A stretch of DNA of 64,000 nt from positions 6,324,001-6,388,000 of the forward strand of contig JAKZAN010000007.1 of NCBI GenBank assembly GCA_023053545.1. Direction: 5' to 3'. Source of the stretch: Lepidurus packardi. Lineage: Eukaryota; Arthropoda; Branchiopoda; Notostraca; Triopsidae. The notes below the pieces were generated by a model. It saw only the letters and a list, made by a program, of their open reading frames with translations, had not been told where the DNA came from and did not search any database. The number at the start of each line of letters is the position of its first letter. Within the stretch, counting starts at the first letter, position 1. Below, one piece after another: positions 1 through 64,000 of the stretch. The position numbers were made by a program, and so were the translations under genes.

Positions 1-10
1 TTCTAGTTTT

Positions 11-480
11 TGTGTTAATTGAAATAGAGAAATTTCTTGGAAAAAACTACTACATTTTGGGATTTGGGAGATACTTTCTTGGGATTTTAAAGAATTAGGG
101 AAATTTTTAGAATTAGTTGAGATGATTTAGAAATATTCCAAGCCATTCTGGAGAAAAGTACAGAGACAGAAAGACGGACTGATGTATATGATGTACATGT
201 GACATCTCTAACTGAGCACACGGCGCAAAGTCCTACCGCTTACATTCAGTAACAATTATGCCGCCAAATCCAGGCTTTTAAATAAATATAAGAAATATTC
301 GAATGAACATCTATTTTTTTATTTTGTCTATTTTTTATTCGTTGATTTAAATAGATAAAATACTTGGGGAAAACTATATTTTGTGGAGTTATGGGAGACA
401 ATTTTCTGGAATTTTAGAGAAATTAGGGAAAATTTTGGAATTATTTGAGATGGTTTAGAAAGACGCCAAGCCATATTTGA
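11..480. repeat. Diverged direct repeat, two copies (about 11-155 and 336-480)
   Basis: The two AT-rich stretches align over about 145 bases with a shift of about 325 bases. Shared landmarks in the same order are an AATAGA block, a GGGAGA block, AATTAGGGAAA, GAGATG(A/G)TTTAGAAA and CCAAGCCAT. Divergence is roughly a quarter of positions, so this is an old duplication or two fragments of one interspersed repeat. No open reading frame runs through it. Confidence 0.65.
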
Positions 481-2454
481 GATGATGGAGGAGATCTTTA
501 TAGACAAAGGATTGGAGGGCCGGTGATGGGCCCTTAACTGACGAATTCCATTCATCCATTTTTTAGAATAATCATAATAATAAATGCAGGTATAAAAAGG
601 CTATCAATTGGAACCGCCAAAGCTGCTGTCTGAGAAATCCACGCAGCGTTTCTCCATGAATCCCAATACAGCTTGACAAATAAGGCCCTGCCCCTCACAG
701 CTTGAAAGAAAGTTCCAATGCAGACACTATGCAAATGTGAGCCGCATCGCTCTTATCAGTTGGGGCTGATGGCAGTTGTAAAAATCCAGGCAGCGATTCC
801 TTAAATAAACTCCGCCGAGTCCACAAACCTTGCGACATTATAACTAACATTTTCTAATCCATGAATCGAGATAATTTTAGCCCGCTTCTAACACACATGT
901 ACCTCAGTCGTACATTAGACAATGGGACGCATTGTAACTGCTAAGTCAATCTCTTGACGCCACTAAAACCAACTTTTACTTACGCTTACTAGGATCAACT
1001 ACTTAAAAGAAAGTGGTCATCACTCCCAGGCTCGGCCATGTGGTTACTCTCATGTTTGAAGTACTGACAAAGTAGCCACTTCAGGACCTCTTACACGCAA
1101 TATTCCACGCAGCAAAGAGCGGGGATTTTTTTTAAAAAAAGAAAATAAACAGAGAAAGTAAAATAAGTTTTACTCGCGTAATGCGTATGTCGGCCAACCA
1201 TACAAGCAGATAGTTAAGATTTTGTTCCCCTGTTTTATACCGCCTTTTCTATTTTTCATGGCTATTCATCACGGTTCCCCCCTTTTACCACCCGTCGCTG
1301 CCTAATAAAGTCATTACTATGCTCAAGTTGTTATGGCGTCCTTGGAATTTTTTTTTTTGGCAAGGGTTTGCGTGACTACATTTTGTATGCCAGAGGAGAA
1401 ATCTGATTTGCCTAAAGTTAGTTCACTCAACTTGGCGTTGCCTTTCTCGCTTCTCTTCTTCTACAAGTCCTATAGGTTATCACCGACTTTTTCGGTTAAC
1501 ATTCGCGAAACGTTTGATTCAAACAATTTTGCACGTTCAGAAACCCCTAATCTCCAGATGGTCCAAGTCTGAAAGCGGATAATGACAAACGTCTAGCTAG
1601 TCATTAATAGTCCAGTTTGTGGTGCTTTAATTGGTCTAGTTTTTGCAACCTCAATTAACTACTGGCATCTTAAGGAGGTTGTTAGAAACCTGAGGCCCAT
1701 AGTTCAAGGAAAATGGAAAAGGAGCCATCAGAAACTCCCAAGTGAGATCCATTAAGCCAACAGTCCTCAAAGGGGGCCAGGTATTGCATAAGATAGTAAT
1801 TGTTTTGTCTGCTTTGCCTCAGCAGCCACAGCGAACTAATGCTCCTATTCCATTCCGTCGAAAAAAAAACGGAATTATTATGTCTCTGTCGTATACAAAT
1901 GGCTTCGTCGTACCGTAGTGAGAAGTAATCAAACGCATAAAGCTGGACTCTTGGCCAACCGTGATAAAGAAAAACACGAATGCGACGCTACATGGGAACT
2001 TGGAAATTAATGTGGATGGTTCAGACAACTCGAGCAGTAAAAATGGCGGTCAGAACAGGATACAAAACAGTAAAATAGAGTTGGGACACTGGCTTGCCTG
2101 CCTGGGCCGTGATTCACTTACAAACTACAGAAAAGAAAAGTCAATTCCGCGAAATGAATTGCCGGACTCTTTTTCCCGAAACATACGTCGAAGGTTCTGG
2201 TTTTAAAAGCTGGAACGGTACCTTGGTACCATATGTATTTGGGTATACTGACCCCCGCTTCCCTTTTTTTCTAAGAAAAACATGTGGTATACGGCGGTCC
2301 AACGTTTGCCAAAAACCCCTTAAAACGAGGCAGAATCTGTCCGGACTTTAGCATTTCGAGTTCCGAAATCAGACTTTGGAAACTAGTGAGCCTATACGCT
2401 GATCAACGGTTCTTGTCCAAGTTAGTTCCAGTTCCCTCAGTTTATTAACAATCA
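481..2454. other. Non-coding stretch upstream of the first gene
   Basis: Short open frames here have no initiator context, signal peptide, recognisable domain or splice partner. An exon-like acceptor or leader could lie close to 2400, but no TATA box is evident. I see no RNA gene or mobile-element end. Confidence 0.5.
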
Positions 2455-3222
2455 ATGGCATTCAGAGTAAGTTTCTCATTGGATAATAACAAGTTTGTTC
2501 GTAAGTTTCAGAGTGGCTAAACTTTGTCCTTTTTATAGGCTGTTGTAATAGTTTTGCTCGTCGTGACGGCGACATGGGCTGCTCCCTTTAATCCAGAGTA
2601 TATCCCAGAACAAGAACGCAGGGATCCATCAACTTGGGAAGTTCTGAAGGAAGGTGCCAAGAACGTGTTCCATATTGGACAGCATTCAGATCATCCTGCG
2701 GAAAGGCTAGATTATCACAATGTAGAGTATCCGGCCGATCCTGTACAACGAGCAACACTGGAATCGCAACGCGTAGCTCAGGAAGTAGCTGCTCGTGAAC
2801 GATTCCGCCGCCAAGCTGGCGACCAGAAAGAAGGCCAGAAAGAAGCCAAGAAGTCCCCGAATGACGGAGAAAAAGTCTCGGCTGGCTCGGATAACCTCCC
2901 ACCACAAGGCGCACTTGAAATTATGTTTAAACAACAAAAAGAACGGGAAGGTAAACCACAGCCTACGTTCATAGAAGAGCTGAAATCGGGCTGGGATAAA
3001 GCAGCGGCTGTACCAGCACAAGCGGCTACTCAACTTGGAGACAAATTAGAAGAAGCCAAAGACAAAGGACGTGAAACATACGACCAAGCTAAGCAAAAAG
3101 TGTCGGAAGGCTGGGATGCGACGAAGGAAGGCGCCGCCAACGCCGGAGAAAAAGTCAAGGAAACGTTTAGCCGTGACAAGAACACCAAAATAGCCGTTCC
3201 ACCTGCTCAGTCAGCACAGTAA
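2455..3222 (+). CDS. Secreted protein with LEA-like amphipathic C-terminal region
   Basis: Two exons: 2455-2466 (four codons, MAFR) and 2539-3222, phase 0, donor GTAAGT, giving about 231 aa. Joining them yields a clean signal peptide (MAFR then AVVIVLLVVTATWA) cut before APFNPEY. The mature protein is hydrophilic, with an RFRRQ dibasic stretch near residue 90. From about residue 150 a long amphipathic helix rich in Lys, Glu and Ala carries Asp-Lys / Ala-Lys / Thr-Glu periodicity resembling group-3 LEA or apolipophorin-like helices (for example EEAKDKGRETYDQAKQKV). Domain assignment is by look only. No Cys residues are seen in the mature part, so it is probably an unstructured extracellular protein. 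A polyadenylation signal AATAAA lies at 3313-3318. Confidence 0.8.
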
Positions 3223-5463
3223 AAGAAAGCACCTTGGTTTACGTGCAACTTGGAAATTTTTATGGCATGATACATTTCTGCGATCACTGTATTCCAGCGT
3301 ATGCGAAAGTTTAATAAATCTCTTGTTATATTAAAACGAAGTGCTCCATTTGTTCGTCCTCACAATTTTCCCCACGTCCCTAAAAAATCTAAATCTTCAT
3401 TAATGAAGTTCACACTTCACTAGTGTACTTGTATTGCCAAAAGTTGTCAAAATCACTTATTCTAAAAAGCGTGGAGAAGGGGGGTTGCCAGTAGTTATGC
3501 GAGCAACATAGATGGTAATAATGACTACGCGATTATTTCGCCGAGTTTATTTGCTTTCTCGGGAGATCGGGTCCATAAGTGGGAGTTCCGCGCGCAGACC
3601 TTTGTTAAACAACTATACAATAAAGAAAGGTATGTGGCGTTTTTCTTGTAAAACAAGTTAATCTGAGATAAATCTGATTGATTAGAGATTTAATAGGGAG
3701 TTATTTAATAGAAATATATTTAGTTTCGACCTTTGCTCGCCATCTCTGAAGAGACAACTATAATATGCGGAACGATTTACAAGGTTTGGCGCGAAGTTTC
3801 AGAGCAACGTATTTTACTTTGGAATTCCTTCGGAATTGTAATTGCAAGGATGCCTAATAAACTAGCGTCAACTGTTGTCTAGAATTCAAACATGTTGAGA
3901 TTCGTCGTTATATACTTATAAAGCGTAGTACAAAACGTAGTACGTATATAGTTATAAATGAGTATACAAACAGTGAAATACAAAGATACCACCAACAGTC
4001 GAAAACAAATTAATCACTTACCTTCGCACAAGAGAAAAGGCTTGTCTTAGAACATAAACAAAGAAAGTTCTGTTCAAGTCACAATAAGCATAGTGAAAAA
4101 GTCAAGTACCGTCGTACTAGCTTGTGTCTTTTTACGCTCGAAAAAGAAAGTAACCGCGTAAGACTGTTTGTTTTAATTCATATTAAAACTGATTCCGATA
4201 CGTTCTTTACTTTTCTGCATGAAATCCAATCACTGAAACCTTTTTGACGAAGCAGAATTACAAGATTCATAAGCACACAACGCGTAACAACAAACTTTTA
4301 TAAATTTAATGCAAGTCAATGGGCAACGTACGCCATCTAGGAAGGTCGTTCCAAAGCTTCAGGCTTCCTCAAGCGCTAGGCCCGCTTTTTGAATCTTAGT
4401 TAGGGAAACTTGCATGCCCCATAATTCCTTTTATGTTATAAGCTAATTCGTAGTATAAAACTATTTGGCAAAAGGAAAGGATATTTGGAAGTTCGACCTT
4501 TTAATTGTATTGTTTTGATTAAACCGCTCCGAATTCTTTATATTTTTATTTTTTGAATTTGTTCTTTGCAGTGATTGTAATATCCTTTTTTATGTAATAC
4601 TCCAGTATTAGCTTTACCAGTCCTGTAACGTGGCTATCCAAAGGATTAAATTCCAACAAGTGATTCGTGAGGTCTCTAAATGTACTTTTTAAATCAATGG
4701 CCATACACGCTTTATGATGACAAGACAGCGTAGATATGCTCTTCTCTGGAAAGCTTTGGAAAAATACGGTGTCGTTTTCTTTGTGACCGTCCACCTCTTG
4801 ACCTTTGACCGTTCGACTTCCGATGCGGGTGGCGGAATTCCTTCGTGTCCTTTGGGAGCGCGGAGCTAGTCGGAAAGCGGCTACGAACTAGTCTTCAATC
4901 ACGCTCTGGAGCTTTCATATATACTATTTCTCAAGAATAAATTCCAGCTTTACATTCCTTAACTGAAATGAATTCGAGCTTAATTTTTAATCGTCTGTTT
5001 TCTACTAGCAAACCGTATCGATGAATGTCACAAGCTGTATAGCTAGCAAAGTCGTTACATAAGAACCGATCCAGGATTGCATGCAACGAAATGCTCTTGA
5101 ACTTCAAAGCAAAACCACTACGCTTTCAAGGCTTATGGTTTGCTAAAAATATACACTGGTGAGCCAGCATCTGATAAAATGCGGAGACTAGAGGCGGCCT
5201 TGGCCAAGGTAAAGTCAGGTGAAAACCACCTATTTCCAAGAAATCTGATCGAACCAGGGCAGAGATGGGATGGGGGCATATCGAGAGTAGTTTTCAGTTC
5301 TGAAAAATGTGGCAAGAAGAAAGTTTGCACGGCATATCAACGTTTGGCCGGATATCAACGAGTCCTATAATTGGCGTGCCAATGAACACCGAAATCATTT
5401 GCATTTGTGATCGGGAAGGTGTCGGTGTACCTTCTATACTCTACAAAGTGCACGTTCCACACC
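3223..5463. other. 3' UTR and intergenic sequence
   Basis: The first 100 bases are the 3' UTR of the preceding gene, with AATAAA at 3313. The remainder contains no convincing coding exon; the open frames at 4546-4794 and 5140-5370 lack support. A possible TATA-like element (TATAATT near 5366) lies about 100 bases upstream of the next start codon. Confidence 0.45.
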
Positions 5464-7553
5464 ATGAAACTGCAGGTAAAAATCTAAGAAAACGTCTAAA
5501 ACTGTTCGTGTTTACTAACTTCAAAATATTATAGATTCTCAAAGGATACTTCCTGGCGTACTTGAGTGTGTCAGTTCTGACCACACCGTTGAAAGAAGGA
5601 GATGCTTTAGTTAAGGACAATCAAGGACAGCTCACATCACTAAACGAAGAGGACCAATTAAGCAGTCCGGCTGAAGCTGATTCCCACGACTATTACTCTC
5701 AACAGGACGAGGTCGAACCAGATTTACCCGAAGAAGATCTAAGAATACGCCGTGACACTACTGGATCGCAATCTTCAGAAAGCTTCGAAGGCGACGATCC
5801 CAATGACAACCTCCAAACACGTCGTGAAGCTGCCAGCGGTGAGGAAGACGACAAGCGAAACAGTGAAGAAGAAGCTAAAAGTCCTGAAGAACGAAGCGGT
5901 AATCGCGAAGAAGCCCTAAGCTCTAAAGAATCTGACCGAAGCAGTAGTGAAGAAGTCAAACGCTCTAAAAACACGAAAGAACAACCCTATGACGAGGAAG
6001 ACGACAAGCGAAACAGTGAAGAAGAGGAAGAAACTAAAAGTCTTGAAGGTCGAAGCGGTAATCGTGAAGAAGTTCAAAGCTCAAGAGAATCTGACCGAAG
6101 CAGTAGTGAAGAAGCCGAACGCTCTAAAAACACGAAATACCCCAAACGTCCAAGTCGAAAGCGCCGTGACACAGACGACAGTAAAGATTTAAGCCGTTCA
6201 AGTAGTTCTGATTCAAGCAGTTTCGATTCAAGCAATTCCGACGAATCAGGCAAGGAATTATCAGAAGAAAGCAAGGAAACTACGGAACCTGAGCCCACCA
6301 CTACGGAACCTGGACCCACTACTACCGAACCTGAACCCACCACTACCGAACCTGGACTCACTACTACAGAAACCGAACCCACTACGACGGAATCTACGAA
6401 AAGCGCTCCCGAAGGTGAGGACCGCGCCAGGTCAGATGACGAAGACGAAGATTTGAAAGAAAGGCTATCCGAAATCGACGACGAGCGACGGGAAGCCGAG
6501 GATCGAGCTCAGGAAGACGCCCAGAAAAAAAAGGACGACATCGACAAAAGATGTAAAGAAGACGCAGAGGACGTAGAGCGAGATGCTCGAAAACGACGCA
6601 AGCAAATCGAAGATGAGTACGAAAAGCGGAAAGAGTTGGCACGGCGCGAGTCACGAATCAAGCGAACGGAAGACCAGCAGAGGAAGAGAGACCGAGAGAT
6701 TGACGAGCGTCTCAGGGATGCCGAAGAAAAATCTCGAAAGGCAGATGAAGCTAAGCACGATGCTGAAGAAAAGGCCCGCAACGCCGACAAAGCTAAACGC
6801 GACGCCGAAGACAATGCTAAGAAGGCCGAGGAGGCTCGACGCGACGCCGAAGACAAGGCTAAGAAGGCCGACGAAGATCGACGTGACGCCCAAAAGAAAC
6901 GAGACGAAGCCGACAAGTATTTGCGACAAGCCAAGAAAGAAAAAGAACGCCAAGAAGAAGAACGAAAGAAAGCGGAGGAGGAGAGACAGAAAGCAGAAAA
7001 GGAAAGGGAACGTAAGGACGACGAACCGAAGAAATCTGATAAAGAACGAGAAAAGGAGGAAGGGCGTACAAAAGAAGACAAGGAAAAGTCGGACACAGAC
7101 AAAGATGAAGAAACAGTCGAAAAGGGTGACAAAAAGAAGAAGAAGCGTGTCCTGGTGGTCAAAATCTACGATTATGACGACCAGAAGAAGTCGCACATGG
7201 AAATCGAAGAAAGGGATCCCTCGGTCGTCGCCATCGAAACCAACGTGGACGACGACGATGAAGACGAAGATGCCCGGAAAAAGCGTTCCGTCAATGCTCA
7301 TTTCACCAATTCTAGCATAGAAGCGGCACTGTCGAGGCTAAAACGCTCTCCTGATCCTCAGATGATTCGAATCCGTAGCAGACACTCACAAGTGCCAATG
7401 CCCTTCCGCGGAGGTATGCCCACTCTTGCACGTCCACCCATATTCCAAGGAAGACCAGGTTACGGAGGAAGTAGATATCCCGGCATGCCGAGCCACGGAC
7501 ACGCGACTATCAGAATTCGTGGAAATCCATTTATTCCACAACGCCACTTTTAG
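5464..7553 (+). CDS. Secreted highly charged coiled-coil protein with mucin-like TTEP repeats
   Basis: Exons 5464-5475 (MKLQ) and 5535-7553, phase 0, about 676 aa. Splicing rebuilds a signal peptide (ILKGYFLAYLSVSVLTTP) that the large exon alone lacks. The mature chain is dominated by Glu, Lys, Asp, Arg and Ser. An acidic N-terminal third has two related blocks (near residues 115-155 and 160-205, sharing SEEEA/SLEGRSGNREE). Next come five TTTEPEP/TTTEPGP units (about 245-275). A helical region follows (about 330-480) with a repeating RDAEDKAKKADE pattern typical of a long coiled coil. The C-terminus is Gly/Pro/Arg-rich. Candidate furin or dibasic sites are RIRRDT, SRKRRDT, RKKRSV and RLKRSP, the last two separating the tail. 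Function unknown; an extracellular-matrix or cuticle/shell-type structural protein is a guess. AATAAA follows at about 7660. Confidence 0.8.
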
Positions 7554-8490
7554 AACTTTTACTGTTACTTTCCAGCCTGTGAAAGTGGCCAATTGTTAAC
7601 TCTTGTTTCAATCAAACCGTTCGTTTTTTTGTAATCGTGCTCAATGTAATTCTTGTAATAAATAATATACTCCAAATGTACTTTTTTGTAAATTATTTAA
7701 GATTTTTACAGATTTTTTTATTAAAGATATATTAAAGATAATTAAAGATTTATTTGTAAAGATTTTTAAAATCATTTTCAGCCCAAAGTAATTCTTCACA
7801 TAAATCATTGCTTTTGACAGTTTATCTTTTTTATTATAATGTACTTCTTTTTACTTTGAAGAAAGCTTTCCAGGCACCAATGTTGGAAGCGTATTAAGAC
7901 CACTGAGTCGAGGTTAAGAAATTTAATTATTACAGTATTTTACGTTGCCAAGTAGGCTTACTTGAATCTCTGCTATAATCCGTTTTTACGGTTTATAGGA
8001 TGACGTGACAGATTTATTATTTTATCTTCAATTTAACGATAGAGATGATTCGAATTTGCCAAAAGAAGTCAATTTAACGGCGTCATTAATCACAACTGTT
8101 TGCTTCGAACTATCGTCACGACCTCCCCAATGAGTCATTCAAAACACGAGATAGAGGACGAACGAGAAAGTCACAACAAAGTTACCGTTCGCTGCTAAAA
8201 ACGTGTCGAGTTTTTCGTGTCAATGAATCTTTCTATATTGAGATTTGCTACTCGGATGAGGCAACATCGGGATACCCAAAACAGATGGGGATCGGACCAT
8301 TTACCTTTTCAACAACATTCTACAGTTTAGCCTTGCAACCAGTTCTCCTTCGCGCTCTTTGGGATTCGCGAGTGTGCCGAGTAACGACAGTAAAACTTGC
8401 CACACCCTTTTCCTTAAGAAAATTGCACGATGCCTTTCAATAATGACTATTAGTCAAATCCGAGGAGCTCGTCTAGCACCATATCAAAGC
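7554..8490. other. 3' UTR and AT-rich intergenic sequence
   Basis: Overlapping AATAAA signals near 7658 end the preceding gene. A run of short TTAAAGAT(A)-type repeats lies at about 7700-7770. Nothing else is recognisable until the short first exon at 8491. Confidence 0.5.
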
Positions 8491-9564
8491 ATGTCGCAGG
8501 TAAGAATTTTTTATCCTTTACAAAACGACTAATAAACCTCCACTACCCTTTCTTCCAATTCTCCAAGTGTCATAGGCCTTTCCTACAAAATCTTGAATCC
8601 TAACTTCACCTTTTTTTTAAAAAAAATAACTGTTGGAAACTGCCAGGTTCAGCTTAGGGATCTCATTTGGTTTTCAAATTCAGAAATCTACCGTTAGAAA
8701 GTGAATCCAACACCAAGACGTAAACTTTTCCAGCGTTTTCAATAAAGGAATGGATTATCATTATGTTTCCCATAACAAGACAGATTCATAAATCCAGCCA
8801 GCATGCATCCAGGGTGAAACGGTACTTCCGCGACACTAAAGTGAACTCTAGGTTGCTAAACGATTCGTCTAGCTACAGGAACAGTAGTAGCTCAGTGAAA
8901 TCTTGGAATCCGTTCTACAGTCACATGTACCAAATTAAAGCTTTATCGAAAACAGCTTTCCATTAAGGTGAAAGAAAGTTAGCAGCACCTTCTACATCCC
9001 CTTAACAACAGAAAACCTGATCAGATTAAGTAACTGGAATAAAGAAGTATACTGCTTTTTAAACAGGTTTGGTTGCCACCACGAACCGCCCTCCTCCTCC
9101 TATTCTTCTCGCTCTGGCAATGGAATTCCTTGACTCAAGCAACTGCTTTGCGACTGCCACGGAATGACACTATCCTCCGGAATGGCACAATCCCTCGCAC
9201 TAGTGCGAATGGCTTCAACCCCCGAAGTATACGTCGAACGACTATCGTCAAGATTATCAAGCCCTCAACCAATTCCAGCAAGGAAATAGTGATCAAGCCT
9301 AATCACACCTTACTCAAGTCATTGACAACCCACGAACGTCGCATCCTAAGCAAGCTCGGGTTAATTGATATCATTAACGGCAAAAACGAAAATGGCACTC
9401 TTCGGATCAAACATAATTCCCCAAATGCGTCAGCCAAGCTACCCGGAAAAGCGCCCCATGAACAAGTTCCTAATCCTAATGAGGTAATAACCGACAGTTG
9501 GCAATTCCTTAATCTTGGTGGAGGAGTCTTTGGGGAGTCAGAACCCACCAACCAAGACCGGTGA
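8491..9564 (+). CDS. Secreted Asn/Ile-rich protein, no known family
   Basis: Proposed exons 8491-8499 (MSQ, donor GTAAGA) and 9067-9564 (acceptor ACAG), phase 0, 168 aa. The joined N-terminus MSQVWLPPRTALLLLFFSLW has a textbook hydrophobic core and cleavage region (LTQA), whereas the second exon alone has no ATG. The mature part has a basic N-terminal half with many N-linked glycosylation sequons (NDT, NGT, NSS, NHT, NGT, NAS) and ends in a GGGVFGE tail. It was not recognised as any family. The 567-base intron contains an alternative ATG frame at 8763-8966 that I consider spurious. The first exon is inferred from frame and donor only, so it is less certain than the second. Confidence 0.6.
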
Positions 9565-9790
9565 AAATGAAAAAGTCAGTGCTGACTATGTAAAGAATAA
9601 GAAAAGAAATTCGGATTATTACATTCACCTTCTTTCGTACTTTTATTTCCTTTTGTGTACTGGGACAGAGTTGCAAAAACGGTAATTTCTTTCACTATCG
9701 CGTTTCTTCGGACATTTCAGTCGCTTACCACCCGAAGTAGAAGTAGGTCAAAAGCCCTGACCATTGACCCCTTTCATTCTAAATTTAGCC

Positions 9791-10360
9791 ATGAACCTGA
9801 ACGTAGCAGTGAACACACGAAACTCCACAGTGGTAAAGGTAAAACTAACCACGTTTTATTTGACTCTTCTACTTTGTATCTTCTTTTTCTTAATTTTTTT
9901 CCCCAGCTTTTTCCCAAGGAAATGGAAGCTAAGAAAAAATTAGAAACCCACATCCGCTAAACTATTATAGTACACCGTACTGGCTTAATTACAGGTGCTG
10001 TTGCTGGTTCTTTTCACTCTATGCGGTCGTCACACACGCGCTTATCCAGTTACCCAATGCCAATGTGGGAGTTTCGTTAACCCATCTCCGGTGTATACAC
10101 AAGGCAAAGTTGCTGCTCCTCCTCGACCTAGTGACATTGAACGCGATATAGGATATACCGTTGCACATGTGCATCAGCTGATGCAGTCGACCAATTTAAA
10201 TCCTCGGAACACGCTAGCAGCACCTCCACCGCCCAGCGAAATACTACCCAGTTCGCACAATAGCAACCATGGCGAAGCTCACGTGAAATCTGATGGTTCC
10301 ATCATGGCTGGCCCTTTTGATCTGTTTCCATTACATCCGGCATTAATAAAGCCCGCATAA
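9791..10360 (+). CDS. Small secreted Pro/His-rich protein (start exon uncertain)
   Basis: The second exon 9995-10360 is solid: acceptor TTACAG, then a signal-peptide core (VLLLVLFTLCGRHTRA) and a short mature chain. That chain contains a QCQCGSF motif, two related PPxPSxI segments (PPRPSDIERD and PPPPSEILPS) and a LMQSTNLNPRNT segment. The best first exon is 9791-9838 (MNLNVAVNTRNSTVVK, donor GTAAAA, phase 0), giving 137 aa. A competing ATG at about 9922 has no donor. No family was recognised. It lies between two other secreted-protein genes on the same strand and probably belongs to the same tissue programme. Confidence 0.55.
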
Positions 10361-10536
10361 ACTCTACAATGCTGGTGTCTTTTTCTTTCGCAGGGGCTTT
10401 TGTTCCCTTTTTACTGGGTCAAGATATTTTTCATTTTGTAATGCCAACAATCATTGGCCTGCTTTAATTAACTGACAACATAACATTTTCAGGCTAAGTT
10501 GCGCCATGGAGAAAATAAGTCGCACATATACTCACA

Positions 10537-10544
10537 TATATAAG
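10537..10544 (+). promoter_or_regulatory. TATA box of the gene starting at 10610
   Basis: The sequence TATATAAG lies 73 bases upstream of the ATG. A CAGTAC initiator-like element lies about 30 bases downstream (near 10566), which is the canonical spacing. Confidence 0.7.
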
Positions 10545-10609
10545 AGGGGTCGACAAGGAAAAACGGCAGTACATTTTATTTAACTACTGAGACCTCACAC
10601 GATCATACC

Positions 10610-11509
10610 ATGCAGCAGGTAATAATCTAGGTGTTTCTCTTGCCTTTTATAAAAAGTAATATTACTAACTTTTCAGCTTAGTCACGCGGCTAACAGTTTC
10701 CCTTAACTCCTGTTGTGTATTCTACCCCATAGAAAGGTCTGCTTTTTCTAGTGGGCTTGTGTCTTTTCCCTTTCACCAGCTGGGCCCAACCAACGGAAGG
10801 TAACGCGCTAGCCAACAACGCCATTGCCGATGAAGATGTAGCCGTTTACGCAGTAATGGAAGAAGATCCCAGCAAAACCAACGGCAAGGCTCAAGCCCAG
10901 GGAAGAAGTCTTTTTGGCGGAGGAGGAGGGGGCTGGGACAATAACGGTTACTCTGGTTGGAACCCTATGCGAGCGAAGGAACAATTACTGCATAGCAAAC
11001 TTCAATTTATTTTTTCCCTCATTCCACGCATACCATTTGGTTCGAATCCCGTTCCTCCAACGTATGGACCACAGTATGGACCTCCAGGTCAATTTCCCGG
11101 CCAGCCTCCCTATTACACCCAGCCTTTACTGCCCGGATCCGGAGGACCGTATCCAGGGGGCCCAGTACCCGTAAGACCCGGTCCTACTTGCTATTTACCC
11201 CCTCACTGTTACAACCCTGTCCCAATGCCTGGCCTACCGCCCTGCTATCCAGTATGTCCCACGGTTGAAGAAACGGTGACCACCGCTTTTCCAATAATGG
11301 CCAGTGTTATTGGCAAGCCGACTGCAAAACCAGGACCTTCAACCAGCAATAATCGTCCTCCGGAATCCAGTCCCATAGAAGAGGACAGCGATAAAGAAGA
11401 TGATGCCCCCGAGGAACCGGCAACCGAAACGACCGACGAGACAGACGAAGGAGAAAGCAGAAAAAAATTTCGCCGACCTAATCCTGGAGGCAAATCGGGA
11501 CGGTCGTAA
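10610..11509 (+). CDS. Secreted Gly/Pro/Tyr-rich protein
   Basis: Exons 10610-10618 (MQQ) and 10733-11509, phase 0, about 261 aa. The signal peptide is MQQKGLLFLVGLCLFPFTSW, followed by AQPTEG. The mature chain has an acidic pro-like segment, then RSLFGGGGGGWDNNGYSGW, then Pro/Gly/Tyr repeats (PPTYGPQYGPPG, PYPGGPVPVRPGP). A short Cys-rich stretch follows (TCYLPPHCYN, LPPCYPVCP, five Cys), with a Glu/Asp-rich tail ending in basic residues. The stretch EQLLHSKLQFIFSLI (about residues 90-105) is out of character and may be a retained small intron, though no good donor was found. It is probably a structural extracellular or cuticle-type protein; no family was recognised. Confidence 0.72.
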
Positions 11510-14500
11510 AATAAAACCGGCCAAGAATGGCGGGAATGCCTGTCTACCGGTAGTGCTATTCCTTTTTAGCATCGTTATTTGGGGGAAGATTATCTTGGCT
11601 TAGGGAAATTGTATTTGTCCTTTCAGTGTGTAAAATATTAATTTTATCACTAGCCTTGGGGGGACAGCTGGCCATAGTCTATAATGTCGGGCAAACAGTG
11701 TCTGTAGTATTAATAACCGCAATGCTAGTCCGTTTTCCAAGTCCTTACCTTACGTTTCAGAGACCTAATTACTCTGTAACCCTCTTGCCCTAGTTTTGAT
11801 GTACAGTATATAGGTAAGGTAACTAGACCTGTAGGTATTAGTGAAAAAAAAACAGTCGACACGGAGGCCTGGACATTCACGCCGCTAACAAGGTGTAATT
11901 AAGCTACCAAAGTCTCCGCAGGAAAATCCACGATAACCAGATTGGGTAGGTAGTCGTGAAACGCGAAGAGCGAAAGTTGTAAAACGCGCTAGGAAAAGCG
12001 TCCCCTTCCTTAAATGTAGGTGCGTCTGAATACACACACACGTAGAGATATATATAAATACATAACTGCGTTTCTCTTTCCCAAGACCTTTTGGCTTTGA
12101 TATTAGTTTCGGTTGTGAGGTAGCGACGAACCTTTTTTCTCATCATTTCGATAAAATGCTGTTCAAATATAGCTTTTCAAAAATCTGGCGCTTAACGGAT
12201 ACATGACTACTTTCCATTAATTTACCCACATGTGACATACGCCCAGGGCCTACCGGCCTATTGTCAATCAATGGTCTACCACTCCCTGATATCATACAAT
12301 GTGTGCTAAATTTCCCTCGCCTTCACCTTTTTCCATCCGTACAGCCCAGTTCCCCCATTTCATTCGCCCTGAATGCTTCAGCAATAAATGCGATGAACGA
12401 TCCATCCTTCTCACGCCACTCCGCGAAAATTTCACCAAGTAGATAGTGCAAACAGGGCGTCATTGATACCTTTTCAAGCATTAAGGTTACTGTTACCCTA
12501 GCTCGTACATGGCACTAATACACCCCCTAGGCAGGCCCTATCAATCTTCTCCATCTTACAGCATATTCCACTATCCCGCGAGCCCCTTACGGCTTATACA
12601 GTACATGGTATTTAATTTCTCCGACCGCAATGCTGCAGCAGAACTTCGCTCAGACTTAGAAATTTGACAAAATGGTAAAGCAGCTTTTCAACGAGTTTGT
12701 TTAGAATGAGGGGGAACTTTAGTGTGATCTAATTGCAAGTCTAAAGGAAAAACCTAAGAAGTTTTAGCTGTGGGAGACGGGTTTTTGTTGAACAGAAAGC
12801 CAAATGAAGGCGGATTCATGACCCTAGGTCGGTATTTCTGAGCGCCATTAAAAAAGACTCAAGTACTAAGGAGAAAGTGGTGTGTAAAAGGAAAAAGCGT
12901 CTCTATACCTTTCTTTCTCCCATGGCTCTCCACCACGTCCCCACGTGCACACGTATCCGGGTTGCGAATACGAATATATTATCAACGCAAGGATGTTTCT
13001 TCGCCGTCTCATGGTAAATTCATGAATCAAGGTTTAAACTTCCAGCTTTCCAATGTTTACAGACTTAGGTTACTTTTGCTGGTCGGGCTAAAAACACCAT
13101 AGGACACGAAGACGCAGGTGCGAGTTTTTCAAGATTCCTCACACGAAAAACGAGTGAAATCAGATCAGTGTTGATCTGCATTTCAAACCAAACAATTAAG
13201 GCACAGAAATTCTACAAAAAATCAAAACCTTTTTTTTTTAGTATTAGACGTGATGACCTACAACAACGGCCGATCCGTCGCATGGAAAATAATGGTAACT
13301 ATTCGGTCCTGATCAGACGATGTCTGGGAACCCATTTGTCTCCTAACTTTTCTTTTAATATAAAGCACGAGTTTACTTTTACCGTACAAAATATCCTGAT
13401 TCGTTTACATACACTTTTGAGACTGATATGCGAGCCGGTCTGATTTCAATACGGCGCCACACACTTCTAATTTGGAAACCTGTTCATTTTAATGTCGCCG
13501 TGCATGCCAAGAAACCAATGTGAGAGAGTTTGGCGGGTTTTTAGAAGGAAAAAAGCGGGACGAAAAATTGGAACGCGGTACATGGAACGCATATTAATGC
13601 TTTCGTTAGTCATCATTGGGGAAGTTTGCGGCTCCCTATGCGTAGGCTTCTAACCATTTTCTACGGAGTGGAAAGCTTCCACGTCTGAAGTGACGCTCCC
13701 TGATGTCTCAGACATATAGCAGCCAATGATCTGCAAAATCTTAAACATATACCAGTCGAGCCAATGATCTGCAAAATCTTAGACTTTTTGGCACAGCCAA
13801 GTCTGAAGTTTGCCAATTCCAGTGCAAGTCGTACTGGCTACATGTTTGATTACCGTTGGTTGCATCAATTCAGCCGACTCCTTTTCTACCTAGTAAATAA
13901 CGTCCATTTTCACCAGCCAAAAGGCCTCCTAGGATGTGTCCTGTTCAATATACGTTCCATTTAAGCTGGGGTTTCGGAATGACTACGCAAAGGCAATTTG
14001 GAAGCGTCTACGCATATACGCACTCCGCGGGACACCTGAATGGAATACGTCGGCCATGCTGATCGCCTATGAGGCTTTCTAAGTAGCTGACTCTTTGACG
14101 GCGTTTTCTGGAGAGAAAATGAGGCTGAATGTAACCACACAGGCCTATAGCTCTCTTGCCCTGTGGTGCCTGTGGCTTACCATTCATACCAAATGGATGC
14201 CAACCTAACTTATGCATAAGTAGCGACTGGAAGCTTGCATTGCCTCTTCGTCTACCCGCAGGAATGTCTGGGTGCTGCTTTTTCTTTTCAGTGGGCTCAA
14301 TCGCTCAGAGAGAAGTGCTATGACGCGTAGCCTAATCTTTTACATATAGCCAAACATTAAGCTACGTTGAAAAAGTGTTATGCAAATGAAGTGAACAGGC
14401 TGTTGAAGAATCTTCGCCTCTACGTTTGGCATTCGTGACCCCGTCCCTGAAGCGGGAACGATTCACCCGAATGCCTTATCACAGGGTACTCCCGCCAGGA

Positions 14501-15332
14501 TCTCGGTCACCAGGTGAAGGCTCTGGTGGTCAAAAGCAACAGCTTTTCCTGAAACTTTTTCAGAAACTCGCGAAAAAGATAAATACGCACGTAATACGGA
14601 TGACAACAGCTTTCTTTCATTAAAAACTGACAGATGTTCTGTTGTAATACGTCTGTCCTTTAATGGTATTAATAAATGCATGACTGGTTTTATGACTTTT
14701 TAAATTAAAGTTTCTAATTAATTACGTGAATACGCTTATACTAACATTTCTTTAAAACAACTTTGTAATACCTGATATTCTCACAGCATATTAGAACAAG
14801 ACACTAATCAGAATCCTCAGCCGAAGTGTCTACGTGATGATAAACGGCTAAGCCCCAAATGGCTACAGGGTATATTGCAATTACGAATATTATGTATACA
14901 ATATGTTTCATACCCGTTCAGCAAAGAGAAGGAAAAGTTTGTATGATTGCGTGTGCCTTTTGATGAGAAAATCGCAGGATTTTCTTCGTTTTCTTTTACA
15001 AATCAACAGTGCCATTAGCTATTCAGAAAGCGTCAATAATTTTTATAATTTTTTTTTGTAAGTTTCTAGCACCTTCCTTGGATCCACTCCTTTACGTTTT
15101 AGTGAAAGATAAGGCCAAATAAGGGTTTCCTGGCGATAAAACGGCTACGTGATGGTTATCAGTTGAGCCGAAAGTGGTTACGTGAGTATGGAGTCATAAA
15201 ACTATGGAATACATATATACAGCCTCTTACGGCACTTTCAGCATGCCTTGCTCAAAGAAAATCATCAAGGAAGGTACACTGCACGAAGATTTGACGAATA
15301 GTTGCCTAGCTGTCTTTTTGCTGACACTTCCA

Positions 15333-15703
15333 CCTGCAGAACTACTCGTAATTACTCGAAAAAAAGCCCTTTCTCGATAGCAGTCTTTGAATTACTATGC
15401 AATTTGTTTTGTTTATGATATAGGCCAAAAAAACGCTTAGAAGATGATTGTACGTTATGATTAGCAAACAATTTTTCCTTATGTATGCTTCTGCGTCAAT
15501 TTCGGTACATTACCTGTAGAACTACTCGTTATATAGGTAACGAAAAAAGTCCTATAACAACACACAGAGTAGTCTTTGAATTACTACGCGATTTGTTTTG
15601 TTTATGATACAGGCCAAAAAAACGCTTATCAGGTGATTGTCTGTACGTTTACGATTAGCCAAAAAACGTTTTCCTTGTCCTGTATGCTTCTGCGTCAATT
15701 CCG
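15333..15703. repeat. Tandem duplication, unit about 185 bp
   Basis: Two adjacent copies (about 15333-15505 and 15514-15703) share CTG(C/T)AGAACTACTCGT, AGTCTTTGAATTACTA, TTTGTTTTGTTTATGATA, GGCCAAAAAAACGCTTA and TATGCTTCTGCGTCAATT in the same order. Copy two carries small insertions. Non-coding; function unknown. Confidence 0.75.
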
Positions 15704-16596
15704 GCTTTTCCCTTTTTTTCTATAATCTACTCTTCTGCACGGCTTGCAGCATACAAGCCCTGCAGTCTCCGGAACACGGGAAAGTGCAATATACCAGTCA
15801 CGCGTGACATATTGACGACGCCGGCGTAATTCAAAGTTCACTCAACGTAACATACCATTTCGCCTTTTATCATCGCCAAATGCATGCTAAATGATAAAAA
15901 CCTGTAAAAAAAAATTCCTCAAAACAGCTAAACCATAAAGCAAATAGAATTTCTGACACAATCAACAGACATGCGTACCTCACATTTACTTACGGAACAA
16001 CGTACCAAACAAGAAACGAAGTGAGGTGTGGAGATATCTATGGTATGCAAACTTACCCAACGGGAAAAGTGAGACTAGCCCTGCAATATCTTAGCTTTCT
16101 CTTTCGTTAATAGCCACGTGAATTGCGGCTTCAGTTCTAGCCTCCGGAACTCTTTTGACTCTCGCCTTAAAAAAGAGTTAAAAAAAGAGAAGAAAAAGTA
16201 CGCACAAGGCGTGCTGATGGCGTTAGAGTACTCTACTTGTTGTCTAATAACCGCAATAAGGTATACGGAAGCTTCTTTAACCAAAACCAATATCCTCTGT
16301 TCTCATTCCCATGCCGATTTCTATAGTCTGCGATAAACTGCGTTACTTTGACTTCTAGTTTCACCTACACCGTTTCCGCCTATACTTAAACTATTATATA
16401 TCATGGCTTGACCCAGAAGTTAATGAACATTCGAACCGAACATGTGGTACGACCACAAGCATTGCATGCCTATACGGATGACATCCTCTGATGGAAATTT
16501 TTTTTTTTTAAACACATAGAGTGAGAAATGATAACAAGTGCGAGGCTATGGGCGAATGCCTGCAGACTTCAACACAGATTCTTGTCTGTAATCCAA

Positions 16597-16625
16597 AAAA
16601 TGTCAGGCCCAGCCCCTGACATTTT
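16597..16625. repeat. Perfect short hairpin
   Basis: An 11-base arm AAAATGTCAGG and its exact complement flank a 7-base loop. It is too short for a microRNA precursor and has no tail typical of a known structured RNA. Confidence 0.6.
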
Positions 16626-17865
16626 GAAAACCCAAAAAACTCGAATAAGCGAAACGCGGGAACATTCATGTTGGAAAAAAGTGAACCGAGACAGGCACAG
16701 CAGTGAGGAGTTGGAGGAATCCGCCAAGAGCACACAAGTTTTACTAGATCCCTTAGAAACCATGAAACACAGGTAGAACTTTCACCGGAAAAATCCCCAT
16801 TCATGAACGCAATGCAAGTAATTACCCCCGCTCCCTCAGACTTGGCCTGTCTACGCTTCCTTTCATAATTCTCGCAGTTTTTGGAAACCCAGGCGTAACT
16901 AATTACCTCAAGATATCATCTCTAAATAAAATAGAAAAATTTCCAGCGAGGAAGGGAACACCTATAGGATTGAATGGTTTGACTATGAACTGCGTAAGGG
17001 TAGGGTGAAAACGACAGCTAATTTAATAGAAAAACGGAGTCACGGTATGTGAATGTGAAAACTACCGAAAAAGGCAGTGTAAGGTAAATTTCTTGTTTCC
17101 TGTAGCTCGGGCTGAGTCAAAACCAGCTAAGATATGCCATAGTCTTTAATAGGCACCAAAAACTGATCTCTAGAAAAGAGAAAGAAGTTGCTGGTTTGGA
17201 AAAGAGCAAGAAAGACAGAGAGAGAGAGAAGAGAAAGCACGTGCAAGCAGCCGCCACGAAGCCTTTGGCACGGTGCGGGACGCATAAGCATGGCTCTACC
17301 CAAAGGTGAGTTACATGTCTAATGTCTTCGATTCCAAGTCGGCTATTTCTATAACCCTTTTACGAAAAAGAAAAAGCCCGTAAGGTACTTTCCCTTTCGA
17401 CGAAAGCTGACCAGACACCTTTAGGTTAGTAGTAGAGTGAACAGCCCAACGTAGCTGGGATGCCGGAGACGCAAAAGGCGAACGAACGGAACCACCGCCA
17501 GCAAAGCATGCAGACAAGTCGAGAAAGTGGAGTCCGGGTATTTTTTGTTTTCACATACCGGCGAAAAGGGCTGCCATAGCTCCATAAAAAACCTGCAATC
17601 CTTAGATTTCACCATATATAGGTGCCAGGAATGGAAAAAACTCCTCCCTTTACTTCTTTCATTAGCATAAATTGCGAGTTACAAAGCAACCAGAACTCAA
17701 TTAGATAGTATGTTTTCAAAATTTGTTTGCGCTGAAAGCATCATGAGCAAACTTGCTCATCTGGCTTTTCAATTCCTTTCAAACGAGTTACTCCGTGGGA
17801 CGGTTAATTCCTCTATACCCGAGAGTCTATATCGAAACAGGGGATTGCTCCATGCATACCACATA

Positions 17866-17887
17866 GACACACACACACACACACACA
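17866..17887. repeat. (CA)n microsatellite
   Basis: An uninterrupted run of about ten CA dinucleotides in non-coding sequence. Confidence 0.85.
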
Positions 17888-18583
17888 ACGGTCCTCGGTG
17901 CTGCATGAGGAAGCATCCGTCTTTTTCCTTGACCTCTTCACCAATGTACCGCTATAGCCTACATAATCTTCTAAGCCCATGCCAAATGGAAACACTCTCG
18001 AGTCCGGCATCGACCTCATCTATGCGACGTATATAGTTGGTCCTACCATGGACTACGACGTACCCCGTTCAGGATCGAGTAGGATGACCTCCCAAGTGGT
18101 TAGACTTGATCGTCAACTTTGGAGTCTGGCAATAAACATATACATAAAAAATGGAGAAAATAAAAGAGTTTTCGATCTGTCCCCGTCGACCTGGAAACCA
18201 CTTTTTCCTCAATGTTTGCTTTAAGAGCGCCCCCACCTGCTTACTATGTTAAATCAAGGAACAGCGAAGTGGAACATTAGCCGGTAACTTGAACATAGAT
18301 ACTGTCTGACATCCTCGGCGGGAGATCCTACGTGGGATGGTCTCAAAATTCCATTGCGGAGAAACTGACGAACAAGTTGGAGAAAAAGCCAAAAAGATAA
18401 GGGAATTGCCGCCTCCTAACCCCCTCTTCGCTTATTCCCAAAGTTGTAAGCAAGTTTTCTGGCCTGAATGAGGCTACAGCCCGCCCCGAGCAGCCCGAAA
18501 GCCCGATGGCCCATAGGTTGGCTACTGCTTTGGGCTGCTCTTACCTGTGGGATGTAGGAGAGCGAGAGCGATACGGGTCAGCC

Positions 18584-18591
18584 TATATAAA
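18584..18591 (+). promoter_or_regulatory. TATA box of the Pro/Ala/Tyr-repeat gene
   Basis: TATATAAA lies about 165 bases upstream of the start codon at 18749. A CAGT-containing initiator candidate lies near 18616, 30 bases downstream. Confidence 0.7.
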
Positions 18592-18748
18592 GCTGGGTTC
18601 CACACCTGATTCAATGCACAGTGCACCAACAGGAATCATCCCGAGCGGAATTCACTCAAGACTTCCTGGAAACTTTCCGTGGACTTCGTGTTTCCAGTCA
18701 ATTACTTTTTACCAGTGTTCATTTACGCGGCAGTGCAAACTCAGCAAC

Positions 18749-20509
18749 ATGAATAAGTTTATGGTGAGTTTCAAATCTTCCAAACTTCGAAGAACCATTG
18801 GCCAAATTCCACCGGCCAAACCCGAAATTCTACAGGATTACTTTTCACTTTACATTGGGGGAACCTGTAAAAAACGCTCAAAGTGCTTGTGTGTTTTCTT
18901 AATTTTTTTTGCCATTCCTCATTCTCTGCTAATTTGCGATCTCGTTATTCAAAGTCAAAGTCAAGCAACATACGTGGCCTCTTAAGCCGGGAAGCCAATC
19001 CCGCTATCCACATGCACTTTCCGCAGTTCTAGACAGGTTCCGTTAGGTTTTGGACAGTTACTGTTACAGAATGTAAACTTAAAATCAAAAACAGTTACGT
19101 CACCCACAAAAAAAAAAACACAGGAAATGACACTAAAGAAAGCTACCAGGTGTTCTAACACAAGCTTTTCGTCATGCATCGGACAGTTTTTCTTACGTTT
19201 GGTAAATTAAACGTTTAAAAAAAATGACACCGAAGAATAGCAGATGGCTAATCGTCCCTATAGCAATTGTCCGGAACACTTGCTCACATTTCTCCCATTT
19301 TCCTCCTAGCATGTACAGAAACATCTCCTTGTCCATACTCATACATAAAAAAAGGAAGAAAAAACGTTTGGCCCGAGGTGTAGCGCATCTCCTTCGGCCT
19401 GTCCGGAACTTTTAACTCAGTGCCCTATTTTCCTATTTTGCTTCCAGGTTGTAACGGTCCTGGCTGTAGCCACTTTCACGCACGGTCGAGTGGCCCCACT
19501 CGAGAAGCGCACCTTAAAAGGAGGACTCGGAGGCTTGTTTGGGGGCGGCGGCGATGACTATGGTGATTCGTACGGCGGGACCGGTTATGAGTCCGCTCCC
19601 GCACCTGCATACGGTGGCGGTGCCCCGGCTTATGGTGGCGGCGCTCCGTCCTACGGAGGTGGCGCCCCTGCCCCGGCTTATGGTGGTGGAGCCCCCGCAT
19701 ACGGGGGAGCTGCTCCGGCCTACGGCGGCGGCTACGAAGCCGGCTACTCCGAACAATCTGGCTACGAAGGTTACGAAGAAGAGGGAGACAAGAAAGGATT
19801 GAAAGGACTCAAAGCATTCGGCAAGGGCATTTCGGACGGCTTCTACGGCGCTGCTGATTACGCCAATAAAGGCTTCAAGTCGATCGGCAAGGGAATCAAG
19901 GGCTTGAACCCCTTCGGAGGTGGTGAATACGAAGAAGAATCCTACGCTCCTGAACCCGCACCCTACCAACCCGCCCCCTACCAACCAGCCCCTGCCTACC
20001 ATGCTCCTGCCCCCGTTAGCTCTTATGGCTCCGCACCCGCCGTACCCGCTTATCCCGTACACACTCCAGCTTACTCTGCCCCCGCACCAGCGTACTCTGC
20101 ACCCGCCCCAGCATACTCTGCACCCGCCCCAGCATACTCTGCACCCGCCCCAGCATACTCTGCACCCGCCCCGGCGTACTCTGCACCCGCCCCGGCGTAC
20201 TCTGCACCCGCCCCAGCCTACTCTGCACCCGCCCCGACTTACTCCGCACCAGCTCCTGCCTACGAGCCAGCTGCCCCAGCTTACCAGGCTGCCCCAGCTT
20301 ATCAACCTGCCCCAGCTTACAAACCTGCTCCTGCCGTTTCTACCTACCAAGCTCCCCCTGTCTACGAAGCGCAACCAGCCTACCCTGCAGCCTTGCCTAC
20401 CTATGCCCAGCCTTCATCATCATACAACAGCGTGCCAGCTCCCGTTTATAGCGCTCCTGCCGGAAGCGCATACCAATCCAAACCAGCAGGTGGTTCTTAT
20501 GGCAAATAA
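18749..20509 (+). CDS. Secreted Gly/Tyr- and Pro/Ala/Tyr-repeat structural protein
   Basis: Exons 18749-18763 (MNKFM, donor GTGAGT) and 19448-20509 (acceptor TTCCAG), phase 0, 358 aa. The signal peptide is MNKFMVVTVLAVATFTHG, followed by a short propeptide ending PLEKR (dibasic). The mature chain has a GGxAPAYGGGAP block (about residues 50-100), a Lys/Gly helical linker (KGLKGLKAFGKG, GFKSIGKGIKG), and then a long PAYSAPAPAYSAPA block with about nine 8-residue units, ending in variable PAYxPAP units and a YGK tail. The composition resembles crustacean and insect cuticular or silk-like proteins with AAPA/PAY repeats. That similarity is compositional, and no chitin-binding RR consensus is visible. 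Confidence 0.82.
20065..20250. repeat. 24-bp coding tandem repeat (8-aa PAPAYSA unit)
   Basis: About eight near-identical copies of a 24-base unit encoding YSAPAPA plus one residue. Several units differ only by synonymous C/A/G changes, showing recent expansion. Confidence 0.85.
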
Positions 20510-23500
20510 TAACCTCTTTAACTAGATAAATTTTGAGCGAATGAGAGAAGAACAAATGTCGTGCATTCCCTCCTCCAACCCCCAAAATCCTATCCACATC
20601 TACCCCCAAAACTTCCCTCATACTCATTGCTCATTAAATGCTATGTATTATAGCGTTAGACATGGCGCTCACTGTTCTTGTCAGCAGTGTGCATTTCATG
20701 TCGGATATAATGTTTTGTCTCCCTGATCTGGTGCAGAGCTCGATTTTTTCCTCCCTTATTAACGTTTTGGTTTATTAGATCTATAGCGAGAATATGAAAA
20801 TGAACGAAAAACAGAAGATGAGCAGTGCTATGCTTCTTGTTGTACATAGTCGGAATTACAACAAAGTTTTTATCGACCATAAATCAAAGATTAAACTTAT
20901 TATTGACTTGGAACTAATAATAAATCGTCAAGACAATACAATACTGAAAGACGAATGCTGTATATCGGATCATTTTACGATTATAGTTTTAATCCTATCT
21001 GATGCAAACATGAATAGCTGAAGTATTTTACGCAGGAAGTTATTCTGCAACTATATGCAATGAGTGAAAATGATTATGAGATAAACTACGCAGAAGATTC
21101 CGTCGTGGTACAAGATGCAACACATGTAAATTTGTGACGAAATTAGAGTTCTGGTATTTTGATACCAAGATAAATGATTCAAACTTCTATGTACTGTATA
21201 ATTTACTAAAATAACGCCCATTGAGGTTTGCTAGACAGTATTGAAATATGACTTTTCTCACGGAGTTGGATTTAATAGATGTAAAAATGAAGTAATATTT
21301 GCGAACAACATAGGCCTTTCTTACAAGTTTTATAATACAGTTCTAAAAGCTTACGAGGTAAATCTAAGTTAACTTACGTTATACATTAATACGACAAAAT
21401 ATTAATTGTAGATCCCTTATATGATTGAACACGTTGTTACATTGGTCGTGAGTTTGATCCTGTTATCAGCTCAACCTTGCAGACTTTAAGGAAGGGGTTA
21501 GGCCTCGGGGAGGATTTGACCCTGATTACTGTTGGTTTATATGGCATACTTGAGCAATGTAGTGTCAAGGTTTCAACCTGGGTTGCGATTTGACAACGTC
21601 TGCGTAAAAGGGGTACAGATAACGGGTACTTATTGTAGGAAGTTAGTCTGGGTCTTGATGAGAACCAAAATATAAGTGGATGAAAAGTACGAAGGTAACG
21701 AAAGTTCCTAAAACAAATAGTGAAGTGGAAATTCCATTTCGACAAAAAGAACGTGAAATTCTGAAAAATTCTGAGTTCGGACATTCTGAAAATGTCCTAC
21801 ATAAGTTAAGGCTCTCTGACGTGGCTTTTTAACACGGCTCTTTGATGCCTTCCCGGCTAAACGCAATTCATTTGACTCCATGATATGTAAATGAACCAGG
21901 TAACACCAGTTTTTCTCCAATCAAGTTACACAGGCGAAGGACAGGTGGCCTTTGCATGAACAGCCTCACCAGAACGCATTTATTAACAAGCAATTAAAAA
22001 AATATATATATGTATTGGAAACGCAGAAATTTCCAAATTATTAGAGAGCTATGAGTGAGTGTAACAAAATCACTGAATCATAATGAAGAATCATTAGACC
22101 GACAAAAGTACCGCCTGTTTTGCGGAGCACGAAGCGAGAGATCTCACGAATTGTTCGAAGGCGTTCAACTGCCAAGAATAGCACGTTTCTTTACAGATCG
22201 CATGGCCCGATTCACAAGGTCCTTGTGAATATTGCTGTAGCGCTCAAGTTCGCCAAGTCGGCTTCAAAACCGTAACTAATGGTAATGCTTTGTCCACAGA
22301 GTTTCACTCCATCTTCCCAGAAAAACCTTATTATCATCCAAAAAAACAACCTGTTGAACATTCCGAAATTGGGCAACGTCAATTTGAAGCAATTAATTCG
22401 AAAACTAGTCACGATGTGCGAAATATATTCTATTCGTTCAAACACTACATTCAAACCCCAAATTTCCTCGAATCAGCACTACAGAAGTCTGGCAAGTAAG
22501 TACGGAAGTCATGTTACCACACTTACAAAAGGCTGACGCAACCTGCAGCCAGATTTAGTTCATTTAGATTGCGTTTCTCTATCCCGTCGCTGGACGGGGT
22601 GAAAAATCGTTTCCGCAAAGACAAAACCGAGGTCAACCATCACCGAATTCGCATTTAGTCTGGGAGCAAGATATCCCATTCATGGCCCCTACACTCGATC
22701 AAATTAATCCGGAAGGAAGATGCGAATACGGGTCAAGGAAGACATTGACTCCAAATCCGTAAAATGACACCTATGGCCTTCGTTCTGCCCCCTCTACTTA
22801 ATGACTTAGTCTAGTCTCTATTCAAGATTTATGGGCTGGTACCAAACGCTCAAACACACGCTTCTTCAACATACAACTTTATCCATGGGACGGCAAATGC
22901 CTTCGTATTTTCGTCATACGCTTTCTCCTCAGTGGACAATTAAAACATGTAAAACCGATTTAACAAGACAGAAATAACGCTACGAAAAAAAAATAATAAT
23001 ATTTACAAAACAGCTGTATCCCTGAATTTCTATTTCAGACCTATTTTGGCGGTACAAATGTAAATGAAGGTGTGGCACTCGGAGAAGAGAGGAAAAATTG
23101 GTAACCCTCGAACTTCGAACATTACCATGTGGAGATCACGTGTCTCAAAGTTAGGTTTCGTAAGACCCCCGCTCAAGTTTAAGACAAGTTTCAGCTGACG
23201 ACATTTCTTTTAATGCGAGAACTATGTTAATCGTTTGCCCAACGTTTTCGCCTAAGATGGGTGTAGAAACTGGACATTTCCAGTTCCAACATTCCTATAA
23301 AGGCACTGGTTTAAATCCGTGCTAGGAAAACTGCAAGTCGGATACTAGGAAAGGCTATGTGGTCGTCGATCATGCGACGAACGCGTGGCAAAAATGAAGC
23401 CCTATATTACCACATGTATTAGACGCATGGCATCCTCTGAAAGTTCACTCCTGCTAATGAAAAGTATTCCGAAACGGGAAATGAAAGTAGAAGACAAAGG

Positions 23501-24912
23501 CCATCAATGAAAACTTTGTATATCTCATTTTGTAAATTTATGTTAATTGCCCGTGGAGGCAAATGCATAAATTTGCGTATATCTTGCAAGATAAACATCG
23601 AGGCAACTTTTACCGTCCTACATTGTTGCTTCTGAGAAGGAGGTCCCTCTTATCCTTGAAGGTTATATTCACTACCATTACACTCAATAACGTACGCACG
23701 CACTACGGGAATAATAAAGGGATCATGCAGTACGCGAAATTTTAAACACAGGGCACAGCTTGTATTTAAAAAAGAAAAATGAGGTCAACGTTCCAAACGT
23801 CACTGCTGATAGCAAGGAAGGGGAGTGTGCTGTTTGAGCTCCGAGAAACAAAACTCATCGAAGTACAGAAAAATCTGCAAAAATCAAGACCAATCCTTTA
23901 ACTCTAATGACTACTGACTAGCAATACATCCATAATCTGTGTTTAGCACCTTAATATGGGTCGGTCTTGCAACTCCTGGACTCCTCTAACCTGCCGCACG
24001 AATTTAGCAACGAACATACGCAGATGTAAACGACTTGGGCAAGCCGATTGCAGCAAAAACGACATTCCTGGCCAGGAAAGGCTTGTTTGTGAACTGTACA
24101 AGGTAGTTAGAGCGAACAACATATTGCGTTTTTGTGTTTGTTTACCGAGTGGAATATAAACGAAAAAGGGAGATCTAGCGTGCGTAGTAGGCAAGGTTTT
24201 TCCCGCTTGCAAACATCCATTCAGAAGAAAGTCGGCAAGCCTGCTGCGGAGGCTTCCTCTTTAATACGCTTTGCCCTCGATATGCAAATCGTACTAAAGG
24301 TCGACCTTCACACATGTAGAAACCCAACTTCAGTTTTTCAAACCATGGCTGGGTACTTGTACACAATAAGAAAGCTAGATCCTTGATTACATGGACGAGC
24401 CCCTCTACACGGTATTAATACTATACTAGTCGAACGACTTTTCGACCAATCGAAGCAAGAGGCAGGTCCTGACTTCTTTGAAGCGCTCTTTTTACGGGAA
24501 ACCATGACGGAGGGATTTTTACGACAGCTTTATCACAGGTAAAGTAAGTAAATGAATTCCTCGTTCCAAGATAGGAGTTGAACTTGGCAAAGAACCAAAG
24601 CGTTAAGGTGGTTCCAGTTTGCCTCAGGAGTGATTCTAAGATAATATGGGTTTTGCTGCGTAATTACATATTAAAGAGTCGAACTTCAACGTTTTAGTCC
24701 TCGGTGAAAAAGTACTCGCATTTCGCTCGAACTGAGCTCTACCTGCATTGAACCGAATACGAAAGCGCTAAAGGAACAGGTTCTAATCCTTTCTACGAAT
24801 GCAAAGCATCAAGTGTCAAGCCAGTTTACTTTGGGCCAATAGGTGTTGAAGGGCTCGTCCCGAGCTGGAGTAGAACGAGCAAACGAACAGTGTGTGTTAC
24901 ATCAGGCACTGG
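20510..24912. other. Long non-coding stretch
   Basis: No exon with convincing homology or composition. It contains AT-rich 3' UTR sequence of the preceding gene and scattered TATA-like words (for example TATAAAG near 23296) without a gene behind them. I see no RNA gene or transposon terminus. Confidence 0.45.
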
Positions 24913-24918
24913 TATAAA
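24913..24918 (+). promoter_or_regulatory. Candidate TATA box of the cytochrome b5-domain gene
   Basis: TATAAA in the context GGTATAAAGTG. A leader exon would then end at about 25100 (donor GTAAGTTCC), with an acceptor (CTTCCAG) near 25311, just before the start codon at 25321. Plausible but not proved. Confidence 0.45.
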
Positions 24919-25320
24919 GTGTTTCAGGACTCCTGCAAGGCGCTCAGACATCCGCAAACCCTGGAACGTGAACACAAACGCTCAAAAGATATTTACATTA
25001 AAGCAAGAGTGTATTTACTCTATCAGATTGACAAGTGCGTAATAACCTAGTGAATATTTGACATTGGAAGTAGCGAAAACCTTTGGAAGTAGCGACAACC
25101 GTAAGTTCCTCTACACTTCGTGATTTCAAAGAACATGGGCTTGGCCCACTGTATACCCCTAACCAATGCTACGATGTTGCATCAGCTCAGTTTCACTCTG
25201 TTTAAGCATGCTCTTGTATTTTCCATTCTATTATTCTTCTCGCTTATCCTTCTATTAAAGAAGCAAGTGCACAGAATAGATTATTTATTATGCTATTGTG
25301 TGTCTTCCAGGATTGGCACG

Positions 25321-26213
25321 ATGGCTGCTCCTGATACGACAGTCGCATTCGCCTCACTTACGGCAGCAACGCTTGGGCATCAGGTAAGAAACGGAATTTT
25401 TACGTAACGCTATTAGGCGGTTTCGCTAATCGCCTAGTATCAGCCCCGCCAAGAGATTACTTTAGAAAGATTGGCACTATGCAGGGATCAGTTGGTATCG
25501 AAAGAATTCGTCGAACAATCCTTTTAGCTGGAAGCTAGCAGTCTTAGGGCTTCGGTCAGCCAACTCTGGAATTCTGAATCCCTACAAACTCAATTCTTTC
25601 TGGTTTCTTTTTTAAAATAAGCCAAAGTTTTTTTGTTTTTTTCTTAAACATTTCAGCTAAAATTAGACTGTCTGGCCGATATCACCAAGAGCTTTTTATG
25701 GATTATACTGGCGTGCAAAAGCTCTTTTATCGCTTTACAACTAAGTAAAGAATTAAATAACTAAATCACGCAATGTTTTTGCAGGTGTTGTCTTTAACCA
25801 GCAGTACACTCAAGTGGGCAGCTACAACATTTCGTCTAGAAGCAGCCCTTACCCTAACCCGATCTGAACAAGTACCTAGGGAAATCCTCCCTATATATTC
25901 GTTGGATCAAGTGTCATGGCACGCTGATTATAATGATTGTTGGGTAGTCATTTATGACAAGGTTTACGACATCACGAGCTTTATGTCAGAGGTATGTTAT
26001 CCTTTTAATGATATAATAAAACGTACTAAGTAAACTGTGTTTTAAAAATAGCACCCTGGGGGAGTGGACGTTATGATGGAATATGCAGGACGAGATGCCA
26101 CGCTTGCATTTCGCAGTGTGGGTCACAGCCAAGATGCGATGGAAGACTTGAATAAGTACTTGATTGGTATCCTACCACCGGAAGAACGGATGTACATACT
26201 AAGCGATAAATGA
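25321..26213 (+). CDS. Cytochrome b5 heme-binding domain protein
   Basis: Three exons 25321-25383, 25785-25991 and 26052-26213, all phase 0, 143 aa. Residues about 60-135 form a cytochrome b5 fold: YSLDQVSWHADYNDCWVVIY, VYDITSFMSE, then the first heme-ligand motif HPGG at the start of exon 3, AGRDATLAF, and the second ligand His in VGHS. A GILPPEER tail follows. There is no C-terminal membrane anchor. An N-terminal extension of about 60 residues (MAAPDTTVAFASLTAATLGHQ and following) could be a targeting sequence. The family carries electrons to fatty-acid or other redox enzymes. Which b5 subtype this is cannot be decided here. It is convergent with the next gene. Confidence 0.85.
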
Positions 26214-26960
26214 TGTCAGCTTTTCCCAAATCCCTTGTCTGAAACAATTTCGGTTCTATATATCCCATCACCTGTACAGATCAGCATAAGTCATCGACTG
26301 TTAATTTATTCAAACCTATTGCCAGGTTGTTTGTAGTAGAATCTACCCCAGAAAACTACATAGTACTTGACCCCAGTGGGGTTGTTGAATTACTGAATTG
26401 ACCCAGGTTGTATCACGCCTATGTTATTTGTGTGTGAATTACATTAATTTGAATTTACTTGAAAACGGCTTCCTTTCGAAAGTTTTCTGTTGTAGCTTGT
26501 AAAAGATTCGTCGTCGTTCATTCTAAATACACCGAAGATAACATGTCAGAACTTACCACTTGAATAGAGGCGTGTTAACTGTTACTTACTTAAAAGAATA
26601 TAGAACAAGTCGGAGTATTACTCTGAGGTAGTTTTAATACCACAACGTGCTTACAAGCAGCACTGAAAACACAGATTTGTACAAACTTCCAAACATGACA
26701 TGACGACTTTCAGGCTTCAATGATTGTAAACTTAAAAAATCACGCCACAAGATGTCACACCAAGGCAGGATGGTTAACCCCGAACAGAACGCGGGAGCGA
26801 ACGAACAGCACAGTGAATTAGGTTTCCAATCATTTTAATGCAATGAAATTAAATAATGAAAACAGAATTACAAGCCTCAATACAATGCGAATGCCGTGAC
26901 TGTACCCTGGTTCCTTACTATAAAAAAGTATTTACACGCGCAGCGGCGAACGAAAAAAAT
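26214..26960. other. Convergent 3' region between two genes
   Basis: Non-coding sequence between the ends of the cytochrome b5-domain gene (+) and the 949-aa gene (-). It must contain both 3' UTRs. No further element was recognised. Confidence 0.5.
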
Positions 26961-29947
26961 TCAAAAAAATTTTCTTCGTCGAAGTCGGTGGTGCATTGGC
27001 CAGTATTCTAGTCTATCTGGGGGATGTCGTACTCGTCTTCTAGACTCCCTCCTTTTCAAAGAGCGCATCAAAATACGCTTCTCTAACCACAAAGGCGAAG
27101 TCTTTTCGACAACTGTCGATTTTGAATGATCCTCCTGAATGATGGGAAGGTCGTTGGCTAAGATCACTGGCTCGAGCTTATCCAGTTTCAACTCTTCTTT
27201 AAATCCTCGGTCTACAGGGGACAGGATAGGCTCTAAGTGGTCAGGTTCTAAGCTTTCTTGGCTATCATCAGGAACTCCTTCAAAGAGGGGAGCTTCAGCT
27301 ACCAGCACAGGTGGAGGATTGTTCTCGTTGGAGTCGCTGGTATCATCCTGTTGGTCTTCCACTTCTGCTTCCGTTTCCTCTTCTTCTTCGATTAACTTTG
27401 GTTTCTCAGCCAAGTAAATGTGCTCGACATTGAAGGGACTTAAGGTCGATAAATCCGACAGGTCGTTAGACCCATAGAGCATTTTACGTTTGCGTTGCTT
27501 ATCCTTGGGCCATCCAGTCAAATTCCTTCGTCGACGCCTGAACCTTCCGCGCGACTGGGATCTGGACTGTGTGCTGGTACTTGCCATGTCGGATTCTTCA
27601 GTATTGCATGTCAACACGGATTCCGGACGTGCAAGTTCCATTTCCGAATCAACAGCTACTCTGTGAGAGAATAATTCTTGACAAAACTTGGATTCTTCCT
27701 CGGGTAACCATGGACTGTGCAATAACTGCATGATATCCACTTCGTCTGTGACCATGGGGTTGATATCGTCTTCAATGGTTGAGTTAATCACATCTCGGAA
27801 TGTCTCTAAAGTCTCTACCAAGTCTTGCGCCTGATCTTTGGTCTCTTCTTCAGGAACCGGAGGGGTCAGAGGACGTTTACGGGGCCTTCCGCGCTTCCTA
27901 GGCACCTGCAGCGCGGAGGCGTTGTTCGCAGTGGCGGTCTTGCTTTGTGGACTCGAAGCGTTTAGAAACTCTTCCAATTTCCGGGCAATGATGCGCAAAT
28001 CGGCTTCACTTTCCACCTGACTGACTGAGGGCAAGGGTTCCGTGTTCGAGTCCTCACAGAAACTGTCGCGGCGGGAGATGCCCGTAGCGGACATGATGGC
28101 CAAGGTGGACGCGTGGCAGCGAGGCGACATTCGCGGGACGTCGCTCAATAGATGGGCTTTTCGCGTGGGTTTACGGACCCTCCGGGGTCTATTTCGCATG
28201 TACTCATTGGAATGGTAGGACTTTGTTGATGTCGATGCACCAGCATTACTCGACGAGCTTGGTATCGAGGCTTGGGACTGCAACCGCGTGCTTATTGTTC
28301 CGCGCGATGTGATGGGTAAGTTTCTGGGCCCGCCTCTTCGGCCTCTGCCCCGCCCACGCCCGTTTCTGCGTAAGATGACTTCAATAGATTGTTCATAAGG
28401 TAGGAGGAATGGTGTAGGTCTGATTTCGTGTCCTTGAATGGGTAGCAACTGGTTAGTGTCATGGCGACGATACGTAATATACCAAGGTTCTTGACAAGGC
28501 ACCTGCTCGAACGAAAAGAGCAGCGAGTCCGTTGTTTTGGCAAATGTTTCGACCTCTGCATCAGCTGCCAAATCGGCTATGGCACTTTCAGTATCACTTG
28601 GAACGCCATCGCTGTCTTTAAATTTTGAGCAATAAACATCTTCAGGTGAGGGGCTTGGGACGCGAGTACTTAGTTTGTCTCTTCGACGAGTGGACAAGGA
28701 ATCGTCCGGTTTTCTGACTGAAGAAGAAGAGGAGTAAGAGGCTTTGATGCTCCGACTTCGACTATTATAACGGAAAAAGGGAGATCGAGCTCGCCATGAA
28801 GACGTGCTAGGATAACTGATGTAGCGTTCGCTTTCTTGGATTAATGCTTCCACCGCAGTCCGTCGCTTTCCTTTAGGACATGAACAAGGAGCTTCCGTCG
28901 ACAGCGTACTGGACTCGGTTTCAAAACTCTCCAAGGCTAGCGTTTGGTTTAAAAGGGGGCTGCCGTTGTCAAGTACAGGCTCGTTGAGTAGTTTGAGTAG
29001 AAGAGCGTTAGCTTTTGACGGAGAAGAAGGGGCGCTGGAAGGCGAAAGAGGCGTTGGCGAACAGGGCGAATGAGGACGGGGCAGAGGACAAGGCGTAAAC
29101 ATGCGAGGAGCGACATAAACTGCAACTGGCTGGGGAGCACTCGTTTCGTCTTCTCGGGATGAAGACATGCTTTCAATACTAATATCCAGACTTGTTTCAC
29201 CGTCACCGTTGCTTGCGGTAGACTCTGGGTCTTCCTGTTCATGTTTGCCTGGGTAACTTTCTAGCAAAATACAGAGTTCATTACGTCTCCGCTTCTTGGG
29301 CGGAGTTTGCTCGCAGGAATGGTTGGTGTTTTCAGCCTTAATTGCAGGGCCACTGGACCGTAATTGGCAAGAGAGAAGGTTCGCTTGGCGAAAGTCACAG
29401 TTGCTATCTGAATTCGTGGCTTTCTTGCTAACTTTCAGCCTTCTTTCGGGCTCTTCGGAATCCACATCTTCAGCCGGTTCTTCCTTTACGACAACTTTTC
29501 CTTTTTCTTGCATAATACGAGACGAGCGTCGGACAGGGCAACTGCTTAATGACTGGGACCCTTGCCGGTTTCGCAAAGAAGGACCGGCATACGAAGAAAG
29601 GGAGGACATCGATGATCTTGAGGACTCGTCCTTATCAGGTAAACCCGTCTCCTACAAAATGGCAAGTTATGAGTAACGACATAAAAAGAAGAGGGCTGTT
29701 TTTTTGAGTCTCCTGTTACCAGTTCAACCATGCTGCGTGTGACAATTCCCAGCTTGGAGACGCGGGCAGACAACCTAGCAGCAAGACCTTCTGGCTCTTT
29801 GCCATTAGCTTCAGCAGTGACCGGCTTACAAGCTGCACTTTTCAGAGATGCTTTTCTGATTCGGTTACTATAATAATTCAGCGCTTAGCCGTCAATCAAA
29901 AAATCATGTGGCAAATTGTATGCAGCATCTACTTACAGCTTAGCCAT
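26961..29947 (-). CDS. Unrecognised 949-aa Ser-rich, Arg-rich nuclear-type protein
   Basis: Exons on the minus strand: 29947-29937 (MAKL), 29867-29720, 29651-26961, in frame with consensus splice sites, total 949 aa. The frame opens MAKLNRIRKASLKS and continues through ARLSARVSKLGIVTRS. Visible features are basic clusters (PPKKRRR; GRGRGRRGG near the middle; KRGRPRKRP, an AT-hook-like motif; RRRRNLTGWPKDKQRKRK), long Ser/Pro/Glu low-complexity runs, and one segment that looks conserved (VPCQEPWYITYRRHD followed by HEIRPTPFLLPYE). There are no zinc fingers, SET, PHD or bromodomain. It is probably a DNA-binding or chromatin-associated scaffold; I could not match it to a named family. Confidence 0.78.
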
Positions 29948-30761
29948 AGCTTGGCCCTGAAACGCTAGTCCGAAGAATGTTCCTATGAATGGAACCAAAC
30001 ATTAGCTGACTTGGGCTAAGTACATGCACCTAAAATACATTTAAGATTATAAGAAAATTAATACACGAATATGCTGTAAAAAAATTAACTGAGAAAACAC
30101 AAAACGGTATCATTAATATTAGAAATATAATTAAAGTTAAAGACCTATAGCAACAGGAAGGAAGAAAATAGGCTTGTTTACAACGCCTTTTAAAGTTGAT
30201 ATATAGCATGTTTAAAGGTATCCGAGATACCCGCATGAAGTTTTGCTAGTAAGGCAAGTGGGTAAGCTAAATATATTGCTTACCGTATTATATTTTGGGT
30301 AGCAAAGCATTAACTTTGCAAAGAAAAGCAGAAAAACAAGGGCGACGGCCGTTACGCCAATCACCGGCAGCGGAATTCCATGGTAAACATCCGGCCCTAA
30401 GGGTCTTATTTGCTTTTCTCAAGGACAATTCACAACCACAAGTTATAATGAAGATTTTACACAGATATCATAAACGCAAACTTGCCAAAAAACTACTAAA
30501 CCCTCACTTAAGGTTCATTCAAAACAAAGAGTCTTTAGTGTGACCTAACACAACCATCGTTCGTCAATAGCGTCAGACGCGATTTATTGTAACTGTCACT
30601 CGTAGGTGGCGTTCACTACAAAGACACAAAAGGCGCGATTTCAAAATTTGAACTCCTAGAATATATCACAACCTTACCGGAAACACTAGAATTTCCCTTT
30701 AATTATGAAAGAATTTGTTTAATCTCCTCGTACAGGAAAACATAAATTAACAATAACAAAA
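29948..30761. other. Intergenic sequence between two minus-strand genes
   Basis: It contains the promoter and leader of the 949-aa gene and the 3' UTR of the TAF1A gene. The 82-codon frame at 30295-30543 starts with TTG and has no support. Confidence 0.5.
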
Positions 30762-33700
30762 TCACTTCTTTTGCAACTTAGCTAAGCATCTTTTTAAAAT
30801 AAGATCGGTAGCTTTGTTAAGGTTACGCTCTTCTACCGAATCAGCCATAGAAGCAAAGTTGTCAACTTCCATCTTAGTATAATCAATTGCTTTAGCACGT
30901 TTAGCCTTTATGGTTGAAATTTCCTCGAATTTCACAGTGGGCAATTCAGGTTCTGAAATTGAAGAATCGGGACTTTCTTCCATTGATTCCACAAGGGATT
31001 TCAAGGGTTTTACGAAACCGCTATGGAAACCGACTTCTTTCGCATCTGCTTCACTGGCTTTACTCACAGGTGTTACTACCGTGTTGGACAGCGTAGATTT
31101 GGAAGAAAGACGTTTTGAGGCGCCATTTTTAGTTTTGACTTTAGCTTTATCCACTTTCTTTGTTTCTTTCGCCGTTTTCGCAATGTCAGGATTCGATAAA
31201 AAGTTGTCAATAAAATTGGATACGAAATTATCATCAACTTCACCTTCCGAAGGGGGGTGTAAAGAAGTATCCGTACTTAGCCTTAAATCTATATAAATTA
31301 AAGTATACAGATACGATTTTTTTGTACTCTGAATAGCAAATGCGACTCACTTTCAGTTTGAAATTCGCTTCTCTGCAGTTTGGATTCCCCACTACGGTAT
31401 TTCTTGAGGTCCATTTTAGGTATACGAATCTCTTCAATATTCTTTTTGCTACCATGCTCGATATCCTCTTTTGCTACGCCTTTGCTAAGGTTCGAAGTAT
31501 AAAGTTTTGCTCGCCTGCTTATTGATTTGGCAGACGGTCGCTTAGTTGCGTCCCTTCCAGCAGCCTTTTCTTGATGTACACTTCTCTGTGGCTGCTTTGG
31601 CTGATCAGGTTTGGACAAGAAATCTTTAATAAAATTCGACACGAAACTATCATCCATATCTTCATCATCAACCAAAGTTGGGCCAGTGCTAGTCTTCGCA
31701 GGCGATTCTAAGTAACCGCACAAATTAGTCCCAATGTTTTGTAACTGGAATTTAATAAAAAAAATACCTTTGACTTCAATTTGTTTTTCCTGCAATTTTG
31801 TTTGCTGTCCTTCGACAGTTCTAGTGTGCTCAACTTTGCTTTTAAGAACGTCGCTTACTTCCAAAGTCGCCAAGACATCACCATTAGAGCCCAAACTCTT
31901 CTTTCCCTTTTCCTGAGGTGTTTTCCCCTTCTTTGAACGGACAGTGGAAATGTGTTCAGACGAACTGGACTCTGAGCCCAAGTACTTTGAACTGTTTCTT
32001 ACGGATTCCATAATAGCTCTTTGGATGTCTTCGATGCTCAACGACATAACACCAACATTACTAAACTCCTCGTTTTCTTCTAATCGTGCTTTAGACAGAT
32101 CTGCTGCAGAGGATTGGAATTCGTTCTGAGCTGGAATTCGTTCAGACGAATCGGAACCAGAAGCAGTACTGGGTTGCTTAAGCTTCTTTGATTGTTTTGC
32201 CAGTTTAGCTGGCTCCGGATTTGCCAAGAACTTTTCGACAAATCTCGCTACAAAACTACTATCGTCTTCATCACTCGAGGACAGGCACACGATATGTTCC
32301 GCATTTGTTCCTAAAACGGCGTACAAGCAATTCGTAAGAATACATTCGTTTAAGGAAAGTAGTGACAGAGAAATTACCTTCTACTTCATTCTGGCTCTTT
32401 CGCGGTTTTGCTTGTTGCAACGTGTCGTCCTTTTCGTCTTCGTTAAAATCAAATACCTCGCAAGAATTTGCTTGGCTAGTTACTTTGTTGACAAGGTTTT
32501 CCGTTCCCTTTCCTTCGAACTGCTTATATGATTTAAATTTAGTATTTAGCGTGGGCATCTTATTGTGGGAAGGGGAGTGGTTCATGTTCTCTTCTTTGGA
32601 TGTCACAATAATCATTTGAGGACTACTGATCTCTGACAGTGAACCAGAGCTGCTACGGCCTTCTGCCTCGTCAGCTTCCGAATTTCCCTTCCTCACACGC
32701 GAATTTGGAATCTCTGCTACTGACTCGGATGATGACTGCTTCTTAGTGCCCTTTCGCGATGAAGTGATCGATGCCTCTCGTTTGGCGGTTTTCTTAGGCT
32801 GTTTGGGGAGTCTAGGATTCAATAAGAACTCTTCGACAAACTTAGAAACGTAGCTGTCGTCAGATTCGTCCTGTTGCGAAGAATGGAAGATAGTGTCCTC
32901 GCGAGGTTCTAAGTCAGGCGAACAACTATGAGATGTTGTACTAGGAATCTACGCTAAATTTACCTCCTGATTGTTCCTGCTGTGCTTTATTTTGGCTTCC
33001 TTGGGTACCTACATGATTGCTTTTCTCGCCTACTTGCGAAGGTTCCGAAGTCAATTCCTCACATACTAAACGAAACAAACGTTAAGTTGTTAACGAAAGG
33101 AAAAGTATAGATTAGGTCGCTTTACCTTCTTTCATTGTGTCTTTCTGAACGGCATGTTGGGATATTTGCAAGCTTGCTTCAGTTTCTAGTGATCTGGGCG
33201 ACGCTTCGGAATTTTTGACAGTCGACAGTGATTCACGCCTACTCTTTCTCGCCGTATTCTTTTCCCTGGTCATTTCAGTAGAATTATTTGATTCACACGC
33301 GTTATCATGACTTTCTTTCAAAACAGGTGAAGCAGTTTGTGGGAATATTACAGGATCTGTATCAAAAGACTCGGTGTTCTCGACATTAATTTGTTCTGCA
33401 TGTCCGTTAGGTTTCGGTACGTCTTTTGCGGCATCAGAATTGGCTTCCATAATGAGTTTACTAAGCTTCTTCTTTGTAGGCTTGGATATCTCCACTTCCG
33501 TAGATTTCTGAGATAAGCTGGACTGCTTAGCTTCGTCGTTCATTATTACAGTAATTACATCGTCTTGAGTTTTTGCCTTTTCTTTTGCGTCAGAATCTGC
33601 TTCCATAACGAGTCTATTACTCTTCTTCTTTTTAGTGGTACATGTTTCAACATGCGTAGATTCCTGGACAAAGCCAGATTGCTTAGCCACATATGCGATT

Positions 33701-36700
33701 TCTGCACATTTATCGTCTTGAATTTTTGACACGTCTTTTGCGTCACCAGACTTTGCTTCTTTAACGAGCTCATCAGAATTTGCTTCCATAACGAGTGCAT
33801 CAGAATTTGGTTCCCTAATGAGTTTTTTACACTTCTTCTTCTTCTTTGGCTTGGATGTTTCCTCTTCCGCAGATTTCTGAGAAAAGCTCGATTGCTTAGC
33901 TTCATCCTTTGAAATTTCGGTAATTGTTTCGTCTTGAGTTTTCGACACGTCCTCTGAGTTTGCTTCCGTAACGACCTTACTACGTTTCTTCTTTTCAGAC
34001 TTTGACGTTTCTGCTTGCATAGATTTCTGGGAAAAGCTGGTTTGCTTAGTCTGGTCTTTTGCGATCTCTGTACTCTTATCGTCTTGAATTTTTGACACGC
34101 CTTTTGCATCACCAGAGTTTGCTTCTGTAACGAGATCATCAGAATTTGCTTCTATAACCAACTTCTTTTTCTTCTTTCTGGGTTTCCGTGTTTCCACTTG
34201 TCCAGATTTCTGAGAAATGTTCGATATGTTTGCCTCACCGTTGATAGCACCTGCCTTTATACCGGCTTGCATTCCTTCTAATGTACCAGCACCAATTCCA
34301 TTCTTTCTTCTCTTCCTTTTCCTGTTCTTTTTCTTCGACACCGATTCGGACAAAAGGTCGGAGTTCGACTTTGTGGGTAAACTCTCATTTAAAGCTTCAA
34401 CAGCCATAACGAGCTCATCAGAATTAGTTTTCATAACGAGCTTACGTTGTTCCTTCTTTTCAGATTTACATTTTGATGCTTCCATTTGCGTTGAATTCTG
34501 GGAAAAGTCGGATTGCTTGGCTTGGGCCTTTGCAATTTTTGTAATTGTATCGTTTTGACTTTTCGACACGTCTTTTGCGTCAACAGAGTTTGCTTCTGTA
34601 ACGAGCTCATCAGAAGTTGCTTCCATAACCAGCTTATTGCGCTTCTTCTTTTTCTTCTTTTTGGGCTTAGGAGTTTCCACTTGCGCAGATTTCTGAGATA
34701 TGCTGGATTTGTTTGCTTCGTCGTTGATAATGTCTGCCTTTATACCGTCTTGAATGCTTTCTACTAAAAAGGAACTCATTCCATTCTTTCCTTTCTTCTT
34801 CATTTTCTTTGACATTGATTCGGAAAAAATGTCAGAGTTTGACTTTGTTGGTAAACCTTCATTCAACGCCTCAACATGCTGTACTACAACGTCGGATTCC
34901 TGAGCCGTACTCTCCGACTCACCAGTTACTGTCTTATTCTTTCGTGTTCGAGTCAAACTACTTTCTATGCTTTCCATAGGAACTCCCTCACTAGCTGAAT
35001 TTTGCGTACCAGCTTCTCGTATGGAAGAAACAGAAGAGCTTTCAGATTCCACACGCTTCCTCTTCTTTCGTTTCTTCTTTGTCTTTGACATTAATTCGCC
35101 CTCTATGCCATCAGGCCGTACAAACGCTTCTTCGAATCGATGGGGAATTTCATTCAAAGCCTCAACATGCTGTACTACAACTTCGTGTTCCTGAGCAGTA
35201 CTTTCCGCAGTTACTGTTCCGTTCTTCTTCTTTCGCGTTCGAGTCAAACTATCTACGCTTTCTGTAGAAACTTTTTCACTATGCGAATTTGGAGTACCAG
35301 CTTCTCGTATGCAAGAAACAGATGAGCTTTCAGACCCCCCACGTTTCCTCTTCTTTCGTTTCTTCTTTGATATTAAATCGCCCTCTATACAATCAGGCCG
35401 TACGAACGTTTCTTCGGATTGATGGGGAATTTCATTCGAAGCCTCAACATGCTGTACTACAACTTCGTATTCCTGAGCAGTACTTTCAGCAGTTACTGTT
35501 CCGTTCTTCTTCTTTCGCGTTCGAGTCAAAATATCTATGCGTTCTGTAGAAACTTTTTCACTATGCGAATTTTGAGTATGAGCTTCTCGTATGCAAGAAA
35601 CCGATGAGCTTTCAGACCCCCCACGTTTCCTCTTCTTCCGTTTCTTCTTTGATATTAAATAGCCCTCTATACAATCAGGCCGTACGAACGCTTCTTCGGA
35701 TTGATGGGGAATTTCATTCGAAGCTTCAACATGCTGTACTACAACTTCGTGTTCCTGAGCAGTACTTTCCGCAGTTACTGTTCCGTTCTTCTTCTTTCGC
35801 GTTCGAGTCAAACTATCTACGCTTTCTGTAGAAACTTTTTCACTATGCGAATTTTGAGTACCAGCTTCTCGTATGCAAGAAACAGATGAGCTTTCAGAAC
35901 CCCCACGTTTCCTCTTCTTCCGTTTCTTCTTTGATATTAAATCGCCCTCTATACAATCAGGCCGTACGAACGATTCTTCGGATTGACGGAGAACGTTCGC
36001 AATGGTTCGGGAATACTGTTCGCTGTCATCGACTGTCGTACAATTCACATCGCTGGACTTGGTGACTTCATCCAAAATGGAGTCCGAGATGCAAGGATGT
36101 TTTGAACCTAACCATTTCTTCTTCTTCTTTTTAGTTGTTGTTTGGTTTTCTCTTTGCGTGAACACTTCCTCTGAATAAGATTGCTCATTACGCATAACAG
36201 CGGGGATTTTCATGCATTGGCTCTTGTTTTTCTCTGCTTCGATATTTTCCTTCTCCGAAACCGTTTCATCCACATCCGAGCCTTTATATCGAACAAGTCC
36301 ACCTGCAACATTATTTCTTTGATCTTCGACTTCGCAACTTTCAATTTCGGAAGACACAGGTTTCTCTTTCTTGACATGAAGGCCCTTCTTCCGTTTTCTC
36401 TGAGGGACAGATTCTTGACTGCTTTTCGATTCTGTTTTGAAAAGATGCCGAGTACTCTGTTCTTGTGCTTTCCCAGCGACAGTACTTTGTTCAATCTCAG
36501 GTTTCTTAGGCGTGTGAATGCTTATTAGGTTGGATTCCCCCATAGTTAGTTCCTCCGCTTTGGAATGATCCTCGTCTAGTTCCTGTACCCCCAAGTTAAG
36601 GCTAATTTCATCGCAAGGTTCACCTTTGATAGTCGTGTTCAAAACTTCGGGCTCCGCTTCGATGAAACTTAGAATATCCAAATTGGTTACCCAGTCTTTA

Positions 36701-39700
36701 CCGTCCCTTTTGCTTGCTTCAACCTCATCATCGGAAAACTGACACTCAACCAGAGGACCCGAAGCATTTCCATTGCATTCCAGAATACTTTGAACCACTT
36801 CGTCGACTACTTTCCGCTCTTCTTGGGATAAACCAGGCCGCGGAATCTTGCTTCCTAGGGGAAATTCTTTCAACTCAGCGTTTTGTTCCTCCGTTTCAGG
36901 AACAAAAGTTACGACCTGTTCCTGTTCATGGATAACCTGAGAGGCGAACAAGTCCGGGCTTGTTTGGAAAGACTGCTGTGAACTCACCCGCAAGACTCTC
37001 CCTGAATTTAACGTTGCCTTTGCATCTAATCCCTCTTCATTATCACTGTTAAACGCATACGTGTCGCTATCTCTAGCCGAAGCCTCGTCTCGAGTGTTGT
37101 GTTCCGAATTTTCAGGAGACGAACTGCGAGATGGCCCCGTCTGACATGTTATTTCGAGATCTGAAACATCAGAAATACTGTCGCTAGGGGTAGCGCTCTT
37201 GACACGCTTCGGTGATGGACACAGCTCGGTCAAATCTTGGCGTGGTCGCTTCTGAGCGGGAGTCCGTGGAAGACTAGGATAGCTGCTCCGGTCCGAGAGA
37301 ATGCTCAAAGACATTTTGTCTTCCTCGCTACTGGAGTTACTCGACGAAAAAGAAGGCAACTCCGTTTCACCGCCACTTAAGCTCGTTCTTCCGTTTGGTG
37401 GTTTGCTTTGCCGCTGACTACGAGTAGACCTACTTGCCAGTGGAAGGTCTATCTTCACTTTAGGGGAACGGATGTCGTCGTCACTGTCTGAGCTGGCACT
37501 CTTGACGATCCTGGAGAACCTAGAGACCGACAGTTTCGTAAGCTGTTCCCTATTCTTGCGCTTTCGAGACTTGACGGGGATATCAGGTAATCGCAAGTTT
37601 TCAGCGTCTGTTGTAGAGTCACTCGGCGCGTTGGAGTCAAAGAGTGTGACATCACCATCGAAATCCACTTTAGATATGTCATTTTTTCCTGCCGTCAAGC
37701 GAGCATCTTGACGCTCCTTTTTTAGAAGCAAACGCTTCTGTAAGCGTGCAAATACGTCCGTATCTTTGAGACTAGCTCGTAACCGACGATCAGTAAGGGA
37801 TAAAGAATTAATCGGAATGCTATTTACAGGCCTGCCTATAGTCATTTCCGATTCACTCAAAGCTTCCCATTCGGTTTCTTCCACGACAGTTCCTTCCTCA
37901 GATTCCGAGTCAGGAAAGACGAGTGCAGGAGCTGCTGTAGCAGACTGCTCCTTGTTGTAAGCTTCCAGCTTAGTATCCAACTGATTTTTCTTCTCCTGAA
38001 TTTGTTCGATAAAGGCTTTCAAGGTCTTACCCGTACTACTTTGCAAAGCAGTCTGCACGTACGGATGACCTATACAAAATCCGTAGTAAAAAATAACCTA
38101 TAGGTTGTTGATCATACCTTCAGATTCCAAGACGTGGCAACAAGACGCTTTAAGTAAAAGAAGATTAGTTGTCTCAGACTCCGCGCGGGAAAAATGAACG
38201 CTGTTCCACCATGATTTGCGATCCTCATAAACATTGCGAACTTCTTTAACGCAATCCAGGGTACCGCTAAAAAGAAAAATGAAAAAAAAGTTAAAAAAAC
38301 ATCCAAGAAAAAGTAACCATAGTTCTTACATTGTGTACACTTTCTTGAGCGCTTGCCAGAATAAAGACCAGCCAGAAATAGAAGAGTAATTGTGTGGAAA
38401 ATCCAACGAATTGGCAACATAATTCAGCGCTTTGAGCGCATTCTTAGTAATCAAGGCACTAGACATTGCTGAATCGTCATCCTCATTTCCGCTATCATCG
38501 TTACAATCTTTAGGAAAAACCGATAAACCATTGTTACTCTGATTGGTAAGATGTTGTTAAATTACCGCCGTTGAGTAGAATCCTCGCCAGATTAAATGCA
38601 CAAGGATCTCCAGGGGAACTTGTAACCATTCTTTCCAGGACTTCGGCTTTTTGCCCCACGAAGTCATTCACAATGCACTGGATTGAAAGATCAGTAGCTC
38701 TTGATTTCGACAGTGTCAATGCATAATTCTTAGCAATTTGCTGGCCTTGCTTAGCGCTTAACAATTCCAAGTATATGGATAGGAACATATGAGGTGCTTC
38801 TAAGGGGTTGTCATAAAGAGATGAGAGGGTCTGCAAAGCTTTATCAGCACAAGCGGTTGAAACTGAATCTAACATATGTCCACCTAATGAATAAAAAAAA
38901 TGAGAACGGTTATATGAGCGAAAAATTCCATACTTTCATTTTCTCCTGTTTCTGCGCTCTGCAAACACTCCACCCAGCGAACATACTCCAAAGCTCCTTT
39001 GTAACCTTCCAAATACTTAGTAACTTGATCCATATCAGGAGTCACAGCTTTACGTCTTCCCTTCTTTGGAGGTGGCATTTTCTAAGACAATAAACATACA
39101 TGAATACAAAAATATTCAGAAAAAATAGAAGATAAAGACGTCTTACTAATGCTAGGTCCCTAGCTTCTTCATATTGTCCAGCGCTCATTAAAATCAGAAA
39201 ACCAACTAGGCGTACTTCTGGCTGGTAAAGTGCTGACGTTGTATAAGACACACTTTGGGCAAATATAAAGAAGACGAAAAAAAAAAAAAAAAAAAAATGC
39301 ACGCCTCGAAATCGCAACTAATGTCACAACGTACTTGATAAAATCTTTCAGGTCTTGGACCGTAGCCTCTCTATGATTCCAGATTATATGCAAACCAATT
39401 TTCCATGTTAGGTGCTCGAGACTTTTGCCATGATCCAAGACGTATATCAACATAGATGCAGCCTCTTTCCAATTTTCTTTCATTACTTCAGTCCGTAACG
39501 CTTCAACCGCAGACGGCATTTGATCAAAAGTAGCATAATGCCTCTCTTCTGTTTATAATATAACAAAGTCACGATATTAGGGGAGTTTAGAACCCAAGTT
39601 TATTTAAATCAGTTTCTTACCGTCACGTGTAATAAATGGTTTCAATATTCTCTTCTTTGTTTTCGTCTTTGATAACCTATTCGTATGTTTCGTATCATCT

Positions 39701-39845
39701 TTTAATCCTTCCAGAATCTCAGCCTGATTTGTTGAGTATACGGAACACAAAATAAACAAAGAGAAGGACGTATGTACTAAATCAAATTGTACAAACTGCC
39801 AAACATACTTACAAGCTTACTAAAAAAAGACTTCGTTGCGTTCAT
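30762..39845 (-). CDS. TAF1A: TAF1A (SL1 subunit of RNA polymerase I) with a giant repetitive C-terminal extension
   Basis: Fourteen minus-strand exons: 39845-39813, 39723-39621, 39548-39335, 39252-39147, 39081-38934, 38883-38566, 38507-38330, 38266-38118, 38069-33126, 33065-32964, 32908-32378, 32310-31768, 31707-31351, 31288-30762. They sum to 2751 codons without a break, so 2750 aa. Residues about 75-440 match human TAF1A (450 aa) in order: the WKEAASMLIYVL helix repeat, SAGQYEEARDLA, YKGALEYVRWVECL, and DRKSWWNSVHFS (human RKNWWPGFHFS). TAF1A helps place Pol I at rDNA promoters. From residue about 440 the chain becomes Lys/Ser/Glu-rich with tandem repeats and many KKKRKKRKR clusters, then four exon-encoded FVxxFxxxFLxxP modules. 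Exon 6 to 7 needs a 58-nt intron. Intron 3 carries a T-tract of over 20 bases. The extension is unusual for the family. Confidence 0.88.
33400..34830. repeat. Second coding repeat family in TAF1A exon 9, unit about 60 codons
   Basis: About seven degenerate units, each combining a KQSxFSQKSxQxETSKPKKKKK block with LVMEANSDxLVTEANS and DAKDVSKIQDDxxTEIAK blocks. They are more diverged than the 282-bp units and of varying length. Boundaries are approximate. Confidence 0.75.
34861..35988. repeat. 282-bp coding tandem repeat in TAF1A exon 9 (four copies)
   Basis: Units of 94 codons at about 35988-35707, 35706-35425, 35424-35143 and a diverged 35142-34861 (residues about 1110-1485). Each runs FVRPDCIEGDLISKKKRKK, GGSESSSVSCIREA, NSHSEKVSTE, LTRTRKKKNGTVTAES, VVVQHVEASNEIP. 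The first three copies are nearly identical, so expansion was recent. Confidence 0.9.
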
Positions 39846-40393
39846 TATGTCGGTACTAATTAAATATCACGAGTACGTGCGGTTACTGAGAAATATGTAA
39901 AGCAGAATCAAATCGTCTAGTAACCACGTGTTTCTTGTTAACTTCATGAGCAGCCATTACTAAGAACGACCCGCTACCACTAGCGCCGGAGTCCGCGGAA
40001 TTCCACTTTAGCCCTTGGCAAGTTTATTTTTAAAATTCCTGTCTCTGGGAATTCAGCTGCTCGGCATTGATTAGTTTCATACTTGATTTAACCATAACAT
40101 AAAACTCGATTGTAGCTTATCTTTTCTGCTAATGAATCCCTCCAGTCATCTCTCAAAAAATATGTCCGTCACTTACCCCCGGGAATTAATATATAATTAA
40201 TGAAATCAACCAAGATTTATTTTAGTGCATTCAATCGAGTCTTAACTAGTAAACTGAAGACCGAATGAATGGTTTATGACAAGTGTTGGTTCTTGACAAT
40301 CGAATGTATTTCACAAAAATCATCGTGCAATGGATAAAATGAACAAAGAGCGAGATGTACAGGTAATGCTATGACAAAAATGAATTTCAGCAA
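39846..40393. other. Intergenic sequence between SF3B3 and TAF1A
   Basis: It holds the SF3B3 3' UTR and the TAF1A promoter and leader. No other element was recognised. Confidence 0.5.
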
Positions 40394-43300
40394 TTAGAAC
40401 GCATAACGAGTTCTAATATCTTCCAATTTCTTTGAAACTTCGTTCGGCGTACGGTCTAAATCTTCAGCGATACTTCGTTGCTTGGCGGGATCCAAGGAAT
40501 TATATTGTTCACAGAGGTCACCGTCACTTACGTTCTAAAATAAAGAGAAATAGTTAATAAACCTGAACAAGTAAAACCTTAAACTGGTCATTACCCGCAC
40601 AGGGAAGTAAAACGATCGATAGGAAAGGTGATCTCGTCCACATAAAGGGGGATTTTCAGCCCTCATGTGCATTTCCAAATGTTGGAAGAAATCGTTATCC
40701 TCTTTGGAGGTGAAAGGTACCAGTACGCCAACAGTGCCTGATAAGGTTGTGTACACCAACGATTCACTGCCACCAGGAATGAGGGTAGCTTTTTGCAACG
40801 TCATAATTGTCTCGCCAATATGAGTTACACAAAGAACATCGGCTTTTTGAGAAGCACCATTCAATACCCCACGATCCCAGAATGACTTGGCACCTGTAGG
40901 ATCTTCATCCACATCGTCGCTGGTGTTGGGAGGTAAACGAACCTGTAAAGAAAGAAAGATACAATCAAGTCCACGTAAACGAAATCGTATTTCTTCAAGA
41001 ACGTAATATCTTACCACAGATATGTTGCCAAATTTGTCGGCTACAGCAATGGTGTCGTAGTCTAGCAAAGCTGTTGATGTGACCCAACGCGGATTGGTTT
41101 CATCAGCGAAGATAATAAGCTGATTCTCCCTTCTCTTGTACCGAACATAATGAACGCTTTCTTGGACATCACTGACGTAAATGCGTTGACCCAGCGCTTG
41201 AATTCCCACGATCAGATTAGGAATATGCTAAGATAAAATGTTGAAGTTTGTCCTCGCTTTTTGGTAATCTTCACAACTAACCTTGTTTTCACATTTCCTA
41301 AGCAGCTTTTTCTTGCCAAAATCGTACATTCGAAGTAACTTCCCTACCCCGATCAGAGCCCTGCCTTGGAACGCACAGATGGCCATTGGTACTTCATCTA
41401 CCGACGTTTTATGCAGAAACTCTAACCCCGTGCTTTCGTTCACCAACCTATTTAAATAAAACTCAATTAAGCTCGCTTCTATACTTTCGTCCCGTAACTA
41501 GAATTAACAGGTAAAATCAGTACTGCAGAACTATTTCCTCACGAAAGCTAGGTGAAATCTGTTCATCATTTTGATCCTATGCACAAAAAATATTTTTTAA
41601 AAAATCTTACTTGTAAGTATAGACGAATCCTCCGGAGACTTGGCGAGGATTCAGCTTCAAATCTTTGGCAACGCCCACCAGTACATACTGACTGTACTCG
41701 GAAACGGCCGCAAATCGCACCATGGCAATACTATAGTACAAAAAATAACTCGACGTTAATAAAACTTATTCAATGCATTTCCAGCATAATAATCCAACTC
41801 TTTAGAACACAAAAAGTTATCTGTAAGAATGTGTCTATAACGATGTACTGGTCAGGCCGCAAAAGAGCACTGACCAGCATAGCGAGCTAAGACTATATTT
41901 ACTTTTCACAGATTGGGAACGCCAAAACAGGTAATGAACATGGACCTATTTTGGAGCTAGACTGTGTTGGACCAATAAGAATGGACAACTCTGCTAACAA
42001 TTACCTGACAGCGGCTTCATTCTGGGGTAGTCGAATCACTTGGTGAGTATGTCCAGTATGCGGATCGATAACACGAATAAGGGATGCCCACATTCCTACT
42101 CCAGCTTTGGGAGCTCCAAAAACGCTTTCCGGCATGTCTTCTTGTAGAAAGGCATCTGCCATCTGATTTGCCAACTCTTCCTCTCCCACACCGGCAGCTT
42201 CACGCATTTCTTGGGCCATTTGAACTTTGCGCTGCTGCTTGGTTTCTTGCGTGTACGCGTTATGATCAGTCTCAATGATAATCATGCGGCCTGTTTCATG
42301 GGCGACGAACTTTCTCGGAGTATATTCCAGAGGGAATGCCACCTGATTGAAAATAGTACCGAGCTTCTCTAGCGCAATAATCCTCAGCGTATTAGAAGCA
42401 ATCGCCACAACTCCCTCAGGACATTGTTCGGAAGAAAAGCTGGACGCGTACTCCAAGCTGTCGTACGACAAGGGAGTCAAATGGAAACGGTTCTGGTAGT
42501 GATAGTTCAACCAAGACCGACTGGACATGGCCAACACCTAGTAGTTTTAAAAGAAGACACTTTAGTTCCAGTTCAAGCAAATCCTTATTTAAAAACAGGT
42601 TCATTTTCCTGAAGAAGTGTGTCATAAACTGTGTACTGGTCAGACTACTAATAAGTACTGACTAGCATAGCGAGTCAAGACAGGTTTACTTTCCACAGAT
42701 TGGGAACGCCAAAACAGGTAATGAACATGGACCTATCTTGGAGCTAGACTGTGGCTGAAGCATTCGAGTAGAGAAATCCACTTACTGCTTGACTGCCTTG
42801 GACGCGAATCCTGAAAAGCTTGACGCCTCTGGATCCCAAGTATCGAGTTCTGGTGTCCGACAGATCTCCCGTAACGGAATCTAACATGGTTCGTAGCAAG
42901 ACACCGTTTTGCAAGCCCACGTAAAGGTACAGGGATCCTCTGCTACTTTTCCCGTCAGCACCATGCTCTACAGCCCCCATTTCCACCAAGCAGAGGGACT
43001 CGGGCGGAGCCGGCAAAGCTTGCATACTCAACGGCGCCAGACAATCCTACAAAAGACATCACATGAGCAACTTTCCTAAGGATCAACAGACACACTAAAC
43101 GAAGAATTGGCACGTTTCTTTCAGATAACAATATAATCAAGTCTAAATATCTCAGTACTTAGAATCATTTCTCTAGCCTGTTAGTTAACATCATTAAAAC
43201 CATAAGCTGTTTTTGATTTTTTTCCCAAAATAAACTTACATTAGGATCTAACGATATCACACGAACGGTGTTATCTGATAAGCCCACAGCCAAAAATCGA

Positions 43301-46300
43301 GATCGCTGTTCTCCTTGCGGGACGGTGGCTAAGGCCATGCAAATGACATCCGAAGTCATCTCCTTGCGCTCTGTGTACTCGTTCAGCTGTCCAGTCTAGA
43401 AAAGAAAGGCAATTCATAGATTTTAGTTACATTCGCGAAAGCAAAAATTTTGTGGGAGTTGTGTTAAGGTATCAGGATTAAATTTCTCTTTCATTATACC
43501 TCAGTCGGGAAAAGAAGACCAAATATTTAATGAATATCATCACGTTCAAGAATGTTTATAATTAAGTTAGGATAGACTTACTGGGTCCATTTCGAAGTAC
43601 ACAACTTCGCCTCCTGTCAAAGCAATGACCACTTGGCGGGCGTTGACGGCGCAACGAGCAATAGTGCGCTTGCCTGGAGCTTTCCATTCATTAACTCGAC
43701 GGTCTGATCTGATGTGTCGAATGCCGTCAGGATAGATCTATAAACAGATACAAAATTATATCACCTTGAAATAAAGTAACTTCAATCTGCAGTTGAAAAT
43801 GGAATCTCAATCAGTTAAATGCTCTTTTCATGAAGTTTTCATAAGTCTAACATGTGCAAGCATCATATGAATCCAAATTTTGACTGAAGTTGGAAAATTG
43901 TTTTACCTGGACTAATGCATCATCCCCTAGGGCAGCACAGGATAAGGTAGGCGTGGTTCCCAAGAAACCAGAATCCGTGACTTCCTCAACCGTTTCTCCG
44001 ATAGAAAGTACCAATGTGGCGTTTACGAAAGAGACGACAATATAAGAGTCAAACTCCTCTGTAACACAAAGCAACAAGCACATCTAATTAGTTCAAAAGA
44101 TTCCAAATTACACTGGAAGTAAATCAACGTAGTTAAGTAAATAAAAGCGTCTGAAAAGGAACGCAAACATGGAGCTGGGCCTTTCTTTTCGTGCTAGCGA
44201 TCCTTGGCGAAGCAATATACCGTACCTCCAACGCAAATATTATCCGGCAGTGACTGAAGGCCAAAGGTGTGTCAAGCCTGCAAGGAAAATAAAGACTGGA
44301 GTTGGAAAGTGGACCCGAACTACCAGTCTTGTTTAATAAATTTACGGAGATACTACCGAACATTCCCTAACGCTCTTTGAACACGTTCACCCTGCAATTC
44401 TACCAGGTTCCTAAAACATTAAGATAAGAAGGGAAAAAATTACCATCCACACGACGCTTGACGGTCCACACAGCATTGGGATTGCCGGGCAACTCTGATA
44501 CGGCCATTTCAGAAACTTCCAAACCATGACGCAGAACTCTCAAAGACGATCGTGGGCCCCGCCCACATAACGCGTATAGTTGTGGCGTATCTTCATTAGC
44601 TACAAGATTCGAGAAACAAATTAATAAACTACTTCCAACCTGATTTTTTTTTTGCTAAGAATACTAAAGCATCAGTGGTAAATTTATCATACATTATCAA
44701 TTCAGACGGGAAAAGAAGACCAAAAGTTTACATATTTTCATCCATTGCTAAGATTTAGGATTGAAAAGGAACGCTAGTCTTACCCAAATCAGCAAAATGG
44801 CTTGCAACAATAGGAGACAGAGATTCCATTTCGTCGACCAAAACCAAGTTTCGCAAACCACGAGGAGCGAAGAAAAAAGTATCGCCTTCTTCTAAGGGCA
44901 TGGCTGAGCTAAATTCGGGCTCATCGTCATCATCTCCCAAGTGGGCGATCTGGTACAAGAAACTAAGAAAAATAAAAATGATTACTCACTTGCTCTTAAA
45001 GAAAAGAAGATAGTTCAGAAAGTGGTAGCTAACCATCAGAATCCAAATCGTAATCATAAATCAGGTGAAACACGGATAAATGACATCACTTACAACCGCC
45101 AAGTTAAGTGAAAGCTAAGACTGTTACTTACTGGTTTCCGAACTCCGCTGCAACAAAAAGGAATCCAGATTTCAATACACACATGGAAGCCGCTACTGGT
45201 ACGGTATCAAAGTATTTTAATTTGATTTCGGTGACCATTTCCTCGTCCGTCTCCAAAGTGATCTTGAAAAGATCGCCTTGTTCTGTTTGGACCAAGAAGA
45301 AGAACATGGATTTTGTTCTGTGGGAGGCCGAGCAGACCAGAATCATGCCACGCTCGGGATCATCCAAGTCGTTCTGCAAGAGAAAAAAGCACAATATAAT
45401 GGAATGCCATGTAACAACGAGAATAAACTAAAAAAAATACACAAATGTATCAGGGTAAAAACCAGGCCTGCAGAGCAAAGTGCGTGTGCATTCCAACGAT
45501 GAGTTCCTGATTTAATTTTGGCATGCTACGACTACATCATCCATAAAACAATGAGTAGAGATACGCAAGCCGAAAATATCGGGATTTTTCGTTCAATTAA
45601 ACCTCGTATAGTGCTTACCCTTCTACGTGGAATAGGGCAACGAATATCGTGTTGGTCGCCCAGGTTTTTGTAGGTAATGTAGTTTTCGGAACAGACCAGT
45701 ACTCCGGAGGGACCGTCAGTGCCTCCGGGTACTGGTATAAGAAAATTGGCATGTTCTTCTAGTGGTTCGCTGTATTTCCGTACGACGTGATTCAAGCCCA
45801 GGTCGAGTTCATAGAAAGTCAATGTTTGTTGAGTCTTCTGAGCCGCTTCCCCAGTAGAATCGCCGTCAACTTCCTAAATTAAACAAATAAAGAACTTTAG
45901 CAACTGGGAAATTTAATTTTGTATATTGTGTGCAATAATAATAATAAAAGGATTTTTTTTTTACCTCGTAGTCAATCTCCAGGCAAGCGAACATGGGATT
46001 TTCAAAGCCTACGTCAACGCCAACAATGTGATAAACCAGCGTGTGGGATTTATGGGCTTCTAGAGGAGATGAAATGGTAAGATGTGCTGCAGCGTCCCGA
46101 TTTAAAATATATACCAATTTCTGTTTTTCCACAGCGCCTGGAAGAACAATAAATTAACGGAAATTAGCACATAATACGTAAGAAGGAATTTGAAAGTGCT
46201 TACTTATCATTACAGCTCTTCCTTTGGGATCCATAGCTAAATACTGACCAGGCACAATCCGTCTGCAGCCCGTTTTGCCAAAGGTTTCTTGGTGTACTTT

Positions 46301-46600
46301 GTCAAAGGCATTTTTAGATGTGTTGTACTCAAGAATGACTATGCGACCAGAGTCGGATCCAACAACTAAGTAATCTTTGCTGCCTCCAGTCAAACGAAAC
46401 GCCATAAGAGATCGAATGATGCCAAAAACCTCGACGCTGTGCAGGGTATGGACTTTGCCTGTATTCGGATCTGGCCGTAGCACTTCCAGAATTCGGCCTT
46501 TTGAAACAATAACTTCTTGCTGTTTCGTACCACTGAAGTTACCGTGGACGGCATGGGTAATGCCGGTAGGCTTTTGCAACGTTAAATTGTACAGATACAT
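40394..46600 (-). CDS. SF3B3: Splicing factor 3B subunit 3 (SF3b130/SAP130)
   Basis: Sixteen coding exons on the minus strand: 46600-46204, 46137-45965, 45873-45619, 45373-45132, 44962-44784, 44599-44444, 44058-43907, 43737-43582, 43395-43240, 43046-42786, 42537-42005, 41730-41611, 41447-41282, 41227-41015, 40942-40595, 40534-40394. They join to 1215 aa (human 1217) with no frame break. The protein is near-identical to animal SF3B3 over its whole length, from MYLYNLTLQ through [19 protein letters not shown], the [19 protein letters not shown] block and [12 protein letters not shown] to the C-terminal [11 protein letters not shown]. It is a triple beta-propeller core subunit of the SF3b complex of U2 snRNP, needed for branch-point recognition. 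A 5' UTR intron (donor near 47012, acceptor near 46637) is likely. Several introns contain snoRNAs, listed separately. Confidence 0.97.
41827..41966 (-). ncRNA. Intronic H/ACA snoRNA, copy 1 (28S pseudouridylation guide)
   Basis: Lies in the SF3B3 intron 42004-41731, same strand. Hairpin 1 has a basal CACAG/CTGTG stem and an 11-bp upper stem CCAAAATAGGT/ACCTGTTTTGG. The hinge contains an H box AAAGTA (ANANNA). Hairpin 2 has the upper stem CTGGTCAG/CTGACCAG and a basal GTCT/AGAC stem, then ACA exactly three bases from the proposed 3' end. The distance from each upper stem to the H or ACA box is 15-16 nt, the family rule. The hairpin-1 pocket arms (CGTTCCC and AGCT) pair with GGGAACG-UG-AGCU of 28S rRNA. 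That targets the U equivalent to yeast 25S Psi2944, which from memory is guided by snR37. The target of hairpin 2 was not identified. Confidence 0.88.
42615..42754 (-). ncRNA. Intronic H/ACA snoRNA, copy 2 (paralogue of copy 1)
   Basis: Lies in the preceding SF3B3 intron 42785-42538, same strand and length (140 nt). The upper stem CCAAGATAGGT/ACCTGTTTTGG keeps pairing through an added G-U pair. The basal stem is CCACAG/CTGTGG, the H box is AAAGTA, and ACA lies three bases from the end after a 15-nt spacing. The hairpin-1 guide arms are identical to copy 1, so it has the same predicted 28S target. In hairpin 2 the left arm CTCGCTATG is kept, while the right arm and apical loop differ and one A-C mismatch appears in the stem. 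Confidence 0.87.
43496..43550 (-). ncRNA. Intronic C/D box snoRNA, SNORD111-like, copy A
   Basis: Lies in the SF3B3 intron 43581-43396. The minus strand reads C box GTGATGA (43543-43537) and D box CTGA (43504-43501). The 16 bases before D include GGTCTTCTTTTCCCG, complementary to the conserved 28S segment CGGG(A/G)AAAGAAGACC. The D+5 rule places the methyl on a G in that segment. From general knowledge, human SNORD111 is hosted by SF3B3 and guides 28S Gm3923 in the same segment. C-to-D spacing is only 43 nt and the terminal stem is weak, so the exact ends are approximate. Confidence 0.75.
44696..44752 (-). ncRNA. Intronic C/D box snoRNA, SNORD111-like, copy B
   Basis: Lies in the SF3B3 intron 44783-44600. 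D box CTGA is at 44705-44702, preceded by the same guide as copy A, here with a better match next to D (ACGGG complement). The C box position, 43 nt away exactly as in copy A, reads TGGATGA, a deviation from RTGATGA. A short CAA/TTG closing pairing is possible. Both copies carry the same 28S guide, so one may be a diverging duplicate. Confidence 0.68.
45030..45096 (-). ncRNA. Candidate C/D box snoRNA with U18-like guide
   Basis: Lies in the SF3B3 intron 45131-44963. The minus strand shows C-like GTGATGT (45089-45083), D' CTGA (45064-45061), C'-like ATGATTA and D CTGA (45039-45036). The 11 bases TCCGTGTTTCA near D' are complementary to 28S TGAAACACGGA, the segment served by U18 in other eukaryotes. 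The register differs by three bases from U18, and the terminal stem is poor, so this is tentative. Confidence 0.4.
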
Positions 46601-48116
<1,516 letters not shown>

Positions 48117-48277
48117 ATGTTGCAGTGATAACAAGGTGCAAATACAAGACTATCTGGAAGGTAACGTCTTTTAATCTTCGGTATCCTCACTACTGCCAAT
48201 CTCTTCGTAGTCTTCCACTTTCAAAGAGTCTTTCGATAAAGATTTTTGCTATTTCAAATTGATGTTAGTAAAATTTT

Positions 48278-49477
48278 TCATACTTGTAACTGTTTTGTCA
48301 CCTTTAATATCGGAGAAGCAAACGAAACGTTAGGGCGGTTGCGCGGTTCAGTAAAAGATTTCGATCTGGGCAAAGCTTGCGGAGCTCGCGGAGTTGAAGA
48401 TAGGGTAGGAGTAGATCCGGTTCTGTTGAAATTAAACAAGCTTTTCTTTGGAGTTTGACGAACGGAGTCTGTTCCGGTACTAGATTCCGGCATGCGTATA
48501 ATATTTCGGAATGCCTACAAATAAAAAAAATAAGTTAGTTATTGCGGTCGTGTCTGACCCCCTTTTTTGGCAAAACCTACCTCTAAGTCTTCTTCGATGT
48601 CAATTTGTTCAACTTGATTGAAAGCCAGTGACATGAGCTGTAACGCTTTGGCATGATGACCTAATTCAATCTCGATAAACTTACTTAAAATTCGCTTCAG
48701 GTCTGTCAGCTTCAGCTGCTCAAAACGATCCAGTCGTTCTTCCAACGCTTTTCCCAGACGTGCGCTATCGGCTGAAGCTTGTTGCCATTCCAATTCAGCT
48801 TTGGACTACCAGAAAAATATCTCTCAGTACACCTACGACCACACAAATCGCGAAACAGTAGAAGACTTACAATGTGTTGTCGGCTAAGTGGACTTTGCTC
48901 TCGTATCTTGTTTAACTGCTTCTGACGTGTGCTTTCGCGACTGCGAGCAGCACTGCAAGCTTTCAAATCTTCCTGCACCTGTTTGCAAATAGGACCATAC
49001 GCTGCAAGTTGGTTTACAACGTGAGCCTCCAGGCGGTGTACTTCAGCATTCCTATGAGTTAATATGCACTAGAAAATTCGAGGAAAAGACTAAATTACCT
49101 GTAGTCACACACTCCAGCTATTGTGTCCGACAGCTCAATCAATGCTTTACTCAGTGTTTTGTTTACGTTGTCGGCAGATCCGTAATTCTGCAAAATCGAT
49201 GCTAAAATATCTCCTTTGTCTCTCAACCTGCAAGCAAAGCATTTTATATCTGTAAAAAAATATATAATATTCCAGTGTTACCCAGAAACTTTCCTAGTAT
49301 AGTTTGCAAAAACATGGCACAAGTCCCCGAAGTATTTCTCGACATTCTGAATCCTTTCATGGACAATCTTCGATTGCACGTCACTTAAATATAGATAGAC
49401 TATTAACCTTCGAACACCTTTTTTGTTACAATTTACCTGGAACCTAGTAAAGAATTTGAGCTTATTGAACGAAACAT
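48278..49477 (-). CDS. CIBAR1: CIBAR1/FAM92 BAR-domain protein
   Basis: Six exons 49477-49437, 49383-49282, 49227-49099, 49051-48871, 48805-48581, 48514-48278, giving 304 aa. It matches FAM92A in order: the ERIQNVEKYFGDLCHVFANYTRK helix, LRDKGDILAS, YRNAEVHRLEAHVV, CKQVQEDLKACSAARSRE, KRILSKFIEIELGHHAKAL, and NQVEQIDIEEDLE, followed by a Ser/Pro-rich tail. The BAR domain binds curved membranes at the ciliary base with CBY1 in animals. Its start lies about 210 bases downstream of the MED24 stop, same strand, so the two may be transcribed close together. Confidence 0.93.
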
Positions 49478-49690
49478 GACCTCGGAATAGAGCATAATAA
49501 GCTAGCATCAACGCTCCCGAGGAGTGAAACGGACGTGATCCCCAACACATGGCTACCATAGCAACGAGCGGCAGATGTTTGGCGTTACACCTGCCCGAGA
49601 AGGGACAGAAATAAGGGCTGACTCAGACATTTAACACAATTTAAACAAAAAGTGTTCTTATGTATTTATCTTTTAGCGAATATCTGGCAG

Positions 49691-52600
49691 TTAGAGTTCC
49701 CGTTCTTGTAAGATATGGAGACATGATACAGCATGCGCGGCTATCCGCCGTTTTTCGGATGTGTTGATGCCAACCAATAAGAGAATTTCTGATAAAGTCA
49801 TGAGAGAAGGGGTAACTCGAATTACGTTAAAAACCTAGGGAAAAGAAAATTAGAAATCAATCACCAAAGCAAAACGCAGACAACTTACCAATTTCGGGGG
49901 TAGAAATTGCAAAATCTTTAGGCTTCCAAAGTCCGTTTCAATTAAACTTTTCACAAAATGGTATAGGAATGCAGTCCGAGGGCTGATTTCCTTCTCTTCG
50001 CTAACCCGTAACAACAGCTTCATAACACCCATCACAGATTTAAGCAAAGGGAGTGCGAAACTGTTCTGGGGGTTATACGCAACTCGCATGGGTTTCATAT
50101 CCATGTCGTCATCATCCAAACTTATTGCCACGAACTTTGTGGGCGGTGCTTCTCCAGCCTAACAGTTACATTGCAGTAATGAAATAAAAATTGAAGTATT
50201 TAAGAATAAGTTAATAATTACATCTCTTAATCCTTGAGCGTTTTCATCTGTAGCCAACACAGCGGCACTTTCCATTATCCAAACAAGCAAACGTGCAAGA
50301 GCTTTTCCCCCGGGTCCTCCTAAAATTTCGGTTCTAGAAACATGAGAGAATCAGTAAAAACATAAATAATGTGCGGAAGCGTTGTTTACAGTGTTCCTGT
50401 ATAGATAATCTTTGGTAAAACTGCTTCCATTAATGCAATGCTGCATTCCGCAATCTGCAGATGCATAAGTGCCCATGCGATATCTACGGCTTTGCTTCGT
50501 TTTTGCTGACAATTTTCATTCAAAATAGCCTAGCAATACAATAAAAAAAAGTTCTAGAAACTGAAACCGAACACAATTATCGGGTCTACCGTTACTAAAG
50601 CACCGACAAACCCAACAGGCCTGGCCATCCGAAGTACAAGTTTGGCGTCAAACAGATTTTGATGATCAAGCCACTCTTGTTTGATTACGGTGCTCCACAC
50701 TTGTGAGAAAATATCTTCCATAGCACGCCTGAGTATCATTATTAATGAGATAAATACATCAACATAAAAGTACGAGGGATTACTGACTTTTCAAGAATGG
50801 CTGCGTCTTTATGCATGGCTTTATCTACCAGTTTCCGAAGGATCTGCAGCATCAGAGTGGAACGCTCACGCATGTACTCGTTGGCACCAAATTCGTCTTG
50901 CGGTATTGGTGACATCAAGTGCTCCAGAACAGACAAAGAACGCTTTCTTTGCCCTTCAGATTGCAACTAAATGGAAATCGCACTGAACGTAGTGCAAATT
51001 TTGAGAACAATACTTACAATCAAGTTATTACAAAGCCAGGCAGCAGCACAGACAGGTAATACACACATATGTGCTCTAAGTGCGTCCAGGATTCGCCAAA
51101 AGTCTTCTGAAGAAAGGGCACCAACCTCCCAGCTGTTCATGGTCTCCTTCAGGGCGGCAGGAAGACTCCAACACAAATCAGGCCATTTTACATTACTGGT
51201 TCTGATGTCGATGTCTTGCGATGTGCAAAAAGTCAAAAGGTGCTCCACTTTTCCATGGTCAGCTTTGGATAACAAGGCTTCCAAGTTGGGCTGTTCTGCC
51301 ATATTCAGGGCGCACCATTGTTCAAAGAACGAATCGGCTTGACCTGCCATGCTAATTACCTACAAAACAGAATAAAAGATGAACTAAATTTACATTTTAA
51401 GCGTTTAGTATTTACCTCTGGACCATACGTTTGAGCCATATGACAAAGCATAAGGAAACAAATATCGAACAGGATAGCTCTAGTATGAGGAGTTTTACTA
51501 TTAGCATCTGCGTTACTCCCAGCTTTACTATTTCGTTCGTTAAATCGTATTAACCTCGCAGCAAACTGTGGCAGTTTACCGGTCCCTGTGGCGGCACTCA
51601 GTATTAGCTCCAAACTTTTGCCCGAGAGCAAATGCGAAAGTACGGAGAATAGACTATCCTAAAATTGAAACGTGGAATTAAGGAAAAGTGAAATTAAAGG
51701 ACTACCAGAATGTATTACTTGTGTTTTGCTATAGTCAGCGTCCAAGGTTTTGAGAATACTATTGACTGTACTATCAGCACGCAAAATCAAAGTTGCCCCT
51801 TGTGCTGTTACGGGGTGTATCTTTGGAAAATTGGCTGCCTCCCTTAATAAAATATATTTAAAAAATTAGCTTTATGTTCTTGCGCAGTACAATGCGAAAG
51901 TACCTTTCTGCTAGAAGCATTTGAACTTGTCGGTCGTCTAGCAACTCGGAGCGTTTCTTGATTTCTTCCAGTAACGTTTCTAATGTGTTACAGTTGCACT
52001 TGAGGTCTGTCAAGTCAAAGAGAGTGGAGTTTTGGGCACAGCGCTCCAATCCGTTGTAAACTTCGTTTGCATTATTTGGATCGCCTACTACGTAATCAGA
52101 CGCACGTCAATACGCACCTCAGGAAATCTAGAATCCTACCCAAATGATGTAGGCGTTTGAATACGGTTGGTATAACCAGAAATGTGAAGACATCGAATTT
52201 CAACTCATGACAGGTCTCCGAAGTATCCATCAATCCCAAACAGGATGCTCGCACCAATTCAGAATATACAGTCTCCATGCTACAACCCTGTGAAAAAAAT
52301 GTTTAAAGCAAACCAATGCCTCAAGATTAATACCTTAAGCCGTTTTAAAAGCATAATACGGTTCAGAAACTCGTCCAGGTTTATGGAATGATTCTTTAAG
52401 GCTTCCATGGTTACTAGAACGTGAATTCCACTGTTAACAGTTTCTACCCATGGCTTGGGTGCAGCAACAGGTTTGCTGAGGTTTTCCCACTGGGCACATA
52501 TGCTTTTTAGTTGTTCGATACATTCACGGAAACTCTGTGGTGCTCCTTCAATATCGCTGCATTGGTTCGAAACGTCGCGTAGGCATTTGATAGCTTTTAC

Positions 52601-53327
52601 AAGATTTTCATTGAGATTTTGGTCGTGCCATTTGCTCAGTACAAGCATCACGTTAGAAAATTCCCAAGTCAGCATATCTTGTAGTAAGACGCTTGACAAA
52701 TTTAGAATTAAAGAGTGTTCCTCGCTGTGGAGGCTCAGGTCCAGCAGCCGGGTGAGAGCCTCTTTAGCTACGTTGAATAACCAATGGCCTGAGGACAAAA
52801 ACGACAACGCTAAGGTGAAGGCGTCTTCTTCATTATGGGCTTGAACTTTTTTCTATAAAAAGGAAAGTGTTACACCTAATGAGCAAGAAAAAAATAATTT
52901 ACATATGAAGACTTGAAGAGCTGCAGAAGACAGATGATGCATCTTGATTTATTGTAGCAGGTGAAGTTGCTAATTGTTATAATAATAGCACTGTTAGAAA
53001 TAACCTACAAAAAAGTGTTTAACACTATTGGCTGCGAAAGATGGAGCCATACTTACGTGGGATTCGAGGAGACAGGTGAGATAGGAAAGTAAGAGCTGAT
53101 TCGGGTTCGGGCCAATGAAAGTTTGCTGAAGCAAGCATTTCACTAAATCTGTTTCGTTGTAATGAATGTCCTTTAAAGCCTATCAAATAAAATTGGTTAT
53201 TTAAAAAGCAAGTTAAACATGTTGCACTTGCCTCTTTCACACGAATGCCCCATGTTAAATCCGACCATCTTTCCTTCCAAGCACGCGTAAGCAAGCCTTT
53301 TATCCTCAATTCGGAGACATTAATCAT
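49691..53327 (-). CDS. MED24: Mediator complex subunit 24
   Basis: Fifteen minus-strand exons: 53327-53232, 53179-53057, 53004-52903, 52852-52334, 52287-52140, 52084-51904, 51842-51719, 51658-51416, 51359-51018, 50966-50788, 50728-50590, 50529-50390, 50333-50222, 50158-49889, 49834-49691. They give 953 aa (human 989). The N-terminus LLTRAWKERWSDLTWGIRVK and the FIGPNPNQLLLSYLT segment are diagnostic of MED24. The rest is helical with low conservation, ending in VFNVIRVTPSLMTLSEIL. It is a Mediator tail-module subunit linking activators to Pol II. The first intron begins GCAAGT, a GC-AG intron. Confidence 0.93.
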
Positions 53328-53597
53328 TGTAGTTTATTTAGACTGACAAATTATGATTGGCAAAACGAGCGTCTAAATTTCTATTCTGTTGACAACACTC
53401 AGCCCCACTTTCCGCTTAAAAACCCCATTCGCTTTTCAGTGTTTATCTGCATCCTGCGCGACTACTTGTGTCAAAACTAACATTCGCGTTTCGTGTTTAA
53501 TTTAGAATAGCGCTTTCCATAAATGTTTTAGTCTGGATAAATTTTAACTTAATTTCTCATAGGTAAGGACGTTTGGTTCTCTTTTCTACGGTTTGAA
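53328..53597. promoter_or_regulatory. Divergent promoter of MED24 and GATAD1
   Basis: Only 270 bases separate the two start codons, so both core promoters must lie here or in the leaders. No TATA box is evident. Confidence 0.6.
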
Positions 53598-54502
53598 ATG
53601 CCTCTTGGTGCAAAACCAATATGTTCGACCTGTAAAGCGGATTCGACGGAGATTTGGCACCGCAAAGACGAGAGTATACTTTGCAAGGAATGTTTCCAAA
53701 ATTCTAAACCTCTTACCCCTGACACGGAAAAGAGCTTAAAGATTGCCGCACCCGCTCAGGTGCAAAACAAAAATGACATAAAAGCTGAGGATACTTCAAA
53801 AGAAGATAATGTTGCGCCAGACAAAGAAGGGGAAAATGGCTCTGTAGCGCTAAAGAAATCGGAAGAAACGGAGGCTCAAGTTGCTAGTCGTCAAAGCACA
53901 AGACCTGGCCGTGGTAGACCACCGAAATCCAGAAATGGAGTCGGAGGCAAACTTACTATTGCGAAAGGGAAGAGTCGGAGAAGTATCTTCAAAAGAAACG
54001 TCTTCAAAGCTCCAGCTGCCACACCGACTATAGTAACGTGTGACTCTGTATTTTACAAGGTAAGTGTCAAATGATTAAAATGCACCTTAACACTTGTCTG
54101 TTTATACTTATAGGGTAGTTACTTTCAAATCGGCGATATTGTCTCATTGATGGACGGAAGCGGCGATATTTTCTACGCTCAAATTCGTGGATTGTTACAA
54201 GATCAGTACGCGCAAAAAAGTGCCGCTATTACGTGGCTCATTCCTACTCAAGGCGCGCTTCCGCCAAAGGCAGGCTTTGATCCCGACACTTATATACTTG
54301 GTAAGTCAAATCTTTTAGAAGTGAAATCATAGGAGTTATCGTCGTTATGAAAGGTCCCGAAGAAGAACTTGTCCGATCTCTTGATTTTCTGGAGTTTGTC
54401 ATGCATTGTCCTTCAGATCATTTCCGGTTCAGAAACGAACTCATTCCAGCGCAAGTGAAAAGCTTCACTTGGGTACGAAAAGAAGCGGCTATGCAGCACT
54501 GA
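53598..54502 (+). CDS. GATAD1: GATA zinc finger domain-containing protein 1
   Basis: Three exons 53598-54059, 54114-54300, 54333-54502, giving 272 aa (human 269). The N-terminal atypical GATA finger CSTCKADSTEIWH..CKEC is intact. The middle is low-complexity Lys/Glu with a GRGRPPKS AT-hook-like motif and KGKSRRSIFKRNVFKAP. The C-terminal half (DSVFYKGSYFQIGDIVSLMD, YAQIRGLLQDQYAQKSAAIT, LIPTQG) matches the BAH-like region of GATAD1. In animals it reads H3K4me3 in a KDM5/SIN3 chromatin complex. The second intron is only 32 bases by this model, which is very short; a slightly different junction is possible. Confidence 0.93.
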
Positions 54503-54639
54503 AATTATTATGTATATCGAAAAGATAAATGATACACGCCAAATATAACATAGCAAATGACTTATCTACATTTAGTCATACCAGGTATTAGGGCAGAAAC
54601 GAAGTTCGCGAAGGAATGTATAACAGAGAGTACGTTCGC

Positions 54640-55682
54640 TTAACTTGCCTGCCAAGCAATTATGCCAATAACGATGGCTAGCACTACGCAGCCAATAATA
54701 AGCAACATGCATTTGCGGGTACGGAGTTTGGACTAGAAAATATAGCACGTATTTAGAAAAGTATCCCATTTTACAGTTGTTCTCTTACCTGGTAGTTTGC
54801 AGCCTTTCCTAGCTGTGAAGTGCCTTCTTCCACACGAAGCTGGGCCGCTTCCACGTGAGCTTCAATAGAATCAATGGTTTCTCCTTGCTCATGTACCATA
54901 GTCGCTAGATCTTTGAAAATGGTGTTGACATCCACGATGTCGGACTACATACCAGAAGGATCAGAATTAAAGGAACCATACAGTACACATTACTTCAAGT
55001 TGTCGAATAGCCCGTTCTCTTTCTTCAAGCACGGCCATATCCATATCATCTTCAAGCTGAATCTGCGTCCGACGCTGAGCTTCTCCTTCAAACTTAATTA
55101 GCGTATCTGGACTACGCGAATTATCAGCAAAAGTGTTTGCGCGAGCTTTCTTGATTTCTTCTTTCTCTTTCGTGGCAGCAATGCGTTGTGTATCTTGAAA
55201 ACTATGTAAGGCTGCAGAAAAATCGTTTGTCAGGCGCTCTTTTTGTAGCTTCCATAACCGCTAGAGAAATTTGTCTATGTAGACCAAAGGAACAACTGGC
55301 AAGTTACGGTACAATACCTGCTCTGACAAAGAGAAGGGTATCGGCAAGCTTATCAAGTCCTTTAGGGACTTATTGGTATCCTTAGCCAGTTGACCAGTAT
55401 AGTGGGTGATTTGATGTCTAACAAGAATGGTTACTTAAGATCTAAGCATTTTAATAAAGTTACAATTGGTTCCGCAGTTGCTGGTTGTCTAGGGACGTTC
55501 CAAGCTGGTTAACGATACGTTGCATGGAGGTGACTAATAAAAAACAAGCTTAGAACCTGAAGCAAACAATTATAAGAATTACCATTTTGTGATATCTTTT
55601 GGACATTAGTGCCAACGGTCTGGGAAATCTTTTCGAAGTCACCCTCCCTAGAGGCCCCATTTTGATATGAGCTGGATGCCAT
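54640..55682 (-). CDS. STX7: Endosomal syntaxin (syntaxin-7/12 type Qa-SNARE)
   Basis: Six exons 55682-55583, 55533-55464, 55417-55318, 55260-54994, 54944-54789, 54732-54640, giving 261 aa, the same length as human STX7. N-terminal Habc features: GDFEKISQTVGTNVQKISQN, QQLRNQLHQITHYTGQ. The SNARE motif spans about residues 170-230 (ERERAIRQLESDIVDVNTIF, MVHEQGETIDSIEAHV, with the central Gln). The C-terminal anchor is KCMLLIIGCVVLAIVIGIIA. It acts in late-endosome and lysosome fusion. STX7 versus STX12 cannot be separated here. Confidence 0.92.
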
Positions 55683-56325
55683 TACTTGTAGTGCTCAAAA
55701 ACACTTTACACTATATACCGATTTACGTACGAGATAAACCAACGTATTTTTCTTTTGCTGTGTACTTACAATGAGCTAGTACGGATAATGGTTCCCTAGA
55801 TAGTTAAGAAAACTAAGAAGAAAACCAGCTAAGTTTGGCTGTCGATCACTTATGACGTCATGCAGATTAAGAACTTATACGGTATATTTCGTTGACAGAA
55901 TCGAGCCATTGTCGAGTACCTTAGCCCTCTGGCGTAAATCTTGGAATTATCTAGGTACTCCTAAAATTTGAAACTGGCAGGCTCGCAAGAAAAAAAATAT
56001 TATAATACAGCTAAACTAACTTATTTAAGTATTTGGCTATATACATTAGCCTAAACACAATAAAACTTCATACAATTTTATACTCCCGTTATATTCAAGT
56101 AGGAATTATGCCACAAACGGGAAATCCCAAACTTCCTTGTCATGTAACCACAACCGGGGGCGTTCCCGTAAAAGTTTGTATCCGCCCAGCGTACTTTTCT
56201 TTTGTAAACGTTTAGGCAGCCTGAACCCAATAAATCTACTTGATCTGGAAAGGTATGTTTGGAAAACGAAGAATGATAGCACGAAAGATCCTAATACCAC
56301 ATGTTCTCTAGATTAGATTTGTGTC
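55683..56325. promoter_or_regulatory. Divergent promoter region of the syntaxin and TSFM genes
   Basis: About 640 bases between the two start codons. No TATA box was recognised and there is no other gene. Confidence 0.5.
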
Positions 56326-57318
56326 ATGCTGTCTTATATTTCGCGACCTTTCGTTACGAGCATGGTTATTCGAGCCCTATCCAGTGAGGGGTCTGCCTTA
56401 GCGCTGTTACGAAAGAAAACCGGGTATTCGATTTCCAATTGCAAGAAAGCGCTCGAAGTGAACAATAAAGACATCGCCAAGGTATATGCAATTTTTCAAG
56501 CGATGACTTTAACATCAAATTTCTCTTCTAGGCAGAAGCATGGCTGACTGAGCAAGCCCAAGCACAAGGATGGGCAAAGGCCACCAGATTGCAAAGCAGG
56601 GCAGCAAGTCAAGGGTTGATCGGCATTGCGAAAAACGTTGATATGAATGCTGCTGTCCTGGTAGAAGTCAACTGCGAGACTGACTTTGTCGCCCGCAACG
56701 AAAAATTCCATAACTTGGTGTCTCAGGTCACTCAAACTTGCCTACATCAATTAATAGCCAACAGGACAGATAAAGAAGAATCAAAAAAGGTTAGAGTTAT
56801 GAAGCAATTTTAAAATGAGCTTTTTAAAAACAGAATGTCTCTTTCAGGTTATTGTAAGTTCACAAGATCTTTCAAGTTACTCTACGGGCCATGGGACATT
56901 AGCTGATATGGTAGCTCTGAATATTGGAATACTGGGTGAAAACTTAGTATTGCGAAAGGCAGTAGGCATAATCGCACCCAATTCACGTTTATACTGTTAT
57001 GCTCATCCAGCTTCGAACGAATCTTCGATTTTAATGGGTAAATACGGAGCGGTTGTAGCTCTACGTGCCGTAAAGCAAATTGAGGATTCTAGCTTGGATC
57101 TTCTGGGACGCCAACTGTGTCAGCACATAGTAGGCTTAAATCCTACGAAAATTGGTGGTCCAGACGACGTCCCAGTTGAAGATCCCAGTGATGAAACAGC
57201 TTTGATACATCAAGAATTTATTATCGATCCGGAACAGCGAGTATGTCAGGTTTTAGAAGAAGCTGGCGTGCAGATTCTTGACTTTGCTCGTGCAGAATGC
57301 GGCGAGAACCCACAGTAA
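56326..57318 (+). CDS. TSFM: Mitochondrial elongation factor Ts
   Basis: Three exons 56326-56481, 56532-56789, 56848-57318, all phase 0, giving 294 aa. A basic N-terminus (mitochondrial presequence) precedes the UBA-like domain LLRKKTGYSISNCKKALEVN. The diagnostic EF-Ts motif EVNCETDFVARNEKFHNLV follows, then the core domains ending in a VLEEAGVQILDFAR strand. It exchanges GDP for GTP on EF-Tu in mitochondrial translation. The gene ends 116 bases from the convergent TMEM209 stop. Confidence 0.96.
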
Positions 57319-57434
57319 ATCGAAGTCTTCATAGAATACAGGCTACTATAATGTATCACTTCTTGTTATCTTACCAAAACGTTTCTTGATCGTTGTTAAA
57401 TTAGTGTCAAACAAAGCAACCGATATGATCACGG

Positions 57435-59442
57435 TCAGCTATTTATAATCCAGGCCAGGTTTAGACCAGATTGTTCGATACTCAATCGGCCTACCATTCC
57501 TTGGCATCTTTGCTTGATCAATAGAATGAAGAACACAAGCGCGTAAAAGAAGTTATTGCGACCCTAAAGCAACAATTAGCTTGAAAAAAGGTTTTAAAAA
57601 AGGTAACATTACCTTGGGCAAATCAAATGCTTCGCCTCCACTCGCAACGATTTGGAAATGTGGCGGATGCAACGAAACTTCCATGACGACTACGTTACGT
57701 TGCGGACAAGCTCGGGATCGGTCAGAAAGCTGAATAAAATATTGACCAGTAAAAGGTTTCTTGTCCGGACGGTCGTTCAGTTGCGGCAAGCGATCGTCCA
57801 TATAGGTACAAAACAGATGGAGAAGAAGCTAAAACAAAGAGAAAACAATAAAATCAGGAACAAATCTAGAAACGATTAGAAAAAGGGATTTACTGCTGCG
57901 TCAGTTGGTAGGCTCTCATCCCATGGCTTTGCTTTGTAACTACCGCCATTATTCCAGCGATACTCGGATAAACAGCCACCATTAGCCAGATCTAAATCAA
58001 TATAGGTAGGCTTTGTTTTAAGATTCAAAGCACTGCTGGATAAAGTAAAGTTCCATACCTTGGATTCTGCTAACGACGTACTCTTGAACTGTACTTACTT
58101 CCAAATAAGGCAAGATTCGGGACAGATTAGGTACGTGACTTCCTACGGCCGGCATATTGCTTAGCTTGCGCATTTTATCTAATGGAGCTTCGCCAATTTT
58201 GGCTTCTAATCCATGAGCGGTCAGCACGTTATTTATGGCTTGAATTTCACAACACAGCGGTTTGACGATTGTCTCGGAAAGCCACTAAAAGAAATTCAAA
58301 TGGTCTGATCGAAGAGCATATCTAAAGAAGCTTAAAATTGTTTACTAGTCTGATATTTTTCGTCCATTCTAACAGTTCGTCTTGCTGAACTCCCATATGT
58401 TTCAGTGTTTCATTTCCTAACCCTCGTGAAGGGGACATACCTTTCGCATCACTACTGCCTATGGAGGCGTTCTGCCCATGACCTACATGAAGTAAAAGTA
58501 ATAAACTAACGGTAAATCAGGTAAATGACTGCTACTTACCAGACGGAGGTGTAGAAAGTTGGTAAGAGAACTTCTTCAAAAGTGGAGAGTAATCATGCAT
58601 GTTGATCAAAGAACTAGAATAGTTCCATGCACTAGCATTGACTGACTCTTGCTGTGATATGTCTCCAAGAAAATTTTTATGTTCCTGCTTTTCCATCTCT
58701 TTGAGTATCGTAGCCAGTTCTCTTTCGTCTTCGTCTCCTTGGTAGGACGACGAGAAAAGGCGTGAGTAACTTGCCTATACGTACAACAAAACGTGTAAGC
58801 ATTGACAGCGGCAGCAAAGTAATGTAATTAAGTATACTACTGACATGTAAAGAAGTCCGCTGAGTCTGATTCTGAAGCCAGGAGGGTGACTCTTCCGCAT
58901 ACGACTGGTTTGGTGTCTCACTTGCCCAGCTTGCGGCTGAAAGATCAACTGGAGTTAACGCCGCCAAAGATGATGGAGAGCATCGGGTTTGGTCAGCCAA
59001 CGTTATCCCAGACGTTTCAAAATTTTTTTCCGGAGTTGAAGTGGCTAATATAAATCCTGGGTCTTTGTCGTCCACACCAAACAACTGTTTCTGTTTGAAG
59101 GACACCTTTGTGGGAGGCACACATGCTAATGGTAGCATATAAGTGTACAGGTCAAGAATGGCATTCATGGAGAAAACAGAAGCAAGAATCAACTCCAAAT
59201 ACCACAACCAAGAGTTCGTAAGACGTTCATAACCTTGCCATCTAAGAGAACACAATAAACGATTATGAGACTAAACTATGCTATGTATAATATATAATAA
59301 AGACGTGTTAAGTGTTAAATCTTTCTTACAAATCGTGAAGAAAAAAAGATGCGATTAGAAGATTCAGTAGCCCCCAAGGTAATTTCTTCTTTGAGGTCAC
59401 CAGAAGTGTTTTCTTATACAAAACTTCCTCTAGAATTCCCAT
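57435..59442 (-). CDS. TMEM209: TMEM209 (nuclear envelope / nucleoporin-associated membrane protein)
   Basis: Eight exons 59442-59330, 59241-58845, 58774-58540, 58482-58346, 58284-58059, 57991-57894, 57828-57613, 57563-57435, giving 516 aa (human about 560). Two N-terminal membrane segments (PWGLLNLLIASFFL; SWLWYLELILASVFSMNAIL) are followed by a Ser/Thr/Pro-rich linker. The conserved C-terminal domain contains WNYSSSLINMHDYSPLLKKF, GGCLSEYRWNNGG, LPTDAALLLHLFCTYMDDRL, LHPPHFQIV and GRNNFFYALVFFILLIK. The family is reported at the nuclear envelope with Nup205. No enzymatic motif is seen. Confidence 0.94.
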
Positions 59443-59914
59443 GGCTAAACAAAATGTTGGATTGGCTATCACAACCCTTCTTCTAGACCGCGGCAACCGC
59501 TGCAAGCCGCTGCAACTCGCATAAAAGCGGGTTCAGCCATGTTAGGGGAGGGGCTAGCGATCCGCTGCGAGGGTTGCATGCCGCAGCACACTATATAAGG
59601 CCGTTGCATTGAACCATTCTTCCTTCAGTCCTTCACTGTGTTTCGCATGTTAGCTAGCAATTGTAGCGTAGTGCCTTATAGTGTAGTTCTTCTAACCCGG
59701 ATTAATTATTTAATGTAGTTCCTCTTAACCTTGGATTAGATTTTTCAGTAAGGTTATTTTTTATTGCATTCTGTGTTTCCCTTTGACTTTTTTCTTGGAT
59801 TGATTATTTAGTTCTGTTCTTCTTTAACCCGGATTATTTTTTTTCCTCTTAACCCTGGATTAGATTATTTGACTTTTTTCTTCTAACAGATTAACCCTTT
59901 CTCTCTTTACTAAT
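59443..59914 (+). promoter_or_regulatory. Promoter and leader of the OTU/zinc-finger gene
   Basis: A TATA box TATATAAG (59592-59599) is followed about 30 bases later by TCAGTC (near 59624), matching an arthropod-type initiator. Upstream is a GC-rich block with repeated CCGCTGCAA words. The leader contains four degenerate copies of AACC(C/T)GGATTA with TTTTTCTT between them (about 59690-59870), looking like a short tandem repeat. Confidence 0.65.
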
Positions 59915-61681
59915 ATGAGTAAATCAAGGGCGCAGTTTTTTAAAAATTGTCTACGCGATCTTGAACGTAGAGCAAATTTGCCTGCGTCGGCCTACGATAG
60001 TTCTTCAAGAGCGCCCATACTGATTAGTAACGAACATTTTGAGAAGTTTAGGCAGGCGTGTTTTTCAAAGAAAACAGAGTTCGATGCTTACCCTCTCCCG
60101 AAGCGTACGGCAATATGGCAATCTCAGAGTTTTAATATTGACCAAATTGACACAACTGCTTCCAGTACTTTGCCCGAGCGTTTGAGCGAATGTTCAGCTT
60201 TGTGCAGCACTGGAGATGGGAATTGTTTCTACAATTCCGCTTCTTTGTCTTTGTTCGGCAACCAAAGGTATGCCGTTGAGTTGCGCTGCCGAGTTGTGGT
60301 CGAATTAGCAACCAATTATGAGTTGTACTCCAGGGAGTCGGCAGGATACCTCTCGATGAAACAAATTGAAACCCTAGTCGAGTACTCAGGATTCACTTTC
60401 GACCTTGTTAAATTCACGGGCGTTGACTCAGTGTGCCCTACAGGTATTCCACCGGCGGAAGACTGTTTTAAGTACTATTCCATGGAACATGCCAGGGATC
60501 GGGAATATTCGAGCATTATTGCATTCCCAGCTTTGGCTAATGTTTGTAAGATAGCCGTGGAGTCAGTTTATCCGAAAGCGGATGGAATCAGAGCATCTCA
60601 TCAAGCGAATTTTTTAAACGAGACGTTTTCACCAAGCGGTGCCGTTTCCTCTAAAACTATTCGAATTTTGTGGACTGGCGGGCTTTTGGCAAACTTCACG
60701 AAGAAGGAAAATGGACGTTTAGTCCCTCCAACATCCTGGAATCCCAATCATTTTGTGCCTGTGATTGAGCGTGCTAGTCAGTCACCCCTCTTTTTGTCAG
60801 AGAACTGCACTCTTCCGGTTCTTGATGTGGTAGAAACTGCGTCAGTTATTCCCAGTCATCCAATTGAAACTGCAAATGTGATAACACCTGTTGCAGTTTC
60901 TTTTTGCAGCTCTATGCAAAATAGTAGTAGCGCTGTTAGTTCAGGGCTTCGCGAGTCGTTCTCGCATGAAAATTCAAGCTCAGATTTTGAATTGTCTGTC
61001 CCAAAAGCTTTTGCCGCAAATAATGGAGAGCACGAAGAAAATGTCACTAAAGCCATTTCATCGAATGGTAAAACACCTGGTGTGAAGTCAGGCAGAGTAG
61101 TATCTCATACCAAGCAAGGGCCTTCAAAATTTTCGTGCAAGGGATGTGAAACTACGTTCAAAACAAATCAAAATTTGGAGAATCACATTAAAAACAAGCG
61201 CTGCAAGTTTCAGCTAGGAAAACAAAGCTCTAGTCAGATTCTGCTTGCCGAGCAAGGATCTAAGGGCTTTATTTGCGAAGACTGTAAAACCGTTTTCACA
61301 AGGAAGAGCAATTTGAAGTTGCATATAGAAAGGAAAAGATGTAGGAAGTCTAGTTTTGAGTGCCCGCAGTGTAGTTTGCAGTTTTCTAGAACAGACATGC
61401 TCACCCGTAATGTAGAATTAGTTCATTCTCTTGAATTAGGCTCTAGTCAAATTTTGCTTGCCGAGCAAGGATCTAAGGACTTTACGTGCGAAAACTGTAA
61501 AACCGTTTTCACAAGGAAGAGCAATTTGAAGTTGCATATAGAAAAGAAAAGATGTAGCAAGTCTAGTTTTGAGTGCCCACAGTGTAGTTTGCAGTTTTCT
61601 AGAGCAGACATGCTCACCCGTCATGTAGAATTAGTTCATTCTCTTGAATTAGAAGAAACACTTCTGCGGAGATCCCCTTAA
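59915..61681 (+). CDS. OTU-domain protease with C2H2-type zinc fingers, probably element-derived
   Basis: A single intronless frame of 588 aa behind a TATA promoter. Residues about 90-290 form an OTU/vertnin-like cysteine-protease domain: catalytic GDGNCFYNSAS, ELRCRVVVELA, and a C-terminal WNPNHFVPV holding the catalytic His. After a Ser-rich linker come five zinc-finger-like units (FSCKGCETTFKTNQN, then two FxCExCKTVFTRKSNLKLHI / FECPQCSLQFSR pairs). The last two pairs are a 213-bp direct duplication. In the first pair the second finger has Asn where His is expected (LTRNVELVH against LTRHVELVH). The lack of introns beside intron-rich neighbours suggests a retro- or DNA-transposon origin. 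The deubiquitinase role is inferred from the motif only. Confidence 0.75.
   Translation: MSKSRAQFFKNCLRDLERRANLPASAYDSSSRAPILISNEHFEKFRQACFSKKTEFDAYPLPKRTAIWQSQSFNIDQIDTTASSTLPERLSECSALCSTGDGNCFYNSASLSLFGNQRYAVELRCRVVVELATNYELYSRESAGYLSMKQIETLVEYSGFTFDLVKFTGVDSVCPTGIPPAEDCFKYYSMEHARDREYSSIIAFPALANVCKIAVESVYPKADGIRASHQANFLNETFSPSGAVSSKTIRILWTGGLLANFTKKENGRLVPPTSWNPNHFVPVIERASQSPLFLSENCTLPVLDVVETASVIPSHPIETANVITPVAVSFCSSMQNSSSAVSSGLRESFSHENSSSDFELSVPKAFAANNGEHEENVTKAISSNGKTPGVKSGRVVSHTKQGPSKFSCKGCETTFKTNQNLENHIKNKRCKFQLGKQSSSQILLAEQGSKGFICEDCKTVFTRKSNLKLHIERKRCRKSSFECPQCSLQFSRTDMLTRNVELVHSLELGSSQILLAEQGSKDFTCENCKTVFTRKSNLKLHIEKKRCSKSSFECPQCSLQFSRADMLTRHVELVHSLELEETLLRRSP
61228..61653. repeat. 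213-bp direct duplication encoding a zinc-finger pair
   Basis: Copies at 61228-61440 and 61441-61653 differ at only a few positions; both begin CTCTAGTCA(G/A)ATT and end before CTTGAATTAG. Together they duplicate 71 codons. Confidence 0.9.
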
Positions 61682-62664
61682 TTGGCCCGGTAGACAAGGA
61701 GCATTCCTTAAACGTGATTTCAGTTGACAAGCAGCAATTGCACATCTTAGTCGAGTTAGATCAGTCAGAGCCGACTTACGACCCAGTAATAAATTCTGCG
61801 TTTCAGAGCAGTGTTAGTGGTAGCGTGTCTGCTGATACCATTAATTGCAGTACTTTAGTCATCGATTCTGACGACGAATTCTGTAACGTTGCTAGAAAAA
61901 AGAGAAAGCTCGAACAGAAACCACGAATAATTTGCTATCACCCTGGCTGTGAAGAGAAGCTGTCACATCTGACGTCTTATGTTAAGCATGTTAACAATAA
62001 ACATGGTTTGTCCTGCCAGCTAGAGGAATTCAGTTTTTCTAACGAGAACAGTTTCATGTCGTGGAAAGCAGAGATAGAAAGAAATGCTTGTGTTAGTTTT
62101 CGTAATCGAAGGGGAGCTCGGAAGTGCACTAGTTACAGTACAACAACCTACGTGTGCAATCGCTCTTTCTCGTATAAAAATCAGGGTACAGGCAAACGTG
62201 CCCTGAAGCGACTAAAGTCTTGTTGTACGGGTGTCCATTGTACCAGCTTTATAATTGCGCAAGTATGGCACCTTACAAAAAGAATTGAGGTTACATGTTG
62301 CCTAACTCATGTTGGCCATGATCGTTTACCAGGTCGTTGTCGCCTTCATGAAGGAACAGAAGAAGAATTACAACATAAGCTTTTGATCGGAATCCCTAAA
62401 CGCAAAATTATTGAGAGTTGTATGGCAGAACCCATCATCAGTGATGTACTTTCTAGGGACCAGGCCGTTACCATGAAAGATTTACATAACCTCGCTCAGA
62501 AAAATCTGCGTCATTCACGTGTCATAGGAGCGGCATTAGTAGAGCAACAGATCGCTGAAAATGCCCAGCTAGAAAAGTTAGCTAGAACAACTAAACCGCC
62601 AGCCGTTTCCTTGGCAAACATTCGTAGAGACTTGCGCGAGATTCTTACTGCTAAACATTCTTAA
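61660..62664 (+). CDS. Downstream ORF with FLYWCH/MULE-type DNA-binding region
   Basis: Open in a frame shifted by -1 relative to the OTU ORF, from just after a TGA near 61650 to the stop at 62664. No ATG lies near its beginning, so either the two frames are joined by a frameshift or short intron, or one is decayed. Visible parts are an acidic Ser-rich start, a C2H2 finger (IICYHPGCEEKLSHLTSYVKH..KHG), and a Cys/His-rich domain (FMSWKAEIE, TTYVCNRS, KSCCTGVHCTSFI, CCLTHVGHD) like the DNA-binding heads of FAR1/MULE-type proteins. A helical tail follows. No DDE transposase core is visible. Confidence 0.6.
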   Translation, partial: TSAEIPLIGPVDKEHSLNVISVDKQQLHILVELDQSEPTYDPVINSAFQSSVSGSVSADTINCSTLVIDSDDEFCNVARKKRKLEQKPRIICYHPGCEEKLSHLTSYVKHVNNKHGLSCQLEEFSFSNENSFMSWKAEIERNACVSFRNRRGARKCTSYSTTTYVCNRSFSYKNQGTGKRALKRLKSCCTGVHCTSFIIAQVWHLTKRIEVTCCLTHVGHDRLPGRCRLHEGTEEELQHKLLIGIPKRKIIESCMAEPIISDVLSRDQAVTMKDLHNLAQKNLRHSRVIGAALVEQQIAENAQLEKLARTTKPPAVSLANIRRDLREILTAKHS

Positions 62665-64000
62665 CCAGCATACGCCGGTGAAGGTCAACTTAGCCATTTC
62701 ATCGCGACGCTGCGCCGACGAGGTATTTGCAATGTATAAATAGTGGAAGCTCCACTCTGGTCCCAGGGGACGGGACCCCCAAACACCTTCTAACTCCTCG
62801 ATTTTTTTATTACATGAGACAAGACGCGCATAGGCCCAAAACTCCATGTCGAGATTTAATTACCATGAATTACCTATTACATTTTATTACCAAATTTAAG
62901 AATGCAAATAAATATACATAATTTAGTATAGGCAATAAAGCTTATATACTTTGCTTTCTTGCTGAGGACTATATACCAAACACGAGCTGTAGCAATGCCG
63001 CGGCCAGCAGCCATGCAGCCATGGGTTTGGCGTGGTCGTGGCCGCGGCCAGCAGCCATGGGTTTGGCGTGGTCGTGGCCGTGGAGGCCGTGGCGGCCACG
63101 GGGAGGGGGGGCAAGAGGGCGTGAATAATTAAATGTGATTTAAATGATCAATACAAATGTGTTTACTCAGTCAATTTAATTGCCTGCTCCTTTCAAAGTA
63201 AATACGGAGCTTAATTAGAAGGGAATGTCGTATTGAGAACCCTTGAAGCAATTAGCGTAGTAGTAGGCTAGAAATGATAACAAATAACGGAAAAGCATAT
63301 TGTCGTCGGTCAATTTGCGAAGCCTTGAAGTTATAGTGTATGGTAACCAAGTGTATAGCATGGCGTAATTGAAAGTGAATGTTATAATTCTTCAGACTTG
63401 ACGAGGGTCTGACTATAATCGACTTGACCTTCGTATGGAATGTTTTTCCTGACCCTGGAGACCAGTCTGACCTTACCTGGTCCGGGATCGACACCTGCGC
63501 TGTTAATACGTTGTCAGTCGTGGTTATGAAACACAACGAGCAATATAACGCGAGTTTACAATAACTACAGTTTACAGTGTGATTACATTTCGACAAAGAT
63601 TGTGATTTAAATAACTACATACGCCATTGTATGAAAAAACTTAACTGGTGATGATGTGCAAACCATTTTTACGTAAGTGCCAAAGTGTGAATGTTATTCT
63701 TGTGTTTTCACAATTTTGTGAAAGTTTTCTTGCTATTTCTAGCTCCTAAGTAGACAGAGTTTGTAGCGTTTACCTAACTCTTGAAGGATTGTCAATATGT
63801 CGGTTAAAAAAAAGCCCATATTTTTCCCTTTTTTGTGAGAGGGGTCAACCAGGTGATGGCGCCATTTTAGAGGGTGGGGTGACGGTGAAGGTGACGGTAG
63901 GTGACTGAGAGAGGGGGGTGGGTAAAAAAATCGCGATTTTTGGGTGGCGCCATTTATGGACGATCCCTAAGTGTTTTTGGTTAATAAGATTAAATAATTA
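62665..64000. other. Element flank and low-complexity sequence
   Basis: It includes the 3' flank of the element, a GC-rich tandem block at about 62995-63115, and near 63790-63980 a G-rich tract with two GGCGCCATTT words and a final GGACGATCCCTAA. That last word resembles short terminal motifs seen in arthropod DNA transposons, an impression rather than a match. No other gene is supported. Confidence 0.4.
62995..63132 (+). CDS. RG-rich mini-ORF with internal tandem duplication
   Basis: A 45-codon ATG frame encoding MPRPAAMQPWVWRGRGRG, then a second QQPWVWRGRGRG and a GGRGG tail. It is produced by a 36-bp tandem duplication. The RGG-like composition suits an RNA-binding tail, but size and lack of context make it weak evidence for a gene. 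Confidence 0.25.
   Translation: MPRPAAMQPWVWRGRGRGQQPWVWRGRGRGGRGGHGEGGQEGVNN

Follow-up and report, generated by a model that had tools for sequence, protein, structure and literature searches.

A TAF1A gene of Lepidurus packardi predicted to encode a long, largely disordered C-terminal extension with a lysine-block core

Known TAF1A proteins are about 450 residues in length. On the minus strand of a 64,000-nucleotide stretch of the Lepidurus packardi genome (contig JAKZAN010000007.1, positions 6,324,001 to 6,388,000; herein the window), a reading frame that begins with a TAF1A domain continues for ~2290 residues beyond it, around five times the length of the subunit. The locus raises two questions: whether the TAF1A domain and the sequence that follows it belong to one gene, and what kind of sequence the extension is. 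SL1 is the promoter factor of Pol I, with TAF1A as its helical subunit (for SL1 composition, see PMC9438803); the second question extends to what a long extension would mean for that complex.

The gene structure given here is predicted from the DNA sequence. A chain of 14 minus-strand exons runs in a single frame from an ATG at 39845 to a terminal stop codon ending at 30762, the sole stop in frame, and comprises 8253 nt encoding 2750 residues plus the stop. Exon 1 (39813..39845, with the start codon) and exon 2 (39621..39723) are followed by six exons within the TAF1A domain (exons 3 through 8: 39335..39548, 39147..39252, 38934..39081, 38566..38883, 38330..38507, and 38118..38266), by the very long exon 9 (33126..38069), and by exon 10 (32964..33065) and exons 11 through 14 (32378..32908, 31768..32310, 31351..31707, and 30762..31288, the last with the stop codon). 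All 13 introns are bounded by GT-AG and are 48 to 89 nt long; these include the junctions 38118/38069 and 33126/33065 singled out in a preliminary description of the locus, whose 14 in-frame exons and 2751 codons agree with our chain in exons, ends, and codon count. For exons 4 and 11 (introns 3 and 10), acceptors were picked among alternatives to keep the frame, other choices leading to stops, so that closure at these two junctions is not independent evidence. Exon 9 is open across 4944 nt in its own frame; the other two frames contain 75 and 144 stops. Introns 1 through 7 have phases 0, 1, 2, 0, 1, 1, and 2, and introns 8 through 13 are all of phase 1; exons 9 through 13 are therefore symmetric modules. 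Overall, the predicted structure of TAF1A plus extension is well supported.

The upstream neighbor on the same strand (~40395-46636) is a gene of the RSE1/DDB1/CPSF1 family (SF3B3-type), the frame of which ends near 40395, ~0.55 kb ahead of the TAF1A start. Elsewhere in the window, a 213-bp tandem duplication (61227-61652, plus strand; two copies, 94% matches) lies within a C2H2 zinc-finger ORF.

The TAF1A domain occupies the ~458 N-terminal residues. Residues 1 through 500 match PF14929 (TAF1_subA) in two stretches, with a score of 84.7 bits against a cut-off of 31.8 (E = 1e-23), which bears out the original identification; no other Pfam family was found in these residues at E ≤ 10, and a PDB sequence search with the same residues gave no relative at E ≤ 10. 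The family profile has one match across the 344 contigs (108.6 Mb) of the assembly, and all seven matches in an assembly search with residues 1 through 458 (three candidates scored) are the TAF1A locus itself; hence no second, canonical TAF1A is seen in the assembly. The same genome has a TAF1C_beta-prop match (32.8 bits, cut-off 27.1) in a 566-codon stop-to-stop frame on the contig that carries TAF1A, ~2.4 Mb away, and a TAF1B-type Zn_ribbon_RRN7 stretch on another contig (35.7 bits, cut-off 27.1; an E. coli control matched below the cut-off). The TAF1D profile had no match in the genome, in a search that matched in none of its controls. The assembly also contains many nuclear pieces of mitochondrial COX1, marked by in-frame TGA (contigs C1, C2, C4, C5, C6, C21, and C38); COX1 matches free of internal stops or TGA on C43, C52, and C214 are perhaps bacterial, these being possible contaminant or symbiont contigs.

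Several observations bear on whether the extension is part of this gene. With exon 9 spliced on, the C-terminal piece of TAF1A matches PF14929 up to position 364 of 365 (43.8 bits); with intron 8 retained, the match ends at 353 of 365 (40.3 bits), a gain on splicing of only 3.5 bits. As position 364 is reached only with exon 9 joined, the TAF1A domain appears to end within exon 9. We favor one gene over two because the last profile positions come from the exon that is home to most of the extension, because the coding strand has neither AATAAA nor ATTAAA from 39604 (intron 2) to 32991 (exon 10), and because TAF1A and the long frame lie too close together to accommodate a 3′ end plus a promoter. 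In the sense direction, exon 9 has no such hexamer where 3.3 to 3.5 are expected (none in 2.6% of 1000 synonymous shuffles; with plain codon shuffling, 5.8 expected and none in 0.05% of 2000 shuffles), and in the antisense direction it has three against 1.9 expected. Hexamers are present after the upstream neighbor (40221) and past the stop of the TAF1A gene, as ATTAAA at 30723 and 30703 and as AATAAA at 30583..30588 (minus strand), a candidate poly(A) signal at 30588. GC content at third codon positions (GC3) is 0.397 in the TAF1A part, 0.399 in the exon 9 extension, and 0.399 in exons 10 through 14; it is 0.437 in reference pieces of the SF3B3-type gene.

Two other arrangements have to be set against this evidence. 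If TAF1A ended near 38.0 kb and a separate gene for a disordered protein began inside exon 9, the shift in composition past residue ~458 and the in-frame stop within intron 8 would both be accounted for; this is very unlikely, however, as the TAF1A match runs on into exon 9, the poly(A) hexamers are missing from 39604 to 32991, there is no room for a 3′ end and promoter, and the splice sites of intron 8 are ordinary, its donor agreeing with 7 of 9 consensus positions (5 to 8 in the other introns). We also judge it unlikely that intron 8 acts as a switch, being sometimes retained to give a short TAF1A of canonical size, with the long form as a regulated variant. Read-through of intron 8 does meet a stop after five more codons, giving ~421 residues, near the canonical size, and this product still matches PF14929 as far as position 353; against this, the complete domain requires exon 9, and past intron 8 no poly(A) hexamer occurs before exon 10. 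A TAF1A with a giant in-frame extension, rather than a separate gene misread, is thus the arrangement that the sequence supports, as first proposed.

The extension lies C-terminal to the TAF1A domain, and the 2300 residues originally attributed to it are right to within ~10 residues when the domain end is taken near residue 458. Exon 9 encodes the final TAF1A profile positions, a Ser/acidic linker (residues ~459 through 1110), and the K-block core, which consists of four tandem copies of a 94-residue (282-bp) repeat (34858..35993, minus strand; residues ~1111 through 1500) and degenerate K-rich sequence up to residue 2064; exons 10 through 14 encode the remainder. All 16 of the protein's K/R runs of at least four residues fall in the extension, and the sequence KKKRKKRKR occurs four times, once per repeat, confirming the basic clusters and tandem repeats reported previously. 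On a charge-hydropathy plot, seven of eight segments lie on the disorder side and residues 2576 through 2750 on the other; the extension is predicted to be largely disordered. CK2-type sites number 100 compared with 77.8 in shuffles, and the observed value was reached in none of 500 shuffles.

The extension has no family match above cut-off in the sets searched. A Pfam scan of exon 9 and exons 11 through 14 (thus leaving out exon 10, 34 residues) gave nothing above cut-off: Phage_Gp84 in exon 9 (E = 0.0081), DUF6548 in exon 12 (E = 0.11), and TetR_C_8 across the exon 8/9 junction (E = 0.028) were all below it and were set aside. NCBIfam (prokaryote set), searched with the same exons, gave three matches only, all in exon 14 and all below cut-off. 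TAF1D is Lys-rich; a fusion with it was considered and rejected, exons 9 and 11 through 14 having no TAF1D match at E ≤ 10. Searches of a protein database that may hold no arthropods, among candidates of ~252 to 801, 612 to 1946, and 1512 to 4812 residues (8000, 7998, and 7554 candidates), found none at E ≤ 10. A literature search joining TAF1A with Daphnia found nothing, and in a search for protein fusion or extension TAF1A was absent among the papers listed.

To describe the charge pattern we used a blockiness z score, which is our own statistic relative to 300 shuffles and not the score of the authors of PMC10936679. For the whole extension, in which charged residues make up a fraction of 0.33 and the net charge is close to 0, z is 13.6 for K/R, 11.4 for K alone, and 12.7 for charge segregation; for D/E it is only 0.4. 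K/R blockiness is concentrated in the core, in E-containing sequence, with z = 15.4 for residues 1111 through 1500 and z = 9.2 for residues 1501 through 2064 (0 of 300 shuffles each); it is 4.4 for residues 471 through 1110 and 0.8 for the TAF1A domain. Residues 2065 through 2750 (exons 10 through 14) are not K-blocky (K/R z = 1.1; 40 of 300 shuffles). Lysine blocks beyond composition, within E-containing sequence, are thus a property of residues 1111 through 2064 but not of residues 2065 through 2750. Downstream of TAF1A, an 896-residue Ser/Arg/acid-rich ORF (26961-29651, minus strand) matches no Pfam family at E ≤ 0.01 and is strongly blocky in charge. Its K/R z is 8.9 (K only, 1.9), and that of the ORF at 5535-7553 is 3.1; since other ORFs of the window are also blocky, this property does not by itself establish a role in the nucleolus.

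The repeats and the last exons indicate how the extension may have grown. Repeat copy 4 differs from copies 1 through 3 with dN of 0.20 to 0.22 and dS of 0.41 to 0.50 (dN/dS 0.44 to 0.51); the three young copies are nearly identical and, with few changes, give dN/dS of 0.39, 0.58, and 1.19. These values fit a translated sequence under modest constraint. Exons 11 through 14 each contain one copy (copies 1 through 4, respectively) of the motif D(D/S)(S/N)(F/Y)VxxF(V/I)xxFLxxP, placed 19 to 21 residues from the exon start in all four, and seven residues within the motif and just past it are invariant; the shared position is a sign of exon duplication. All four matches found in a search of the assembly for paralogs of these exons at E ≤ 1 (five candidates scored) are the locus itself. 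The hydrophobic moment of the motif is not beyond that of shuffles (P = 0.06 to 0.21), and its amphipathicity is only suggestive.

A single gene could also have acquired this extension by duplication of exons and repeats, with a role limited to nuclear or nucleolar retention through the basic clusters. The near identity of the young copies and their dN/dS of up to 1.19 are in line with such an origin, as are the missing family matches (Pfam, NCBIfam), the protein database searches, which gave no relative, and the blockiness of the neighboring ORF. The constraint on the old repeat copy, the motif present with its invariant residues in four of four exons, and the preservation of the frame through ~6.9 kb of extension coding sequence argue against it, and we regard this account as possible but doubtful.

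Our preferred reading, in which the core of the extension would act as a condensate region that concentrates SL1 in the fibrillar center, we hold to be about an even call; the function of the extension is what we infer from the features above. Within the family, the N-terminal TAF1A domain builds SL1, and SL1 assembly would proceed through it here too. The K-block, E-containing core would then concentrate SL1 at rDNA in the fibrillar center through multivalent charge interactions, a step about as likely to be right as wrong. More weakly, the four motif copies in exons 11 through 14 may be short docking helices for a putative Pol I partner. The scaffold grammar that elsewhere belongs to Treacle or to Pol I subunits would, in L. 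packardi, reside partly on an initiation factor. A stronger version, to which we give only tentative credence, is that a fibrillar-center scaffold is covalently part of SL1: each promoter-bound TAF1A would come with a K-block condensate region of its own and with four docking motifs, recognition of the promoter and condensation of Pol I would be a single step, and the protein would fulfill in cis the task that in human cells falls to Treacle acting in trans. If the proposal is right, a TAF1A with a built-in K-block region would be an extreme case of turnover among carriers of nucleolar disordered regions, and it would allow a test of whether organizing a fibrillar center is within the capacity of an initiation factor of Pol I.

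Compared with TAF1A elsewhere (PF14929; its yeast counterpart belongs to Core Factor), the L. packardi protein shares the helical domain, which covers almost all of the profile, is encoded by a single copy in the assembly, and has TAF1C- and TAF1B-type partners in the genome; it differs in the ~2290 residues added past the domain. The suggested likeness to Treacle and Nopp140 holds only for general character and not for membership; what the extension does have in common is strong K/R blockiness. The extension shares with Treacle/TCOF1 its length, repetitiveness, predominant disorder, and lysine blocks, and the repeat exons of Treacle are in one phase, as are the exons of the extension. In the layout outlined in PMC11996177, Treacle has an N-terminal LisH and central S/E-rich tracts between linkers. 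Here, the Treacle model (PF03546) has no match in exons 9 and 11 through 14 at E ≤ 10, the N terminus is TAF1A in place of LisH (none in residues 1 through 500 at E ≤ 10), and S/E tracts are sparse, with six S/D/E runs of at least six residues in 2280 residues of extension against four in 121 residues of the animal's own Nopp140. As in Nopp140/NOLC1, the disordered sequence is rich in Ser, Lys, and acidic residues; the extension differs in these sparse tracts and in lacking SRP40_C (not found in exons 9 and 11 through 14 at E ≤ 10). The true Nopp140 of the genome is encoded elsewhere, by a gene at C3:142380 (SRP40_C, 75.1 bits). Within that locus (L002 1-1660), an RGG-rich frame ends at ~1433 and the SRP40_C frame lies just downstream, which suggests alternative C termini.

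For the core, which resembles it, the grammar of K blocks plus E-rich regions is a better comparison than Treacle or Nopp140. As outlined in PMC10936679, disordered regions of this type partition into the fibrillar center, and the grammar is strongest in POLR1F and POLR1G; nucleolar grammars persist across eukaryotes while the proteins that carry them differ between species. Zebrafish normally have no fibrillar center, and addition of TCOF1 produces a compartment like it (PMC10936679, review). The lysine-rich disordered tails of snoRNPs, in the account of PMC11528048, compact the nucleolus and help to sequester Pol I. Like the disordered regions of POLR1F and POLR1G and the snoRNP tails (PMC10936679, PMC11528048), the TAF1A extension has lysine blocks across E-containing disordered sequence that is joined to a folded subunit of the nucleolus. 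What sets it apart is its carrier, a subunit of an initiation factor, and its length, about five times that of the carrier domain.
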